Shown here in pieces: positions 1 through 64,000 of a stretch of 64,000 bases of DNA (the first letter of the stretch is position 1; every line of letters starts with the position of its first letter). A model generated the notes under the pieces. The model saw only the letters and a program-made list of their open reading frames with translations, was not told the DNA's origin and searched no databases. This DNA is from an uncultured Eubacterium sp. (GTDB lineage: Bacteria > Bacillota > Clostridia > Lachnospirales > CAG-274). A program made the translations under genes and the position numbers. The stretch lies in contig URXK01000001.1 of assembly GCA_900551755.1 (NCBI GenBank), positions 310,001-374,000 on the forward strand. The letters are read 5' to 3'.

Positions 1-285
1 TTTATCAAGCATAGCTATACCGTAGAATAAGTGTCTTGCATTAATCATTAGAGCCATTGCAAGGGCTTGAATAGGGTTAAAAGCTCCTAACAACATATTA
101 ACTGTTATAAATTCTATAGAACCTGCAAAAATAACTAGGCTCATAACCATAGGATACCAAAAACTAAAGCCAGACACATTCATATAAATGCCGTAAGTTA
201 GTCCTAAAAACCAAAAGCCAGCAAAAATAGGAATAGTGTGGGGAAAAGCAGCTTTAAATGCTTTTGTTATCTTATTTTTATTCAT
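1..285 (-). CDS. azlC: AzlC-family amino-acid permease, N-terminal part (cut by window edge)
   Basis: This open frame runs without a stop from an ATG at 285 to the window edge, giving the first 95 residues. It starts MNKNKITKAFKAAFP and continues through IPIFAGFWFLG, FAGSIEFI and MALMINARHLFYG. The pattern PxxxGFxxLGxxYG followed by FAGSxEF and NARHxxYG is typical of AzlC, the large subunit of branched-chain amino-acid exporters and azaleucine-resistance permeases. Two or three hydrophobic segments are visible. A GGAG sits about 10 bases before the ATG. The partner AzlD is not in the window and would be expected downstream, to the left. The gene lies downstream of the oxidoreductase on the same strand, separated from it by a terminator. 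Confidence 0.85.
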   Translation of the reverse strand, partial: MNKNKITKAFKAAFPHTIPIFAGFWFLGLTYGIYMNVSGFSFWYPMVMSLVIFAGSIEFITVNMLLGAFNPIQALAMALMINARHLFYGIAMLDK

Positions 286-318
286 AAATATTACACTCCA
301 GTCGCATTTTTTAACATA

Positions 319-345
319 AAAAAGAGGGCTGTATAAACAGCCCCC
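319..345 (-). terminator. Rho-independent terminator of the pyruvate:ferredoxin oxidoreductase gene
   Basis: On the minus strand a GGGCTGT/ACAGCCC stem with a four-base loop (326-343) is followed by a run of T (plus-strand A at 318-323). It lies about 40 bases past the oxidoreductase stop codon. Confidence 0.85.
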
Positions 346-379
346 TAAATTTATATTAAGCTAATATATCAAATACAAA

Positions 380-3300
380 TTAGTTGTTTTCAGCAGCTAA
401 CTTCTTGTAACCTTCAAGTCTTCTCTTAGCATCAGCAGCACACTTATCGAATAACTCTTCAGCTACATCTGGGAATGCCTTAACAAGTGAAGTATATCTT
501 ACTTCGCCCTTAATGAATTCCTTGAAGTCACCAGTAGGTTCCTTAGAATCTAATGTGAATACTTCACCAACTGGATTGTATCTGTATAACTGCCAGTAAC
601 CGCAGTCAACAGCCTTCTTAGCTTCAAGATGGAAGTTAGTTCTTAAACCGTGGTTGATACAAGGAGCGTATGCAATGATTAATGATGGACCGTGGTAAGC
701 TTCAGCTTCCTTAAGAGCCTTCATTAACTGTGCCTTATCAGCACCCATACAAACCTGAGCAACATATACATAACCGTAGCTCTTAGCAATCATACCTAAG
801 TCCTTCTTACGAACTCTCTTACCAGAAGCAGCAAACTTAGCGATTGCAGCAGTAGGAGTAGCCTTAGAAGCCTGACCACCAGTGTTAGAGTAAACTTCTG
901 TATCGAATACGAATACATTTACATCTTCACCAGAAGCTAATACATGGTCAACACCGCCGAAGCCGATGTCGTAAGCCCAACCGTCACCACCGAAAATCCA
1001 CTGGCTCTTCTTAACTAACATATCCTTGTGAGCAAGTACATACTTGCAATCATCACAATCAGGATTTGCAGCTTCGATAGCAGCAACTAAAGCTGCTGAA
1101 GTAGCCTTAGACTCTTCGCCGTCAAACATAGTATCTAACCAAGCCTGAGCAGCTGTCTTAACATCACCCTCTGGAGCATTAGCAACAATGTTAGTTACCT
1201 TTTCAGCAAGTAACTCTCTCTGCTGCTTAACACCAGTGTACATACCATAACCAAATTCAGCATTATCCTCGAATAATGAGTTACACCAAGCTGGACCGTG
1301 GCCATCAGCATTAGTAGTGTAAGGAGTAGAAGGTGCAGAACCACCCCAGATTGAAGAACAACCTGTAGCATTAGCAATGTACATTCTATCACCGAATAAC
1401 TGAGTAATTAATCTAGCGTAAGCTGTTTCAGCACAACCGCCACAAGAACCTGAGAATTCAAGTAATGGCTGCTGGAACTGAGAACCCTTAACAGAGTACT
1501 TATCCTCTGGGTTAGCCTTTGGAGCAAGAGCGATAGCATAATCCCAAGCTTCAACCTGGTCTCTAGCATCATCAATAGGAACCATCTTAAGTGGGTCACT
1601 CTTACCAGCTAATGGACAAGATGCGATACAGTTACCACAACCTGTACAGTCCATAATATCTACCTGCATTACATAGTTGTAACCAGCTTCCTTACCCTTA
1701 CCAGCAACAGACTTTAATGAAGCTGGAGCGTTCTTAGCTTCTTCCTCAGTTAAAAGGAATGGTCTAATACAAGCGTGAGGACATACGAAAGCACACTGGT
1801 TACACTGGATACAGCTTGTTGGGTCCCAAGTAGGAACATTAATAGCAATACCTCTCTTTTCGTAAGCAGCAGTACCGTGCTCGAATGTACCATCTTCAAT
1901 ACCCTTGAATGCAGATACAGGAAGAGTATCACCCTTCTGAGCGTTCATTACATCAACAATGTTCTTGATGAAATCTGGTCTTTCAGAAGTTGCAGCAGCA
2001 GGAGCATCCTGTGCATCAGCCCAGCTAGCTGGGATTTCAACCTTGTGGAAACCAGTAGAACCAGCATCAACAGCAGCGTAGTTCATATTAACAATCTTTT
2101 CACCCTTCTTGCCGTAAGACTTAACGATGAATTCCTTCATATACTTAATAGCATCATCCTTAGGAATGATTTCAGTAATCATAAAGAAAGCAGACTGAAG
2201 AACCATATTAAACTTGCTACCTAAACCAAGTTCAGCACCAATCTTAACAGCGTTGATTGTGTAGAAGTTAATATTCTTAGTAGCTAAATCTCTCTTAACA
2301 TTAGCTGGTAAATGAGTATCTAATTCCTCATCAGACCAAATAGTGTTTAATAAGAAGCTACCGCCATCCTTTAAGTTAGATGTCATATCATACTTATTTA
2401 AGTAAGACTGCTGATGACAAGCAACGAAGTCAGCTGTATCAATAAGATATGGTGAACGAATAGGCTTGTGACCAAATCTTAAGTGAGAATTAGTGATACC
2501 ACCAGACTTCTTAGAGTCATAAGCAAAGTATGCCTGAGCATACATATCAGTGTGGTCACCGATAATCTTGATAGAGTTCTTATTAGCACCTACAGTACCA
2601 TCAGAACCAAGACCCCAGAATAAGCAGTTCTTAGTACCAGCTGGAGTAACATCAACAGCAGCACCTCTCTTTAATGAATGACCAGTAACATCATCATTAA
2701 TAGCTAAAGTAAAGCCATTCTTTGGAGCATCTAAATCAAGGTTTTCGTAAACAGCAATAATATCAGCAGGAGTAGTATCCTTAGAACCAAGACCAAATCT
2801 ACCACCAACGATAACAGGTGTTCTGTCGCTGTGGAAGAATGCAGTACATACATCCTGATATAAAGGTTCGCCTAAAGAACCAGGTTCCTTAGTTCTGTCA
2901 AGAACAGCAATCTTCTTAACTGTAGCAGGGATTGCTTCTAATAACTTCTCAGGAACGAATGGTCTGAATAAGTGAACATTAACAAGACCAACCTTCTCGC
3001 CCTTAGCAGCAAGATAGTCAATAGTACCTGAAATAGTATCACAGATAGAACCCATAGCGATGATAACCTTTTCAGCATCAGGAGCACCATAGTAGTTAAA
3101 TAACTTGTAATCTCTACCAGTAAGCTTATTGATTTCGCCCATATATTCTTCAACGATAGCTGGAGTAGCATCGTAGTATGGGTTACAAGATTCACGAGCC
3201 TGGAAGAAAATATCAGGGTTCTGAGCAGTACCTCTAGTGCAAGGATGCTCTGGATTAAGAGCGTGCTCTTTAAATTCCTTAACCTTGTCCATATCTACAA

Positions 3301-3880
3301 GCTTAGCAAGGTCAGCATAGTCAAGAACCTCAATCTTCTGAATTTCGTGAGAAGTTCTGAAACCATCGAAGAAGTGAAGGAAAGGAACCTTAGCCTTGAT
3401 AGTTGAAAGGTGAGCAACAGCACCTAAATCCATAACTTCCTGAACAGAAGAAGAAGCTAACATAGCAAAACCTGTCTGACGACAAGCCATAACATCAGAA
3501 TGGTCGCCAAAAATGTTAAGAGCGTGGCTAGCTAAACAACGAGCACTAACGTGGAGTACACATGGAAGTAACTCACCAGCAATCTTGTACATATTAGGGA
3601 TCATAAGGAGTAAGCCCTGAGATGCAGTGTATGTAGTAGTTAAAGCACCAGATGCTAATGAACCGTGAACAGTACCAGCAGCACCAGCTTCAGACTGCAT
3701 TTCAACAACCTTTACTGTCTGACCAAAAATATTCTTCTTTCCCTTAGCTGCCCATTCATCAACATGTTCAGCCATAGGAGAGGATGGTGTAATAGGATAA
3801 ATACCAGCAACTTCAGTAAAAGCGTAAGATACTTCAGCTGCTGCCTGGTTACCATCCATAGTTTTCATAACCTTTGACAT
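380..3880 (-). CDS. nifJ: Pyruvate:ferredoxin (flavodoxin) oxidoreductase
   Basis: This single-chain enzyme of 1166 residues oxidises pyruvate with CoA to acetyl-CoA and CO2 and reduces ferredoxin, the central pyruvate reaction of anaerobes. The N-terminal domain carries GIYPITPSSPMAEH (about 27-39). The two [4Fe-4S] motifs are visible: CIQCNQCAFVCPHA near 690-703 and CTGCGNCIASCPLAG near 743-757. The C-terminal thiamine-diphosphate domain has SGSCGGCAETAY, GDGWAYDIGFGG (near 965) and DTEVYSNTGGQ. Length matches the family (1150-1200). An AAGGAGG lies 8 bases before the ATG. The gene is monocistronic between its own promoter and terminator. The symbol could equally be por or pfor. Codon use is strongly biased, as expected for an abundant protein. 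Confidence 0.98.
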   Translation of the reverse strand: MSKVMKTMDGNQAAAEVSYAFTEVAGIYPITPSSPMAEHVDEWAAKGKKNIFGQTVKVVEMQSEAGAAGTVHGSLASGALTTTYTASQGLLLMIPNMYKIAGELLPCVLHVSARCLASHALNIFGDHSDVMACRQTGFAMLASSSVQEVMDLGAVAHLSTIKAKVPFLHFFDGFRTSHEIQKIEVLDYADLAKLVDMDKVKEFKEHALNPEHPCTRGTAQNPDIFFQARESCNPYYDATPAIVEEYMGEINKLTGRDYKLFNYYGAPDAEKVIIAMGSICDTISGTIDYLAAKGEKVGLVNVHLFRPFVPEKLLEAIPATVKKIAVLDRTKEPGSLGEPLYQDVCTAFFHSDRTPVIVGGRFGLGSKDTTPADIIAVYENLDLDAPKNGFTLAINDDVTGHSLKRGAAVDVTPAGTKNCLFWGLGSDGTVGANKNSIKIIGDHTDMYAQAYFAYDSKKSGGITNSHLRFGHKPIRSPYLIDTADFVACHQQSYLNKYDMTSNLKDGGSFLLNTIWSDEELDTHLPANVKRDLATKNINFYTINAVKIGAELGLGSKFNMVLQSAFFMITEIIPKDDAIKYMKEFIVKSYGKKGEKIVNMNYAAVDAGSTGFHKVEIPASWADAQDAPAAATSERPDFIKNIVDVMNAQKGDTLPVSAFKGIEDGTFEHGTAAYEKRGIAINVPTWDPTSCIQCNQCAFVCPHACIRPFLLTEEEAKNAPASLKSVAGKGKEAGYNYVMQVDIMDCTGCGNCIASCPLAGKSDPLKMVPIDDARDQVEAWDYAIALAPKANPEDKYSVKGSQFQQPLLEFSGSCGGCAETAYARLITQLFGDRMYIANATGCSSIWGGSAPSTPYTTNADGHGPAWCNSLFEDNAEFGYGMYTGVKQQRELLAEKVTNIVANAPEGDVKTAAQAWLDTMFDGEESKATSAALVAAIEAANPDCDDCKYVLAHKDMLVKKSQWIFGGDGWAYDIGFGGVDHVLASGEDVNVFVFDTEVYSNTGGQASKATPTAAIAKFAASGKRVRKKDLGMIAKSYGYVYVAQVCMGADKAQLMKALKEAEAYHGPSLIIAYAPCINHGLRTNFHLEAKKAVDCGYWQLYRYNPVGEVFTLDSKEPTGDFKEFIKGEVRYTSLVKAFPDVAEELFDKCAADAKRRLEGYKKLAAENN

Positions 3881-3972
3881 TTTAAAATCCTCCTTAATTA
3901 AGAATTAAATTGTGGGTGGTTAGCCCTTTTTAGTAAATAAATATAATGCAGGTCGCAAAATATTCTATCATT

Positions 3973-4001
3973 ATTATAACAAGTTTTGACGAATTAGTAA
4001 A
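3973..4001 (-). promoter_or_regulatory. Sigma-A promoter of the oxidoreductase gene
   Basis: Reading the minus strand, TTTACT (3996-4001) is separated by 17 bases from a perfect TATAAT (3973-3978). This leaves a leader of roughly 85 bases before the oxidoreductase start codon. Confidence 0.7.
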
Positions 4002-4060
4002 CATTAAATTTAAAATTTTTTATGAAAATTTTTTTTATTAAAAAAATATCCTATATATAT

Positions 4061-4089
4061 TTGACTTAAGCTTAAAAGTAGTTTACAAT
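4061..4089 (+). promoter_or_regulatory. Sigma-A promoter of the gene at 4172
   Basis: TTGACT (4061-4066), a 17-base spacer and TACAAT (4084-4089) make a near-consensus promoter about 80 bases before the start codon at 4172. It is back to back with the oxidoreductase promoter. Confidence 0.75.
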
Positions 4090-4171
4090 ATTAACTTAGT
4101 GGATATTATAAGATAATAAAATAAGAAATTGATTTTGGTGTAGTTTTGCATCAATAGATAAAGAGGTTTAT

Positions 4172-5674
4172 ATGGCTAATTATAAAATAGTAGAAAATGA
4201 CATAATGGAAAAACTTAATTCATATTTTATGACTGAATTTCGCTTTTTATATGAAGATATAAATATAACAGGTAAAAATGTTATAATTAAGTATATTTCA
4301 TCATTTTTTAGAAAATGGTATTATTCAACATTTATAGAAGACACAGTTATTACTCCTTCATATATTGCAAAATATGCAAGTAAAGAGGATAATATTTATC
4401 CTGTTTTAAAGTGTAAGGCTGTTAGCCGAATTGTTAATTATGAGATTAACTGTCTTAAATATACCTTAGATAATCACCCAATGTGTGTTGATTTTAGAAA
4501 GGTTGTTAGATATTTTAACAAAGGCGTGCATTTAGATGATGATTTACAAATGGATTTTGCTGATATTAAAAAAATAGGAGATATTTCTTCCTATGATATG
4601 GAATATATTTCATATTTAATAATGTTAGCTATTGATTTGAACTTTGTTGAAAAAATGCCGTCTTTGGGTGTTACTATGTATTGTGCGTCTAAAAAGGCTA
4701 GAGAATTGAGTAATGTCAGCAATAGAGAACTTTTAAATCAATTGGTTGATACTGCTTTTAAAATTGCTGCAACTTATTTAAGTGATGATTTTTTAGGCGA
4801 AAAATATATTGTTTCAAGTGAAAAGGTTAAAGAGTGGATTAAAAATCCAATTCCTGTGGATAAAATTTTTGAAAACACTTATGGCGAACTTGCTATTGAA
4901 ATGTCAGACTCATTTTTAGTGGATAATATGGACGAAATGGAAAGGCATATTATGGCTAAGGCTTATGCTAGGGGTGTGATAATTGATAGATGGTTATTAA
5001 CACCTTTTAGCTATTATTTTAAATTTATAGATTTAACATATATGTTTGAATATTCATTCTATGATGAAATGATGTTTTTAATTAACGCATCAATAGTAGC
5101 AGAAGAAACTGGTGATGAGTCTGCTTTTGAAACGGCTGTTTACTCTCCTTGCACAATTTTTGGCACTACTAATTTAGGTAAAGAATATTTTGAATTGCCA
5201 ATTGATGAAAATGTGCCAGAGTTGTTTAGGAAAATGTCAGCTGATGAAATTTTTGAAGGCGTTGCTTATGATTTAGACGATGTAAAAGAAAAGATTATGA
5301 AAATTTATGAGCCTGACTTAACTATATATACTCTTGAAGTAAGTGATAACAAGAGTAATCGTAAATTTTCAATGAATGTCAGAGATGATATGACTCTTGA
5401 TGTTCTTAATGCAAATATTGCAAATGCTTTTAAAACTTCTTTTATTATTTGTCAAAGCTATAGATTTTATAAATTGCCAGAGAGTCCTTTTACAGAATAT
5501 ACACCAGCGTTTATGGGATTGAGAGGTCCTCATACTGAAGATACAATGATAAAAAATGTACTTAATTTAGGTGAAAAATTTTATTACGAAATAGTAAAAG
5601 TCAATGAAGATGAAGAATTAGAAAGCAAGGTTTATACTATTAAACTTGAAGCAATTAATTCAAACCAAGAATAA
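4172..5674 (+). CDS. Uncharacterised 500-residue protein with pRiA4b ORF-3-like C-terminus
   Basis: I do not recognise the protein as a whole. It has no signal peptide and no clear membrane segment, so it is probably cytosolic. The first 380 residues are mostly helical, acidic and rich in aromatic residues. The last 115 or so (from DLTIYTLEVSD to SKVYTIKLEAI) look like a beta-rich unit with the order YxLEV-LDVLNANIANAF-FY-LGEKFYYEI, which resembles the pRiA4b ORF-3-like (IS1096 passenger) fold found at the end of many Firmicute proteins. That match is tentative. The start ATG has a weak GAGG about 7 bases upstream. The gene has its own promoter and is followed by a lipoprotein gene 61 bases later, possibly in the same transcript. 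Confidence 0.7.
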   Translation: MANYKIVENDIMEKLNSYFMTEFRFLYEDINITGKNVIIKYISSFFRKWYYSTFIEDTVITPSYIAKYASKEDNIYPVLKCKAVSRIVNYEINCLKYTLDNHPMCVDFRKVVRYFNKGVHLDDDLQMDFADIKKIGDISSYDMEYISYLIMLAIDLNFVEKMPSLGVTMYCASKKARELSNVSNRELLNQLVDTAFKIAATYLSDDFLGEKYIVSSEKVKEWIKNPIPVDKIFENTYGELAIEMSDSFLVDNMDEMERHIMAKAYARGVIIDRWLLTPFSYYFKFIDLTYMFEYSFYDEMMFLINASIVAEETGDESAFETAVYSPCTIFGTTNLGKEYFELPIDENVPELFRKMSADEIFEGVAYDLDDVKEKIMKIYEPDLTIYTLEVSDNKSNRKFSMNVRDDMTLDVLNANIANAFKTSFIICQSYRFYKLPESPFTEYTPAFMGLRGPHTEDTMIKNVLNLGEKFYYEIVKVNEDEELESKVYTIKLEAINSNQE

Positions 5675-5735
5675 ATATTTTTTAGTTATATTTTATAATT
5701 TCTGAGCATATATACCTTTATTGGGAGGTAGTGTT

Positions 5736-6524
5736 ATGTTCAGAAATTTTTTTATTGTAATTTTGGTACTAGCTTTAGTTGGCTGTGGAAATAAAAGCAA
5801 CACTTTGCAAACAGGAATTGTAGGTGAAAATGAACCTATAACTAGGGCAGAGGTTGCTAGAATGGTAGCTCTTAATAATTATAATATAGAGGAAATTAAT
5901 TCCCTTGAAAGAAAAATAACATTTAAAGATACAGACATAAATAAGTGGTATGATAAGTATATAAATGCGGCATATACTGCTAATTTGATTGCTGGTGTTG
6001 ATAATGAAAATTTTGCACCTGATGAGTATTTATCTTTAAGACAAGCACAATTTTTGCTTGATAAAATTAAATCTGAAAATAGAGTGAAGTTGCAATATAG
6101 AACAGAGGATAAAGATAAACCTATACCTTATAATATATGGGTAACAGCTTTTGAAAAAGATATGAATACTGAAAAGTTAAAGACAGAAACTATTAAAGTG
6201 TATGCAGATAAAAACCAATGTAAAAAACTGGGAGATAATTTTGTTATAACTGATTTGGGACTTACATATTATGACGGCAACGAAAAGCTAACAAGTGCTA
6301 ATGAAGTAAGTGCTATAGTCAATAATAGGGTTATAGTTGCATTAAAAAGCATTAATACTATTAATGAATTTGATAATCTTGAAGTTGTTGATGCTAATGA
6401 CAAATATGTTAAAGTTAAGGTGCCAGGAGGTATAAGAAAATTTGAAATAAAAAATAATAATGCTGCTGTAGGTGATAAAATTAAAATTGTAATTGACAAT
6501 AATGGTATATATAGTATACAATAA
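5736..6524 (+). CDS. Lipoprotein with an S-layer-homology-like segment
   Basis: The protein (262 residues) begins MFRNFFIVILVLALVGC, a lipoprotein signal with a cysteine after LVG, so it should be lipid-anchored on the outer face of the membrane. Residues 30-110 look like one and a half S-layer-homology units: EPITRAEVARMVAL, then FKDTDINKWYDKYINAAYTA, then GVDNENFAPDEYLSLRQAQ. A full cell-wall-binding module normally needs three such units, so the role may be structural rather than wall anchoring. The remaining 150 residues are not recognised. The start is placed at 5736 because GGGAGG at 5723-5728 lies at the right distance from this ATG and overlaps the alternative upstream TTG at 5721. 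Confidence 0.75.
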   Translation: MFRNFFIVILVLALVGCGNKSNTLQTGIVGENEPITRAEVARMVALNNYNIEEINSLERKITFKDTDINKWYDKYINAAYTANLIAGVDNENFAPDEYLSLRQAQFLLDKIKSENRVKLQYRTEDKDKPIPYNIWVTAFEKDMNTEKLKTETIKVYADKNQCKKLGDNFVITDLGLTYYDGNEKLTSANEVSAIVNNRVIVALKSINTINEFDNLEVVDANDKYVKVKVPGGIRKFEIKNNNAAVGDKIKIVIDNNGIYSIQ

Positions 6525-6544
6525 ATATAAAAGGAAGTGATAGT

Positions 6545-6766
6545 ATGCCACATATTAGTTTAAAAATGTACAAAGGCAGAACTAAAGAAGAAAAGGATAA
6601 AATAGCTAATGAACTTGCAGAGGTTTTAGTTAAAAATGGTGTAAAACCAACTGCCATATCTGTTAGTGTAACTGATTATGAGCCTGAGAATTGGAAAGAA
6701 CAGGTTTATGATAAGGAAATAAGAGATAATAAGGATATATTTGTTGAGGCTGGGTATAAGATGTAA
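6545..6766 (+). CDS. 4-oxalocrotonate tautomerase-family protein
   Basis: This 73-residue protein starts MPHISLKMYKGRTKEEKDK. The proline right after the initiator methionine is the catalytic base of the tautomerase superfamily once Met is removed, and the following beta-strand plus helix (EEKDKIANELAEVLVK) match the short 4-OT type, which forms hexamers. The natural substrate cannot be read from the sequence; PptA-like or general keto-enol tautomerase activity is a family-level guess. AGGAAGTG lies just upstream. It follows the lipoprotein gene by 20 bases and is probably co-transcribed with it. Confidence 0.85.
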   Translation: MPHISLKMYKGRTKEEKDKIANELAEVLVKNGVKPTAISVSVTDYEPENWKEQVYDKEIRDNKDIFVEAGYKM

Positions 6767-6912
6767 TCCGTTTTTATATTGATAAATATAACAAAAGTAC
6801 AAAATAAATTTAAAATGACATTTATATTGTTGAAATGTTAATTGTTATTAAAAAATTATAGTGAAATAGCTTAGTTGTCGTCAAAGCAGTGGGAGAAGGT
6901 AGGTGGCACAAT

Positions 6913-7536
6913 ATGAAGAAAAAGTATTTGGGACAGGCATTAGTAATGTTTCTTGTATTAGTTGGCGTTTTCTATATTATAGGTGTAATTGGCAATGCTA
7001 TTGGAACAAAATGTGCCAAATCAGGTTGCTATAATAAGCGAGAAGCAAATAGCAGTTACTGCTATATACATAAACCTTCTGCGTATATAACATCAGCACA
7101 TAATAATTTGTCTAAATCTGATAAATCTTCTGAGAGTGAATCTTCGAGCAATAAATCATATAGTAGTAGTTCCTCAAGTAGTAGTTCTTCAAAGTATTCA
7201 AATTCTTATTCTAGTAGTTACAGTAATAAGTCTGGAAGTACAGGAAGTTCATCATATAGTAGTGGAACAAAGAAGAATTCTGCTAGTAATAGTAGCACAT
7301 ACAAAAGCTCTACAGGTTCTAGTAATACATATAAAAGCTCTGGTAGTTCTAATAATACATATAAAAGTTCTGGAAGCACTAGTAGCACAAAAAAGAGCAA
7401 TCCATACGCTTCTTATGATGATGGATATGATGATATTTATATGGACGGCGATTATGATGATGACAGATATAGTAGCGATAAGGACTATGCAGACGGTGTA
7501 GATGATGCAATAGATGAGCTTGGCGATGATTATTAA
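6913..7536 (+). CDS. Membrane protein with Cys/His knuckle, Ser/Tyr-rich linker and acidic tail
   Basis: The 207-residue product has one membrane segment near the start (LGQALVMFLVLVGVFYIIGV), then a possible metal knuckle with spacing C-x4-C-x10-C-x2-H (about 33-52), then about 100 residues made almost only of Ser, Tyr, Asn, Lys, Thr and Gly, and finally an acidic tail rich in Asp and Tyr. The low-complexity part holds repeats of the form TYKSSGSSN. I know no defined function. The layout suggests a surface-exposed or wall-spanning protein, if the N-terminus is inside. The start is placed at 6913 because AGGTGG lies seven bases upstream; the earlier GTG at 6889 has no ribosome site. Confidence 0.7.
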   Translation: MKKKYLGQALVMFLVLVGVFYIIGVIGNAIGTKCAKSGCYNKREANSSYCYIHKPSAYITSAHNNLSKSDKSSESESSSNKSYSSSSSSSSSSKYSNSYSSSYSNKSGSTGSSSYSSGTKKNSASNSSTYKSSTGSSNTYKSSGSSNNTYKSSGSTSSTKKSNPYASYDDGYDDIYMDGDYDDDRYSSDKDYADGVDDAIDELGDDY

Positions 7537-7578
7537 ACATAGAAATATATATTAATTATAAAAATGTAAATTAGTATT

Positions 7579-7656
7579 AGACATAAGTTCTGCTTTTCGA
7601 AAAGGTATTGTTACTTTAATTTTGAAATAGGGCGGAGCTTATGTCTATATTTTTTG
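7579..7656 (+). terminator. Long-stem terminator after the Ser/Tyr-rich gene
   Basis: AGACATAAG (7579-7587) pairs with CTTATGTCT (7637-7645, extended inward to about 15 pairs with wobbles). The loop contains a second small hairpin, CTTTTCGAAAAG. A run of T follows at 7650-7655. Confidence 0.65.
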
Positions 7657-7657
7657 T

Positions 7658-7698
7658 AAAAAATATTTGGTGCAATTTTTGTAATTACACCAAATATT
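7658..7698 (-). terminator. Terminator of the CBS-ACT gene
   Basis: An 11-pair stem, AATATTTGGTG (7662-7672) with CACCAAATATT (7688-7698), is followed on the minus strand by six T. It is 15 bases after the stop codon at 7714. Confidence 0.75.
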
Positions 7699-7713
7699 AT
7701 AAAATTAGATTTT

Positions 7714-8358
7714 TTATCTTACATCTGTTATAGATTCAATTGTATAGCAACCTTTAGCCTTAATATCTTCAATGGCAGCCTTAACATCGTGAGAACGAAC
7801 CTTTACTACCATTTCTAATTTGCCGTTTTCATTAAAGTTGCTGATATTTCTAATATCTATGTTGTGAGAAGCAAATATTTGAGTAATTTCAGCAAATACA
7901 CCAGTTCTATCTGGAGTAGAAATTGCAATTCTAGTACCATCGGCTTTAACACCCATAATATCAATGAAAGCTCTAAATATATCTGTTCTTGTAATAATAC
8001 CAACAAGATATTCGCCGTCAGTAACAGGCAATGAACTAATTCTGTTTTCTTTCATTAAAAGAGCTGCATCTTCAAGAAGGGCATTTTTGTCAATTTTGAA
8101 AATACCAGTCTTCATTATGTCTTTTACTTTTGTTTTGCTAAGTAAATAATTTATTTCATAGACGCTAAGTGATGTTGCACTTGAAGGGTTGACCTCTGCA
8201 AGTAACTTTTCTGTAACAAGACCTATAAGTTTATTGTCGCTATCAACAACTGGAAGCTGAGAATATCGTCCTTCCTGCATAAGCTGATAAGCCTTAGCCA
8301 CAGAATAATCTGGTAAAACAACAGTAGGTCTTCTTGTCATTCTTTCTTGTACATACAT
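7714..8358 (-). CDS. CBS-domain pair with C-terminal ACT domain (AcuB-like)
   Basis: The 214-residue protein starts MYVQERMTRRPTVV and has two CBS units (about 1-60, with GRYSQLPVVDSDNKLIGLVTE; about 75-135, with RISSLPVTDGEYLVGIITR). These form a Bateman module that usually binds an adenine nucleotide. An ACT domain follows (about 142-214, TPDRTGVFAEITQIFASHNIDI), a type that often senses amino acids. The same order is seen in AcuB-like proteins of Firmicutes. No catalytic domain is present, so a regulatory role is likely, target unknown. A GGGAGG lies 9 bases before the ATG. The gene is transcribed away from transketolase and has its own terminator. Confidence 0.85.
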   Translation of the reverse strand: MYVQERMTRRPTVVLPDYSVAKAYQLMQEGRYSQLPVVDSDNKLIGLVTEKLLAEVNPSSATSLSVYEINYLLSKTKVKDIMKTGIFKIDKNALLEDAALLMKENRISSLPVTDGEYLVGIITRTDIFRAFIDIMGVKADGTRIAISTPDRTGVFAEITQIFASHNIDIRNISNFNENGKLEMVVKVRSHDVKAAIEDIKAKGCYTIESITDVR

Positions 8359-8509
8359 AAAAAAAGCACCTCCCTAAATTTATTATATATTTATATTATT
8401 AATAATAGCACAATTTTTGCAAAAAATAAAGTAGTATTTATAATAATTGCTAAAAATTATGACCCAAATGTAAAAAAAGCTCATTAAATGTAAAAAAATA
8501 TATTTTGTC

Positions 8510-8538
8510 TTGTAATGACAAAAAAAATGGTGTATACT
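8510..8538 (+). promoter_or_regulatory. Sigma-A promoter of transketolase
   Basis: TTGTAA (8510-8515), 17 bases, TATACT (8533-8538). It is 65 bases before the start codon at 8604. Confidence 0.65.
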
Positions 8539-8603
8539 ATAAATAATGCGTTTCTATGCAAAAAATCAGAAGTTTTGTAATAAAATGTTTCGGAGGTTAA
8601 AAA

Positions 8604-10592
8604 ATGAATTCTTCAGAGTTGTTAACAATAAACTGTATGAGAGTGCTTTCTGCTGAAGCTATTGAAAAAGCTAAGTCAGGTCATCCAGGTATTACTATGG
8701 GTGCTGCACCTATGGCTTATGAGCTTTGGGCAAAGCATTTAAAGCATAATCCTAGCAACCCTCAGTGGGTAAATAGAGATAGATTTGTTCTTTCTGCTGG
8801 TCACGGTTCTATGCTTTTATATTCTTTACTTCATCTTTTTGGCTATGGTCTTACAATTGACGATATTAAGAATTTCCGCCAGTTTGGCTCTAAGACTCCT
8901 GGTCACCCAGAATATAAGCATACTATAGGCGTTGATGCTAGTACTGGTCCTTTAGGTCAGGGTTTTGCTAATGCTGTAGGTATGGCTATGGCTGAGGCTC
9001 ATCTTGCTGCTAAGTTTAATACAGAAGATTGCAAGATTGTTGACCACTATTCTTATGCACTTTGTGGTGATGGCTGTATGATGGAAGGTATTTCTTATGA
9101 AGCTGCATCACTTGCTGGTACACTTGGTTTAGGTAAGCTTATTGTTTTATATGATTCAAATAACATTACTATAGAAGGTTCTACTGATTTAGCCTTCACT
9201 GAAAATGTAAGAGCTAGATTTGAGGCTCTTAATTGGCATACACTTTTTGTTGAAGATGGTACAGATATTGATGCTATTGGCAAGGCTATTGAAGAAGCTA
9301 AGGCTGTAACTGACAAGCCAACACTTATTGAAATTAAGACAGTTATTGGTTATGGTTCTCCTAATAAGGCTGGTAGCAATGCTTCTCACGGTGCTCCTTT
9401 AGGTGAAGAAGAAGTTAAGGCTACTAAGGCTAATCTTGGCTGGAACTATGATGAAGAATTTTTTGTTCCTGAAGAAGTTAAGGCTAATATGGAAGAAGTT
9501 AAGGCTAATCTTGCTAAGGGCGAAGATGAGTGGAATAAGCTTTATGCAGATTATAAGGCTAAATATCCAGAACTTGCTAAGGAATATGAGGCTTGGCTTA
9601 ATGATGACTTTGTAAGTGATTTAATAAATGATGATAGTTTCTGGTTAAATGAAGGCGAAATGGCAACAAGAGCTTGCTCAGAAAAGGTTTTAAATATGCT
9701 TTCAAAGAATATGCCTAATCTCTTTGGTGGTTCAGCTGACCTTTCACCATCTAACAAGTCTATAATGAAGGAAAGAGATTTCTTTACTAAGGATAATAGA
9801 CTTGGTTCAAATATGCACTTTGGTATTAGAGAATTAGCTATGGCTGCTATTGCTAATGGTATGTATTACCACGGTGGTGTTAGACCATATATTGCAAGTT
9901 TCTTTGTATTTAGTGATTATATGAAGCCTGCTTTAAGGGTATCTGCTATTTCTGGTCTTCCAGTTATTAGCATTCTTACACACGATAGTATCGGTGTTGG
10001 TGAAGATGGTCCTACACATCAGCCAGTTGAACAGCTTTCAGCTTACAGAAGTACACCAAACTTTAATGTATGGAGACCTTGTGATATTAACGAGTCTGCT
10101 GCTGCTTGGTATAGTGCTGCAACTGAAAAAACTACTCCAACTGCTCTTGTATTTACAAGACAGAATACTAAGAATATTGGTATTGACGGTAGAGAAGCCT
10201 TAAAGGGTGGCTATGTAATAAGAGAGTCATTTAAGGAAACTCCAGATATTATCCTTATTGCAACAGGTTCTGAAGTTGGTCTTGTATACGATGCTTATGA
10301 TGTATTAAAGGAAAAGGGTATTTCTGCTCAGGTTGTAAGTATGCCTTGCGTTGAAGTATTTGAAAGCCAGTCAGAAGAATATAAGAATTCTGTACTTCCT
10401 AAGAATGTAACTAAGAGAATAGTTGTTGAAGCATCATTTGATATGTCTTGGTATAGATATGTTGGTCTTGATGGAGAAATTATTGGTATGACTGAATTTG
10501 GTCAGTCTGCACCATATTCTGTTCTTTTCAAGCACTATGGCTTCACTGTTGACAATGTAGTTGACAAGGCTGTAAAACTTTTAAATAAGTAA
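8604..10592 (+). CDS. tkt: Transketolase
   Basis: This 662-residue enzyme transfers two-carbon units between sugar phosphates in the non-oxidative pentose phosphate pathway, using thiamine diphosphate and a divalent metal. Visible motifs are [15 protein letters not shown] near the start, [16 protein letters not shown], the thiamine-binding [14 protein letters not shown] followed by [10 protein letters not shown], the middle-domain [15 protein letters not shown], and [18 protein letters not shown]. The length is that of a full bacterial transketolase. A CGGAGG is placed correctly before the ATG. It has its own promoter and a terminator right after the stop, so it is probably monocistronic. It is likely the main route to pentoses in this organism. 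Confidence 0.97.
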
Positions 10593-10600
10593 TATAAAAG

Positions 10601-10624
10601 GCGGAGGCGTACCTCCGCTTTTTG
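10601..10624 (+). terminator. Transketolase terminator
   Basis: The stem GCGGAGG/CCTCCGC (10601-10618) is followed by five T. It sits between the transketolase stop and the HD-protein gene. Confidence 0.9.
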
Positions 10625-10650
10625 TGCTATTTTTAATCAAGGTGATAGAT

Positions 10651-11241
10651 ATGGATAAATTAAAAAAACAAATGGATTTTCTTATTGAAATATCTAAAAT
10701 GAAAAGCATATATAGACAGTCTGTTTATTTTGAAAACGGACAGCTTAAAAGAGAAAATGATGCAGAGCATAGCTGGCATATGTGTATGTATGCTATGGTT
10801 TTAGATGAATACGCACCTAAGGGTACAGATATTTCTAAATGTATAAAAATGATGCTTATTCACGATTTAGTTGAGGTATATGCAGGAGATACTTATTTAT
10901 ATGATGAAAAAGGTAATATGGATAAGGCTAAAAGAGAGCAAGCTGCTGCTGAAAAGTTGTACGCAATGTTAGGTAAGCAGGGTGAAGACTTAAAGGCTTT
11001 GTGGTATGAATTTGAGGCAAATGAAAGTCTTGAATCTCAATTTGCTAATACTCTCGATAGACTTCAACCGTTGCTTTTGAATTATTTAACACAAGGGGCT
11101 AAGTGGAAAGAACATCAAGTACACATTTCTCAAGTTATTGAAAAAGGCAAGTGGAAAACAAGAAAAGTTGATGAAAGAATAAGAAAATTTGTATTGGATT
11201 TATTAAATGATAGTGTTGAAAAGGGCTATCTTCTTCCATAA
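10651..11241 (+). CDS. HD-domain phosphohydrolase (HDDC2/YfbR-like)
   Basis: The 196-residue protein carries the HD-superfamily metal ligands in order: His in NDAEHSWHMCMYA, the His-Asp pair in MLIHDLVEVYAGD, and a late Asp in ANTLDRLQPLLL. The layout and length match the HDDC2/YfbR group, which hydrolyses deoxynucleoside 5'-monophosphates; the substrate here is inferred from family only. The start is placed at the ATG at 10651, which has AAGGTGAT just upstream; a frame-compatible GTG at 10624 lies inside the transketolase terminator and is unlikely. The ArgB-like gene follows 15 bases later and the cupin 8 bases after that, so these three probably form one operon. Confidence 0.85.
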   Translation: MDKLKKQMDFLIEISKMKSIYRQSVYFENGQLKRENDAEHSWHMCMYAMVLDEYAPKGTDISKCIKMMLIHDLVEVYAGDTYLYDEKGNMDKAKREQAAAEKLYAMLGKQGEDLKALWYEFEANESLESQFANTLDRLQPLLLNYLTQGAKWKEHQVHISQVIEKGKWKTRKVDERIRKFVLDLLNDSVEKGYLLP

Positions 11242-11256
11242 TAAGAGGTGACATAA

Positions 11257-12162
11257 ATGAGTGAATTAGATAAGGTTGTAGACAAAGCTGAATTGCTTAC
11301 AGAGGCTTTGCCTTATATAAGAGATTTCCGTAATAAAAAGGTTGTTATTAAATATGGTAGCCAAGTATTAAAGGATAAAAAGGTTGCAGAAAGTGTAATG
11401 GAAGATATAGTTCTTCTTAAACTTATTGGTATGCAACCAATTATTGTACATAGTGGCAGTAATGAAATTAATAAATGGCTTAAGGCTATTGGCAAGGATA
11501 TTGAATATTATGATAACAGCAGAGTAACTGATAAAGAAACTATTGAAATTGTTGAAATGGTTCTTGGCAAAATCAACAAGGATTTAGTTCAGATGATAGA
11601 AAAGCACGGTGCTAAGGCTGTTGGTATATGTGGTAAGGATAGTGGAACAATAAGAGTGTCAAAGAAACTTGTAGAAGGCAAAGATATGGGTTACTTTGGT
11701 CAAATAGAAAGTATTAATACAGAGCTTATTGATGACCTTATTGATAGAGATTTTATACCAGTAATATCATCAATTGGTATAAGTGATGATTATGAAAGCT
11801 ATAATTTAAAAGCTGATGATGTTGCAGGAGCTGTTGCTAAGGCTGTAAAGGCTGAAAAACTTTTATTCCTTGCAAGAGAAGATGGTATTCACCCAATTGG
11901 CGATAGCGAAGTGCCAAAGGCTATGCTTACTGTAAATGAAGCTAAAAAAATTGTTGAAAATGCTGCTCTTGATGTAGCAACTCTTAACAAACTTATTTGT
12001 GCTGTTGATGCAATTACTCACGGTGTTCATAGAGCACATATTGTAGATGGTTCTATTGAACATAGTGTTCTTTTGGAATTCTTTACTGTATTTGGTATTG
12101 GTACGGCTATTGTATCTAATGATAAGGAATTGTATCCTCACGAAACAGATTATAGAAAGTAG
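11257..12162 (+). CDS. Divergent amino-acid kinase related to N-acetylglutamate kinase
   Basis: The 301-residue chain aligns along its whole length with ArgB: VVIKYGS (30-35), DIVLLKLIGMQPIIVHSGS (50-68), SRVTDKETIEIVEMVLGKIN, ESINTELIDDLIDRDFIPVI, KADDVAGAVA (186-194), and a late GVHRAHIVDGSIEH. The lysine of KYG and the Asp of ADD are kept. However, KYGG reads KYGS, VHGGG reads VHSGS, the TDVxGV segment reads AREDGI, and GGMxPK reads VATLNK. These loops hold the ATP phosphates and the N-acetylglutamate in real ArgB. The protein may therefore use another acyl phosphate acceptor or have lost activity. No arginine gene is nearby; a cupin follows. RBS AGAGGTGA. Confidence 0.75.
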   Translation: MSELDKVVDKAELLTEALPYIRDFRNKKVVIKYGSQVLKDKKVAESVMEDIVLLKLIGMQPIIVHSGSNEINKWLKAIGKDIEYYDNSRVTDKETIEIVEMVLGKINKDLVQMIEKHGAKAVGICGKDSGTIRVSKKLVEGKDMGYFGQIESINTELIDDLIDRDFIPVISSIGISDDYESYNLKADDVAGAVAKAVKAEKLLFLAREDGIHPIGDSEVPKAMLTVNEAKKIVENAALDVATLNKLICAVDAITHGVHRAHIVDGSIEHSVLLEFFTVFGIGTAIVSNDKELYPHETDYRK

Positions 12163-12170
12163 GGTTTTAT

Positions 12171-12500
12171 ATGGTTATTGATTATAATGAAATTAGAGAA
12201 CAATCTTTAGAACATTTTAAAGGTGGCGAAAAGACTTTTAATGTTAAAATGTTTACTGATGATAATAATAAAATTATGAGAGGTAAACTTGAAGCAGGTG
12301 CATCAATTGGCTTGCATACACACGAAGGTAACAGCGAAATTATTCTTATTTTAGAGGGCAGAGGTAAAGTCCTTTATGACGGTGAATATATTTCACTTAA
12401 GGCTGGAGATGTGCATTATTGTCCAATGGGTCATAGTCATAGTCTTATTAATGATAGTGATAAGGACTTGAAGTTTTTTGCTGTAGTTGGTGAGCATTAA
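12171..12500 (+). CDS. Single-domain cupin protein
   Basis: This is a 109-residue Cupin_2 barrel. The metal-binding signature is visible as GLHTHEGNSEIILILEG (two His and a Glu) and later PMGHSHSLIN (a further His), with KAGDVHYCP between. Small cupins of this type act as isomerases, dioxygenases or sensors; nothing here decides which. It begins 8 bases after the ArgB-like gene stop, with only a weak ribosome site, which suggests translational coupling. I read the pair as one functional unit, by context only. Confidence 0.85.
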   Translation: MVIDYNEIREQSLEHFKGGEKTFNVKMFTDDNNKIMRGKLEAGASIGLHTHEGNSEIILILEGRGKVLYDGEYISLKAGDVHYCPMGHSHSLINDSDKDLKFFAVVGEH

Positions 12501-12517
12501 ATTGTTTATGTAAGGGC

Positions 12518-12547
12518 GTATAAGGGCGAAATTATTCGCCCTTATAC
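12518..12547. terminator. Perfect 13-pair hairpin between convergent genes
   Basis: GTATAAGGGCGAA (12518-12530) pairs exactly with TTCGCCCTTATAC (12535-12547) around a four-base loop. It lies between the cupin stop and the stop of the small minus-strand gene. Neither side has a clear T run, so it may protect both transcript ends rather than act as a classic terminator. Confidence 0.5.
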
Positions 12548-12578
12548 TGTAATAAATGTAATAGTGAAAGTATATAAT

Positions 12579-12743
12579 TTACAAATCATCGTCAGGATAA
12601 TCTATATTATCCAAATAGCTTTCCTTGCAATTTTTTGTTGAAAAATATGCACAATGACTACATTTTGGTTCATCAATAAAACGGCTTGGAACATCTGGCA
12701 TAGGTTTGAAATTGGAACATTTCTTTCTTTTATAAATTTTCAT
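12579..12743 (-). CDS. Small 54-residue cysteine-containing protein
   Basis: A short gene missed by length cut-offs. It begins MKIYKRKKCSNFK and ends NIDYPDDDL. Four cysteines are present, at 9, 28, 31 and 39, with the pattern C-x18-C-x2-C-x7-C, which could bind zinc or an iron-sulphur cluster. The chain is basic at the start and acidic at the end. AAGGAG lies seven bases before the ATG, well placed. It points toward the cupin gene and away from rimP. No family recognised. Confidence 0.65.
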   Translation of the reverse strand: MKIYKRKKCSNFKPMPDVPSRFIDEPKCSHCAYFSTKNCKESYLDNIDYPDDDL

Positions 12744-12821
12744 ATTATTACTCCTTAAGTTAAACTATATTACTATTTTAATATAAAAAAATAAAAATAT
12801 TCAAACTAATATAAAAATTGC

Positions 12822-12850
12822 TTGCAATTCACTTATATTAGTGTTATAAT
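12822..12850 (+). promoter_or_regulatory. Promoter of the rimP-nusA-infB operon
   Basis: TTGCAA (12822-12827), 17 bases, TATAAT (12845-12850). The transcript would start near 12857 and run through the hairpin at 12877-12904 before rimP. Confidence 0.8.
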
Positions 12851-12876
12851 TACTTTGTTAAATGATGTTTCGTGTT

Positions 12877-12904
12877 GAGAGTGGGTTATGCCCACTCTCC
12901 TTTT
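12877..12904 (+). promoter_or_regulatory. Terminator-like hairpin in the rimP operon leader
   Basis: GAGAGTGGG (12877-12885) and CCCACTCTC (12891-12899) form a nine-pair stem with a five-base loop, followed by CTTTT. It starts only about 20 bases after the expected transcription start and 36 bases before rimP. It could act as an attenuator, perhaps sensitive to NusA, which is encoded in the operon, or simply stabilise the 5' end. Confidence 0.55.
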
Positions 12905-12939
12905 ATGTATACATTAATTAGATAAAAGGAGGTATTTCT

Positions 12940-13401
12940 TTGCAAGCTAAGGATATTGTAAAATTGACTGAAGAGGCTGTTATGCCTATTCTTGAAAGCA
13001 AAAATTTTGAATTTGTTGACTGTGAATTTGTCAAGGAAGGTCCAGATTGGTACTTAAGAGTGTACATTGACAAAGAGGGCGGTATTAGTATTGATGATTG
13101 TGTATATGTTAGTAGAGCATTAGATGAAAAGTTAGGCGATGACCTTACTGAGCAAAAATACACTATGGAGGTTAGTTCTCCTGGTATTGATAGAGTGCTT
13201 AAAAGAGATAAGGAATATACTAAATACAAAGGCAAATTAGTTGATGTTAAACTTTTTAAGGCTGTAGATGGTTCAAAAGAATTTAGAGGAGAACTTGAAG
13301 GTCTTATTGATGGCAATGTAGTCATAACAGATGAAAGTGGAAATAAACTTGAATTTAATAAAAAAGATGTTGCTTCTACCAGATTGGTTGTAATTTTTTA
13401 A
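12940..13401 (+). CDS. rimP: Ribosome maturation factor RimP
   Basis: The 153-residue protein is needed for 30S subunit maturation. It has the N-terminal alpha/beta domain (FEFVDCEFVKEGPDWYLRVYIDKEGGISIDDC) seen here from about residue 24, the family signature VSSPGIDRVLKRDKEY near 83, and a C-terminal SH3-like barrel. The start is a TTG: AGGAGG at 12927-12932 lies seven bases before it and no ATG is available in a suitable place. First gene of the operon, 20 bases before nusA. Confidence 0.95.
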   Translation: MQAKDIVKLTEEAVMPILESKNFEFVDCEFVKEGPDWYLRVYIDKEGGISIDDCVYVSRALDEKLGDDLTEQKYTMEVSSPGIDRVLKRDKEYTKYKGKLVDVKLFKAVDGSKEFRGELEGLIDGNVVITDESGNKLEFNKKDVASTRLVVIF

Positions 13402-13421
13402 CATAGGAGGATATATTAAAA

Positions 13422-14516
13422 ATGGATAGTGTTGAATTAATTAAGGCTTTGGAAGTTGTTAGTAAGGAAAAGGGTATTGACAGCGAAGTTATTTTTGAAG
13501 CCGTTGAAAATTCACTTGTAACTGCCTGTAAGAAAATCTATGGTAACTACTCTAATATGAGAGTTGAAATCAACAGAGAAACAGGCGAAATGAGAGCTTT
13601 TGCTCAGAGAGAAGTTGTTGAAGAAGTTGTTGATGACTTTATAGAAATTTCTCTTGAGGAAGCAAGAGAATTAAATCCTACTTATGAATTAGGTGATTTT
13701 GTTGATAATGACATTACACCAAATGACTTTGGCAGAAGTGCTGCTCAGAGTGCAAAGCAGATTGTAGTTCAGAAGCTTAGAGAAGCTGAAAGAGAAAAAA
13801 TCTACAATGAATTTGCTGCTAAGGAAAGAGATTGCGACACTGCTATTGTTGAAAGAATTGATGGCAGAGGTAATGTTATTGTTAAACTTGGTAAAATGGA
13901 TGCAGTATTACAGCAGACAGAGCAAATTCCTGGTGAAACTTACAATGTTAATGACAGAATTAAGGTTTATATCTTAAAGGTTGTTAAGACTAGTAAAGAC
14001 CCACAGATTAAGGTTTCAAGAACACATTATGAGCTTATTAAGAGATTGTTTGAGCTTGAATCACCTGAGGTATTTGACGGTACTGTTGAAATCAAGGGTA
14101 TTGCTAGAGAAGCTGGTTCAAGAGCAAAGATGGCTGTATATTCAACAGTTGATGGCGTAGATGCTGTTGGTGCTTGCGTTGGTCAAAACGGTGCTAGAGT
14201 TGATGCTATTGTTAATGAGCTTAATGGCGAAAAAATTGATGTTATACCTTGGAGTGAAGACCCAGCAGAGTATATTAAGGCTGCTTTAAGACCTGCAAAT
14301 GTACTTGCTGTTGAAATCGCAGAAACCGAAGAAGAAAAGAGTGCAAAGGTTGTTGTGCCTGATAATCAGCTTTCACTTGCAATTGGTAAGGAAGGTCAGA
14401 ATGTAAGACTTGCTGCTAAACTTACAGGTTGGAAGATTGATATTAAGAGTGAATCTCAGGCAAGAGCTACTGATTTTATTGATTTTGACTCAGTTGATAC
14501 TGATGATAAGGAGTAA
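13422..14516 (+). CDS. nusA: Transcription termination/antitermination factor NusA
   Basis: NusA binds RNA polymerase and nascent RNA and controls pausing, termination and antitermination. The 364-residue chain has the N-terminal polymerase-binding domain, an S1 domain (about 135-200, AIVERIDGRGNVIVKLGKMDAVL), and two KH domains (GACVGQNGARVDAIVNEL; then LAIGKEGQNVRLAAKLTGWKI, split here by position 310-335). It lacks the acidic repeats found in Escherichia coli NusA, as usual for Firmicutes. RBS AGGAGG. It could autoregulate the operon through the leader hairpin. Confidence 0.97.
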   Translation: MDSVELIKALEVVSKEKGIDSEVIFEAVENSLVTACKKIYGNYSNMRVEINRETGEMRAFAQREVVEEVVDDFIEISLEEARELNPTYELGDFVDNDITPNDFGRSAAQSAKQIVVQKLREAEREKIYNEFAAKERDCDTAIVERIDGRGNVIVKLGKMDAVLQQTEQIPGETYNVNDRIKVYILKVVKTSKDPQIKVSRTHYELIKRLFELESPEVFDGTVEIKGIAREAGSRAKMAVYSTVDGVDAVGACVGQNGARVDAIVNELNGEKIDVIPWSEDPAEYIKAALRPANVLAVEIAETEEEKSAKVVVPDNQLSLAIGKEGQNVRLAAKLTGWKIDIKSESQARATDFIDFDSVDTDDKE

Positions 14517-14537
14517 TTTGTAGGGAGGTTAATCCTG

Positions 14538-14810
14538 ATGATTAAAAAGAAGGTTCCTATGAGAAAATGCACAGGTTGCCTTGAAATGAAAAATAAAAAA
14601 GACCTTATAAGGGTTGTCAGAAATGACCAGGGCGAATATTCCCTTGACGCTACAGGAAAAAAGCCAGGTAGAGGAGCTTATGTATGTAGAAATAGCCAAT
14701 GCCTTGAAAAGGCTTGCAAAAATAGGGGACTTGAAAGGTCTTTTAAATCTGCTGTTCCTAAGGATTTATATGAGGAGCTGAAAAAACAGCTGGAGGAATG
14801 TAATGAATAG
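14538..14810 (+). CDS. ylxR: YlxR (RnpM) RNA-binding protein
   Basis: The 90-residue protein has the YlxR signature: VPMRKCTGCLEMKNKKDLIRVV, then KKPGRGAYVCRNSQCLEKA. The Cys and Arg-Gly-Ala residues are those of the family. In Bacillus subtilis the protein binds RNase P RNA and modulates its activity, hence the newer name RnpM. It sits in its normal place between nusA and ylxQ and overlaps ylxQ by eight bases. Confidence 0.95.
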   Translation: MIKKKVPMRKCTGCLEMKNKKDLIRVVRNDQGEYSLDATGKKPGRGAYVCRNSQCLEKACKNRGLERSFKSAVPKDLYEELKKQLEECNE

Positions 14811-15114
14811 AAAATTACAGTCTATGCTTTCTCTTTGTCAGAGAGCTGGTAAGATTGTTACAGGTGAAGATACAGTAGAAATTAATATAAAATCTGGAGC
14901 TGCACTTCTTGTGTTAATAGCAGAAGATGCAAGCGAAAATACTAAAAATAAATTTATGAATAAATGCAAATACTATAATATTCCATATTGTATTTGCTAC
15001 TCAAAAGAAGAACTAAGCAATTGTATCGGCAAGTTTAATAGGTCGGTATATGCAATAACAGAACAGAATTTTGCAGAAAAAATAAAGGAAGTGCTAATTA
15101 ATTTAGAACAATAG
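14803..15114 (+). CDS. ylxQ: YlxQ, L7Ae-family RNA-binding protein
   Basis: The 103-residue protein belongs to the L7Ae/L30e family of kink-turn RNA binders. The visible pattern is SMLSLCQRAGKIVTGEDTV, SGAALLVLIAEDASENTKNKF and YNIPYCICYSKEELSNCIGK. GGAGG inside the end of ylxR serves as its ribosome site, so the two are coupled. Its exact RNA target is unknown. A 101-base gap without any gene separates it from infB. Confidence 0.93.
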   Translation: MNRKLQSMLSLCQRAGKIVTGEDTVEINIKSGAALLVLIAEDASENTKNKFMNKCKYYNIPYCICYSKEELSNCIGKFNRSVYAITEQNFAEKIKEVLINLEQ

Positions 15115-15215
15115 ATTTAATTAGGATTTATTAGATTTCTTTTAGAATGGAGCTTAGTGATATGATGTAAATGTAGTAAATGGTTTATCCATATTGATTA
15201 TAGGAGGTGTTTCTG

Positions 15216-17483
15216 TTGTCAAAAACTAGAGTATACGAATTAGCAAAGACATTAGAAATTAGTAATAAGGAGCTTCTTGTAAAGCTTAAGGAAATAGGTA
15301 TTGAGGCTAAAAGCCACACAAGCGGTTTAGATGAAGATGCTGTTAATTTAGCTCTTGAAAAGTTAGGTAAAAAGAATGATGAGCCAAAGGCAGAAGTTAA
15401 GGTAGAATCAAAGCCAGAAGTTAAGCCAGAACCTAAGGTAGAAGTAAAGGCTGAAACTAAAGTAGAGCCAAAGCCAGAGCCTAAAAATGAACCAAAGCAG
15501 GAAGTTAAGGCTGATAAAAAGCAGGACGAAAAGCCAAATAATAAGCCAGCAAATAAGCCAGAAAACAATAAGAAGAAAGCCCCTGCAAATAACAACAACA
15601 ACAATAATAATAATAATAATGGCAACTTCAACCCTAATGGCAAGAAGAAAAAGAATAAGAAAAATAAGAAGAACAAGAACTTTAATCAGCCAGCACCAGC
15701 TCCAGTAGTTGAGGAAAATGTTGAAGATGAAATTCTTGAAATTCAGATTGCAGACAGCATTAGTGTTAAGGAATTAGCTGAAAAGATTAACAAAGCTCCA
15801 TCTGCTGTTATTATGGAACTTATGAAAATGGGCGTTATGGCATCAGCTAATCAGGAAATTGATTTTGAAACAGCTGAAAAAGTCTGTGAAACATTTGATA
15901 TTATTGTGGAAAAAGCTGAAGAAATTGACCTTCTTGAAGAAGCATTTAGAGAAGAAGTTGATGACGAAGCCGATTTAAAAGAAAGACCTCCTGTAGTTGT
16001 AGTTATGGGTCACGTAGACCACGGTAAAACTTCTCTCCTTGATGCAATTAGACATTCTCACGTAACTGCTAGAGAAGCAGGTGGTATCACTCAGCACATT
16101 GGTGCTTACACTGTATCAATTAATGATAAGCCAATTACTTTCCTTGATACTCCAGGTCACGAAGCCTTTACAGCAATGAGAATGAGAGGTGCTCAGGTTA
16201 CTGATATTGCTATTCTTGTTGTTGCTGCTGATGATGGTGTTATGCCACAGACTATTGAGGCCATTAATCACGCAAAGGCTGCTGGTGTTGAAATAATTGT
16301 AGCTATTAATAAGATTGATAAGCCAGGTGCTAACCCAGATAGAGTTAAGCAGGAATTAGTAGAATATGGCTTAGTATCTGAAGACTGGGGTGGCGATACT
16401 ATCTGTGTGCCAGTTTCAGCTGTAAGCAAGGAAGGTATTGATAATCTTCTTGAAATGATTATTCTTGTTGCTGAAATGAAGGAATTAAAGGCTAACCCTA
16501 ATAAGAGAGCAAGAGGTAACATTATTGAGGCTCAGCTTGACAAGGGTCGTGGTGCTGTTGCTACTGTACTTGTACAGAGTGGTACTCTTAATGTAGGTGA
16601 CCCAATTGTTGCTGGTTCATCTTATGGTAGAATTAGAGCAATGATGAATGATAAGGGTCAGAAAGTTAAGAAGGCTGGTCCATCAGTTCCAGTTGAGATT
16701 TTAGGTCTTAATGAAGTTCCAATGGCTGGTGATATGTTCTATGTTGCTGAAAGCGAAAAGAAGGCAAGACAGGTTGCAGAGTCTGTAATTGCAAAGGGCA
16801 GAGAAGAACTTATTAAGGATACTCCACAGAAGGTAAGTCTTGATGATTTATTTAACCAAATTCAAAGTGGTAGCGTTAAGGAACTTAACATTGTAATTAA
16901 GGCTGATGTACAAGGTTCAGTTGAGGCTGTTAAGCAGAGTCTTGAGAAACTTTCAAATGATGAAGTTAGAATTAGAACTATTCACGGTGGTGTTGGTGCT
17001 GTTACTGAATCTGATGTTATGCTTGCTAGTGCATCTAATGCCATTATTATCGGCTTTAATGTAAGACCAGAAGCATCTGCTAAGAATGTTGCAGAGGACC
17101 AGAAGGTTGATATTAGATTATATAGAGTAATTTATAATGCTATAGAAGATATTACAGCAGCTATGAAGGGTATGCTTGACCCTGTTTACGAAGAAAAGAT
17201 TGTTGGTCACGCAGAAATTAGACAGCTTTTCAAGGCTAGTGGCGTTGGTACTATTGGTGGTTCTTATGTAACTGATGGTAAGTTTGTAAGAAATGCTAAG
17301 GTAAGAATTGTAAGAGATGGTATTGTAGTTTACGATGGTGAGCTTGCTACTCTTAGAAGATTTAAAGATGATGTTAAGGAAGTAAATGCAGGTTATGAGT
17401 GTGGTTTACTCTTTAACAAGTTTAATGATATTAAGGAAGGCGACATTGTAGAAGCCTTTGTTATGGAGGAAATTAAGCGTTAA
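15216..17483 (+). CDS. infB: Translation initiation factor IF-2
   Basis: IF-2 is the GTPase that brings initiator tRNA to the 30S subunit and joins the subunits. The 755-residue chain has the N-terminal [15 protein letters not shown] segment, a long charged linker (about 50-170) of Lys/Glu/Pro repeats with an Asn run and a Lys/Asn stretch, then a second IF2_N unit and the G domain: GHVDHGKTS (near 264), [20 protein letters not shown], followed by domains II-IV. The start is set at the TTG at 15216, eight bases after AGGAGG (15202-15207); the GTG at 15207 overlaps that site and cannot be used. rbfA overlaps the stop codon by one base. Confidence 0.97.
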
Positions 17484-17836
17484 TGAAAACCAATAACAGA
17501 ATGATTCGTATTAATGACGAAATCAAAAAGGAACTTTCAGAAATAATAAGAGCTGATTTAAAAGACCCTAGAGTTGGTGTTATTACATCAGTTTTAAAGG
17601 TTGAAACAACTAACGACCTTAAATATTGTAAGGTTTATATAAGTGTTCTTGGTGATGATGAAAAGAAGAATGAGGTTATGTCTGTTCTTAAGGGTGCAGC
17701 TGGCTATATTAGAACACTTATAGCTAGAAGAATTAATTTAAGAATTACACCAGAATTTAATTTTATACTTGATGATTCTTTAGATTATAGCTTTAAGATT
17801 GATAAAATTCTTAAGGAAATTAACAGCGAAAATTAA
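17483..17836 (+). CDS. rbfA: Ribosome-binding factor A
   Basis: The 117-residue KH-type protein helps mature the 5' end of 16S rRNA and acts in cold adaptation. The segment RINDEIKKELSEIIRADLKDPR and later LNYLRI-like features (FNFILDDSLDYSFKID) match the family. The TAATG overlap with infB implies translational coupling. nrnA follows 12 bases later. Confidence 0.96.
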   Translation: MKTNNRMIRINDEIKKELSEIIRADLKDPRVGVITSVLKVETTNDLKYCKVYISVLGDDEKKNEVMSVLKGAAGYIRTLIARRINLRITPEFNFILDDSLDYSFKIDKILKEINSEN

Positions 17837-17848
17837 GGAGGTAATTGT

Positions 17849-18802
17849 ATGTACGAAAATTCCATAGTTAAGGATATTGAAAATGTACAGACAATATATA
17901 TTACAGGTCATACTAATCCAGACGGTGATTGTATTGGTTCAACATTTGCTTTTGCACAAATTATGGCAAAGCTGGGCAAAACTCCTGTAATACTTCTTGA
18001 AGATTATGCAAAAAAGTTTAATATTTTAAAAGGTAGTGAATATATATATAATGGGGATTATGACCAATTATCTCCAGATGTAATGTTTGCTATTGATTGT
18101 GGTGATATTGACAGATTGGGTAATGCCAAAACTGTCTATGAAAGAGCAAAATTAACTTACAATATTGACCACCATATTAGCAACACTAATTATGGTATGG
18201 TTAATATTGTAAATGGTAATGCTTCATCAGCTTGTGAAGTAGTTTATGAAATAGCAAGTAAATTTGTTAATATTGATAAGGATATTGCCACAGCTTTATA
18301 TACTGGTTTATTAACTGATACAGGTTGTTTTAGACATAATTGTACTTCTGAAAGAACTCATCAGATAGCAGGTAAACTTGTTTCTGCTGGCGTTAATACT
18401 CCAGAAATTCATACTAAAATCTTAATGGAGCATACATTTATTGATGCCAAAATATTTGCAAGAGCTATTAGTAAAATGGTTCTTGCAAATGGCATTGCTT
18501 ATACATTTATAACAGCTAAGGATATGGAAGAATGTAATGCAACATCTAAGAATTTAGACGCTGTAGTAGGCTACCTTTTAAATACTGAAAATGCTAAGGT
18601 TGCTATATTTGCTAGTGAAAGAGATGGTGGCATTACAAAACTTAGCTTTAGGTCAAAAGAATTAAATGTAAACGAAGTTGCACAGCTTTATGGTGGTGGT
18701 GGTCATATTTTGGCTGCTGGTGCATCTGTAAATGGCAATATTGATGATGTTTTAAAAAATGCTGTTAATGAAGTAGAGAAAAGATTGGCGAAAAATGACT
18801 AA
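17849..18802 (+). CDS. nrnA: DHH-family phosphoesterase, nanoRNase/pAp phosphatase
   Basis: The 317-residue protein has the DHH family residues: GHTNPDGDCIGS (about 30-41), FAIDCGDIDRLGN, IDHHISNTNYG with DHH at 107-109, and the DHHA1 end motif LYGGGGHILAAGASV. In Firmicutes NrnA degrades two-to-five-nucleotide RNA and dephosphorylates 3'-phosphoadenosine 5'-phosphate. Its position between rbfA and truB is the usual one. RBS AAGGAGG. It overlaps truB by eight bases. Confidence 0.93.
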   Translation: MYENSIVKDIENVQTIYITGHTNPDGDCIGSTFAFAQIMAKLGKTPVILLEDYAKKFNILKGSEYIYNGDYDQLSPDVMFAIDCGDIDRLGNAKTVYERAKLTYNIDHHISNTNYGMVNIVNGNASSACEVVYEIASKFVNIDKDIATALYTGLLTDTGCFRHNCTSERTHQIAGKLVSAGVNTPEIHTKILMEHTFIDAKIFARAISKMVLANGIAYTFITAKDMEECNATSKNLDAVVGYLLNTENAKVAIFASERDGGITKLSFRSKELNVNEVAQLYGGGGHILAAGASVNGNIDDVLKNAVNEVEKRLAKND

Positions 18803-19694
18803 TAATAATTCAATTATAGGCGTAATTAATATTTATAAAGAAAAGGGATTTACTTCTCACGATGTTGTAAATATTGTTAGAAAAACTTTAGGCAGAGTTA
18901 AAACTGGACATACTGGTACTCTTGACCCAGATGCAGAAGGTGTGTTACCTATTTGTGTTGGCAAGGCAACTAAACTTGCTGATTATATAGCTGCAGATAT
19001 TAAAGAATATAAGGCTGAAATAACTTTAGGTATTACAACAACTACAGAGGATATTTCAGGCGATGTTATTGAAAAAAGAGCTGTTGAGTCTAGTGAAGAA
19101 GAAGTTAAGTCTGCTATTAATAGCTTTGTAGGTGAATATAATCAAACACCACCAATGTATTCTGCCATAAAAGTAAATGGCAAAAAACTTTATGAGCTTG
19201 CCAGAGAGGGTAAAGAAATAGAAAGAAAAACAAGACTTATTAATATTTATAAAATAAGAGATATTAAAGCTCTTGGTAATAATAAATATGAATTTTATGT
19301 TCTTTGCTCTAAAGGTACATATATAAGAACTCTTTGCAAGGATATTGGTGAAAAGTTGGGCTGTGGTGGCTGTATGTCTGATTTAACTAGAACAAGAAGC
19401 GGTAACTTCTACATTGAAGATAGTATAAAAATCAATGATTTTAAAGATATGGTTTCTCAAAACAAGTTAAATGAGATTTTACTTCCAGTTGAGAAAGTAT
19501 TGTCAAATTATAAAACTGTGAATATTGACTCAAAAGCTGAAAAGTTTGTATTAAATGGCAACAAAATAAGTGTTTCATATATAGATGAGAAAGATATAAA
19601 AGAAACTAAGGTTGTTGCTAAGTTTAACAATAGAGTAGTAGGAGTATACGAGGTATTAGGGGATTTTATAAAACCTATAACAATGTTGATTTAA
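18795..19694 (+). CDS. truB: tRNA pseudouridine-55 synthase
   Basis: TruB makes the pseudouridine at position 55 in the T loop of tRNAs. The 299-residue protein has the catalytic motif GHTGTLDPDAEGVLP, with catalytic Asp at 44, plus TPPMYSAIKVNGKKLYELAR and CSKGTYIRTLCKDIGEKLG. A PUA-like C-terminal domain follows. Its start lies inside nrnA, consistent with coupling. Confidence 0.96.
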   Translation: MTNNNSIIGVINIYKEKGFTSHDVVNIVRKTLGRVKTGHTGTLDPDAEGVLPICVGKATKLADYIAADIKEYKAEITLGITTTTEDISGDVIEKRAVESSEEEVKSAINSFVGEYNQTPPMYSAIKVNGKKLYELAREGKEIERKTRLINIYKIRDIKALGNNKYEFYVLCSKGTYIRTLCKDIGEKLGCGGCMSDLTRTRSGNFYIEDSIKINDFKDMVSQNKLNEILLPVEKVLSNYKTVNIDSKAEKFVLNGNKISVSYIDEKDIKETKVVAKFNNRVVGVYEVLGDFIKPITMLI

Positions 19695-19704
19695 GGTGAT
19701 AAAA

Positions 19705-20658
19705 ATGAAGGTTATTGAAACTGAACAATTTAAAATAGAAGAACCTTCTGCTGTAACAATAGGTAATTTTGATGGTATTCATTTAGGTCATCAAAAACTT
19801 ATTAAAACAGTGTTGGAGTGTTCCAAAAATGAGGGACTTAGAAGTATTGTCTTTTCTTTTGAGCCTCATCCAGTAGAATTTTTTGGCAGAAAAAGTGGTT
19901 TTAAAACAATGTTTTCTGTAGAAGAAAAAAAATATATTATTAACAGTTTAGGTGTTGATACACTTATACAATATCCTTTTAATAGAGAATTTTCATCAAT
20001 GTCACCTGATGAATTTATGAATCTTTTAGTTGAAAAAACTAATTGTAAGGTTCTTGTAGTTGGTGAAAATTATCATTTTGGCAAGGACCAGTGTGGTGAT
20101 ATAGATACACTTAAAAAATTAGGTGAAGAAAGAGGAATAAGAGTTATAGGTATTCCTAGAGTTAAAATTCACGATGTTAGAGTAAGTAGTACAAGAATTA
20201 GAGGACTTATTAATTATGGTGATATGGAAACTGTAACTAAGCTCCTTAATAAGCCATATTTTTCAATGGGCGAAATTGTACACGGTGATGAAAGAGGAAG
20301 AGTAATGAAATTTCCTACTATTAATATGCTTCCTCAACTTAAAAAACTTCTTCCACCTGATGGTGTATATTTCTCTAGGATTTGGCTTGATGGCAAGGTA
20401 TACAACGGTATGTCTAACATTGGCTTAAATCCAACATTTAATGGTGAAGCCAGAAAAATTGAAACTCATATTTTTGATTTTGACGAATTTGTTTATGGCA
20501 AAGTAGCTATGGTTGGATTTTACAAGAGAATAAGAAGTGAAAGAAAATTTAAAAATATGGAAGACTTAATGGCTCAGCTTAATGATGACAAGGCTGAGTG
20601 TAGAAAGTATGCTGAAGAAGGACTATTAAGTGAATATAGTCTAACTGAGAGGTCTTAA
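19705..20658 (+). CDS. ribF: Bifunctional riboflavin kinase/FAD synthetase
   Basis: RibF phosphorylates riboflavin to FMN and adenylates FMN to FAD. The N-terminal adenylyltransferase part shows VTIGNFDGIHLGHQ (18-30) and VSSTRIRGLI; the C-terminal flavokinase shows GDERGRVMKFPTINM and a conserved FNGEARKIETHIFDF. The length of 317 is normal. The start is set at the ATG at 19705 because AAGGTG lies six bases upstream; a GTG at 19696 overlaps that site. The gene ends one base before the acyltransferase start. Confidence 0.95.
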   Translation: MKVIETEQFKIEEPSAVTIGNFDGIHLGHQKLIKTVLECSKNEGLRSIVFSFEPHPVEFFGRKSGFKTMFSVEEKKYIINSLGVDTLIQYPFNREFSSMSPDEFMNLLVEKTNCKVLVVGENYHFGKDQCGDIDTLKKLGEERGIRVIGIPRVKIHDVRVSSTRIRGLINYGDMETVTKLLNKPYFSMGEIVHGDERGRVMKFPTINMLPQLKKLLPPDGVYFSRIWLDGKVYNGMSNIGLNPTFNGEARKIETHIFDFDEFVYGKVAMVGFYKRIRSERKFKNMEDLMAQLNDDKAECRKYAEEGLLSEYSLTERS

Positions 20659-20659
20659 T

Positions 20660-21721
20660 GTGAAAAATAACAATAAATTTTTAAATATAGATGTAATTAG
20701 AGTTATATCAATGTTTTGTGTTATTTTTCTTCATTGTGCTTCTAACAGATTGAGAGTAGATATGGATAGCACAGGTTGGGATATAGTTAATGTACTTACA
20801 GCTTTTGCAACTTGTGGTGTTCCTATGTTCTTTATGATTTCAGGTGCTTTGATACTTAATAGTAAAAATACACTAAACATTGAGTATACCTTAAAGAAAA
20901 GAATTTTAAGACTATTTATTCCTATGGTTTTATGGTCTATTATTGCTATAATTGTGGGACTTTATGCAGATAAGGATTTGGCTTTAACAGCTGGAAATTT
21001 TTATAATAAGGCTGTTCACTTTTTTTATAAACCAGTAGCTGTACATTTGTGGTTTATGTATTATCTTATTCCAATGTACTTGATTTCTCCGGCTTTAAAG
21101 GCTTTTGTTGATAATGTTCAGGAAAATGTTGTAAAATATATTTTGATACTTTGGCTTTTCCATATAATTTCCTTAACCCTTGGTGGTATACTTGAAGGAG
21201 ATAATCAAAAAATAATTGTTAGTGTAAGCTTTATTAATAATATTGGATTTATTAGTGGCTATTTAGGTTATTTTTTACTTGGTTGGTATATATTTAACAG
21301 TAAAATTGAAATATCTTTTTGGTGGCTTTTATTGATTGCTATTATGTCAATAATGTTTATATCAGTAGGCACAAAGGCGGTAACTAATCATAATGAGTTT
21401 TATACAGAAACATATAAATCTTATAGAAGTATATTTGTTGTAATTTTGTCAAGTTCAGTATTTATGCTTTTGTGTAAAATAAAAACTGTGCCTAATTTTT
21501 TAGGCAGCATCATTGCTTTGATTTCGTCAGTATCTTATGGTGTGTATCTTAGCCATAATGTGATTATAGAGCTTTTAAATAAGTGGGGCTTAAAAAATCA
21601 TAGCATTACAGTAGTTGCTGAAACTTTTGTTATTACATCAATTACATCAATTTTGTTGATATTTATATTGAGTAAAATCAAGTATTTGTCATATATATTT
21701 GCTGGTATTAAAAAAAGTTAA
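20660..21721 (+). CDS. Acyltransferase family 3 membrane protein
   Basis: The 353-residue integral membrane protein begins, from GTG, with FLNIDVIRVISMFCVIFLHC, the typical first helix of acyltransferase-3 (OafA/WecH-like) proteins with the conserved Arg and His. About ten hydrophobic segments follow, with VHLWFMYYLIPMYLISP in the middle, another family signature. Such enzymes O-acetylate surface glycans or peptidoglycan; the acceptor is unknown. The GTG start has GAGAGG eight bases upstream, within the end of ribF. Its place between ribF and rpsO is unusual for this conserved operon. Confidence 0.88.
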   Translation: MKNNNKFLNIDVIRVISMFCVIFLHCASNRLRVDMDSTGWDIVNVLTAFATCGVPMFFMISGALILNSKNTLNIEYTLKKRILRLFIPMVLWSIIAIIVGLYADKDLALTAGNFYNKAVHFFYKPVAVHLWFMYYLIPMYLISPALKAFVDNVQENVVKYILILWLFHIISLTLGGILEGDNQKIIVSVSFINNIGFISGYLGYFLLGWYIFNSKIEISFWWLLLIAIMSIMFISVGTKAVTNHNEFYTETYKSYRSIFVVILSSSVFMLLCKIKTVPNFLGSIIALISSVSYGVYLSHNVIIELLNKWGLKNHSITVVAETFVITSITSILLIFILSKIKYLSYIFAGIKKS

Positions 21722-21739
21722 AATAATACAAAAAAGTGC

Positions 21740-21768
21740 TTGCAATGTGGCTTTAAATATGTTAATAT
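21740..21768 (+). promoter_or_regulatory. Promoter of rpsO
   Basis: TTGCAA (21740-21745), 17 bases, TAATAT (21763-21768), giving a leader of about 95 bases. Confidence 0.6.
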
Positions 21769-21772
21769 ATCT

Positions 21773-21860
21773 ATTGTGTGTTACACAATACTATTTATCC
21801 TATGTTCAGAGTTCGGAAACTCCGACCTTCTCTTAACATAAGGAGATTATAATTTTAGGA
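21773..21860 (+). promoter_or_regulatory. Structured rpsO leader, candidate S15 autoregulatory RNA
   Basis: The leader holds a small hairpin ATTGTGT/ACACAAT (21773-21789), then TCCTATGTT (21798-21806) that can pair with AACATAAGGA (21835-21844). The latter includes the AGGA before the coding start, so the pairing could hide translation signals. Between them GAGT can pair either with the nearby ACTC or, as GAGAG-like bases, with TTCTCTT, giving alternatives. Ribosomal protein S15 represses its own mRNA through such leaders in several bacteria. Assignment here is by position and shape only. Confidence 0.45.
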
Positions 21861-21870
21861 GGATTTTAAA

Positions 21871-22125
21871 ATGGATAAGAAAACAATTATCGCAAAGTTT
21901 GGTAGAAATGAAGCTGACACTGGTTCACCAGAGGTACAGGTTGCTTTATTAACAGAAAGAATTAATCACTTAACTGAACACTTAAAGGAGCATAAGAAGG
22001 ACCACCACTCTAGAAGAGGTCTTTTAAAGATGGTTGGTAAGAGAAAGGGTCTTTTAAACTATATTAAGTCTAAGGATGTTGTTGCATACCGTGAACTTAT
22101 TGCTGCTTTAGGTTTAAGAAAGTAA
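21871..22125 (+). CDS. rpsO: 30S ribosomal protein S15
   Basis: S15 binds the central domain of 16S rRNA early in assembly. The 84-residue chain has [38 protein letters not shown] and LLNYIKSKD, which is diagnostic. It is about five residues shorter at the N-terminus than the usual 89. RBS TAGGAGG lies 9 bases before the ATG. Confidence 0.98.
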
Positions 22126-22133
22126 TTTTTTTC

Positions 22134-22164
22134 AAAGCGTGGTGCTTCACCACGCTTTATTTTG
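22134..22164 (+). terminator. Terminator of rpsO
   Basis: An 11-pair perfect stem AAAGCGTGGTG/CACCACGCTTT (22134-22158) with a three-base loop, followed by ATTTT. Confidence 0.9.
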
Positions 22165-22186
22165 TGTAAGTTATTTAAGTGGTAAG

Positions 22187-22250
22187 GGCGATATTTTTAG
22201 TTTAAAAATATGTTTATAATTATAAACCTGTTTTTAAGCTAAAAATTGCC
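22187..22250 (+). promoter_or_regulatory. Long rod-like hairpin in the pnp leader
   Basis: Three stacked stems form one rod: GGCG...ATTTTTAG with CTAAAAAT...TGCC outside, TTTAAAAA (22201-22208) with TTTTTAAG (22231-22238) in the middle, and GTTTATAATTATAAAC (22212-22227) at the tip. It ends 45 bases before the pnp start. There is no T run, so it is not a terminator. In Escherichia coli the pnp leader forms a long hairpin that RNase III cuts for autoregulation; a similar role here is inference. Confidence 0.55.
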
Positions 22251-22294
22251 TTGATTCACTTTAATATATATTTTTTATCAAGGAGGAAAATTTT

Positions 22295-24433
22295 ATGAGT
22301 AAGATTTACAAAATGGACTTAGCTGGTAGAGAGCTTTCAGTTGAAATTGGTAAAGTTGCTGAATTAGCTAATGGTGAGTGTATTGTAAGATACGGTGACA
22401 CTGTTGTTTTAGTTACTGCTACTGCATCTGAAAAGCCAAGAGCTGGCATTGACTTTTTCCCATTATCAATTGATTATGAGGAAAAAATGTATGCTGTAGG
22501 TAAAATCCCTGGCGGTTTTACAAGAAGAGAAGGTAGACCAGCTGAACACGCTATTTTAACAGCTAGAGTTATTGATAGACCAATTAGACCTTTATTCCCT
22601 AAGGATTATAGAAATGATGTTTCTATTAATGCTATGGTTATGGCTGTTGACCAGGATTGTGCACCTGAAATTTGTGCTATGATTGGTTCTTCAATTGCAC
22701 TTTCAATTTCTGACATTCCTTTCTACGGTCCTACAGGTTCTGTATCTGTTGGTATGGTTGATGGCGAATATATTATTAACCCAACAGCTGAGCAGAAGGC
22801 AAAGAGCAGAATGAACCTTACAGTTGCATCAACTAAGGAAAAGGTTATGATGATTGAAGCAGGTGCTGATGAAGTAACTGATGACGAAATGTATGATGCA
22901 ATTATGTTTGGTCACGCTCAGAATATTGAAATCTGTAAGTTTATTGACGGTATTGTTGCAGAGTGTGGCAAAGAAAAGCATAGCTATGAAGAACACGTTG
23001 TTGACCACGACTTATATGATGCTATTAAGGAATTAATTGGCGATAAGAGAATGGAAGAAGCTGTTTTCACTGATATGAAGCAGGTTAGAGATGAAAGAAT
23101 TTCTGAAATCGAAGCTGAGTGTTGTGAAAAGCTTTTTGAGCAGTTTGGTAATGATGACGAGGTTGAATTTGAGGCTGTAATTGGCGAGGCTATTTACAAG
23201 TACGAAAAGGAAACTGTAAGAAGAATGATTTTAAGAGAGCATAAGAGACCAGACGGTAGAAAGCTTGACGAAATTAGACCATTATCTGCTGAGGTCGATG
23301 TACTTCCTAGAGTTCACGGTTCAGGCTTATTTAAGAGAGGTCAGACTCAGGTATTAACTGTTACAACTCTTGGTTCAATGTCTGATGTACAGAAGTTAGA
23401 CGGTCTTGATGAGGCTGAAACAACTAAGAGATATATTCACCACTATAACTTCCCAGGTTTCTCTGTTGGCGAAGCTAAGCCTTCAAGAAGTCCTGGTAGA
23501 AGAGAAATTGGTCACGGTGCTTTAGCAGAAAGAGCTTTATTACCAGTTATTCCTAGTGAGGACGAGTTCCCTTATGCTATCAGACTTGTATCTGAAGTAT
23601 TAAGTTCAAACGGTTCAACATCTCAGGGTAGTGTTTGTGGTTCTACACTTTCACTTATGGCTGCTGGTGTTCCTATTAAGAGACCTGTTGCTGGTATTTC
23701 TTGTGGTCTTGTTACTGGTGAAACTGATGATGACTTTATTCTTTTAACAGATATTCAGGGTCTTGAGGACTTCTTTGGTGATATGGACTTTAAGGTAGCT
23801 GGTACTCACGAAGGTATTACAGCTATTCAGATGGATATGAAGATTCAGGGTCTTACTCCAGAAATCATTAAGGGTGCTATTGCAAATACTCACAAGGCTA
23901 GAAATTATATCCTTGATGAAGTTATGCTTAAGGCTATTGCTGAACCTAGAAAGGAATTATCTGAATTTGCTCCTAAGATTGAGTTTGTTCAGATTAACCC
24001 AGATAAGATGGCTGAGGTTATTGGTTCTAAGGGTAAGGTAATTAATAGAATTATTGAAGAATCTGGTGTAGATAAGATTGATACTGAGGACGAAGGCAAG
24101 ATTTATGTAGCATCTGCTAATGCTGCTGCAATAAAGAAGGCTGTTGATATGATTAAGCTCATTGATGAAGGTCCTAAGCCTGGTAAAGTTTATACAGGTA
24201 CAGTAACAAGAATTATGAATTTCGGTGCATTTGTTGAAATTGCTCCAGAAAAGGAAGGTCTTGTACACATTTCTAAGTTAGCTCACGAAAGAGTAGCTAA
24301 TGTTGAAGATGTTGTAAATGTTGGTGATGTTATCGAAGTTAAGGTAATTGAAATTGACCAGCAGGGTAGAATTAATCTTTCAAGAAAAGATTGTCTTCCA
24401 AAGCCAGAAAAAAAGGCAAAAGTTGAAGAATAA
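22295..24433 (+). CDS. pnp: Polyribonucleotide nucleotidyltransferase (PNPase)
   Basis: PNPase degrades RNA 3' to 5' by phosphorolysis as a trimer. The 712-residue protein has the first RNase PH core (GDTVVLVTAT, GGFTRREGRPAEHAIL), a linker helix domain, the second core with the active site (HHYNFPGFSVGEAKPSRSP, then GVPIKRPVAGISCGL, DIQGLEDFFGDMDFKVAGT), a KH domain (MAEVIGSKGKVINRIIEESG) and a C-terminal S1 domain (GTVTRIMNFGAFVEIAPEKEG). Length is typical. RBS AAGGAGG. It follows rpsO as in most bacteria. Confidence 0.98.
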   Translation: MSKIYKMDLAGRELSVEIGKVAELANGECIVRYGDTVVLVTATASEKPRAGIDFFPLSIDYEEKMYAVGKIPGGFTRREGRPAEHAILTARVIDRPIRPLFPKDYRNDVSINAMVMAVDQDCAPEICAMIGSSIALSISDIPFYGPTGSVSVGMVDGEYIINPTAEQKAKSRMNLTVASTKEKVMMIEAGADEVTDDEMYDAIMFGHAQNIEICKFIDGIVAECGKEKHSYEEHVVDHDLYDAIKELIGDKRMEEAVFTDMKQVRDERISEIEAECCEKLFEQFGNDDEVEFEAVIGEAIYKYEKETVRRMILREHKRPDGRKLDEIRPLSAEVDVLPRVHGSGLFKRGQTQVLTVTTLGSMSDVQKLDGLDEAETTKRYIHHYNFPGFSVGEAKPSRSPGRREIGHGALAERALLPVIPSEDEFPYAIRLVSEVLSSNGSTSQGSVCGSTLSLMAAGVPIKRPVAGISCGLVTGETDDDFILLTDIQGLEDFFGDMDFKVAGTHEGITAIQMDMKIQGLTPEIIKGAIANTHKARNYILDEVMLKAIAEPRKELSEFAPKIEFVQINPDKMAEVIGSKGKVINRIIEESGVDKIDTEDEGKIYVASANAAAIKKAVDMIKLIDEGPKPGKVYTGTVTRIMNFGAFVEIAPEKEGLVHISKLAHERVANVEDVVNVGDVIEVKVIEIDQQGRINLSRKDCLPKPEKKAKVEE

Positions 24434-24450
24434 TTAAAAATATAAAAAAT

Positions 24451-24488
24451 AAAACTGTTTGAATTTTCAGACAGTTTTATTTTTTTTG
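24451..24488 (+). terminator. Terminator of pnp
   Basis: AAAACTGT (24451-24458) pairs with ACAGTTTT (24471-24478), extended inward to about 12 pairs, followed by ATTTTTTTT. It isolates the CRISPR locus from the translation operon. Confidence 0.9.
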
Positions 24489-24506
24489 TCTAAAATAGTA
24501 TATAAA

Positions 24507-24535
24507 TTGACATTATATTAACTATATGATATACT
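24507..24535 (+). promoter_or_regulatory. Promoter of the cas9-cas1-cas2-csn2 operon
   Basis: TTGACA (24507-24512), 17 bases, TATACT (24530-24535): almost perfect consensus. Transcription would start near 24542 and cross the whole tracrRNA gene in the opposite sense before reaching cas9. A weaker second candidate for cas9, TTGTAG (24639-24644), 17 bases, TATTAT (24662-24667), overlaps the tracrRNA promoter. Confidence 0.7.
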
Positions 24536-24544
24536 TTTATTAAA

Positions 24545-24659
24545 TAAAAAAAGCCTTAAAAAAGGCTTTTAAGCACAACACTTGTGCGAACGGAAAACCG
24601 AACGATTAGAAATAATTTTTATTTGAACTCGTAATGTTTTGTAGGTAGTAATATCTACA
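24545..24659 (-). ncRNA. tracrRNA of the type II-A system
   Basis: On the minus strand 24621-24652 is the anti-repeat. Against the CRISPR repeat it gives a lower stem (repeat TTTGA), a bulge of GA opposite GAGT, then an upper stem of eight pairs (GTAATGTT), and further pairing past a three-base repeat bulge. The 2-versus-4 bulge is the layout of Streptococcus pyogenes tracrRNA. Downstream come an AT-only hairpin (AAATAA/TTATTT), CGG-TTTT-CCG, GCACAA-GTG-TTGTGC, and a terminator AAGCCTT/AAGGCTT with seven T (plus 24546-24568). The 5' end is set from the promoter -10 box. Processing with crRNA by RNase III and loading into Cas9 follow from the family. Confidence 0.9.
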
Positions 24660-24665
24660 TATATT

Positions 24666-24694
24666 ATTATATTATAAAAAAGGGCAGGTGTCAA
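24666..24694 (-). promoter_or_regulatory. Promoter of tracrRNA
   Basis: On the minus strand TTGACA (24689-24694) and TATAAT (24666-24671) are both perfect and 17 bases apart. The -35 box ends one base before the cas9 start codon and the -10 region lies in the cas9 leader. Confidence 0.85.
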
Positions 24695-24695
24695 T

Positions 24696-27600
24696 ATGGA
24701 ATATTATGTTGGATTAGATATAGGTACAAATTCTGTTGGATGGGCAGTAACAGATTTGTTATACAATGTTTTAAAATTTAAAGGCAATGCTATGTGGGGA
24801 GTATATCTATTTGATGAGGCTAAGCAAGCTAATGATTGTAGAACATTTAGAAGTAACAGAAGGCGTTCTGACAGACGCAAGCAAAGAATTACAATATTAC
24901 AGGAATTGTTTGCACCTATAATAAATCGTGTAGATAAAGATTTTTATTTGAGATTATATGAAAGTAGGTTATATAGAGAGGATAAAAGCATAGATGAAGT
25001 TTATAATTTATTTAATGATAATAATTATACTGATATGGATTACCATAAGCAATATCCGACTATACATCATTTAATATGTGATTTAATGAAAGGTGAAAAA
25101 CAATTTGATGTAAGGCTTGTTTATTTAGCTTGTGCTTATATATTAAAACATAGAGGACATTTTCTTATTGAAGTGGATAAGGATAATATATCAGAGGTAA
25201 AGGATATTGAATATGTTTATGAAAAATTAATGGGGTGGTTCTATTCATTTGAATATAATACTCCTTTTGAATGTTCAGCACAGGATTTTGGCAGAATTTT
25301 AAAATGCAATAAAGGAATAAAGGCAAGAGAAAAGGCATTTAAGGATTTACTATTTGGTGGTAAAAAGCCTGATGATAGTGAATATCCTATTGATAGATTG
25401 GTTATGCTTAAACTTATATCAGGAGGAAAGGGTAAGCTTTCAGCTTTATTTAAAAATGAGAATTATGATGGAATTGATAATAATGAAATAGCTTTGAACA
25501 CAGGAGATTTTGACGAAAAGTTAAGTAGTTTAGCATCAGAGTTGAACGATGGAGATTTAGAGCTTATAGTTGCAATGAAAGGAATATATGATTGGTCATT
25601 ACTTTCAGATATTTTACAAGGCAAGGATAGTATATCAGAAGCAAAGATTGCTATTTACGAAACTCATAAAAAGGATTTAAAGCTATTAAAGTATATTATA
25701 AGTAAGTATAAACATAATGAATATAATAATGTTTTTAGGTCAATAAATGGTAAAATCAATAATTATACTAAATATTCTGGCAATGTTAAATCATCAGTTG
25801 AATATGATTATAGTGGATTTACAAAGGAAAGAGATAGAGATAACTTTTGTAAATATATTAAGAGTATAATAAAAGACATTGTACCTGGTGAGGAAGATAA
25901 GGAGAAATTTGAACTATTATTAACAAGGGTAGAAAATGGTGAGCTTTGTCCTAAACAGGTAAATACAGATAATAGAGTTATTCCTTATCAGCTTTACTAT
26001 ACTGAGCTTAAACAAATATTAAATAATGCAAGAAAGTACATACCAGAATTAAATAAAGAAGATGAATACGGTAGTGTTGTTGATAAAATATTGTCTATAA
26101 TGACATTTAAAATACCATATTATGTAGGACCTTTGGTGGATAATAGTAGGAGTAAATTTGCTTGGCTAGTTAGAAAGGCTGAGGGAAGAATATTACCGTG
26201 GAATTTTGATGATATGGTAGATAAGGATAAATGCGAAGATGAATTTATAAGAAGGATGACTTGTCAATGCACTTATTTAGCTGGTGAGGATGTTTTACCT
26301 AAGTATTCATTATTATATAGCAAATTTGTTGTTCTTAATGAAATAAATAACATAAAAATTAACGGTGAGAAAATTACTGTTTCTGTTAAGCAAGAAGTAT
26401 TTAATAATGTGTTTAAAAAGTATAAAAAGGTTAAAAGAAAGCATATAGAGAATTATCTTATTTCAAATGGGTATATGACAGCAGATGATAAACTGGAGGG
26501 AATTGATATACAAATTAATTCTTCTCTAAAGAGTTATCACGATTTTAGAAAATTAATTACAGATGGTGTTTTGACTGAATATGATGTAGAACATATTATT
26601 GAGAGAATTACATTTACTACAGATAAGGCTAGGTTAAAATTATGGCTTGAAAAAAATTACAATCTTAATAAAGATGACATTAAGTATGTTGCAGGATTAA
26701 ATTACAAGGATTTTGGTAGACTTTCAGGTAAATTTTTGACTGAAATATTAGATGTTGATGTAAATACTGGAGAGATACTTAGACCTAGCATTATCAATAT
26801 GTTATGGGAAACTAACAATAACTTAATGGAACTTTTGTCAGGTAATTATGGATATATGGATAAAATTAACAGTATTAATTCAGAATATTATTCAAATAAT
26901 CCTAAAACTGTTGGAAGTATGCTTGATGATATGTATATTTCAAACGCTGTTAAACGACCTATATTTAGAACATTAGATATAGTTAAAGAAATTTTGCATA
27001 TCAAGAATGAACCTCCTAAAAAGATATTCATAGAAATGGCAAGAGACAAGTCTACTGATAATAAAGGTAAGCGAACAAAATCAAGAAAGGATAGAATAAG
27101 AGAATACCTTAATAGCTTTGAAGATGGTGAGATTGGAGATATTAAGAGGCTATTGAAAGAGCTTGAATCTAAAAGTGACGACGAACTAAGAGGGGATAAA
27201 CTTTATCTTTATTTTATGCAGTTAGGTAGATGTATGTACTCAGGTACAGATATTGATATAAATAAACTTTCATCAAAGAGTTATGATATTGACCATATAT
27301 TTCCACAATGCAAGGTTAAAGATGATAGTATAGATAATAGAGTTCTTGTTTTATCTGAGCTTAATGGAAATAAGGGAGATGTTTATCCTATAGATAAATC
27401 AATACGAAATAAAATGCACAATCTATGGGAAGTCTTACATTCTAAGGGTATGATTAGTGATAAGAAATATTCAAGACTTATTAGAGATAGAAAATTCACA
27501 GATAATGAGCTTGCTGAATTTATAAACAGACAACTTGTTGAAACAAGACAATCAACAAAAGCTATTGCTTCTATATTAAAAGAGATGATGCCTGAAACAG

Positions 27601-28805
27601 AGATTGTTTATGTTAAAGCAGGGCTTGCTTCAGAATTTAGACACGATTTTGAAATGCTTAAATGCAGAGAGATAAATGACTATCATCACGCAAAAGACGC
27701 ATATCTTAATGTAGTGATGGGAAATGTTTATAATGTTAAGTTTACAAAAAATCCTTATAATTATATTAAAGAACTGAAAACGAAAGATGCTTATTCTATG
27801 AAACTTACATCACTTTTAAAGCATAATATATCAAGAAATGATGAAGTTGCTTGGTTGGGCGATGGAAAAACCTTGGCTCTTGTTAAAAAATATATGAATA
27901 AAAACAACATAAGATATGTAAGGTATTGTTATAGTAGAAAGGGTGAATTTTTTAATCAAAATGCAGAAAGGGCTTCAGCAGGGCTTGCTAGGATTAAAAA
28001 GGATTTGCCTACTGAAAAGTATGGAGGATATAATTCTACAAGTGCAACTTGCTTTGTTGTTTTAAAGTATATTACAGAAAAAAATAAAGGAATTGTTTTA
28101 ATGCCTTTAGAGTTAATGTATGCAAATAAATTTAAAACTGATGCTATTTTTGCCACAGATTATGCAAAAAGAATGTTGAATGATATAGTGTCATTAAAGA
28201 AAGGCGAATTTATTAAGCAAATAGAATTTCCATTAGGTAGAAGATTAATAAAAATCAATACTCTTATAGATATAGATGGTTTTAGAGTAAATATTTTACA
28301 AAAATCAAATAAAGGAAAAACTGTTGTTTTGGGATTAGGCTTATCATTAATAGTTGATAAGGAAAGTTACGATTATATCAAAAAAGTTTTTTCTGTTTAT
28401 AACAAATTAAAGTCAGGTACTATATCAAAAATATCTGAAGAAACTGAAAAAATAAATTCGGTTGAAAATTTAAAAATATATGATTTGATAACATTGAAGT
28501 TAAAAAATAAAATATATAGTGTTATGTTTTCAAAAATTGCAACTAAATTAGATAAAGGAAGAGAAACTTTCTGTAATCTTAGTCTTGATAAACAGACAGA
28601 AGTATTAGCAAATGTAATTAGTATTTTAAAATCTGGTAGGTCAATGGGATGTGACCTTAGACTTATTGGAGATGTAAAATCAGCAGCTGTTATTACCATT
28701 AATTCTGAATTGACAAAAATCAAAAATGTTAGTTCAATACGAATTATAGACCAGTCACCAACAGGGTTGTATGAAAAAATATCAGCCAATTTATTAGAGC
28801 TATGA
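24696..28805 (+). CDS. cas9: CRISPR-associated endonuclease Cas9, type II-A
   Basis: The 1369-residue RNA-guided nuclease cuts both strands of target DNA. RuvC-I is VGLDIGTNSVGWAV with catalytic Asp 8; the Arg-rich bridge helix follows (48-70, FRSNRRRSDRRKQR); RuvC-II is PPKKIFIEMARD with Glu 780; the HNH domain has YDIDHIFPQ with His 867; RuvC-III is YHHAKDAYLN with His 998 and Asp 1001. All catalytic residues are present. The C-terminal domain ends DQSPTGLYEKI, matching the QSITGLYE end of S. pyogenes Cas9, but the preceding strand lacks the Arg-x-Arg that reads NGG. The gene overlaps cas1 by four bases. A weak AGGTG serves as ribosome site. Confidence 0.98.
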   Translation: MEYYVGLDIGTNSVGWAVTDLLYNVLKFKGNAMWGVYLFDEAKQANDCRTFRSNRRRSDRRKQRITILQELFAPIINRVDKDFYLRLYESRLYREDKSIDEVYNLFNDNNYTDMDYHKQYPTIHHLICDLMKGEKQFDVRLVYLACAYILKHRGHFLIEVDKDNISEVKDIEYVYEKLMGWFYSFEYNTPFECSAQDFGRILKCNKGIKAREKAFKDLLFGGKKPDDSEYPIDRLVMLKLISGGKGKLSALFKNENYDGIDNNEIALNTGDFDEKLSSLASELNDGDLELIVAMKGIYDWSLLSDILQGKDSISEAKIAIYETHKKDLKLLKYIISKYKHNEYNNVFRSINGKINNYTKYSGNVKSSVEYDYSGFTKERDRDNFCKYIKSIIKDIVPGEEDKEKFELLLTRVENGELCPKQVNTDNRVIPYQLYYTELKQILNNARKYIPELNKEDEYGSVVDKILSIMTFKIPYYVGPLVDNSRSKFAWLVRKAEGRILPWNFDDMVDKDKCEDEFIRRMTCQCTYLAGEDVLPKYSLLYSKFVVLNEINNIKINGEKITVSVKQEVFNNVFKKYKKVKRKHIENYLISNGYMTADDKLEGIDIQINSSLKSYHDFRKLITDGVLTEYDVEHIIERITFTTDKARLKLWLEKNYNLNKDDIKYVAGLNYKDFGRLSGKFLTEILDVDVNTGEILRPSIINMLWETNNNLMELLSGNYGYMDKINSINSEYYSNNPKTVGSMLDDMYISNAVKRPIFRTLDIVKEILHIKNEPPKKIFIEMARDKSTDNKGKRTKSRKDRIREYLNSFEDGEIGDIKRLLKELESKSDDELRGDKLYLYFMQLGRCMYSGTDIDINKLSSKSYDIDHIFPQCKVKDDSIDNRVLVLSELNGNKGDVYPIDKSIRNKMHNLWEVLHSKGMISDKKYSRLIRDRKFTDNELAEFINRQLVETRQSTKAIASILKEMMPETEIVYVKAGLASEFRHDFEMLKCREINDYHHAKDAYLNVVMGNVYNVKFTKNPYNYIKELKTKDAYSMKLTSLLKHNISRNDEVAWLGDGKTLALVKKYMNKNNIRYVRYCYSRKGEFFNQNAERASAGLARIKKDLPTEKYGGYNSTSATCFVVLKYITEKNKGIVLMPLELMYANKFKTDAIFATDYAKRMLNDIVSLKKGEFIKQIEFPLGRRLIKINTLIDIDGFRVNILQKSNKGKTVVLGLGLSLIVDKESYDYIKKVFSVYNKLKSGTISKISEETEKINSVENLKIYDLITLKLKNKIYSVMFSKIATKLDKGRETFCNLSLDKQTEVLANVISILKSGRSMGCDLRLIGDVKSAAVITINSELTKIKNVSSIRIIDQSPTGLYEKISANLLEL

Positions 28806-29680
28806 GTTGGAGAACGGTTGTTATAAGTCATAGATGTAAGCTTGATTTTAAAATGGGAAATATGGTGGTTCGTTCAGATAAGATATGTAGAATACGCTTG
28901 GACGAAGTATCGGTAATTATAATAGAGGATACAGCTGTATCAATAACTGCATATTTGTTGAATGAAATATCAAAGAGAAAAATCAAGCTTATATTTTGTG
29001 ACGAATCAAGAAATCCTGCTTTTGAGTTAGTACCTCTATATGGCTCACACGATTGCTCGGCTCGTCTTAAAGCTCAACTACAATGGCGTAATGATATAAA
29101 AGTTGAAGTGTGGACTAGTATTGTGGCTGAAAAAATATCAAAGCAATCGGAGATGCTTTTAAAAATATCAAAAAACGAAGAAGCAAATATGTTGCAACAG
29201 TATATATCTGAATTAGAGCTTAATGACAGTACCAATAGAGAAGGACATAGTGCAAAGGTTTATTTTAATGCACTTTTTGGAAAAGATTTTTCACGAACAC
29301 AAGATATAGGAATAAATGCAGCATTAAACTATGGCTATAGTATTTTACTTAGTATAGTAAATAGAGAAATTGTTGCAAATGGTTACACTACTAAATTAGG
29401 GCTATTTCATAGTAATATGTTTAATTTTTTTAATTTTAGTTGTGATTTAATGGAACCGTTTAGAGTTGTTGTTGACCGTGTAGTATATGAGATGAAAGTT
29501 GGAATATTTGAAAAAGAAGAAAAACATCTTTTAATAACAAATTTATTGAATTATACATTAAATATAGATGGCAGGGAAGAGTATTTTCCTAATGCTATTA
29601 AGGTGTATTGTAAAGCAGTGTTGAAGGTGCTTAATAGCAATGATATTTCAAATATCAGATTTTATGAGTTTTTAGATTAA
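28802..29680 (+). CDS. cas1: CRISPR adaptation integrase Cas1
   Basis: Cas1, with Cas2, inserts new spacers at the leader end of the array. The 292-residue protein has the active-site residues Glu 147 (NREGHSAKVYF), His 203 (KLGLFHSNMFNF) and Glu 218 (CDLMEPFR). The N-terminal beta domain starts SWRTVVISHRCKLDFKMGNM, as in type II Cas1 proteins. It starts within the last codons of cas9 (ATGA overlap), so translation is coupled. Cas2 follows after seven bases. Confidence 0.97.
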   Translation: MSWRTVVISHRCKLDFKMGNMVVRSDKICRIRLDEVSVIIIEDTAVSITAYLLNEISKRKIKLIFCDESRNPAFELVPLYGSHDCSARLKAQLQWRNDIKVEVWTSIVAEKISKQSEMLLKISKNEEANMLQQYISELELNDSTNREGHSAKVYFNALFGKDFSRTQDIGINAALNYGYSILLSIVNREIVANGYTTKLGLFHSNMFNFFNFSCDLMEPFRVVVDRVVYEMKVGIFEKEEKHLLITNLLNYTLNIDGREEYFPNAIKVYCKAVLKVLNSNDISNIRFYEFLD

Positions 29681-29687
29681 AGGTATA

Positions 29688-30008
29688 ATGAGTTATAGGT
29701 TTATGAGAATTATTGTATTTTTTGACTTACCTACCATTGAGGAGGGAGATTTAAAGGAATATAGAAAATTTAGAAAACTACTATTGAATAAGGGCTTTAT
29801 TATGATGCAAGAATCAGTTTATACAAGAATGGCATTAAATAGAACCACAGCAGATTATGTATTATCTAATCTAAGAAAAAATAAGCCTCCTAAAGGGTTG
29901 GTTCAAATTTTGGTAGTGACAGAAAAGCAATTTCAAAGGATGGAGTTTTTAACTGGTGAGTTTGAAAGTGATATGATTGATAATGATGAAAGGATTATAT
30001 TTTTATGA
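29688..30008 (+). CDS. cas2: CRISPR adaptation protein Cas2
   Basis: The 106-residue protein forms the dimer that bridges two Cas1 dimers. MRIIVFFDLPTIEEGD contains the conserved first strand with Asp, followed by YRKFRKLLLNKGFIMMQESVY, as in type II-A Cas2. Its stop overlaps the csn2 start by four bases. The ribosome site (AAAGG) is weak. Confidence 0.96.
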   Translation: MSYRFMRIIVFFDLPTIEEGDLKEYRKFRKLLLNKGFIMMQESVYTRMALNRTTADYVLSNLRKNKPPKGLVQILVVTEKQFQRMEFLTGEFESDMIDNDERIIFL

Positions 30009-30673
30009 AGCTTGTGAAACAGGAATTTATGAAACCGTTACAAATTGAAAATGACAAAATTAATTTTTTGTGCATAGAAAATAAACAAGCGTTTTATGGT
30101 TTTATAAGTGATTTGTATGATTTAAGCACAGGTAAACAGAATGATATAATTTTATCTGATAATGACTCTCCAGTTAAATTTTCAAATTATGCTGATTTAT
30201 TAATGAATTTTATTCCCTTTGAATTAAATAATAAGAAGTTATTAACTAAGCTGTATGATAAATTATCCAAAGAGGCTGTTGATGCTAATATGTTGTCTGA
30301 AACACATAGCTTTGAAATTGTTTTTCAAAGCTATGTGCTAAAACTGTGCGAACAATTTGATTTTGAGCTTGAGTTTGATAATGATTTTGATGTTAAGGGA
30401 TTATTAAAAGCTATTAATTTAAGATTTTTGGATGAATATTCAACTCTTAGTGAAAAAATATTTGAATATATGATAAATATGAGGGAACTGTGTGGAATAA
30501 AAGTATTTATTTTTGTTGGAGTGTGTTCTTTGATTTCTGATGAAGAATTCAATCTATTTATTGACACTGTGATTAACCATAGAATTCCATTGCTTATTAT
30601 TGAAAATATTGATTGTTTATATGGAACTAAAATAAATAAAAGGGTTATAGATGAAGATTTTTGTGAGATATGA
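30005..30673 (+). CDS. csn2: Csn2, type II-A spacer acquisition protein
   Basis: Csn2 is a ring-shaped tetramer that holds free DNA ends and is required for spacer uptake in type II-A systems. The 222-residue chain matches the short Csn2 form: it starts MKLVKQEFMKPLQIENDKIN, has a central helical arm, and shows the KVFIFVGVCSLISDEEFNLF and RIPLLIIENID strands. No catalytic residues are expected. Its presence fixes the subtype as II-A. The array promoter begins right at its stop codon. Confidence 0.92.
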   Translation: MKLVKQEFMKPLQIENDKINFLCIENKQAFYGFISDLYDLSTGKQNDIILSDNDSPVKFSNYADLLMNFIPFELNNKKLLTKLYDKLSKEAVDANMLSETHSFEIVFQSYVLKLCEQFDFELEFDNDFDVKGLLKAINLRFLDEYSTLSEKIFEYMINMRELCGIKVFIFVGVCSLISDEEFNLFIDTVINHRIPLLIIENIDCLYGTKINKRVIDEDFCEI

Positions 30674-30702
30674 TTGAATTTTTTTCTAATATATATTATA
30701 AT
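30674..30702 (+). promoter_or_regulatory. Promoter of the CRISPR array
   Basis: TTGAAT (30674-30679), 17 bases, TATAAT (30697-30702), directly after the csn2 stop. Transcription would start near 30709, giving a leader of about 45 bases before the first repeat. Confidence 0.75.
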
Positions 30703-30746
30703 GTAAGTGCTACAAATAATATGGGTGGGTAATGCACTTTTCTCGA

Positions 30747-30753
30747 ATTTGAG
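30747..30753 (+). promoter_or_regulatory. Leader-anchoring sequence ATTTGAG
   Basis: The seven bases directly before repeat 1 read ATTTGAG. This is the leader end described as the spacer-integration anchor of some streptococcal type II-A arrays. New spacers should therefore enter here. Confidence 0.75.
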
Positions 30754-31644
30754 GTTTGAGAGTAATGTTATTTTGTAGTGTAGTAAAACTTCGCTTTAAG
30801 CATAGTAACCCATAGTCATGTTTGAGAGTAATGTTATTTTGTAGTGTAGTAAAACCCTTTTGTCTTAACTTTGTATGTACACTTGTTTGAGAGTAATGTT
30901 ATTTTGTAGTGTAGTAAAACTATATTTTTAATCTTATTTTGAATATTGCGGTTTGAGAGTAATGTTATTTTGTAGTGTAGTAAAACAAATTATCATTTCC
31001 TACACAATTTAAAACTGTTTGAGAGTAATGTTATTTTGTAGTGTAGTAAAACATTGAAGAAAAAAAGGTCGGGCTTAACGAGTTTGAGAGTAATGTTATT
31101 TTGTAGTGTAGTAAAACTCTACGAATCGTTGAACCATGTCGCTATATGTTTGAGAGTAATGTTATTTTGTAGTGTAGTAAAACCTGCATTTTTAACTTTA
31201 AAACAATAATGAGTTTGAGAGTAATGTTATTTTGTAGTGTAGTAAAACCATAGGGAGTTTGTATATTGTGCGTATATTGTTTGAGAGTAATGTTATTTTG
31301 TAGTGTAGTAAAACAACAATCACGCAAGTTGGTATTCCAGTTATGTTTGAGAGTAATGTTATTTTGTAGTGTAGTAAAACAAAAGAAACAAAAGAAATAG
31401 ATTTACAATAGTTTGAGAGTAATGTTATTTTGTAGTGTAGTAAAACAGGGTATGAATGGTGATTTAACAGTAAGTGGTTTGAGAGTAATGTTATTTTGTA
31501 GTGTAGTAAAACAAGTTTTATGTTACAACAATACTCGCTAGGGTTTGAGAGTAATGTTATTTTGTAGTGTAGTAAAACAGATATTATTTCTGACCTTTAA
31601 AAAGCTCCGTTTGAGAGTAATGTTATTTTGTAGTGTAGTAAAAT
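30754..31644 (+). CRISPR. CRISPR array, 14 repeats and 13 spacers
   Basis: The repeat is 36 bases, from GTTTGAGAGTAATG to GTGTAGTAAAAC. Repeats start at 30754, 30820, 30885, 30951, 31017, 31082, 31148, 31213, 31279, 31345, 31411, 31477, 31543 and 31609. The first 13 are identical; the last ends in T in place of C, marking the trailer end. Spacers are 29 or 30 bases (29 for spacers 2, 5 and 7). All spacers are different from one another. Orientation is fixed by promoter, leader anchor, degenerate last repeat and anti-repeat pairing. I found no obvious match of a spacer elsewhere in this window by eye. Confidence 0.99.
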
Positions 31645-31700
31645 AAATAGTGATAGTTGATTATTTATCAACTGATGTGATTTATAAAATGCAACTTTAG

Positions 31701-31729
31701 CGGTGTAGAATTATTTCTACACCGTTTTA
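31701..31729 (+). terminator. Terminator after the CRISPR array
   Basis: A perfect ten-pair stem CGGTGTAGAA/TTCTACACCG (31701-31724) followed by TTTTATTT. A smaller hairpin AGTTGAT/ATCAACT lies just upstream (31655-31673). Confidence 0.88.
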
Positions 31730-31860
31730 TTTATATAAATTAAAAAATTTTTTCTAATGTTTTTGTCTAAAATAGGCAGAAATAAATTTAATAAATTGCA
31801 AATAATAATATTGCAACAATGATTAATCATAGTTAATATTACGAAAGGAGGAAATAATTT

Positions 31861-32091
31861 ATGAATATGAAAGCCTTAGATTTTACAGCACTAACATTAG
31901 TTATTGTTGGTGCAATAAACTGGGGTCTAATTGGGTTTTTTAAGTTTGACCTTATTTCGACAATATTTGGAGGAGAAACATCAATAATAAGTAGAATAAT
32001 ATATGCCATAGTTGGACTTGCTGGTTTATATTCAATCACAACCTATGGTAAAATCAACAGCGACAATATGGTAATAGGCAATCAGCACTAG
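31861..32091 (+). CDS. DUF378 small membrane protein
   Basis: The 76-residue protein has two membrane segments. The family signature is clear: ALDFTALTLVIVGAINWGLIG and, in the second half, YAIVGLAGLYSI. DUF378 (YuzA-like) has no assigned role. The AAAGGAGG lies 8 bases before the ATG. The gene stands alone between the array terminator and its own. Confidence 0.9.
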   Translation: MNMKALDFTALTLVIVGAINWGLIGFFKFDLISTIFGGETSIISRIIYAIVGLAGLYSITTYGKINSDNMVIGNQH

Positions 32092-32104
32092 AGCAAATGA
32101 AAAA

Positions 32105-32149
32105 GCCGGGGTGAAATAGAAAACTATTTTGCTTCGGTAAATTTTTTTG
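32105..32149 (+). terminator. Terminator of the DUF378 gene
   Basis: A stem of about 15 pairs with several G-T wobbles (GCCGGGGTGAAATAG with CTATTTTGCTTCGGT) followed by seven T. Confidence 0.75.
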
Positions 32150-32284
32150 TAATAATATACTTAAAGTTGCACAAAATAGGCAATATTTACAATAAATCCG
32201 GCTATATTTAGTCTATATTTGATATAGATTATAATTAATAAATGGTTTTGTTGTTAAAACTGCTAAAAAAATTGGAAAAAAACC

Positions 32285-32314
32285 TTTACATTAACTAATA
32301 AAATGTGCTATAAT
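32285..32314 (+). promoter_or_regulatory. Promoter of the sugar ABC operon
   Basis: TTTACA (32285-32290), 18 bases, TATAAT (32309-32314). Confidence 0.7.
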
Positions 32315-32320
32315 GTGTTT

Positions 32321-32538
32321 AGAAAGATTAATAATATAGTTTGCCTGTGGTGTCAGAGTACTTTGTTTGGTAATTATTACAATAGGCAAGGGGTAGATTG
32401 GTGGTTTTCTGGAAAAAATTAAAGAAAGTTACAGTCTATTGTGTGCATATTGACCAAAAGTTAGTATTCTGATTTTTTTGTTTTTATTGTTGCAGATTAA
32501 GCTATATAAATTAACATACAATAAAAAGGAGGATTTCC
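32321..32538 (+). other. Long untranslated leader of the sugar ABC operon
   Basis: About 218 bases separate the promoter from the binding-protein gene, with no open frame. TTGCCT (32341-32346) can pair with AGGCAA (32384-32389) around a large loop. A T-rich stretch (TTTTTTTG near 32475) lies downstream but without a strong stem directly before it. I do not recognise a known riboswitch. Together with 32150-32284, which is AT-rich and holds only the promoter, this is the content of the 447-base gap. Confidence 0.4.
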
Positions 32539-34056
32539 ATGAAAAAGAACGTTTTTAAGCGTATTTCAGCTCTTGGATTATCAATGCTTATGGTTACTAG
32601 CCTTGCAGCCTGTGCAGGTAGTGAAGAACCATTAAATCTTGATGGTGGCGACCCTAATGATAAACCTGAAAAGATTACAATGATGGCTGATACCATTATG
32701 ACCGAAGAAAATGGACTTAAGCAGGTATGTAATGAATATGAAAAACAAACTGGTATAAAGCTTGAAATTGAAAAGCCTGACCACGCTAAATATTATGAGA
32801 AAGTTACTCTTTCATTTGCTAGTGAGGAGCCAGCCGATATTATTGAAATGGGTTCAACTTATTATCCTGAATTAGCTAACTCTGGTGCTCTTTGGGATAT
32901 GACAGATGCTTGGAATAACACAACATCTAATTGTAAAAAAATTGTTGATGAAGACTATGTTGATACTTTAAAGATTAATGGTCATCTTTATGGTTTCCCT
33001 ATGGCTGCTGGTAATGGCCCTATTACTTATGTAAGACAGGATTGGCTTGATGAAGCAGGTCTTGATGCTCCAAAGGATTATAACGAATTTATTGAAATGC
33101 TTAGAGCTTTTAAGGCAAGAGGCAATGGTACAATTCCTCTTACTGCTGCTGGTCTTATTAATAGTGATACACCTTATGATATTTTCCTTAGAGAATTTTA
33201 TCAAGATGCAAAGCCTGATTTTTACAAGGACCCATCAACTGGCAAGTATGTAGATGGTTTTGCTCAGCCTAGTATGGTTGCTGCTATTACAAGACTTAGA
33301 GATGCTTATCAGGAAGGTCTTATTGATGCTGAAATCGTTACTAACAAAACTTCAACTTGTAGAGATAAGCTTGGCTCTGGCTTAGTTGGTGCTTTCAACT
33401 ACTGGGCTGGTATGTGGTCATTTAAGCTTCAGAAATCTATGAATGAAGGTCAGCTTGTTGCTATTCCTCCAATAAAGGAAACTGGTGGATATACTGAAAG
33501 AGTACCTAGTGCTATGGCAATGTCAGTTTATGCACCAAATAAAGCTGCTATTTTTGAACATTTCCTTATGTATTCTCACGATGGTGGAGAAGGTCAGATG
33601 TTATTTACTCACGGTGTAAAAGATGTACATTACAAGTACAATGCTGATGGTTCTTGCGAATCATTACCATCACTTTCTGACCCAGATACTAAGGTTGAGA
33701 AGTCTATGTATGCTCCAGAGCTTACAATTACTAAGTGGAATGACCCAATTCCTCTTAATGATATGGTTAAGACTTCTCTTGAAACATTTAGAGAAAACAG
33801 AGTATTTGCTACTGTTCCTACTGTAACTGATATTATTTCACAGAACTTAGCAGACCTTAATGTAGTTAAAAATCAGGTTATTGCTAATGCTGTTACTGGC
33901 AAACAGACTGTTGAAGAAGCTATGCAGTATTACAACGAAAAGGGCAGTTATTATGCCAATGCTATCCTTGAGGACTTGAATAGTGATGCTAATTTGGCTT
34001 TAGAGGCTGAAAATGCAAGTTCAAGTGCTGAGGAAACTTCTAGCAGTGAGCAGTAA
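32539..34056 (+). CDS. ABC-importer solute-binding lipoprotein (family 1, LplA-like)
   Basis: The 505-residue protein begins MKKNVFKRISALGLS and has a lipobox LAAC with the lipidated Cys at 25. The mature part is a family-1 sugar-binding protein: EKITMMADTIMTEENG, a ligand-domain TYYPELANSGALWDMTDAW, and GLINSDTPYDIFLREFY. The large size and company of two permeases of the LplB/LplC type fit importers of complex oligosaccharides. The Ser-rich C-terminal end (ASSSAEETSSSEQ) is unusual. The downstream GH28 gene suggests galacturonan or rhamnogalacturonan oligomers as ligand. RBS AAGGAGG. Confidence 0.92.
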   Translation: MKKNVFKRISALGLSMLMVTSLAACAGSEEPLNLDGGDPNDKPEKITMMADTIMTEENGLKQVCNEYEKQTGIKLEIEKPDHAKYYEKVTLSFASEEPADIIEMGSTYYPELANSGALWDMTDAWNNTTSNCKKIVDEDYVDTLKINGHLYGFPMAAGNGPITYVRQDWLDEAGLDAPKDYNEFIEMLRAFKARGNGTIPLTAAGLINSDTPYDIFLREFYQDAKPDFYKDPSTGKYVDGFAQPSMVAAITRLRDAYQEGLIDAEIVTNKTSTCRDKLGSGLVGAFNYWAGMWSFKLQKSMNEGQLVAIPPIKETGGYTERVPSAMAMSVYAPNKAAIFEHFLMYSHDGGEGQMLFTHGVKDVHYKYNADGSCESLPSLSDPDTKVEKSMYAPELTITKWNDPIPLNDMVKTSLETFRENRVFATVPTVTDIISQNLADLNVVKNQVIANAVTGKQTVEEAMQYYNEKGSYYANAILEDLNSDANLALEAENASSSAEETSSSEQ

Positions 34057-34080
34057 TTTTTCTCGAAAGGATGGTTAAAA

Positions 34081-35073
34081 ATGGCAAATAATAATAATAT
34101 GAATTTTGATCACATTATAGTTAAAAAGCCCAGTGTAGGACAGCGTATGTATAAATATAGATGGTTCTATCTTATGTTTTTACCTGTAGCTGTTATATTA
34201 GGTATTTTCTTCTATTGGCCAATGTTTGGTGTAAGATATGCGTGGTCAACTTATAAATTAAAGCAGATTACTTTAAGAACTGGTCCAGATTATTCAATTG
34301 GTTGGGGCAACTTTGAAAGATTGCTTACATCTGACCCATTCCACTCTGCTTTTAGAAATACTTTAGTTTTGAGTATTATTAACTTACTTCTTGCTACAGT
34401 ATTTACTGTAGTAGTTGCTCTTTTGATTAACGAAATTAATCATACTTGGGGCAAAAAGATTGTTCAGACTGTATTGTATCTTCCTCACTTCCTTTCTTGG
34501 GTAGTTGCAGCATCTATATTTATGTTGATTCTTTCAGCTGGTACTGATGCTACTGGTGCTGATACTAGTAATACAGGTTTTGTAAATGCAATTTTATTAT
34601 CTCTTGGTATACTTGACAAGCCAATTGATTTCCTTACAGAAAGTAAATGTTGGCGTGGAGTTTGGTATATTATGAACCGTTGGAAGGAAACAGGTTGGGG
34701 TACTATTATTTATTTGGCTGCTTTATCAAGCATTAGTCCTGATTTATATGAAGCTGCTGAAATTGATGGTGCTAACAGATTAAAGCAGACTTGGTACATA
34801 ACAATTCCTTCACTTATGAATACAATTTTAGTAGTATTTATTCTTAATCTTGCTAAGGTTATGAACTTGTTTGAATCTGTATTCGTACTTTATAACTCTC
34901 TTGTTTACGATGTATCTGATGTTATTCAGACTTACACATATAGAGTCGGTATTGTTGGTAATGACTACGGTTATTCAACAGCTATTGGTTTGTTTAAGTC
35001 TGTTATATCTCTTATCCTTGTTACTGCTTCTGATATTATCAGTAAGAAGGTTAGAGGATACGGTATTGTATAA
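34081..35073 (+). CDS. Sugar ABC transporter permease (LplB-type)
   Basis: The 330-residue permease has six membrane segments. The EAA loop, where the ATPase docks, is visible as YEAAEIDGANRLKQTWYITIP near 225-245. The N-terminus is long and basic. It follows the binding-protein gene by 24 bases with GAAAGGA upstream. No ATPase gene is present nearby, so a shared MsmX-type ATPase encoded elsewhere is expected. Confidence 0.93.
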   Translation: MANNNNMNFDHIIVKKPSVGQRMYKYRWFYLMFLPVAVILGIFFYWPMFGVRYAWSTYKLKQITLRTGPDYSIGWGNFERLLTSDPFHSAFRNTLVLSIINLLLATVFTVVVALLINEINHTWGKKIVQTVLYLPHFLSWVVAASIFMLILSAGTDATGADTSNTGFVNAILLSLGILDKPIDFLTESKCWRGVWYIMNRWKETGWGTIIYLAALSSISPDLYEAAEIDGANRLKQTWYITIPSLMNTILVVFILNLAKVMNLFESVFVLYNSLVYDVSDVIQTYTYRVGIVGNDYGYSTAIGLFKSVISLILVTASDIISKKVRGYGIV

Positions 35074-35094
35074 GAAAGGAGCGTTTGAGGAATT

Positions 35095-35991
35095 ATGAAA
35101 AAGAAATTTAGCTTGTTTAATCCACAGTACGCTGCCCGTTCTTGGTTCGTATTGTTTAACTCACTTTTCTTTATTGCTTTAATGGCAGTAATGATTGTAC
35201 CAATATTTAAGATTTTTGCAGACTCTATGGTTAATCAGACTGTTTATGGTCTTAATCTTTTACCTAGAGGTATTGACCCAGAAACTAATCAAGTTGTTTG
35301 GTTTAACACAATAGCTTATAAGAGAATTGTTACTGACCCTTCATTGTATCAGCCATTCCTTATTTCTATTTATACAACTTTGATGACTACATTCTTAGGT
35401 TTGTTGATTTCTACATTAGGTGCTTATGTACTTATTCAGAGAGATATGCCTGGTGTTAAGTTATTTGGCTACCTTTTACTTTTCACTATGATTTTCAATG
35501 GTGGTCTTATTCCTACTTTCTTAGTAATGAAGAAGGTTGGCTTACTTGACTCTTTATGGGCTGTTATTTTCCCAACATCTATGAATGTTTATAACTTGGT
35601 ACTTATGAGAAGTTTCTTTGAAGGTATACCTACAAGTTTATTTGAGGCTGCTGAAATTGATGGTTGTACTCCAATGGGTATTTTCATTAAGATTGTACTT
35701 CCTTTGTCAAAGGCTGCTCTTGCATCTATCGGTTTATTCTTTGCCGTTGCTGCTTGGTCAGAGTACTTCCATTATGTAATTTATATTAAGTCAACTGACA
35801 AGTATAACTTCCAGTATAAGTTAAGAGACCTTTTCCAGGATAAGCAGGACGCATCTGGTGGTACAGCAATTAATGTCAACACTCTTAAGAGTGCAGCAGT
35901 TATTGTATCCATAGTACCGTTTATGTTTATCTATCCATTCTGTCAGAAATATTTTATGACAGGTGTAACTATGGGTGCTGTTAAGGAATAA
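35095..35991 (+). CDS. Sugar ABC transporter permease (LplC/YtcP-type)
   Basis: The second permease of the pair has 298 residues and about six membrane segments, starting SWFVLFNSLFFIALMAVMIVP. The EAA loop reads FEAAEIDGCTPMGIFIKIVLP near 183-203. The conserved FNGGLIPTFLVMKK and the C-terminal YPFCQKYFMTGVTMGAVKE are typical of the LplC/YtcP group. It ends in a strong terminator, so the operon is binding protein and two permeases. Confidence 0.93.
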   Translation: MKKKFSLFNPQYAARSWFVLFNSLFFIALMAVMIVPIFKIFADSMVNQTVYGLNLLPRGIDPETNQVVWFNTIAYKRIVTDPSLYQPFLISIYTTLMTTFLGLLISTLGAYVLIQRDMPGVKLFGYLLLFTMIFNGGLIPTFLVMKKVGLLDSLWAVIFPTSMNVYNLVLMRSFFEGIPTSLFEAAEIDGCTPMGIFIKIVLPLSKAALASIGLFFAVAAWSEYFHYVIYIKSTDKYNFQYKLRDLFQDKQDASGGTAINVNTLKSAAVIVSIVPFMFIYPFCQKYFMTGVTMGAVKE

Positions 35992-36000
35992 TGTTTATTT

Positions 36001-36034
36001 AGAGCTTTTGTTGCAAAACAAAGGCTCTTTTTTT
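36001..36034 (+). terminator. Terminator of the sugar ABC operon
   Basis: AGAGC-TTTTGTT pairs with AACAAAGGCTCT (36001-36028), followed by seven or more T. Confidence 0.88.
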
Positions 36035-36103
36035 ATCTACAAAATAATGTTATATACAATGTATAAATTTTCTGTAAAACTTGTCTATATCTTATAAAAA
36101 ATG

Positions 36104-36133
36104 TTGCAAATGCTGTAGGTAATATGTTACAAT
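36104..36133 (+). promoter_or_regulatory. Promoter of the GH28 gene
   Basis: TTGCAA (36104-36109), 18 bases, TACAAT (36128-36133), about 33 bases before the start codon. Confidence 0.6.
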
Positions 36134-36165
36134 ATAAGTAAATAAATATATGGAGGTTTTTGTTT

Positions 36166-37527
36166 ATGGCAATTATTAATATTTTAGATTGCGGTGCAGT
36201 AGGTGATGGTAAGACATTATGTACAAATGCTATTGCTTCTGCTGTTGAGCAGTGTAAAAAATTAGGCGGTGGTGTTATTTATGTTCCTGCTGGTACATAT
36301 TTAACTGGTCCAATTTTTTTAAAGAGTAATATGAAATTAAATATTGAGGCTGGTGCAACATTATTATTCTCTGCTGATATGAAGGACTATCCAGTTGTTA
36401 ATTCTCGTTGGGAAGGTGTTAAGAGAGAGTGCTTTGCATCTCTTATTAATGCTTATAATGAAGAAAATGTATCTATTACTGGTAGAGGTACTATTGATGG
36501 TCAAGGTAAGTATTGGTGGGATTTATTTAAGGATAAGGCTGCTTATTATGAAAAGTATACATATCCTAGACCTAAGATGATTGCTCCTTATGAGTGTAAG
36601 AATGTACTTATTCAGGGTGTAACATTAAAGAATTCTCCTAGCTGGACTATTAATACTATTCTTTGTGACAATATTACTATTGACAATGTTACTATTAATA
36701 ACCCTTATGATTCACCAAATACAGACGGTATTGACCCTGAGTCTTGTACTAATATTCATATTAGTAACTGCCATATTGATGTAGGTGATGACTGTATCGC
36801 TATTAAGGCTGGTACTGAAGATACAGAAGAAAGAATACCTTGTAAGAATATTGTTATTGATAACTGTACTATGGTTCACGGTCACGGTGGCGTTGTTATC
36901 GGTTCTGAAATGACTGGTAGTGTTGTTAATGTAACAATTTCTAACTGTATCTTTGAAAACACTGATAGAGGTATTAGACTTAAGTCAAGAAGATTTAGAG
37001 GCGGTGTAGTAGAGGATATTAGAGTAAATAATGTAATTATGGAAAATGTTCTTTGCCCATTTATTGCAAACCTTTACTATATGTGGGGACCTAGAGGTAT
37101 GGATCCAGAAACTTGTGACAAGAACCCAGCTCCTGTTACTGATGATACTCCAGCATTTAGAAGATTACATTTTGCTAATATGACTTGTAAGAATGTTAAT
37201 GCTGCTGCTGGTTACTTCTATGGCTTAGCTGAAATGTATGTTGAAGATTGTACATTTGAAAATGTTTATATTGAAATCGCTAAGGACGCTGTACCAGGTA
37301 TTCCAGCTATGCTTGTTGGTGCAGAAGAAGTTAAGGAAAAGGGCTTCTATATGTGCAATACAAGAGGCATTGAGTTTAATAATGTAACTGTTGTTGGTGT
37401 TGATGGACCTGCATTTGAAATTGAAAACAGTGAAGATATTGTTTTAAACAACTGTATCAATAAGAACAATAAGTCTGGTGCTGAAATGGTTAAGCAGACT
37501 AATGTTAAGAATTGCAAGGTAATGTAA
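36166..37527 (+). CDS. Glycoside hydrolase family 28 (polygalacturonase-like), intracellular
   Basis: The 453-residue enzyme is a right-handed parallel beta-helix. The family catalytic motifs are all present: NTDGID (185-190), GDDCIAIK with Asp 208 and 209, GHGGVVIGSE with His 240, and RGIRLKS (near 268). GH28 enzymes hydrolyse galacturonosyl links of pectin. There is no signal peptide, so it should act in the cytosol on imported oligomers, as exo-acting GH28 enzymes do. The start is the ATG at 36166, nine bases after TGGAGG; the TTG at 36160 is too close to it. Next to the ABC importer, this points to pectin oligomer use. Confidence 0.93.
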   Translation: MAIINILDCGAVGDGKTLCTNAIASAVEQCKKLGGGVIYVPAGTYLTGPIFLKSNMKLNIEAGATLLFSADMKDYPVVNSRWEGVKRECFASLINAYNEENVSITGRGTIDGQGKYWWDLFKDKAAYYEKYTYPRPKMIAPYECKNVLIQGVTLKNSPSWTINTILCDNITIDNVTINNPYDSPNTDGIDPESCTNIHISNCHIDVGDDCIAIKAGTEDTEERIPCKNIVIDNCTMVHGHGGVVIGSEMTGSVVNVTISNCIFENTDRGIRLKSRRFRGGVVEDIRVNNVIMENVLCPFIANLYYMWGPRGMDPETCDKNPAPVTDDTPAFRRLHFANMTCKNVNAAAGYFYGLAEMYVEDCTFENVYIEIAKDAVPGIPAMLVGAEEVKEKGFYMCNTRGIEFNNVTVVGVDGPAFEIENSEDIVLNNCINKNNKSGAEMVKQTNVKNCKVM

Positions 37528-37548
37528 TCATTTTACTTATGTAAGTTT

Positions 37549-37590
37549 AAAGCTCTTTATTGATGTTTCAATAGAGAGCTTTTAGTATTT
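37549..37590 (+). terminator. Terminator of the GH28 gene
   Basis: AAAGCTCT-TTATTG pairs with CAATAG-AGAGCTTT (37549-37583), followed by TTAGTATTTTATTT. The T run is broken. Confidence 0.7.
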
Positions 37591-37605
37591 TATTTGGAGG
37601 GGAAA

Positions 37606-39471
37606 ATGGCTACAAAGATAAAAAATAATATTAATGACAAGTGGAAAAAGGGATTTTTCTATTTTATTGCTACTGTGTTAGCAATGTTTCCTTATGTTAT
37701 AACATTTACTACAGAGGATAATGAAATATATACACCAATGGTTGCAGATTTGCCAAAGCACTTAGAAATGGAAAAGGGTGCTGTTGTTTTCTTTGGTATT
37801 TTGTTGCTTATTGCTTTTATGGATAAGTTTACAACAAAGGATAAAAGTAAAAGAAAATTATCAATTGTATTGGGTATAGTTTTCTCTGTATTTACTGTGT
37901 TTGGTAAAAGTTTTGAGTCTATAGCTTCTTGGGGATATATATTTACTTCTATATCTGGCTTTTTAGCATCAATTTGTTCTATGGCAGGCTATGGAATTAT
38001 TTATTACTATGCAATTTCTATATTTATTAACTTTATAGATAATTGCAATGATATTGTTTCAAAAAATAGCTTTTTAAGTGCTATTAACAATTACATACAG
38101 AATTTTCTTAAGTCTAAAAGTTTATTGAAAATATGGATTGTATTGATGATTTGCTGGTTGCCTTATATTATAATTAATTACCCAGCTATTATTCACGCAG
38201 ATTCTGGCGTTATGCTTGGTGAGTATTGGAACAACAGCCTTTTTAATCATCACCCAGTTGTTCAAACTGTAATATGGGGCAGTTTTGTAGACTTTGGTTA
38301 TAATGTTTTTGGTTCTTATAATGTTGGTGTCTTTCTTTATGCTTTAATTCAATATTTGTACGGCACATTTATTATTGCTTTAATATTGGACTATGTTTAT
38401 AAAAAGGGCTACCCAGTTATAATGGTGTTTGCTGTATTTGTTATATTTGCTCTTACACCAGCGTTCCCTAGATATTCAACTGCTGTTTGTAAGGACTCTA
38501 ACTATTCCTTATTTGTGTTATTTATGGTTTGGTTACTTATGAAAACTATTGATGCAAAGGAACAGTTATATAATTTCAAGGTAAAAAGTAATATATTAAT
38601 ATTTGTAGGTTGGATATTAACTATTTTATTTGTTTGTTTTTCAAGAAAGAATGGTATTCATCTTGTAATATTAACATCTATTTTTACTTTATTATATTTA
38701 AGAAAAAATGTAAAATCTCTGCTCATTATACTTGCTGCTATTGTTATAGGAAGTGGTGTTTATTTTGAGGGAGAATATATTATTAAAAATGTATTGGATA
38801 TAGGCAATGATGATACTAAGGAAATATATTCAATTCCTTTCCAGCAGACCGCTAGATATGTTCGTGACTTTGGTGCTGAAGTAACTAGTGAGGAAAGAGA
38901 GGCTATAGATGCTGTTTTAGATTATAATCAAATGGCAGGTTTATATTCTCCAGAATTATGTGACCCTGTTAAAAATACATTTAGAACAGAGTCAACAAAG
39001 GAAGATTTTTCAAGATATTTAGGTGTTTGGTTTAAAATGTTCTTTAAACACCCATTAAATGGTATTGAAGCAACAATTAGTAACACCTATGGCTATTTTT
39101 ATCCTGAAAATGTTGGTTATTACAAAGATGTTTTCTTTATGACACAGTGTGTTGATGAGAATAAAATAGGTCCATCAGAGGGATTAAAGGCAGCGTCAGA
39201 ATGGCTTTGTAATTTTAATATGAAAACTAGACAAATGCCTGTTATAGGTTTGTTCTGTAGCTTAGGATTTTTTGTATGGATGGATATATTTGTAATGATT
39301 TATTTTATTCTTTATAAAAAGGATAAAAAATTTGTTCTTTATAATATACCAGCATTAATAACATTGCTTATTTGTGTGGCATCTCCGGCTAATAATACAA
39401 TGAGATATGGACTTCCTATTATGTTTATTGCTCCTGTTCTTCTTTGTATGTGTTTTAAAAATGAAAAGTAG
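37606..39471 (+). CDS. Large multi-pass membrane protein (DUF6020-like)
   Basis: The 621-residue protein has about 12-14 hydrophobic segments. The loop NYPAIIHADSGVMLGEYWNNS, quoted here in part as IIHADSGVMLGEYW, with the following NHHPVVQTVIWG, resembles DUF6020 proteins, which look like membrane glycosyltransferases of the GT-C type; the acidic residue in the first outer loop would then be catalytic. That is a family-level inference. The start is the ATG at 37606, preceded by GGAGGGG; the earlier TTG lies inside that site. The small DUF1292 gene follows after eight bases. Confidence 0.75.
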   Translation: MATKIKNNINDKWKKGFFYFIATVLAMFPYVITFTTEDNEIYTPMVADLPKHLEMEKGAVVFFGILLLIAFMDKFTTKDKSKRKLSIVLGIVFSVFTVFGKSFESIASWGYIFTSISGFLASICSMAGYGIIYYYAISIFINFIDNCNDIVSKNSFLSAINNYIQNFLKSKSLLKIWIVLMICWLPYIIINYPAIIHADSGVMLGEYWNNSLFNHHPVVQTVIWGSFVDFGYNVFGSYNVGVFLYALIQYLYGTFIIALILDYVYKKGYPVIMVFAVFVIFALTPAFPRYSTAVCKDSNYSLFVLFMVWLLMKTIDAKEQLYNFKVKSNILIFVGWILTILFVCFSRKNGIHLVILTSIFTLLYLRKNVKSLLIILAAIVIGSGVYFEGEYIIKNVLDIGNDDTKEIYSIPFQQTARYVRDFGAEVTSEEREAIDAVLDYNQMAGLYSPELCDPVKNTFRTESTKEDFSRYLGVWFKMFFKHPLNGIEATISNTYGYFYPENVGYYKDVFFMTQCVDENKIGPSEGLKAASEWLCNFNMKTRQMPVIGLFCSLGFFVWMDIFVMIYFILYKKDKKFVLYNIPALITLLICVASPANNTMRYGLPIMFIAPVLLCMCFKNEK

Positions 39472-39479
39472 GTGAAATT

Positions 39480-39725
39480 ATGATAGATAAAGAGAATTTA
39501 ATTATTCTTACAGATAGTAAGGGTAATGAAATAGAAATGGAGTTTTTAGACCTTATTGAATATGAGGGTTATGAATATGTTGTAATGGCAGAGGACGGCT
39601 CTGATGAAGTTGTGATTATGGAGCAAGTACCAAATGATGATGGAACAACAGCAACATATAATGATGTTTTAAATGATGAGGTTATTAACAGAGTTTTTGA
39701 TATTTTTAAAGAAAGATGTAATTAA
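39480..39725 (+). CDS. DUF1292 small acidic protein
   Basis: The 81-residue acidic protein has the DUF1292 (YrzB-like) pattern: IILTDSKGNEIEMEFLDLIEY followed by YEYVVMAEDGSDEVVIMEQ. Function is unknown. It is usually found in Firmicutes next to unrelated housekeeping genes. Probably co-transcribed with the membrane protein upstream. RBS AGGTGA. Confidence 0.88.
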   Translation: MIDKENLIILTDSKGNEIEMEFLDLIEYEGYEYVVMAEDGSDEVVIMEQVPNDDGTTATYNDVLNDEVINRVFDIFKERCN

Positions 39726-39759
39726 AAAAACAGGTTCTCTAAATGAGAACCTGTCTTTT
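39724..39759. terminator. Bidirectional terminator between convergent genes
   Basis: ACAGGTTCTC/GAGAACCTGT (39730-39754) has A on its left and CTTTTT on its right, so it can stop both the DUF1292 transcript and the HIT-protein transcript. Confidence 0.9.
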
Positions 39760-39764
39760 TATTA

Positions 39765-40181
39765 TTAAAGATTGCTCTTAATTTTGTTGATTATTTCAGC
39801 ATATTCTTCATCAGTAAGGTATTTTGGTGGGTTTACATTCATTTCAAATGTACCACCGAAACCATAACCGTCTTTCTGCTTTGGAACAATGTGTACATGT
39901 AAATGTGGAAGTGTATCACTAAACATACCATAGTTTACCTTTGCAGGATTTACACTTTTCATAATAGCCTTGCCAACAGTCTGCATATCACTAATAAATG
40001 CAGCAGAGTCCTCTGGACTAAGCTCTGTAAAGTCAACATTGTGGTCCTTGTAAGCAATAACGCATCTACCATAGTAAGTCTGCTCCTTAAATAAATAGAG
40101 CTTGCAAACCTTTAAATCTGCAATATAAATCATAAGAGAGTCAAGTTTTTCTTTATTCTTGCAATATAAACAATTTTCCAT
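39765..40181 (-). CDS. HIT-family nucleotide hydrolase
   Basis: The 138-residue protein carries the histidine triad HLHVHIVPK near residue 93-101 and an N-terminal CLYCKN that may bind zinc. HIT proteins cleave nucleotide phosphoramidates and dinucleoside polyphosphates. RBS TGGAGG lies 8 bases before the ATG. It reads away from cardiolipin synthase. Confidence 0.93.
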   Translation of the reverse strand: MENCLYCKNKEKLDSLMIYIADLKVCKLYLFKEQTYYGRCVIAYKDHNVDFTELSPEDSAAFISDMQTVGKAIMKSVNPAKVNYGMFSDTLPHLHVHIVPKQKDGYGFGGTFEMNVNPPKYLTDEEYAEIINKIKSNL

Positions 40182-40221
40182 TTTATTTCCTCCAGTATAT
40201 TTTATTATAACCTATAAATTT

Positions 40222-40250
40222 ATTATAATTCTTAATTATGTTAATGTCAA
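40222..40250 (-). promoter_or_regulatory. Promoter of the HIT gene
   Basis: On the minus strand TTGACA (40245-40250), 17 bases, TATAAT (40222-40227), a perfect consensus. The ten bases TTGACATTAA occur twice, at 40241-40250 and 40257-40266. Confidence 0.8.
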
Positions 40251-40280
40251 TAAAATTTAATGTCAATATTCGCCAATATG

Positions 40281-40289
40281 TGGTATAAT
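40281..40289 (+). promoter_or_regulatory. Extended -10 promoter of cardiolipin synthase
   Basis: TGGTATAAT at 40281-40289 is an extended -10 element; the -35 region is poor. It is 45 bases before the start codon. Confidence 0.6.
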
Positions 40290-40333
40290 TATTCCATTGG
40301 GGATAAAATAAATAAGAAGGGTGGGAGTTATTA

Positions 40334-41806
40334 TTGCATAGCTTGATTGGAGAGTTTTGGTATATATTTTTAGCTATATTGTTTGTAGTCAATTTACTCT
40401 TTGGTGTTTTTGTGGTATTTTTTGAAAAGAAAAATCCTGCTGTAATATGGGCGTGGTTAATGGTCTTAGCTTTTATACCTTGTGTGGGATTTATTATATA
40501 TCTTATATTTGGTTTTGAGGGCAGAAAGCATAAGTGGTTTGACAAAAAAAGACACGAGGATATAGCTATTTTAAAGGATTTTGAAAAGAAGTTTCCAGAC
40601 CTTGTTAAAAGAAATTTACCAGATAATTTTAATGAACGCATTTTGCCTATAGAGCATACTTGGCACTTAAATGATTTTATAAGAATGAATTATAATAGTT
40701 GTGGCAGTATTTATAGAAAGGATAACAAAATAACTGCATATCACGAGGGTAATTCAAAATTTAAGGCTTTAATGAAAGATATTAAAAATGCAAAGAAATA
40801 TGTTTATATGGAATATTATCTTATGCACGATGATAAATTAGGCAACATTATTATGGACCTTTTAGTTGAAAAGGCTAAAGAGGGTGTTGAGGTTAAGGTT
40901 CTATATGATGGCATAGGAAATTATAGAAACAAGCCTAATTTCAGACGAAAGTTAAATAAGGCTGGAGGGGAGGCTAGAATATTTTTGCCACCTAGAGGTA
41001 TTAGAATTAATTACAGAAATCATAGAAAAATTGCCATTATTGACGGTGTAATTGGTTATGTGGGAGGCTTAAATATAGGTGATGAATATATTGGGGCTAA
41101 AAAAAAATTTGGATTTTGGAGAGATAGCCATATTAGAATTGAGGGCAGTGCAGTATATGACTTGCAGTTAAGATTTATAATGGATTGGAACTTTACAAAG
41201 GGCAAAAAAATTGTAATAGAAAATAAGCATTTCCCTGAAATTAAATCGGATAAAACTAATATAAATATGCAAATTGTTTCAAGTGGTCCAGATACAAGCC
41301 ACGACAATATATTTTATGGTTATTTTAGAATGATAACAGAGGCAAATAAAAATGTTTATATTGAATCGCCATATTTTGCTCCAGATGATGGACTTCTTGA
41401 GGCATTAAAGACAGCAGCATTATCAGGTGTTGATGTTAAAATAATTATTCCTGCCAAACCAGACCATTTTTTTGTTCATTCTTGTAGCTTAAGTTATATT
41501 GGTGAACTTTTAGAGTCAGGAGTGCGTTGCTTTGAATATAGAAAGGGTTTTATTCATTCAAAGGTAATGACAATGGACGGCATAGTTACTTCTGTTGGTA
41601 CTGCTAATATGGATATAAGAAGTTATAAGCTAAATTTTGAGGTTAATGCTTTTATATATAATAATGATGTTACAGCAGAATTTGATAAACAATTTAATAT
41701 TGACATAAATGACTGTACTGAAATTACATTGGAAAATTATAAAAAAAGAGGCATTATTCAAAAGATTAAAGAGTCTTTTGCAAGGCTTATTTCACCTTTA
41801 TTATAA
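40334..41806 (+). CDS. cls: Cardiolipin synthase
   Basis: The 490-residue phospholipase-D-type enzyme makes cardiolipin from phosphatidylglycerol in the membrane. Two N-terminal membrane helices (FWYIFLAILFVVNLLFG and VIWAWLMVLAFIPCVGF) are followed by two HKD motifs: HRKIAIID with His 230, and HSKVMTMD with His 408, each followed by the GxxN pattern (GGLNIGDE; GTANMDIR). The start codon is TTG at 40334, with GGGAG about eight bases upstream; no in-frame ATG fits. Confidence 0.96.
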   Translation: MHSLIGEFWYIFLAILFVVNLLFGVFVVFFEKKNPAVIWAWLMVLAFIPCVGFIIYLIFGFEGRKHKWFDKKRHEDIAILKDFEKKFPDLVKRNLPDNFNERILPIEHTWHLNDFIRMNYNSCGSIYRKDNKITAYHEGNSKFKALMKDIKNAKKYVYMEYYLMHDDKLGNIIMDLLVEKAKEGVEVKVLYDGIGNYRNKPNFRRKLNKAGGEARIFLPPRGIRINYRNHRKIAIIDGVIGYVGGLNIGDEYIGAKKKFGFWRDSHIRIEGSAVYDLQLRFIMDWNFTKGKKIVIENKHFPEIKSDKTNINMQIVSSGPDTSHDNIFYGYFRMITEANKNVYIESPYFAPDDGLLEALKTAALSGVDVKIIIPAKPDHFFVHSCSLSYIGELLESGVRCFEYRKGFIHSKVMTMDGIVTSVGTANMDIRSYKLNFEVNAFIYNNDVTAEFDKQFNIDINDCTEITLENYKKRGIIQKIKESFARLISPLL

Positions 41807-41813
41807 TTGATAA

Positions 41814-41857
41814 TAAAAAACTAGCTGATACAAATTTATGTGTCAGCTAGTTTTTTT
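41814..41857. terminator. Bidirectional terminator between cls and the kinase gene
   Basis: CTAGCTGA/TCAGCTAG (41821-41850), with a further TACA/TGTG pair inside, is flanked by six A on the left and seven T on the right. Confidence 0.9.
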
Positions 41858-44027
41858 ATTTCTGTAAAACAATTACTATTTTAAATAAATCGCCGTCAGT
41901 AGTTATGTTCATAATGCCACCGTGAAGTTCTACAATACTTTTAGCTATTGAAAGACCTAAGCCAGAACCTTCAGTAGTTCTTGATGGGTCACCTCTTTTA
42001 AATCGTTCAAACAATTCATTAGCATCAAAGTCCATATTGTAGTTTGCAACATTTTTGAAAGTAATAACAACATCGTGTTCTTCTTCTGTAATGTCAACAT
42101 AGGCTCTGGTGCCTTTAGCAGAGTATTTAAGTATATTATTAATTAAATTATCAAATACTCTCCACATTTTTTGACCGTCAATATTAACTAGTATTGAGTC
42201 TGTGCTTGTTGAAACAATAAATTCAATATCAGACTCCTCTATTTTGTAAGAAAGCTCGCCTAAAGTTTGGTCAAGTAGGGCAACAATATCAGAATACATT
42301 TTATCTAATTTCATTTGACCGCTTGAAAGTTTAGAGGCTTCAAATAAATCATCAATTAATATTTTCAATCTTTTAGACTTATTGTCAATTACTGATATAT
42401 ATTCATTAGCCATATCATTGTTTATGTTAAGTCCTTTAAGTAAAGATACATAGCTTATAATTGAAGTAAGTGGTGTTTTTAAATCGTGAGATACATTAGT
42501 AATAAGTTCGGTTTTAAGTCGTTCACTTTTTAATATCTCATTTAAGTTTCTTTGCAAACCACTATTAATTTTATTTATATTATTAATAGAAGTTGTAAAT
42601 GGACCACTTTGTTCAGGAATTGTATCCATTTTGCCGTCGGCTAATTCTTGAATATAGTATCTAAGTTTAATTTCAGCAACAATAGCCTTAAATATAACAG
42701 CAAAAACAAGAGATGCAATTGTAAGACCAACATAAAGTAAAAATGTTCTTAAAAGCATATTTGCACCTAAAAGCGAAATATACATTGCACCAAATGTCCA
42801 AATAATAATTACTGTTTGAAAAATAAGCAAACCTGTTAAAATATATTTTTTTGATTGGAGAGCTAATTTTATATCTAAGGCTGCATTTGATATTATTTTA
42901 AATGTTGTAGACTTAAATAATTGTCTTGGGTGTTTGAAATAAGACACAACTTGACAAAAATATAAACAGAAAAATACAACAATAAAACTTGAAATAATCA
43001 ACACAGTAAACATACCAAAGTGTATTCCCTTAACAAGGCCCATTGTAATAATGTTAGCACTTAAACTACTGTATTTTATAATAAATACAATAAGAATAAT
43101 TGCTAAAGGCGTAGTGTATACCGTTGGTATTTTAACATAATGATGAAATACATTTTCCAATATTGCTTTTGTAGTGTCCTTGTGATATAGGTATAAGTAA
43201 GAAATTAACAAAGCAACTATACCAAAAAGACAAAGAGGCAATAATGGTGATGATAATACAGAGTTGTATTTTATTTCATCAGTAAGCATAAGCATTTGAG
43301 TTCTTATAGCAACAGATGTTGTAACTGGTATTGAAATATCACAATTAATACCGTGGTCTTCAAAAGAAGTATTAAGCATTTTGTTATTAAAGTTAATAGA
43401 GAAAATAGGGTCTTTAATATTTATTGTTTCATAGCTGCCTTCTTTGTAAAAATCATTGGTATTTGTTGCAATTACTCGGCAAAGCACATTGCTATATATA
43501 GAATAATGAAAATCCTCATTAGATGTAAGATAATTTTCAATTGAGTTATAATTATTAATAGCGTCACTTAATTCTGTTTGCCTAGTTATAAGATTATCAA
43601 CTGTTGAATTTTGTACATTAAAGTTGTATAAATCTTCTGGATTTTCAATAGTGTAACTATCAGTTATATCATCTGTTGATGTTTCGCTTTCAGTATTGTT
43701 TTCGGTAGAAAATGGCTTAATATTAGCATCAAAACTTTTAGGCTTTGGAACAGCCTCACCTGTTGAAATGTAATTATCTATTTCAGAAAGTTTTAATGTT
43801 GCCTTATCTACATCAAAGCTACTATAGTAAATGTAGTATCTTTGAAGATTTTTAGCATATCTTATGACCTCTTTGTTGATTTCAGCACTATCCTTAAAGT
43901 AGGAAACAGAGTTTTCATCAAAATCCAGCTTTTTTTCAGCACAAGTCATAAATGATGCTGCTGTCAATATAACAATTAAGCAAATAGTAAAAATTGATAC
44001 TACTTTATTTTGAGATTTTGTATCCAA
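41856..44027 (-). CDS. Sensor histidine kinase, multi-pass
   Basis: The 723-residue kinase has a first membrane helix (9-28), an outer domain of about 230 residues with a Glu/Asp/Ser-rich patch, five further membrane helices between about 265 and 470, then the kinase core. The phosphorylated His is in NVSHDLKTPLTSIISYVSLL (near 514); the ATPase part has NLINNILKYSAKGT and GEGLGL-like GSGLGLSIAKSIVELHGG. The signal is unknown; a cell-envelope cue is plausible from the large outer domain. Its start overlaps the regulator gene by 23 bases, so the pair is coupled. Confidence 0.94.
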   Translation of the reverse strand: MDTKSQNKVVSIFTICLIVILTAASFMTCAEKKLDFDENSVSYFKDSAEINKEVIRYAKNLQRYYIYYSSFDVDKATLKLSEIDNYISTGEAVPKPKSFDANIKPFSTENNTESETSTDDITDSYTIENPEDLYNFNVQNSTVDNLITRQTELSDAINNYNSIENYLTSNEDFHYSIYSNVLCRVIATNTNDFYKEGSYETINIKDPIFSINFNNKMLNTSFEDHGINCDISIPVTTSVAIRTQMLMLTDEIKYNSVLSSPLLPLCLFGIVALLISYLYLYHKDTTKAILENVFHHYVKIPTVYTTPLAIILIVFIIKYSSLSANIITMGLVKGIHFGMFTVLIISSFIVVFFCLYFCQVVSYFKHPRQLFKSTTFKIISNAALDIKLALQSKKYILTGLLIFQTVIIIWTFGAMYISLLGANMLLRTFLLYVGLTIASLVFAVIFKAIVAEIKLRYYIQELADGKMDTIPEQSGPFTTSINNINKINSGLQRNLNEILKSERLKTELITNVSHDLKTPLTSIISYVSLLKGLNINNDMANEYISVIDNKSKRLKILIDDLFEASKLSSGQMKLDKMYSDIVALLDQTLGELSYKIEESDIEFIVSTSTDSILVNIDGQKMWRVFDNLINNILKYSAKGTRAYVDITEEEHDVVITFKNVANYNMDFDANELFERFKRGDPSRTTEGSGLGLSIAKSIVELHGGIMNITTDGDLFKIVIVLQK

Positions 44028-44697
44028 TTCCCCACACCACCTTTAAATACATTGGTTCTTTTGGATTAACCTCTATTTTTTCTCTAATTCTTCTTATATG
44101 AACGGCTACAGTATTTTCGCTGTTTATAAATGGCTCATTCCATACCTTTTCATATATTTCTTCTATAGAGAATATAACATCAGGATTTTCCATTAAAAGC
44201 TGTAAAATTTTAAATTCAATTGGAGTAAGTTTAATAGGAGTATCGTTAAGTTTAACCTCCTTAGTTTTTTTGTTAAGGTACAATCCTCTTATAAGAAGCT
44301 CGTCTTTAGTCTGCTGGAAGCTACTAAACTTTGTATATCTTCTTAAGTTTGACTTAACTCTTGCTATAAGTTCAAGGAAGTTAAATGGCTTAGTAATGTA
44401 GTCATCAGCACCGATGTTTAATCCAAGTACAATATCCTTGTCCTCTGATTTTGCAGAAAGCACAATAATAGGTATTTCTTTGTCCTGTCTTATTTTAAGT
44501 ATGGCTTGAATACCGTCCATTTTAGGCATCATTAAATCCATTATTATTAAATGAATATCTGGGTGCTGTTCAAGAACCTTTAAGGCTTCTTCGCCATCGT
44601 GAGCCTTGTATACTGTCATCTGTTCGTTAGCTAAGTAAATTTCTATTGCATTTAATATTTCTTTGTCGTCATCAGCAACTAATATTTTGTATTCCAT
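44005..44697 (-). CDS. OmpR-family response regulator
   Basis: The 230-residue regulator has a receiver domain with the acidic pocket Asp 9-11 and the phosphorylated Asp 54 (IIMDLMMPKMDG), the conserved Lys in YITKPFNFLEL, and a C-terminal winged helix (about 130-228, KLTPIEFKILQLLMENP, ENTVAVHIRRIREKIE). It is partner to the kinase gene that overlaps its end. Target genes are unknown. RBS AGGAGG. It is of the VanR-like shape but no vancomycin gene is near. Confidence 0.95.
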   Translation of the reverse strand: MEYKILVADDDKEILNAIEIYLANEQMTVYKAHDGEEALKVLEQHPDIHLIIMDLMMPKMDGIQAILKIRQDKEIPIIVLSAKSEDKDIVLGLNIGADDYITKPFNFLELIARVKSNLRRYTKFSSFQQTKDELLIRGLYLNKKTKEVKLNDTPIKLTPIEFKILQLLMENPDVIFSIEEIYEKVWNEPFINSENTVAVHIRRIREKIEVNPKEPMYLKVVWGIGYKISK

Positions 44698-44790
44698 ATT
44701 GATTTCCTCCTTTGTAGGTTTTACTTATTATAAGTATAATTCATAATAATTAAAATAGGAATATATATTTCTGAATTTTATATTAATATT

Positions 44791-46176
44791 TTACCACATA
44801 TTATTAAGCAATTCAAAGGCTTTTATAATATTTTCGTTTGTAATGCCTGTGTAGCCTAGTACCAAAGCTGGCTTAGGGTGTTTGCCTGTTACATAGTAGT
44901 TATTTATATTAGTTATTAATATGCCTTTTTCTTTAGCTTTATTTACTATTTCATTAACATTAGTGTTTTTTTCAAATTCAAGAACTATGTGAAGTCCAAT
45001 ATTTTCTCCTATTAAATTGATTTTAGTATTAGTATTGTTTAGGCAATCTTTAATTGTACTTATTCTGGATTTATATATATTTCTCATTCTGTTTATATGT
45101 CGTTCAAAATATCCACCAGCCATAAATTTTGCAAGAGTATATTGTTCAAAACAAGACACTGTGTTTGAGTAAAACTGCATATATTTATCAAATCTAAATA
45201 CTAAATTCCAAGGAAGCACCATATAGCTTATTCTAAGAGAAGGGGCTAAATTTTTTGCAAAAGTATTCATATATATAACCTTACCGTTGTTATCAAGGCT
45301 TTGAAGTGCTGGTGCAGGCTTACCACTGTATCTAAACTCACTGTCATAGTCATCTTCTATTATATAGCCATTTTTTTCAATTGCCCAATTTAATAGTTCA
45401 TATCTTCTGCTAACAGGTGTTACAATTCCTGTTGGAAATTGGTGAGAAGGTGAGGTGTGGAGTACATTTACATCTGAATAAATAAGATGTTCCATACTTA
45501 CACCATAGTCATCAAGAGGTAGATACTCTGTATTAATATTGTAGGCTTTTAATATTTTAGCTATTTTGTGATAGCCTGGGTTTTCAACAGCATATTTTTT
45601 GTCTTCACCTAATAGCTGTATGATTAGATTAATAAGATATTCTGAACCAGAGCCAATTATAATTTGTTCAGGCTGACAGTTTATACCTCTATAGGATTTA
45701 AGATATTTGCATATTTCAGCTCTTAAAGAATATAAGCCTTTTGGCTCACTTTTGTTAAGAAGTTCTTTATCTTTATCTCGTATAACTTCTCTCAAAAGTT
45801 TTGTCCAAACAGAAAAAGGAAAATTTTCAGTGTCAACAGCGTTAGTTTTGAACTCATATATATAATCTGACCTTGTCAAATTTTCTCTAACTGGTATTGG
45901 ATTAATGTCAGATGCAGTAATAGAAACTGAATTTTGTATATCATTTGTAAAATAGCCACTTTTAGGTTTTGAATAAATATACCCTTCACTTATTAACTGC
46001 TCATAAGCTGACTCAACTGTCATAACGCTGATTTTAAGGTGGTTTGCTAACATTCTTTTAGAAGGTAGCTTTTCTGCTGGAACAATTATTTTATTTAATA
46101 TATCGTTTTTTATATTTTCATAAAGCTGTTGGTAAATTGGAACTTTGCTTTTGTAATCAAGTAAGTATGTAAACAT
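44791..46176 (-). CDS. pdxR: MocR-family regulator of vitamin B6 synthesis
   Basis: The 461-residue protein joins an N-terminal GntR-type winged helix (about 1-75, PIYQQLYENIKNDILN, LKISVMTVESAYEQL) to an aminotransferase-like domain that binds pyridoxal phosphate. The Lys in FAKNLAPSLRISYM is the expected cofactor Schiff base. It is divergent from pdxST, so it probably activates these genes when cofactor is low. The start is uncertain: ATG at 46176 (chosen), or TTG at 46182, which has the better-spaced AAGG. The much longer frame to 46272 overlaps the promoter region and is unlikely. Confidence 0.88.
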   Translation of the reverse strand: MFTYLLDYKSKVPIYQQLYENIKNDILNKIIVPAEKLPSKRMLANHLKISVMTVESAYEQLISEGYIYSKPKSGYFTNDIQNSVSITASDINPIPVRENLTRSDYIYEFKTNAVDTENFPFSVWTKLLREVIRDKDKELLNKSEPKGLYSLRAEICKYLKSYRGINCQPEQIIIGSGSEYLINLIIQLLGEDKKYAVENPGYHKIAKILKAYNINTEYLPLDDYGVSMEHLIYSDVNVLHTSPSHQFPTGIVTPVSRRYELLNWAIEKNGYIIEDDYDSEFRYSGKPAPALQSLDNNGKVIYMNTFAKNLAPSLRISYMVLPWNLVFRFDKYMQFYSNTVSCFEQYTLAKFMAGGYFERHINRMRNIYKSRISTIKDCLNNTNTKINLIGENIGLHIVLEFEKNTNVNEIVNKAKEKGILITNINNYYVTGKHPKPALVLGYTGITNENIIKAFELLNNMW

Positions 46177-46206
46177 AATCAATAATCTGACCTTATAAAA
46201 TAATTT

Positions 46207-46258
46207 AAAACTGAGTATTAAAAACATATCAGTTTTATGTATAATTATACACATATCA
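46207..46258. promoter_or_regulatory. Candidate PdxR operator and pdxST promoter
   Basis: AAAACTGA (46207-46214) and TCAGTTTT (46229-46236) form an inverted repeat. ACATATCA occurs at 46224-46231 and again at 46251-46258, with a TATAAT (46240-46245) between the copies. No good -35 box precedes it, as expected of an activated promoter. Confidence 0.5.
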
Positions 46259-46286
46259 AACAAAAAAATCAATAGGAGGACTTAAA

Positions 46287-47156
46287 ATGTCAAGATATAA
46301 ATTAAATTGTGAATTAGCTCAAATGTTAAAGGGCGGCGTAATAATGGATGTAACTACTCCAGAGCAGGCAAAGATTGCTGAAGAAGCTGGTGCTTGTGCA
46401 GTAATGGCACTTGAAAGAATACCAGCTGATATTAGAGCTGCTGGTGGTGTATCAAGAATGAGTGACCCTAAAATGATTAAGGGTATTCAGGAAGCTGTTT
46501 CTATTCCAGTTATGGCTAAATGTAGAATTGGTCATTTTGCAGAGGCTCAGATTTTACAGGCTATTGAAATTGACTACATTGATGAAAGTGAAGTTTTATC
46601 ACCAGCTGATGATGTTTATCATATTGATAAGACTAAGTTTGATGTACCTTTTGTTTGTGGTGCTAAGGACTTAGGCGAGGCTTTAAGAAGAATTGCTGAA
46701 GGTGCATCTATGATTAGAACAAAGGGTGAACCTGGTACTGGTGATGTTGTTCAGGCTGTTAGACATATGAGAATGATGCAGAGCGAAATTAGAAGAATTG
46801 CTAATTGTAGCGAGGACGAGCTTTTTGACAATGCAAAAAAACTTGGTGTACCTTATGAGCTTTTAGCTTATGTTCACGAAAATGGTAAACTTCCAGTTGT
46901 AAACTTTGCTGCTGGTGGTGTTGCAACTCCAGCTGATGCTGCTTTAATGATGCAGTTAGGTGCTGAAGGTGTATTTGTAGGTTCTGGTATCTTTAAGTCT
47001 GGTAACCCTAAAAAGAGAGCACAGGCTATTGTTAAGGCTGTTACAAATTATAACGATGCTAAAATGCTTGCTGAATTATCTGAAGATTTAGGCGAAGCTA
47101 TGGTTGGTATTAACGAGGACGAAATTGAATTATTAATGGCAGAAAGAGGTAAGTAA
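46287..47156 (+). CDS. pdxS: Pyridoxal 5'-phosphate synthase subunit PdxS
   Basis: PdxS builds pyridoxal 5'-phosphate from ribose 5-phosphate, glyceraldehyde 3-phosphate and ammonia. The 289-residue TIM barrel shows [20 protein letters not shown] with Asp 21, [11 protein letters not shown] with the catalytic Lys 78, and [12 protein letters not shown] with the second Lys 146. It forms a dodecamer fed with ammonia by PdxT, which is the next gene. RBS AGGAGG. Confidence 0.98.
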
Positions 47157-47157
47157 T

Positions 47158-47730
47158 ATGAAGGTAGCTGTACTTGCATTACAAGGTGCTTTTATTGAAC
47201 ACGAAAAAATGCTTAATGACTTAGGTGTTGAGGCATTTGAATTAAGACAAAAGGCTGATTGTGAAAAGGACTTTGATGCACTTATTCTTCCAGGTGGAGA
47301 AAGCACTGTTATGGGCAAACTCTTAAGAGAGCTTGATATGTTTGACATATTAAAGAAAAAGATAGAGAGTGGTATGCCTGTATTTGGTACTTGTGCAGGA
47401 CTTCTTTTGTTGGCTCACAAAATTGAAAATGATAGCAGACAGCACATTGGCTTAATGGATATAACAGCTGAAAGAAATGCTTATGGCAGACAACTTGGTA
47501 GCTTTGAAACTGTTAGTGAATTTAAGGGAATAGGTGAAATACCTATGAGATTTATAAGAGCTCCTTATATAAAGTGTGTTGATGATAATAATGTTGAAGT
47601 GCTTTCAGTAGTAGATGATAAAATTGTTGCAGCAAGAGAAGGAAATATGCTTGTTACAGCATTTCACCCAGAATTAACTGGCTGTAATGATGTGCATAAA
47701 TATTTTATAGAAAATATTTGTAATCAATAA
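47158..47730 (+). CDS. pdxT: Pyridoxal 5'-phosphate synthase glutaminase subunit PdxT
   Basis: PdxT releases ammonia from glutamine and channels it to PdxS. The 190-residue protein has the GGEST motif (46-50), the nucleophile Cys 79 in FGTCAGLLLL, and His 170 and Glu 172 in FHPELT, the full class-I glutamine amidotransferase triad. It begins one base after the pdxS stop, with GAGGTAAG inside the end of pdxS. A strong terminator follows. Confidence 0.98.
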   Translation: MKVAVLALQGAFIEHEKMLNDLGVEAFELRQKADCEKDFDALILPGGESTVMGKLLRELDMFDILKKKIESGMPVFGTCAGLLLLAHKIENDSRQHIGLMDITAERNAYGRQLGSFETVSEFKGIGEIPMRFIRAPYIKCVDDNNVEVLSVVDDKIVAAREGNMLVTAFHPELTGCNDVHKYFIENICNQ

Positions 47731-47747
47731 AATAATTAATAATTTTA

Positions 47748-47790
47748 ACCGATGATATTAAGTGATTTAACTTATGTCATCGGTTTTTTT
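47748..47790 (+). terminator. Terminator of pdxST
   Basis: ACCGATGA...TTAAGT pairs with AACTTA...TCATCGGT (47748-47783) and is followed by seven T. Confidence 0.92.
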
Positions 47791-47803
47791 GTTTTACTAA
47801 GAT

Positions 47804-47858
47804 TTTACAAATTTATAACTCAAAGCTGATAGAAGAAAAACATTGTTTTATATATAAT
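47804..47858 (+). promoter_or_regulatory. Candidate regulated promoter of the pst operon
   Basis: TATAAT lies at 47853-47858 but the -35 position (TAGAAG) is poor. Upstream, TTTACA (47804-47809) and ATAACT (47815-47820) are spaced by five bases, somewhat like PhoP boxes of Bacillus. The match is weak. Confidence 0.35.
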
Positions 47859-47906
47859 CTCTATTGTAAACAAAAAGAATACATTTTTTGAAGGAGATTA
47901 AAAAAG

Positions 47907-48761
47907 ATGAAAAAGACAATTAAATTAATGGTATCTGCAGTTTTAGCAGCAACTATGTTAGTAGGTTGTGGTAGCACAGGAACAACTGACAGTGGCAATG
48001 AAGGCACAAGTGAGGCAGCTTCAAGCTCTGATGATGTAATTACAATGAGTGGTTCAACATCAATGGAAAAGCTTTGCAACACTTTAAAGGAAGAATATAT
48101 GAACAAGACTGGTGTTGAAATTGATGTTCAGTTTACTGGTTCTGGTGCAGGTATTCAGGCTGTTTCAGAAGGTACTGTTAATATTGGTAACTCATCAAGA
48201 GCATTAAAGGATGAAGAAAAGGCAAAGGGTCTTTCTGAAAACATTGTTGCTTTAGATGGTATCGGTATTATTGTTGACAAGGCAAACACAGTAGCTGATA
48301 TTTCTAAGGATAATCTTGCTAAGGTTTATAAGGGTGAGATTAAGAATTGGAAGGAGCTTGGCGGTGCTGATGAGCCAATCGTTGTTATTGGTAGAGAAGC
48401 TGGTTCTGGTACAAGAGGTGCTTTTGAGGAAATTTTAGGTGTTGAAGACGCTTGTGTATATGCACAGGAAATTAGTTCAACAGGTGCTGTAATGGCAAAG
48501 GTTGCTTCTACTCCTGGTGCAATTGGTTATGTATCTCTTGATGTAATTGATGATACAGTATCTACTTTAAAGGTTGATAGTGTTGAAGCAACAGCAGAAA
48601 ATATTAAAAATGGTACATATTCTATTCAAAGACCATTTGTAATGGCAACTAAGGGTGCTATTACAGAGCAGAGCCAGACAGTACAGGATTTCTTTAACTG
48701 GCTTGAAAGTGAAGAAGGTCAGACAATTATTACTAAGCTTGGTTTAGTAACAACAAAGTAA
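47907..48761 (+). CDS. pstS: Phosphate-binding lipoprotein PstS
   Basis: PstS captures phosphate outside the membrane for the Pst importer. The 284-residue chain has a lipobox MLVGC (Cys near 21), then a Ser/Gly linker. The binding fold shows TMSGSTSMEKLCNTL, VQFTGSGAGIQAV and VVIGREAGSGTRGAFEEI, the phosphate-contact loops of the family. RBS GAAGGAGA. First gene of pstSCAB-phoU. Confidence 0.95.
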   Translation: MKKTIKLMVSAVLAATMLVGCGSTGTTDSGNEGTSEAASSSDDVITMSGSTSMEKLCNTLKEEYMNKTGVEIDVQFTGSGAGIQAVSEGTVNIGNSSRALKDEEKAKGLSENIVALDGIGIIVDKANTVADISKDNLAKVYKGEIKNWKELGGADEPIVVIGREAGSGTRGAFEEILGVEDACVYAQEISSTGAVMAKVASTPGAIGYVSLDVIDDTVSTLKVDSVEATAENIKNGTYSIQRPFVMATKGAITEQSQTVQDFFNWLESEEGQTIITKLGLVTTK

Positions 48762-48798
48762 TGAAGTGATTTAAGATAAATGCTTGAGGTGAATTAGT

Positions 48799-49794
48799 AT
48801 GGAAAAAACAGTCACATTAAGCAGTAAGAGGGCTGTCGCTAGTAAAGTCGACAGCTCAACTACTGTAAAAAATATGTCAATTAAAGGTGGAAATAGAAGT
48901 AAATCCTTTTCAGAGGAATTTATGAAAATTATATTTACTGTATGTGGTTTTACTGCTGTTGCTGCTGTAATTGCTATTACTGTATATATGCTTATATCTG
49001 GCGTTCCTGCAATATTCAAGGTAGGTATAGCTGAAATGCTTTTTGGCACAGAGTGGGCACCTACTGCTGCTGAACCAAGTTTTGGTATTGCTTATATTAT
49101 ACTTACTTCTATTATTGGTACAGCTGCTGCCATAGTTATTGGTGTTCCTGTTGGTCTTTTAACTGCTGTATTTATGTCTGAGGTTGCAACACCTAAGGTT
49201 GCTAAGGTAGTTAAGCCAGCTGTTGAGCTTCTTGCAGGTATTCCATCTATTGTATATGGTTTACTTGGTTTGTTGCTTATTAACCCTTTAATGGGAAGTA
49301 TTGAAAAGGCAATATTTGCAAACTCTAAAACTCATATTATGAATGGTGGTGCAAACCTTATTTCAGCCGTTTTAGTTCTTGCAATTATGATTTTACCTAC
49401 AGTTATTAATAGTTCAGAAACTGCATTAAGAGCAGTACCTGTACATATGCGTCAAGCTAGTCTTGCTCTTGGTGCAACTCCAACACAGACAATATTTAAG
49501 GTAACAATACCTGCTGCAAAGTCTGGTATTATTACAGCTGTAGTATTAGGCGTTGGTAGAGCAGTAGGTGAGGCAATGGCTATTGTACTTGTATCTGGTA
49601 ATACTGTAAATGTTCCATTACCATTTAATTCAGTTAGATTTCTTACAACCGGTATTGTATCAGAAATGGGTTATGCTGAGGGACTTCATAGACAGGCATT
49701 GTTTACTATAGGCCTTGTATTGTTTGCATTTATTATGATTATTAACATAGTTATTAACAAGATTTTAAAGGGTGGTGAAGATAATGAGAGATAG
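48799..49794 (+). CDS. pstC: Phosphate ABC transporter permease PstC
   Basis: The 331-residue permease has six membrane segments after a hydrophilic N-terminus that is longer than usual, about 45 residues. Signature stretches are ELLAGIPSIVYGLLGL and LALGATPTQTIFKVTIPAA, the latter being the ATPase-docking loop, then GVGRAVGEAMAIVLVSGN. GAGGTGA precedes the ATG. Its end overlaps pstA. Confidence 0.95.
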   Translation: MEKTVTLSSKRAVASKVDSSTTVKNMSIKGGNRSKSFSEEFMKIIFTVCGFTAVAAVIAITVYMLISGVPAIFKVGIAEMLFGTEWAPTAAEPSFGIAYIILTSIIGTAAAIVIGVPVGLLTAVFMSEVATPKVAKVVKPAVELLAGIPSIVYGLLGLLLINPLMGSIEKAIFANSKTHIMNGGANLISAVLVLAIMILPTVINSSETALRAVPVHMRQASLALGATPTQTIFKVTIPAAKSGIITAVVLGVGRAVGEAMAIVLVSGNTVNVPLPFNSVRFLTTGIVSEMGYAEGLHRQALFTIGLVLFAFIMIINIVINKILKGGEDNER

Positions 49795-50641
49795 TATTTG
49801 TCAAAAACACATAAGAGTAAGTGACAATATTTTAAGATTTTTGATTTATCTTTCTGCTGCCATTTCAGTTGGTATACTTATTGGCATTATTGGCTATGTA
49901 GCTTTTAGAGGCTTTGGCTCAATTAGTTGGGAATTTTTATCAAGTGTTACATCTGAATTAAATGGCACATTTGGTATTATTGGTAACATTGTAAACACTC
50001 TTTATATTATTGTTATATCATTAGTTATTGCAACCCCTATAGGTATTGGTGCTGCTGTATACTTGACAGAATATGCTAAGGCTGGCAAAATTGTAAGAAT
50101 GATTGAATTTACAACAGAAACTCTTGCTGGTATTCCATCTATAATATATGGTTTGTTTGGTATGGCATTTTTTGGTATAACACTTAAACTTAAAACATCA
50201 ATACTTTGTGGCTGTCTTACTTTAACAATTATGGTTCTTCCTCTTATAATAAGAACAACACAGGAGTCATTAAAAACTGTTCCTTTAGGATATAGAACAG
50301 GTGCTTTAGGTATTGGTGCAACAAAGTGGTATATGATTAGAACAATTATTTTACCAAGTGCATTACCAGGTATTGTTACAGCTGTTATATTAAGTGTTGG
50401 TAGAATTGTTGGTGAGTCAGCAGCACTTTTATTTACTGCTGGTGCTGGTTACTATTTGCCAAAGCATTTATTCTCACACGCTCTTAAGTCAGGTGGTACT
50501 CTTACTATACAGATGTATTTAAGTATGGAAAGAGGAGAATTTGACAATGCCTTTGGTATAGCTCTTGTCCTTGTAGTTATTGTACTTTTTATCAATGCTT
50601 TAACAAAGGTTATTACTAACAATATGAAAAAGTCTGCTTAA
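49784..50641 (+). CDS. pstA: Phosphate ABC transporter permease PstA
   Basis: The second permease, 285 residues with six membrane segments, shows [19 protein letters not shown] and [19 protein letters not shown], then [15 protein letters not shown]. The start is set at ATG 49784, with GGTGG eight bases upstream, overlapping pstC by 11 bases; the GTG codons at 49772 and 49775 are within that ribosome site. Confidence 0.95.
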
Positions 50642-50657
50642 AGAAAGAGGTAATAAA

Positions 50658-51413
50658 ATGGAATCTAAAATTAGCGTATCAAACTTAAATTTATATTATG
50701 GTGCAAACCACGCTTTAAAAAATGTTAGTATGGAAATACCAAAGCAGGAGGTTACAGCCTTTATTGGACCATCTGGTTGTGGTAAATCTACATTTTTAAA
50801 AACTTTAAATAGAATGAATGACCTTGTAGATGGTGTCAGAATTGATGGCAAGGTTTTACTTGATGGTGAGGATATATATAGTGCTGATGTAGACACAACA
50901 TTATTAAGAAAAAAAGTAGGTATGGTTTTTCAGCAGCCTAATCCATTTCCAATGAGTATTTATGACAACATAGCTTATGGACCAAGAATACACGGTATCA
51001 AAAATAAGTCACAGCTTGATGAAATTGTTGAAACTTCTTTAAGAGGTGCTGCAATTTTTGATGAAGTTAAGGATAGATTAAAGAAGTCAGCATTAGGTCT
51101 TTCTGGTGGTCAGCAACAGAGATTATGTATTGCTAGAGCTTTAGCTGTAAAGCCTGATGTACTTTTAATGGACGAACCAACTTCTGCTCTTGACCCAATT
51201 TCAACATTAAAGGTTGAGGAATTAATGGCAGAGCTTAAGGATAATTACACAGTTGTTATTGTAACTCATAATATGCAGCAGGCTACAAGAATTGCTGATA
51301 ACACAGCTTTCTTCCTTGTTGGTGAAATGGTTGAAATGAATAAAACAGAAACATTATTCTCAAGACCAATGGATAAGAGAACAGAGGATTATATTACTGG
51401 TAGATTTGGTTGA
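50658..51413 (+). CDS. pstB: Phosphate ABC transporter ATPase PstB
   Basis: The 251-residue ATPase drives phosphate import. Walker A is GPSGCGKST, the ABC signature [15 protein letters not shown], Walker [13 protein letters not shown], and the switch His is in [12 protein letters not shown]. The conserved [18 protein letters not shown] is typical of PstB. RBS AAGAGG. Confidence 0.98.
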
Positions 51414-51466
51414 TACTTTTTGTTGATGATATTCTTAATTATAATATATTTTTATGGAGGTAGGAT

Positions 51467-52126
51467 ATGCCAAGAAAAACTTTTGAGGCTTCTCTTGAGG
51501 ACCTTAATGTGGAATTAATTAAAATGGGTGCTATTGTTGAAAATGCTATTAATTCAGCAATAATTGCTTTAAAGAATAATGATGATAAGCTAGCTAAAGA
51601 GGTTGTAGACCAAGATAGAGTTATTGATGATATGGAAAAAGATATTGAAGCAAAATGTTTATCATTAATATTAAGACAACAACCTGTTGCTTGCGATTTG
51701 AGAGTTGTTTCTACAGCTTTAAAAATGGTAACTGATATGGAAAGAATAGGGGACCAAGCAGCAGATATTGCTGAACTTGTAATGGACTTTAAATCAGACT
51801 TAAAGTATAAAGCTATTGAGCATATTCCAGCTATGGCAGAGGCTGCTGTTTCAATGGTTCACGGAGCTATTGCTGCTTTTGTAAATAATGATATGGAGGC
51901 AGCACGAGAAATAATAAAGAAAGATGACATAGTTGACGAACTTTTTGAAAAGGTTAAATCTGATGTATCATTAAGTTTGCAAACTGATGTTAAAAATTGT
52001 GATATGGATATTAATTTCTTAATGATTGCTAAATATCTTGAAAGAATAGGTGACCACGCAGAAAATATATGTGAGTGGATTGAATTTTCTGAAACTGGTG
52101 ACTATAAAAACGAAAAATTGTTATAG
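51467..52126 (+). CDS. phoU: Phosphate regulator PhoU
   Basis: PhoU links the Pst importer to phosphate control. The 219-residue protein has two three-helix PhoU repeats, seen in VDQDRVIDDMEKDIEAKC with TDMERIGDQAADIAEL, and in KKDDIVDELFEKVKSD with KYLERIGDHAENICEW. The metal-binding ERIGD motif occurs in each repeat. The gene lies 53 bases after pstB with its own AGGTAGG, probably still in the operon. Confidence 0.96.
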   Translation: MPRKTFEASLEDLNVELIKMGAIVENAINSAIIALKNNDDKLAKEVVDQDRVIDDMEKDIEAKCLSLILRQQPVACDLRVVSTALKMVTDMERIGDQAADIAELVMDFKSDLKYKAIEHIPAMAEAAVSMVHGAIAAFVNNDMEAAREIIKKDDIVDELFEKVKSDVSLSLQTDVKNCDMDINFLMIAKYLERIGDHAENICEWIEFSETGDYKNEKLL

Positions 52127-52152
52127 TTTTTATCTTTTTTATCTCTTTTTTA

Positions 52153-52184
52153 TCCTCCCAAACTTTTGTGTTTGGGAGGAATGT
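52153..52184 (+). terminator. Terminator of the pst-phoU operon
   Basis: A perfect stem TCCTCCCAAAC/GTTTGGGAGGA (52153-52179, approximate) followed by ATGTTTTATTT. The T run is imperfect. Confidence 0.7.
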
Positions 52185-52185
52185 T

Positions 52186-52776
52186 TTATTTATAATCAAA
52201 ATTTATACCTAACACTTCTAAAGTCTTTTTAGAGAAAAAGTCTATTATCATATCAATAACATCATTTACTGGCAGTGTAGATTCATTTAACCACCACTGT
52301 ATTAAAACTACAAAAAGTGAAAAAAATGCCTCAGATAAAAGTTCTGGTGTAAAATTTGTGCCTTCAGTTCTTTTGTTGATTTGACTTATTGAAAAAAGGT
52401 CATACTTTAGCTTTTCTTTTAATTTATTTAAAAAATCAGGATTAGTCTTGTCTTTTACTAGTATGTTAAATATATCCTTATGCTCCTTAAAGTGCAATAG
52501 CATATTAATAACATATTGTCTTTGCTCCTTGCCATCAAGATTTTGCAACTTGTTTAATGTGGGAGAGAGTATACTTAATAATTCGTTTGAAATAGAATTA
52601 TAAAGGGCTTCTTTTGTTTCAAAATGAATATAAAAAGTTTTTCTATTTATCATAGCTTTTTTTGCTATGTCAGTAATAGTTATATTTGCGTACCCCTTTT
52701 CCTCCATAAGGTCTAAAAAGGCATTTTTAATAGCATTTTTACTTTTAATAATTCTTAAATCCGTCTTTTTTTCCAT
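52186..52776 (-). CDS. TetR-family transcriptional regulator
   Basis: The 196-residue protein has the TetR helix-turn-helix at about 10-55 (AIKNAFLDLMEEKGYANITI, then AKKAMINRKTFYIHFETKEAL). The C-terminal ligand-binding half is not specific. It is divergent from the RND pump genes 197 bases away, so it most likely represses them and itself. RBS AAGGAG. The C-terminal region WWLNESTLPVNDVIDMI is as in other regulators of small-molecule efflux. Confidence 0.92.
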   Translation of the reverse strand: MEKKTDLRIIKSKNAIKNAFLDLMEEKGYANITITDIAKKAMINRKTFYIHFETKEALYNSISNELLSILSPTLNKLQNLDGKEQRQYVINMLLHFKEHKDIFNILVKDKTNPDFLNKLKEKLKYDLFSISQINKRTEGTNFTPELLSEAFFSLFVVLIQWWLNESTLPVNDVIDMIIDFFSKKTLEVLGINFDYK

Positions 52777-52792
52777 AAATCTTGCTCCTTAA

Positions 52793-52819
52793 TTTATATA
52801 CTATATTTTACTATATAAA
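52793..52819. promoter_or_regulatory. Candidate TetR operator
   Basis: TTTATATA (52793-52800) and TATATAAA (52812-52819) form an inverted repeat with an 11-base centre, just upstream of the regulator's start codon. AT-richness makes chance repeats possible. Confidence 0.4.
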
Positions 52820-52904
52820 GGAAAAAAATTCAATAAATTTTGTAGAATAAGAAACAAAAAAAGAAAAAATGTATATTATTATATATTCTGTCCGATATTG
52901 ACCA

Positions 52905-52932
52905 TTGCTTTATTTTATTAAAATGTTAGAAT
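52905..52932 (+). promoter_or_regulatory. Possible promoter of the RND pump genes
   Basis: TTGCTT (52905-52910), 16 bases, TAGAAT (52927-52932), about 40 bases before the start codon. Confidence 0.4.
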
Positions 52933-52973
52933 AAAATTAATATTAGATTAAAGTACAATTAGGAGGCGATTAT

Positions 52974-54332
52974 ATGAAAAAGAGAATGCTTTGTTCAATA
53001 TTGGCATTATCTTTAATATTAGGTTTAGCAGGCTGTGGTAAAGATGATACAGCTAATGTTGAAGTTACACCTAAAATTGTAAAAACTCAATCTGTGGCAG
53101 AGGAAAGTGTCACATCAGGTTATAGTTATCTTGGTATTGTTAAGGCTAAGGAAACAAAAAATTATTCATTCCTTGCTGCTGGCAAAATTGCTGAAATATG
53201 TGTTGAAAAGGGACAGCAGTTTAAAAAAGGTGATGTACTTGCAAAACTTGACACCACATCAATGGAATATCAGGCGTCTATAAGTCAAAATACAGAGTCA
53301 CAGGCTCAGGCAACTTTGCAAAAGACTATAAGCACTTATGACACAAATATTAGTAATGCTAAGTCACAAATTGAAACCCTTGATAAGGCTATTGCTGCTG
53401 GTCAAAAGGGTATTGATGCTCTTGTTGTAGGACTTAATGCAGAGTCACAAAATATTGAAGCTGGCGAAGATGCTCTTAATACATTAAAGGGTGAACTTGA
53501 TGCTGCTAGAGAAATTAATGCAGTAGGTGGCTATGCTGATAAGGACTTGGAACAGCTTGAAAGTCAGTACAAGACTAAGGCTGCTGAGTTAGAGGCAGCA
53601 AAGGCAACTCACGAGGGTAACAAAGCAACCCTTGAAAGCAAAAAGGCTGAACTTGAAGCATCAAAGGCTAAAAAGAGTGAAGCCCTTACAACTCTTAACA
53701 ATCTTTATACTTCAAAGGCAAAAGATGTTGCTGCTGCTCAAGCTAGTGTAGATAGTGCTGGCACATCTAAGAGTATAGTTGATAAAAATATTAATGATGC
53801 AACAATAAAGGCTGATAGTGACGGCTATGTAATGGAGCTTCCTTATAAAGAGGGTGAAGTTATAGCTGCTGGTTATCCTGTTGTTGTAGCTAAGAGCAAG
53901 GAGCTTGTTGTTACAGTTGGTGCATCTGATGATGAATATAGCAATATTAAAGTTGGTGGCACAGCTCTTATAAATGGTAAGGCAGTAGGCAGAATTGATA
54001 CAATAGCTCAGTATCCAGATGAAAAAACAAGAACTTATGCAGTAGATATTGCTATTGACGGTGATTACACAATTGGTGAAACTGTTGATGTTAAGATAGT
54101 TACAGGCAATGTTAGTGGCTGTTATGTACCAATTGATGCTGTATTTAATAGTGACGGTGTTGACTATGTTTATGCTGTTAATGCTGAAAACAGAATATAC
54201 AAAAAACAGGTTGTTTTAGGCGAATTCTCAGGAGATAAGGTTGAAGTACAAATTGATGACCCTTCAGCAATAGTAGTTACAGAGGGTGTTAAAAATCTCA
54301 GAGAAAATGACCTTGTAACAATGGAGGGCTGA
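52974..54332 (+). CDS. RND efflux periplasmic-adaptor-type lipoprotein (MFP)
   Basis: The 452-residue protein has a lipobox LAGC with Cys 21. The membrane-fusion layout is clear: a lipoyl half (FLAAGKIAEICVEKGQQFKKGDVLAKL, in part), a long coiled-coil hairpin rich in Ala, Glu and Lys (about 100-265), the other lipoyl half (DSDGYVMELPYKEGEVIAAG), a beta-barrel and a C-terminal membrane-proximal part. It resembles HlyD/AcrA adaptors. In a monoderm it would sit on the outer face of the membrane with the RND pump, four bases downstream. RBS AGGAGG. Confidence 0.92.
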   Translation: MKKRMLCSILALSLILGLAGCGKDDTANVEVTPKIVKTQSVAEESVTSGYSYLGIVKAKETKNYSFLAAGKIAEICVEKGQQFKKGDVLAKLDTTSMEYQASISQNTESQAQATLQKTISTYDTNISNAKSQIETLDKAIAAGQKGIDALVVGLNAESQNIEAGEDALNTLKGELDAAREINAVGGYADKDLEQLESQYKTKAAELEAAKATHEGNKATLESKKAELEASKAKKSEALTTLNNLYTSKAKDVAAAQASVDSAGTSKSIVDKNINDATIKADSDGYVMELPYKEGEVIAAGYPVVVAKSKELVVTVGASDDEYSNIKVGGTALINGKAVGRIDTIAQYPDEKTRTYAVDIAIDGDYTIGETVDVKIVTGNVSGCYVPIDAVFNSDGVDYVYAVNAENRIYKKQVVLGEFSGDKVEVQIDDPSAIVVTEGVKNLRENDLVTMEG

Positions 54333-54336
54333 TAAT

Positions 54337-57300
54337 ATGAATGGTAAGGAAAAATTCTTTGCAGGACTCCTTGAAAGAAAGTCATTAATCATAATGCTTG
54401 TTGTTATGGTATTTGCTGCTGGTATATTTTCATATATACAGATGCCTAAGCAAAAGTTCCCTAAGGTAGTCCTTCCAGTTGCAACAGTTACAGTTGTTTA
54501 TCCAGGTGCAACTGCAGAAGATATGGAACAGCTTGTGTCAGAAAAGGTTGAGCATACTTGTATGGAGCTTGACGGATTTGACAAGTGTGAGTCTACAGTT
54601 GGCGATAATTATAGTGTAACTAGTATAAATTTAAGTATGGATTTATCACAAAGCGAAGTTGATGACCGTTGGGACGAACTTAGAAATAAAATGGATACAC
54701 TTAAGTCAGACTTGCCATCAGGTGTAACATCAATAACAGTTAATGATGATGTTATGGATACAGCTGGTCTTATTCTTGCTGTAACAGGCGACAATATATC
54801 TAATGATGAGCTTTCACAAAGAAGTAAGGAAATTGCCGACCAGCTTAGACTTGTTAAGGGTGTTAAGAAGGTATCTGTACACGGTGATGTTCCATCAGAA
54901 GTTAAGATAACAGTAAATATTGATAAACTTAATGATACAAATGTATCCCTTGCTGAACTTGCTAAAATTATAGGCTATCACAATTCAACATTGCCTACAG
55001 GTTCAATAAAAGTTGATGGCAACAATATTAAGGTTAATGCTTCTGGTCAATTTGAAAGTCTTGATGATATTAAAAACATTGTTATTGCATCAAACGATGA
55101 CTATATTATTACTAAACTTTCAGATGTAGCTGATGTTAGAATGGAAGTACCTGATGATGAAGGTTACTATATTTTTAATAATAAAAAGTCTACTGTTCTT
55201 GCCGTTTATTTTGAAAGTGGCTTAAATGTTGTTAGTTTAGGTGACAAGGTTAATAAGGTCATTGATGATTATAACGAAACATTGCCAGAGGGCGTAAGTG
55301 TTAATAAAATATTTATGCAGCCAGATAAAGTATCTAACTCTATAAATGATTTTGTTGTTAATCTTCTTGAGTCTATAATATTAGTTGTAATTGTAGTTAT
55401 GATTGGTATGAACTTTAGAAATGCAATTGTTGTTTCTATTGCAATACCATTATCTATATTAATGAATTTCTTGTTTAATCACATTATGGGACTTGAAATT
55501 CACTTTGTATCACTTGCGTCTTTGATAGTTGTACTGGGTATGCTTGTTGATAACTCGGTTGTTGTTAGTGATGCTATACAAAAGAATATTGATGCAGGAA
55601 TGAGTAATAAAGATGCTGCTGTTAAGGGTGTTGCATCAGTTGCATTGCCAGTATTTGTGTCTATGCTTTCATCTGTAATAGCCTTTTGTTCTATATTTGT
55701 GCTTCCAGGTGCATATAGACAGCTTTCAATTTCATTCCCAATAGTTATTATAACTTCTCTTGTTTGTTCTTTTGTAGTATCAATGATTGTTACTCCACTT
55801 ACAAGTTGTTTCCTTTTAAGAAAGAGTAAAGAAAGCAACAATAGTAAAGTGCCACCATCAAGAAAGTTATATAATTGGGCTTTTAATCACGCATTTAAGC
55901 ATAAGGCATCAACAATAATAGTTTCAATAGTTTTAATGCTTTTGTGTGCATCAACAGTATTTAGCATTGATATGCAGATTGTACCAACAGCTAATGATGA
56001 TATTATTACAATTGATGTATCTGCAAATGATGAAAACAGCGTTGAAAGAACTAGAGAAATAGTTAATAATGTTGAAAAAATACTTGATGAACAGCCTGAA
56101 ACTGAATATTATTTAAGTGGTGTTGGCTTAGGTATACCTCGTTATGACTATGCTATTTTGCCTAAGGCTGATACTGATAACACTGGTGATATTTATGTTA
56201 AAATTAATCTTAAAAACGGTAAGCGTTTTAAGAAAACATCAGATATGGTTGACTTTCTTCAAAATGAAATGAATAGCCACATAGGCGGAGCAACTGTAAT
56301 GGTTGATGAGCTTGGTATATTTACACTTAATACTAAGCCAGTTGAAGTTAAACTTTATTCTGACAATGTTGATGACTTAAACAAGGCATCAGAGCTTGTT
56401 AATGATATGCTTACACAGCTTGAAGGCACTAAGGGTATTCAAAACAAAAATGAGCTTGCAACATATAATTACTATGTAAAAATGGATAATATGAAGCTTA
56501 ATACTTTGGGACTTACTCAGGCTGAGGCTCAAAATGAACTTAGTATAGCTATGCAGGGCAGAGATGTATCTACATACAGAAGTGGCAACAAGGAATATAG
56601 TGTTGTTCTTGATACTAACATTGATTCGAGAGACCAGATTAAGGCATTTAAGGTTAAGTCATCAACAATGGGTGCTAAGTACAATGTAGCACAGTTTGCT
56701 GATGTATCTTTAAAGCCAGAAATAACTTCAATTTCAAGAATAGATGGTAGACGAGGCAGAGCTGTAGGTTGTTACACAAGCCAAAAAGTAAGTGAAATTT
56801 CTGTACAAAATGAGCTTGAAAAAATGATTTCTGAAAATATTGACCAGTTCCCTAGTAGTGTTACTATTGAAAACTCTGGTAAGAAAAAGCCATTTATGGA
56901 AGATGTTCTTTTCAATATCGGTATTGCAGCAGCAGTTGCAGTTATTGCAATGCTTATACTTCTTCTTATTCAGTTTGGTTCAATTAAGAAAGTTGCTATT
57001 GTATTTATATCAGTACCATTTGGTCTTGCAACAGGTATGCTTGGACTTAAAATAACAGGTCAGCCAATAAGTTTGTTTGCTCTTATTGGTGGCGTAAGTC
57101 TTATAGGTTGTGTTATGGCAAATGCTATTGTGCTTATTGATTGTATTACAAATGAGCTTAATAGTGGACTTGGCATAGAGGAGGCTTGTAAGTCTGCTGG
57201 TGGTCAAAGATTAAGACCTATACTTATGAGTACAATGACTACAGTTTTAGGCTTGCTTCCACTTGCACTTTTTGGTGACCTATTGTTTATACCAATGGCT

Positions 57301-57396
57301 GTGCTTATGCTTGTGGGCTTGTTCTTTGCTATGCTTGTTAATTTGGTTTTAGTACCTTTAGTTTATTATATAGCTTTTAGAAAAAAACAAGCATAA
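54337..57396 (+). CDS. RND-family efflux transporter (AcrB/SwrC-like)
   Basis: The 1019-residue transporter has the RND plan: helix 1 (about 14-32), a large outer loop, helices 2-6 near 335-500, helix 7 near 520, a second outer loop and helices 8-12. Visible motifs are GLEIHFVSLASLIVVLGMLV, DNSVVVSDAIQKNID (helix 4 with the proton-relay Asp), and near the end AGGQRLRPILMSTMTTVLGL. Such pumps export drugs, lipids or peptides by proton exchange; SwrC of Bacillus is an example. No outer-membrane channel gene is present. Regulated probably by the divergent TetR. Confidence 0.94.
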   Translation: MNGKEKFFAGLLERKSLIIMLVVMVFAAGIFSYIQMPKQKFPKVVLPVATVTVVYPGATAEDMEQLVSEKVEHTCMELDGFDKCESTVGDNYSVTSINLSMDLSQSEVDDRWDELRNKMDTLKSDLPSGVTSITVNDDVMDTAGLILAVTGDNISNDELSQRSKEIADQLRLVKGVKKVSVHGDVPSEVKITVNIDKLNDTNVSLAELAKIIGYHNSTLPTGSIKVDGNNIKVNASGQFESLDDIKNIVIASNDDYIITKLSDVADVRMEVPDDEGYYIFNNKKSTVLAVYFESGLNVVSLGDKVNKVIDDYNETLPEGVSVNKIFMQPDKVSNSINDFVVNLLESIILVVIVVMIGMNFRNAIVVSIAIPLSILMNFLFNHIMGLEIHFVSLASLIVVLGMLVDNSVVVSDAIQKNIDAGMSNKDAAVKGVASVALPVFVSMLSSVIAFCSIFVLPGAYRQLSISFPIVIITSLVCSFVVSMIVTPLTSCFLLRKSKESNNSKVPPSRKLYNWAFNHAFKHKASTIIVSIVLMLLCASTVFSIDMQIVPTANDDIITIDVSANDENSVERTREIVNNVEKILDEQPETEYYLSGVGLGIPRYDYAILPKADTDNTGDIYVKINLKNGKRFKKTSDMVDFLQNEMNSHIGGATVMVDELGIFTLNTKPVEVKLYSDNVDDLNKASELVNDMLTQLEGTKGIQNKNELATYNYYVKMDNMKLNTLGLTQAEAQNELSIAMQGRDVSTYRSGNKEYSVVLDTNIDSRDQIKAFKVKSSTMGAKYNVAQFADVSLKPEITSISRIDGRRGRAVGCYTSQKVSEISVQNELEKMISENIDQFPSSVTIENSGKKKPFMEDVLFNIGIAAAVAVIAMLILLLIQFGSIKKVAIVFISVPFGLATGMLGLKITGQPISLFALIGGVSLIGCVMANAIVLIDCITNELNSGLGIEEACKSAGGQRLRPILMSTMTTVLGLLPLALFGDLLFIPMAVLMLVGLFFAMLVNLVLVPLVYYIAFRKKQA

Positions 57397-57417
57397 ATAT
57401 TAATTGTTAATAAAATA

Positions 57418-57460
57418 AGAGTTTATGTTAGAGTAAAATCTTTCATAAACTCTTTTTTTG
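57418..57460 (+). terminator. Terminator of the RND operon
   Basis: AGAGTTTATG (57418-57427) pairs with CATAAACTCT (57444-57453), followed by TTTTTTTG. Confidence 0.88.
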
Positions 57461-57542
57461 TTATAAATTATATAGTTAAATATTTTTAATAGTATGGGTT
57501 TAAATTGAATTTTACTAAATAGTATACCTAAATTTAAGCAAT

Positions 57543-57574
57543 AAAAATAAAAGCCTTATTTAATAAATAAGACT
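57543..57574 (-). terminator. Minus-strand terminator after the 11-codon frame
   Basis: On the minus strand CTTATTTATTAAATAAG makes a seven-pair stem followed by GCTTTTATTTTTA. Confidence 0.55.
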
Positions 57575-57584
57575 TAGCCAGACC

Positions 57585-57620
57585 TCAAGCAAAAATAATA
57601 AGAATGTTACTTGCTGTCAT
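57585..57620 (-). CDS. Very short open frame with a strong ribosome site (11 codons)
   Basis: The frame reads MTASNILIIFA then stop. GGAGG (57630-57634) lies nine bases before the ATG, ideal spacing, and a terminator follows. Upstream on the minus strand TTGTTA and TTATAT, 17 bases apart, could be a promoter. It might be a small peptide or the remains of a leader. It fills, with the terminators, the 360-base gap between the pump and the endoglucanase; nothing else is seen there but AT-rich sequence and the next promoter. Confidence 0.35.
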   Translation of the reverse strand: MTASNILIIFA

Positions 57621-57694
57621 TTATTATTTCCTCCATAGATTATATTAAAAGGAAAAGGCGAAATTTATATTAATATAAAAATTAGCAATATTAT

Positions 57695-57722
57695 TTAACA
57701 ATATAAATTATTATGATATACT
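57695..57722 (+). promoter_or_regulatory. Promoter of the endoglucanase gene
   Basis: TTAACA (57695-57700), 16 bases, TATACT (57717-57722), 35 bases before the start codon. Confidence 0.55.
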
Positions 57723-57756
57723 AGTTATATACTATATAAGAAATAGGTGGGATTTT

Positions 57757-59340
57757 ATGAAGATTAAATTTTTTATATCAACAATTATTATTGCAAGTAT
57801 GTTTTGTGCTGGCGTAAATAATGCAGGTATTGCAAATGCTGAAACCAACACTACTAATAATATTGTTTTTAATGATGTTAATGTAGATGATTGGTATTAC
57901 AACACTGTTATGGAAATGGCTCGCAAGGGTATTTTGTCAGGTTACAGTGACGGAAGTTTTAAGCCAAACGCAAGCATTACATCAGCTGAATTTACATCAG
58001 TTATAGGCAGAATTATGGGAATTAGTGGTTCTAACGATATAATTACAAGTCACTGGGCAGCACCTATTTTAAAAACAGCTATGGATAAGGGCTGGTATGA
58101 TTATGACGAAAATCCACCTACTGGCGAAATGTATGACAAGCCTATTAAAAGGCAACTTGCTGTTAAGATAGTTATGAAAGCTATGGCAAAGCCTATTCAG
58201 TATGACTACAATGTAGAGTCAGCTAAAATAAAGGACTTTAGTAGCCTTAACGGCAGATACTATGACACAACACTTTCAGCCTATGCTGACGGAATACTAA
58301 CTGGAAATTCAAGTGGTATGTTTAGACCAGAAGCCTCACTTACAAGGGCTGAGGCTTGTACAATTATAAAAAAAGCTATGGATAAATATTTAGGAACTGT
58401 CAATATAGAACCTCAAAATGAACATACTACAGAAATAGTGGCTGTTAGTGGAGGCGTAAGTGAGAATGGGCAATTGAAAGTGGTTGGAACTCAGCTATGC
58501 AATGAAAAAGGAGAGGCTGTTGTGTTAAGGGGTATGAGTAGCCACGGACTTCAATGGTTTCCTCAATTTGTAAGCTCTGATTACATAAAAGCTGTTGGAG
58601 CGAGGGGAGCTAATGTAATGCGTTTTGCTATGTATACTAGCGAAAATGGCTATATTTCAAATCATTCTATAAAGAATACATTGACAAAGGCTGTTGATAA
58701 TGCTATATCAAATGATATGTATGCCATTATTGACTGGCATATTTTAAGTGACGGAAATCCTATGACCTATAAAAGTGAAGCAAAGGAATTTTTTGCTGAA
58801 ATGGCTCAAAAATATAAGGCTAGTAAAGCTGTTATATATGAAATATGTAATGAACCTAATGGAAATATTAGTTGGAGCAAAGATGTTAAGCCTTATGCTA
58901 CAGAAATTATAAATACTATAAGAGCTTATGATAATAATGCAATTATTTTAGTAGGAAATCCTCAGTGGGACCAAGACCTTGACAGCGTTGTGGCGGATAG
59001 ATTAAGTGGTAACAACATTATGTACACTTGCCATTTCTATGCAGGTACTCATACACAGTGGTTAAGGGATAAAATTACAAATGCTCTCAATAATGGCATA
59101 CCGATTTTTGTAAGTGAGTGGGGAACAAGTAGTGCTGATGGTAACGGTGGTGTCTTTGTTGAGGAAACAAATAAATGGCTTAATTATATGGCAGATAAAA
59201 AGATAAGCTGGTGCAATTGGTCATTGTGTGATAAAGATGAAACATCAGCCGCTCTTAATAAAGGTGCAAATGCTTCTGACGGCTTAAGTGATTTTGAACT
59301 TAGTAGCTCTGGTAAAATAGTGTTTAATAGTTTTAAATAA
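57757..59340 (+). CDS. S-layer-anchored endoglucanase, glycoside hydrolase family 5
   Basis: The 527-residue secreted protein has a signal peptide (about 1-29, ending NAGIANAE), then three S-layer-homology segments (FNDVNVDDWYYNTVMEMA with GILSGYSDGSFKPNASIT; a degenerate middle one around DNAAP-like HWAAPILKTAMDKGW; and FSSLNGRYYDTTLSAYADG with GNSSGMFRPEASLTRAE). The catalytic domain follows (about 235-527): RGMSSHGLQW, AIIDWHIL, the acid Glu 366 in CNEPNG and the nucleophile Glu 454 in VSEWGTS. This is GH5 subfamily-2-like, cutting cellulose or related beta-1,4-glucans at the cell surface. RBS GGTGGG. Confidence 0.95.
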   Translation: MKIKFFISTIIIASMFCAGVNNAGIANAETNTTNNIVFNDVNVDDWYYNTVMEMARKGILSGYSDGSFKPNASITSAEFTSVIGRIMGISGSNDIITSHWAAPILKTAMDKGWYDYDENPPTGEMYDKPIKRQLAVKIVMKAMAKPIQYDYNVESAKIKDFSSLNGRYYDTTLSAYADGILTGNSSGMFRPEASLTRAEACTIIKKAMDKYLGTVNIEPQNEHTTEIVAVSGGVSENGQLKVVGTQLCNEKGEAVVLRGMSSHGLQWFPQFVSSDYIKAVGARGANVMRFAMYTSENGYISNHSIKNTLTKAVDNAISNDMYAIIDWHILSDGNPMTYKSEAKEFFAEMAQKYKASKAVIYEICNEPNGNISWSKDVKPYATEIINTIRAYDNNAIILVGNPQWDQDLDSVVADRLSGNNIMYTCHFYAGTHTQWLRDKITNALNNGIPIFVSEWGTSSADGNGGVFVEETNKWLNYMADKKISWCNWSLCDKDETSAALNKGANASDGLSDFELSSSGKIVFNSFK

Positions 59341-59383
59341 AAGTAATTGCTATGATATTTTTATAAAAATCTGAAAAAAGGTA

Positions 59384-59414
59384 TTGACCTAAAGTCAAGT
59401 TTAAGTTGTATCCT
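59384..59414 (+). promoter_or_regulatory. MerR-type promoter with 19-base spacer
   Basis: TTGACC (59384-59389) and TATCCT (59409-59414) are 19 bases apart. MerR-family activators work on such over-long spacers. The spacer AAAGTCAAGTTTAAG is partly symmetric. Confidence 0.6.
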
Positions 59415-59430
59415 TAACTTAAGGTAACAG

Positions 59431-59841
59431 ATGTTAGTAGATGATTTGGAAAACATTATGTCTGACTGTACAATAAAACCTATGGTAAATCAAATTTTAA
59501 CTCATATTGGTAATACACCTGTTGATTTAATTGATTTTTGCAATAAAAATGGAATACTAACAGAAGCATATTCGCCAATAGCTCACGGTGAGGCATTAAA
59601 GAAAGATGTTATTGTAAATATGGCAAATAAATATAATGTATCTGTAGCACAGTTGTGTATACAATATGTAATTCATCTTGGAATGGTCGCTTTGCCTAAA
59701 ACATCAAATCCTGTGCATATGAAGGATAATGTAGATTTGAATTTTAATATTTCTGCTGATGATATGGAAGAATTAAAGGTGCTTAATATTATGAAGGATT
59801 ATGGCGAATATAGCTTTTTCCCTGTGTTTAGTGGTAAGTAA
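59431..59841 (+). pseudogene. Aldo/keto reductase, only the C-terminal half
   Basis: The 136 residues match the second half of an aldo/keto reductase: IKPMVNQILTHIGNTP, LIDFCNKNGILTEAYSPIAHG, YNVSVAQLCIQYVI and VALPKTSNPVHMKDN, i.e. the last barrel strands and the NADPH-contact loop. The first half, with the catalytic Asp, Tyr, Lys and His, is missing, so it cannot be active as a normal reductase. The coding part joins directly to a MerR-type promoter and ribosome site AAGG, as if a deletion removed the first 140 or so codons. It might still be translated. Confidence 0.8.
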
Positions 59842-59867
59842 TTATTTTAAAATCGAGAGGGTAGATT

Positions 59868-60077
59868 ATGAGTAAATTCGATTCATTGTGGAAATGGATA
59901 AAAGAAAATGGAACAGATAATTTTAAGCTGACTTATGCTGAAATTGAGAATATAGCAGGTTTGCCAATAGACCATTCATTTTTAAAGTTTAAGAAAGAAC
60001 TTTTGGAATATGGTTATAAAGTGGGTAAAATTTCTATTAAAGAGCAGACTGTGTATTTTGAAAAGGTAATGGAATAG
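59868..60077 (+). CDS. Small 69-residue protein, DUF7662-like
   Basis: The chain begins MSKFDSLWKWIKENGTDNFK and has LTYAEIENIAGLPIDHSFL followed by KKELLEYGYKVGKISIKEQT. The pattern 'short helix, sF-x-EIE-x-IxG-xP' resembles small DUF7662-type proteins of unknown role. GAGAGGG lies about 10 bases before the ATG. It may belong with the truncated reductase transcript. Confidence 0.7.
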   Translation: MSKFDSLWKWIKENGTDNFKLTYAEIENIAGLPIDHSFLKFKKELLEYGYKVGKISIKEQTVYFEKVME

Positions 60078-60088
60078 TGATTAATAAT

Positions 60089-60145
60089 GGAAACCCTTTC
60101 GACAACCTACGGTTGCCACCTTCCCTATGAGGGAAGGCAAAGGGG
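60089..60145 (+). repeat. Palindromic intergenic repeat, family A, copy 1
   Basis: A 56-base unit that starts GGAAACC and contains two nested palindromes, CAACC-TAC-GGTTG and CCTTCCCT-ATG-AGGGAAGG. It matches copy 2 at 60380-60435 in all but about seven bases. Confidence 0.85.
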
Positions 60146-60218
60146 GTAGCCCAAATGTATTGATTTATAGAAGTTACAAAGGGCGACTATATTGCACCGA
60201 AAAATTTATTGGTAAAAT

Positions 60219-60244
60219 CGGGTGATTACTAATCGCTCCTACAA
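60219..60244 (-). repeat. Palindromic intergenic repeat, family B, inverted copy
   Basis: Read on the minus strand this is TTGTAGGAGCGATTAGTAATC followed by ACCCG in part; it has the short palindrome GATTA-G-TAATC. Its sister at 60465-60489 is in the opposite direction. Confidence 0.6.
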
Positions 60245-60286
60245 ATAACTCGTTCGTAGCAATTACAAGTACACTAAATACTAACC

Positions 60287-60334
60287 ATCTAGCTCCAATC
60301 TTATGGGAGCTGTCACGAAGTGACTGAGGGGCTT
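60287..60334 (+). repeat. Palindromic intergenic repeat, family C, copy 1
   Basis: AGCTCC (60291-60296) pairs with GGGAGCT (60305-60311), then GTCAC-GAA-GTGAC (60312-60324) and TGAGGGGCTTCT. The start ACCATCTAGCTCCA is repeated at 60551. Confidence 0.7.
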
Positions 60335-60379
60335 CTATTTTTAGGTAATAAATAATAGTTAATAATTAATAAATAAATT

Positions 60380-60435
60380 GGAAACCATTCCGACAACCTG
60401 CGGTTGCCACCTTCCCTATGAGGGAAGGTAAGTGG
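60380..60435 (+). repeat. Palindromic intergenic repeat, family A, copy 2
   Basis: Same unit and orientation as copy 1. The changes fall mostly outside the stems; the single change in the first palindrome (A to G) is in its loop. Confidence 0.85.
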
Positions 60436-60464
60436 CGTATACTTACATATTAAAGTACATCTTA

Positions 60465-60489
60465 TTTGTAGGGGCGACCAGTGGTCGTC
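60465..60489 (+). repeat. Palindromic intergenic repeat, family B, direct copy
   Basis: TTTGTAGGGGCGACC followed by AGTGGTCGTC. The core CGACCA-G-TGGTCG is a palindrome. Confidence 0.6.
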
Positions 60490-60550
60490 ATTTTGTTTTA
60501 GAGGTAGGTATAATGAAAGAATTTTTTTAACAACCTATAACAAAAGATTA

Positions 60551-60590
60551 ACCATCTAGCTCCACTTGTAGGGGAGCTAATGGGGTATTT
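60551..60590 (+). repeat. Palindromic intergenic repeat, family C, copy 2
   Basis: ACCATCTAGCTCCA as in copy 1, then AGCTCC pairs with GGAGCT (60573-60578). It ends just before the maf stop codon. Confidence 0.65.
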
Positions 60591-60593
60591 TAA

Positions 60594-61178
60594 TTAGCTT
60601 AATTTCTCATTATTTTTTATAGAGTGATAAACCTTAGCAATAGGCAAACCTACAATAGTATAATAGTCCCCGTCAATTTTATCAACAAGTATTGCACCAA
60701 GACCCTGTATACCATAAGCACCAGCCTTATCCATAGGTTCCCAGCTATCAACATAGCTTATTATAGTATCCTGTGAAAGCTCTCTAAAATAAACATCAGC
60801 ACAATCAGCAAAATTTTCAATAAAAACTCTACCAGCCACATAATAATAAAGAGTAACACCGGTATAAACTTGATGCTTTTTACCAGATAGTTCACTTAAC
60901 ATTCTAATGGCATCATTTCTATCCTTTGGCTTACCAAGAATTTCATTATCTATTGCCACAATAGTATCTGCTGCCACAACTACAGTATCTTTTTCAGGCA
61001 TTTCTTTGTCAAATACAGCATCAGCTTTTCTAAGTGAAAGCTCCATAACTATTTCAGATGGTGTCATACCCTCATCATAGCTTTCGTCAGTATTGCAAGT
61101 TGAAACCTTAAAATCAAAGCCTACCTGTTTCATTAATTCAGAGCGTCTAGGTGAACCAGAAGCTAATATAATATCCAT
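60594..61178 (-). CDS. maf: Maf-family nucleoside triphosphate pyrophosphatase
   Basis: Maf proteins hydrolyse non-standard or modified nucleoside triphosphates and so keep them out of nucleic acids; overexpression blocks septum formation. The 194-residue protein begins MDIILASGSPRRSELM, the family start with its SGSPRR loop, and has VVVAADTIVAIDNEILGKP and MDKAGAYGIQG. The start is the ATG at 61178, eight bases after AGGAGG; the TTG at 61181 is a worse fit. It follows the DUF4321 gene by 12 bases in the same operon. Confidence 0.95.
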   Translation of the reverse strand: MDIILASGSPRRSELMKQVGFDFKVSTCNTDESYDEGMTPSEIVMELSLRKADAVFDKEMPEKDTVVVAADTIVAIDNEILGKPKDRNDAIRMLSELSGKKHQVYTGVTLYYYVAGRVFIENFADCADVYFRELSQDTIISYVDSWEPMDKAGAYGIQGLGAILVDKIDGDYYTIVGLPIAKVYHSIKNNEKLS

Positions 61179-61190
61179 CAAAATTTCCTC

Positions 61191-61448
61191 CTAAAAGAAT
61201 TTCTTGTATATAACGCCAGCAATAAGCATACCAATAATGCCAGCAATAGTAAAGCTAATATGAAAGCCAAACTGAACATAAATAAAATCAAGATTAATAG
61301 TTAAAGGCTGTGTAAGCCCAATAGTTTTGCCATAATTAAGCCAGTTAAGCCAATCTGGAGCTTTTGCAGTAAGTGTGCCTAAAAAACTGCCTATGATTAA
61401 GCCAGATATTAAAACAAGCAAAAATACAACATTTGATTTATTTTTCAT
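61191..61448 (-). CDS. DUF4321 small membrane protein
   Basis: The 85-residue protein has two membrane helices (FLLVLISGLIIGSFLGTLTA and SFTIAGIIGMLIAGVIYKKFF, given in part) joined by a loop with PLTINLDFIYVQFGF, the DUF4321 signature. Genes of this family often precede maf in Clostridia, as here. Function is unknown. RBS AAAGGAC. Confidence 0.9.
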   Translation of the reverse strand: MKNKSNVVFLLVLISGLIIGSFLGTLTAKAPDWLNWLNYGKTIGLTQPLTINLDFIYVQFGFHISFTIAGIIGMLIAGVIYKKFF

Positions 61449-61478
61449 AAGTATCGTCCTTTCTATTGTATAAACTAT

Positions 61479-61507
61479 ATTTTAATAGAAAAGATAATTC
61501 TTTTCAA
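61479..61507 (-). promoter_or_regulatory. Promoter of the DUF4321-maf operon
   Basis: On the minus strand TTGAAA (61502-61507), 17 bases, TAAAAT (61479-61484). Confidence 0.65.
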
Positions 61508-61577
61508 GTCTTTTGTTGAATTATGTTAAGATATAATTTATAATAGATAATGCAGATTATTTTTATAGGAGAAGATT

Positions 61578-63017
61578 ATGTTATTTAATTCCCTTGATTT
61601 TGTTTTATTTTTTATTGTAGTTGTTTTTCTTCACTATACCTTACCTCACAAATTAAGATGGATTATGCTTTTAATAGCAAGCTGTATTTTTTATATGTGC
61701 TGGCGACCTGAGCTAATTATTCTTATTTTGTTTTCAACATTTTTGAATTGGGGTGTATCACTTTTAATAGACAAGCATAGAAATAAGGGCAAAAAGCTCC
61801 TTATATTTAGCTTAATAGTTAATTTTGGCTTGCTTTTTATATTTAAGTATATGATGTTTATTAATCATACTTTTATGGATATTTATAACTACTTTGGCTG
61901 GCATTATCCTATTAATGATTTTAATATTATTTTGCCAATGGGTATATCTTTTTACACTTTTCAAGCTGCTAGTTATACTATTGATATTTACAGAAATGAA
62001 TATGCTCCAGAAAAAAATTACTTTAAATTTACTCTTTTTGTAACATTTTTCCCTCAGCTTGTTGCTGGACCTATTGAAAGAGCTGATAGACTTTTAAATC
62101 AGCTTTTTACTAAAAAAAGGTTCAATGTCAATAACTTTGCTGAAGGCTTTAAGCTAATGATAATGGGTTATTTTAAAAAAATAGTTATTGCTGACAGAGC
62201 TTCTGTTTTGGTTGATACTGTTTTTAATAATCCAACAGAACATAGTGGTCTTTCTTTTATTTTGGCTAGTTTGTTTTTTACATTTCAGATTTACGGTGAT
62301 TTTAGTGGTTACACAGACATAGCTAGAGGCTGTGGCAGAATACTAGGAATTGATTTAATGTATAACTTTGACAGACCTTATTTTTCTAAAAGTATTAAGG
62401 AGTTTTGGAGAAGGTGGCATATTTCACTTTCAAGTTGGTTAAGAGATTATGTATATATTCCTTTAGGTGGCAGTCACTGTTCAAGACTAAGAAAATACTT
62501 TAATATAATGGTTACATTTTTAGCAAGTGGCTTGTGGCACGGGGCAAACTGGACTTATGTTTTCTGGGGTGGACTTCACGGCTTGTATCAAATTGTGGGT
62601 GATGTTAAAAACTTGATTTTGCCTAAGTGGGATAACTGCTTTATTAATTTATTTAGAGTGATTATTACATTTATTTTAGTTGTTTTTGCTTGGATTTTCT
62701 TTAGAGCTAATACAATAAGTGATGGCTTTTATATTGTGGCACATCTTTTTGATGATATTGGCAATATAACTAATATGCAGTATATTTATGAACTTTTAAA
62801 TAATATGGGATTGCAGCTTTTTGAAATTATATTGGTAGTTTGTGCTATTTGTTTCCTTATTTTTAGTGAGGTTATAAGTTACAAAATGGATATTCATTTA
62901 CTTATGAATAAAGCTCCTTTAGTTGTTAGATTTGTATATTATTATATTCTTGTTATTATTATTTTTGGAATGGGGGTGTTCTCTGGTGGAGGACAATTTA
63001 TATACTTCCAGTTTTAA
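61578..63017 (+). CDS. MBOAT-family O-acyltransferase (AlgI/DltB-like)
   Basis: The 479-residue membrane enzyme has about 11 hydrophobic segments. The family pattern is clear: MLFNSLDFVLFFIVVVFLHY, ILPMGISFYTFQAASYTID, FFPQLVAGPIERADRL, FWRRWHISLSSWLRDYVYIPL and ASGLWHGANWTYVFWG with the conserved His 321. Such proteins pass acyl groups across the membrane to a partner that modifies a surface polymer. The AlgI type with an SGNH partner is the likely class. RBS AGGAGA. It overlaps the next gene by 32 bases. Confidence 0.95.
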   Translation: MLFNSLDFVLFFIVVVFLHYTLPHKLRWIMLLIASCIFYMCWRPELIILILFSTFLNWGVSLLIDKHRNKGKKLLIFSLIVNFGLLFIFKYMMFINHTFMDIYNYFGWHYPINDFNIILPMGISFYTFQAASYTIDIYRNEYAPEKNYFKFTLFVTFFPQLVAGPIERADRLLNQLFTKKRFNVNNFAEGFKLMIMGYFKKIVIADRASVLVDTVFNNPTEHSGLSFILASLFFTFQIYGDFSGYTDIARGCGRILGIDLMYNFDRPYFSKSIKEFWRRWHISLSSWLRDYVYIPLGGSHCSRLRKYFNIMVTFLASGLWHGANWTYVFWGGLHGLYQIVGDVKNLILPKWDNCFINLFRVIITFILVVFAWIFFRANTISDGFYIVAHLFDDIGNITNMQYIYELLNNMGLQLFEIILVVCAICFLIFSEVISYKMDIHLLMNKAPLVVRFVYYYILVIIIFGMGVFSGGGQFIYFQF

Positions 63018-64000
63018 ACAAATTGTGATTTTTGTTATTAAAATTGCTGTTTTTGTGGCTTGTGTTTTGCCAGTTATTTATTTCTTAGGCAACAAATATT
63101 CTGTTGCTTCAACTGAAAACAAAATAAATAGCTATAATGAAAGTAGATGGAATGAGTTTTATCAACAGCCGAGAAATACTATTGATATGGTGTTTTTAGG
63201 TTCTTCTCATTCTTACTGTACATTTGACCCTTTAATTGTAGATAGTGGCTTAGGTACAAATAGCTATCAAATGGGTATGCCTTTACAGCATTTAGACTCA
63301 ACTTATTATACATTGAGAGAGGTGCTTAATTATCAAAGTCCTAAAGATGTAGTTCTTGAGGTTTATTGGGATATGCTTGATGATGATTTTGAGCTTACTC
63401 AAGCTGGTTATTTATTTCAAGTAATGAAAAATAAGGACCTTGAAAAGGAATATATTAAGACAGTATTCCCTTTAAGTGAAAAGGTAAAGTATAATGTAAA
63501 TATATTTAGATACCAGGCAGATTATTTTGCTTATAGAAATACTAAACTTAAGGAAAAGCTAGAAAATAACTATGGCTTTTTTACTCCAGCAAGGGCAAAG
63601 CAGGAGGGTATAGAAAAATATCGGTCTAAAGGCTATACATATTGTAATTACAATATGTTGCCAGATGAATTTGACAAAACTAATCAGTTTAAAAACACTG
63701 ACGGCAAAGTGTGGAAAGCTAGTTCATCACAGCTTAAGTACCTTAATAAAATAATTGAGCTTTGTAATGAAAAGGGTATTAGGCTTACTTTTGTTACAGC
63801 TCCTGTTGCAAATGTTTCTCTTGATTATATTCAAAATTATGATTATATTCATAACTATGTTGAGGATATAGCTAATAAAAATGGTATAAAATATCTTGAT
63901 TATAATATTGTAAATAAGGATAAAACTCTTTTTGAAAATAATAATTTTAGAGATGACGCCCACTTAAATCATAGTGGTGTTGAAATTGCTGATAAATATT
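62986..64000 (+). CDS. SGNH-hydrolase-like partner of the MBOAT protein, cut by window edge
   Basis: The frame is open from a GTG at 62986 to the window edge (338 codons), so no stop is seen. After MEDNLYTSSFKQ comes one membrane helix (IVIFVIKIAVFVACVLPVIYF), then an outer domain. The SGNH motifs are visible: FLGSSHSYCTFDP with the likely nucleophile Ser 74, and DDAHLNHSGV with Asp 323 and His 326. It should transfer or remove acyl groups on a surface polymer with the MBOAT partner. GGGGG lies eight bases before the GTG, and the overlap suggests coupling. Confidence 0.85.
   Translation, partial: MEDNLYTSSFKQIVIFVIKIAVFVACVLPVIYFLGNKYSVASTENKINSYNESRWNEFYQQPRNTIDMVFLGSSHSYCTFDPLIVDSGLGTNSYQMGMPLQHLDSTYYTLREVLNYQSPKDVVLEVYWDMLDDDFELTQAGYLFQVMKNKDLEKEYIKTVFPLSEKVKYNVNIFRYQADYFAYRNTKLKEKLENNYGFFTPARAKQEGIEKYRSKGYTYCNYNMLPDEFDKTNQFKNTDGKVWKASSSQLKYLNKIIELCNEKGIRLTFVTAPVANVSLDYIQNYDYIHNYVEDIANKNGIKYLDYNIVNKDKTLFENNNFRDDAHLNHSGVEIADKY

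Follow-up and report, generated by a model that had tools for sequence, protein, structure and literature searches.

The window analysed here, i.e., the whole 64-kb stretch of DNA from an uncultured Eubacterium sp., carries a type II-A CRISPR-Cas locus downstream of pnp, in which cas9, cas1, cas2 and csn2 are followed by the repeat array (Table 1). All of the components by which a type II-A system is recognised (cas9, cas1, cas2, csn2, an array and a tracrRNA) are present. The terminal repeat of the array (31609-31644) is degenerate and ends in AAAAT, not AAAAC. From pnp to cas9, the intergenic features follow one another in the order AT-rich inverted repeat, plus-strand promoter, tracrRNA terminator, tracrRNA body with its anti-repeat, and tracrRNA promoter.

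Table 1. Features of the pnp-cas9 intergenic region and of the CRISPR-Cas locus (positions in the window)
Feature	Position	Strand	Basis or remark
pnp	22295-24433	+	
AT-rich inverted repeat after pnp, terminator-like by eye	24444-24485	+	20-nt arms, 95% complementary, 2 nt apart, then T run
Distal cas9 promoter, TTGACA-17-TATACT, TG before -10	24507-24535	+	11/12 consensus match
Predicted tracrRNA, about 118 nt including T tract	24542-24659	-	promoter, anti-repeat, hairpins, terminator
Predicted cas9 mRNA leader	24542-24695	+	start inferred 7 nt after -10; antisense to predicted tracrRNA 24659-24542
tracrRNA terminator stem-loop	24549-24570	-	terminator scan
tracrRNA hairpin GCACAA-loop-TTGTGC	24573-24587	-	predicted fold
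Anti-repeat	24621-24652	-	matches array repeat
5'-terminal tracrRNA hairpin TGTAG...CTACA, 3' arm inside anti-repeat	24640-24659	-	complementary arms in 39 loci
tracrRNA promoter, TTGACA-17-TATAAT	24666-24694	-	12/12 consensus match
tracrRNA -35 hexamer, between cas9 Shine-Dalgarno (about 24680-24688) and ATG	24689-24694	-	
cas9, type II-A	24696-28805	+	TIGR01865, E 6.8e-261
cas1	28802-29680	+	TIGR03639
cas2	29688-30008	+	TIGR01573
csn2	30005-30673	+	TIGR01866
CRISPR array, 14 repeats of 36 nt	30754-31644	+	

By its pnp, which is 93% identical to that of genome G001, the host is a near relative of Candidatus Gallispira edinburgensis. Cas9 of the host and Cas9 of G001, however, share only 54% identity, and in G001 pnp and cas9 lie on separate contigs (C49 and C62). 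Together, these observations suggest that the CRISPR locus was acquired separately.

The first-pass annotation had placed two promoters facing each other across the tracrRNA gene, and both were found where it had put them, with 11 of 12 consensus bases on the plus strand and 12 of 12 on the minus strand. The strict pattern used to assess them, TTGACA-N16-18-TATAMT, was picked after both sites had been seen; it occurs three times in the 64 kb, whereas 0.27 matches are expected and none of 100 shuffles reaches three. The facing pair accounts for two of these three matches, and the remaining one lies on the minus strand at 40222-40250. A looser promoter scan over 2 kb yielded fewer sites than shuffled sequence (6 vs. 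10.0); DNA this rich in A and T makes weaker matches meaningless, and the strict pattern and positional statistics were therefore adopted. The -10 hexamer of the distal promoter ends 13 nt to the left of the tracrRNA terminator stem, whereas the best plus-strand site nearer to cas9, TAGGTA-17-TATTAT, matches the consensus at only 8 of 12 positions. It was likewise confirmed that a single base separates the -35 hexamer of the tracrRNA promoter from the cas9 ATG at 24696.

The predicted tracrRNA is well supported by the combination of promoter, anti-repeat, hairpins and terminator, and a cas9 transcript that begins at the distal promoter would run through the complement of all of it. The 'repeat-like copy of the anti-repeat' that had been described in this leader is there in so far as the complement of the anti-repeat is there; it is that complement and not an additional element. 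Predicted pairing with the anti-repeat segment amounts to -66.3 kcal/mol for the 46-nt leader copy and -26.3 kcal/mol for the 36-nt repeat, two values that are not like for like because the lengths differ. With the tracrRNA predicted to start at 24659, 37 nt ahead of the cas9 start, a leader-tracrRNA duplex would end near this position, about 20 nt before the Shine-Dalgarno sequence, and leave the latter uncovered. In Rfam, nothing in the window reached the gathering level; around the locus there were seven weak matches (E up to 10), none to a tracrRNA family.

Related loci were collected by Cas9 searches, which matched 65 genomes in all, some of them counted twice across searches (4 of 4 searched by handle; at family level, 17 of 297 for G002 and 5 of 48 for G001; at order level, 26 of 392 for G001 and 21 of 394 for G002). 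Fifty-two loci were fetched and 13 genomes were initially excluded, their cas9 being truncated or broken or the upstream DNA too short; L082, the upstream region of which is nearly the same as that of L081, was dropped, and the statistics cover 52 loci, the window included. Closer Cas9 proteins exist (98, 68 and 67% identity), and the conservation comparison covers N-terminal identities to the window of about 35-54%; given this divergence, sites were compared by their distance from the tracrRNA, without base-by-base alignment. Start codons of cas9 were assigned as those nearest to the conserved N-terminus. A distal site was defined as two hexamers scoring at least 9.5, or an extended -10, with the -10 at most 90 nt to the left of the tracrRNA terminator; where the terminator was missed by rule (11 of 53 rows), its position was set from the anti-repeat, in three of these rows by means of a second anti-repeat pattern. 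One hundred rounds of dinucleotide shuffles served as the null for distal and inner sites. L078 (classed as fused) and L122 (classed as far) are absent from the Cas9 tree because of short open frames, and L091 is labelled far there solely because no tracrRNA promoter was recognised in it.

Across these loci, alignment to a repeat, either that of the array or a generic one, places the anti-repeat on the minus strand upstream of cas9, mostly 40-110 bp before it, with wider spacing in L075 (-180) and L122 (-314). In L087, L096 and L103, no upstream anti-repeat was among the three matches listed, yet the TTATTTG(A/C)AC core is present. A tracrRNA antisense upstream of cas9 with a promoter of its own (score at least 9.5) was found in 48 of 52 loci (50 shuffles: 3.8 ± 2.1, maximum 11). 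Conservation of the distal promoter, which had been set beforehand as the test of the proposal, is positional and not base by base: a plus-strand promoter-like site just beyond the tracrRNA 3' end occurs in 34 of 52 loci (shuffles: 7.4 ± 2.5, maximum 12), whereas the next 90 nt upstream hold such sites in 8 of 52 (4.7 in shuffles). Ruminococcus flavefaciens (L002/L072), a culturable relative, is among those that show both promoter-like sites. In a 20-nt position profile, sites rise over the 80 nt to the left of the terminator and fall at its edge. Between the tracrRNA 3' end and cas9, plus-strand sites are found in only two loci, L075 and L112 (shuffles: 8.2 ± 2.5). Where it can be recognised, then, the cas9 promoter nearly always sits on the far side of the tracrRNA, and any transcript begun there necessarily includes the antisense of the tracrRNA in full.

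Seven of the 13 excluded genomes (L015, L021, L025, L026, L027, L029 and L063) also have the anti-repeat core on the minus strand upstream of cas9. Among the six with sufficient DNA, four have a distal site (L015, L021, L025 and L063) and none has an inner one; the two that lack it, L026 and L029, both belong to the family of G001, the nearest relative of the host. Upstream DNA was too short in L027 (140 nt), L010 (76 nt), L020 (12 nt) and L041 (119 nt), and L048 lacks the N-terminus. L022 has no core by pattern, but a similar stretch is visible by eye. In L033, a tracrRNA-like stretch with anti-repeat, hairpins and T run seems by eye to lie on the plus strand, in the same direction as cas9; thus, the arrangement is not universal. 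L122 and L079 contain similar GC-rich, inverted-repeat-like stretches (seen by eye; GGCGGCGGGTTCCAT...), located in the tracrRNA-cas9 gap in the former and beyond the tracrRNA 3' end in the latter, which are perhaps a small mobile repeat that rearranges the control region.

These distributions bear on where cas9 transcription begins. If cas9 were started at a weak promoter in the gap between tracrRNA and cas9, its leader would be short and free of antisense, and the 8-of-12 site of the window could serve such a start; the near absence of sites at threshold from this gap (2 of 52 loci, one of them the wide gap of L075, against 8.2 in shuffles, and 0 of the 6 loci checked later) makes this very unlikely. 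The same scarcity of inner sites speaks against the idea that the promoter at 24507 yields a short RNA antisense to tracrRNA, similar to Srn036 of group B Streptococcus (GBS), with cas9 started elsewhere. An antisense RNA of about 100 nt over the tracrRNA 3' end has been seen in GBS, according to the accessible part of PMC4448216, but the promoter of this RNA was subsequently shown to drive cas (PMC12216829, likewise in its accessible part). In the window, the leader yielded no terminator-like site on the plus strand in a scan that also misses AT-rich stems, and we consider a short antisense RNA of this kind very unlikely. As to read-through from pnp, the AT-rich repeat behind this gene argues weakly against it; the repeat has too few G-C pairs or too short a loop for the terminator scan and was not listed by it, so some read-through may still occur.

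The distal site is absent by our definition in 18 of 52 loci, and 10 of these fall within a single 13-row clade (L090, L091 and L094-L104; support 100), which we take to be Lachnospiraceae-like and all members of which came from the search of the order of G001. The site is found in 3 of 13 loci of this clade vs. 31 of 39 of the others. Because 10 of its 13 rows lack a recognisable distal promoter, cas9 transcription may differ in this clade; more generally, loci without the site may be transcribed from a different or more remote promoter, or by read-through. Twelve tracrRNAs of the clade have a short anti-repeat (15-19 nt from the predicted start) and no 5' hairpin comparable to the one described below. 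In the Cas9 clade of the window (17 rows, support 100), the distal site is present in 12 rows, the window included. The overlap of control elements at the other end of the tracrRNA gene is also recurrent: the tracrRNA -35 lies at most 7 bases from the cas9 start, between Shine-Dalgarno sequence and start codon, in 22 of 52 loci, and this placement is found in 16 of the 17 rows of the window's clade. The exception there is L075, in which a gap of about 115 bp contains a promoter-like site.

In each of the 39 loci where the anti-repeat is full-length, the predicted tracrRNA folds back at its 5' end onto the distal portion of this anti-repeat, and the fold has z below -2 in 31 of them. The arms vary in sequence but stay complementary (mean pairing of own arms -6.39 kcal/mol vs. 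-2.86 kcal/mol with arms swapped between loci), own pairing surpassing the mean of the swaps in every one of the 39 loci and ranking in the top tenth in 21. Counts of G.U against A.C on the hairpin arms picked out neither the tracrRNA nor the cas9 leader as the acting strand. Such a hairpin may protect the tracrRNA 5' end or tune the access of crRNA repeats.

In S. pyogenes, which like the window has a type II-A system, tracrRNA is encoded upstream of cas9 on the opposite strand. There, the accessible parts of PMC11417352 and PMC8616872 describe a long tracrRNA (tracr-L) that represses Pcas by means of an 11-nt match; for S. pyogenes transcript starts near tracrRNA, the accessible part of PMC6431027 was consulted. 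The hairpin at 24640-24659, together with those of 38 related loci, resembles a guide-less, minimal form of tracr-L self-pairing, and it could be asked whether a long tracrRNA acts here too as a natural single guide through which Cas9 represses its own promoter. The self-paired 5' end might indeed be a minimal tracr-L upper stem, and in L118, L121 and L122 the match exceeds all 60 of the locus's own shuffles (3 of 52, about one being expected). However, the longest match that the 5' side of the tracrRNA makes to the distal promoter averages 8.44 nt vs. 8.22 nt over the 52 loci, which is near chance, and in the window it is 9 vs. 9.9 nt; nor is there another minus-strand site of at least 9/12 between 24695 and 25500. 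Unlike S. pyogenes, the window shows no long form of tracrRNA and no guide match above chance, and control of the tracr-L type is highly improbable; targeting of the S. pyogenes kind found no support over the 52 loci. Spacer-guided control of 24440-24760 was looked for and not seen; the longest matches of the 13 spacers are 6-9 nt, vs. shuffle means of 6.7-9.2 nt (PAM not used).

A closer parallel is provided by GBS. In the accessible parts of the GBS papers, the short RNA that runs antisense to the tracrRNA 3' end is proposed to act as a modulator of tracrRNA (PMC4448216), and a promoter at the tracrRNA 3' end, P2cas, was found by reporter and mutant to drive cas (PMC12216829); in CC-17 GBS, P1cas is deleted and P2cas is necessary and sufficient (PMC12216829). 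P2cas is under CovR control, and these parts of the two papers describe no effect of tracrRNA on it (PMC4448216, PMC12216829). From the position of P2cas, its whole leader would be antisense to all of the tracrRNA. The idea is thus not wholly new. By consensus match, the window also has, at 24507-24535, a promoter at the tracrRNA 3' end that points to cas9. The differences are that GBS, as far as these sources go, normally also has P1cas and tracr-L autorepression, whereas in the window no good promoter was found besides the distal one, and none nearer to cas9 reaches the threshold (best inner site 8/12, and 2 of 52 loci at threshold), and that the tracrRNA -35 of the window lies one base from the cas9 start codon. 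Judged at the level of sequence, the arrangement is a recurrent Clostridia variant of the P2cas kind with a putative regulatory effect. Among four plasmid controls, L123 is a vector without the native tracrRNA region, L125 and L126 have no clear anti-repeat nearby, and L124 alone, the type II-A locus of Listeria monocytogenes, was usable. In this one genome, the anti-repeat lies on the minus strand 63-88 bp upstream of cas9, as in the layout of the window, but no tracrRNA promoter of at least 9.5 was listed beside it, and a single plus-strand site of at least 9.5 was listed over the 900 bp upstream, its -10 ending 273 bp ahead of cas9. In the literature as covered by title and abstract opening, which leaves most subscription papers outside, no description of the arrangement in Clostridia was found.

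It seems, then, that cas9 of the host is switched on from beyond the tracrRNA gene, as is probably the case in many relatives. Taken as a whole, the best explanation, to which we assign a probability of about 0.5, is that the cas9 operon is transcribed mainly from 24507-24535, with a start near 24542 beyond the 3' end of the opposed tracrRNA gene, and that the antisense leader and tracrRNA moderately damp each other. This explanation is supported by the strict-pattern pair, by distal sites in 34 of 52 loci vs. inner sites in 2, and by the tracrRNA promoter in 48 of 52; against it stand the 18 of 52 loci without a distal site and 2 of the 6 checked later. Given the position of the distal promoter and a strong tracrRNA promoter wedged against the cas9 start codon, the cas9 mRNA probably opens with the complete antisense of tracrRNA. 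RNA polymerases would then collide head-on, the long duplex of leader and tracrRNA would be exposed to RNase III, and leader-bound tracrRNA would be unavailable to crRNA repeats; like the built-in feedback that the first-pass annotation derived from them, collision, cutting and titration are consequences that we infer from the layout. With some 20 nt expected between the end of the duplex and the Shine-Dalgarno sequence downstream, a trimmed cas9 mRNA should remain open to translation, so Cas9 would be held low and tied to tracrRNA output but not shut off. The expected outcome is damping and a coupling of amounts, not a switch.

A serious rival, which we regard as a real if lesser possibility, is that the overlap exists but is a side effect of compactness, with tracrRNA and cas9 moving as a unit and the leader, antisense though it is, having no regulatory effect. 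The promoter-like site in the wide gap of L075 makes the antisense leader look dispensable in that locus, and the Shine-Dalgarno sequence lies outside the predicted duplex. The near absence of inner promoters over divergent loci and the overlap of -35 and start codon in 16 of 17 rows can be held against compactness, but both fit it too.

In its broadest form, the explanation of mutual damping would mean that in a broad group of Clostridia the cas9 leader is a tracrRNA antisense by design, with the -35 element, ribosome-site spacing and start sites locked together as a cis-acting dosage controller of the Cas9:tracrRNA ratio that needs no guide, repressor or tracr-L; we advance this only tentatively and think it rather doubtful. 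The amount of Cas9 is a trade-off between immunity and self-damage, to which the natural single guide is the answer of S. pyogenes. If the proposed regulation holds true, the overlapping convergent cas9/tracrRNA pair of Clostridia would be a second solution, one without a guide match, and it would matter for expressing such Cas9s from their native leaders.
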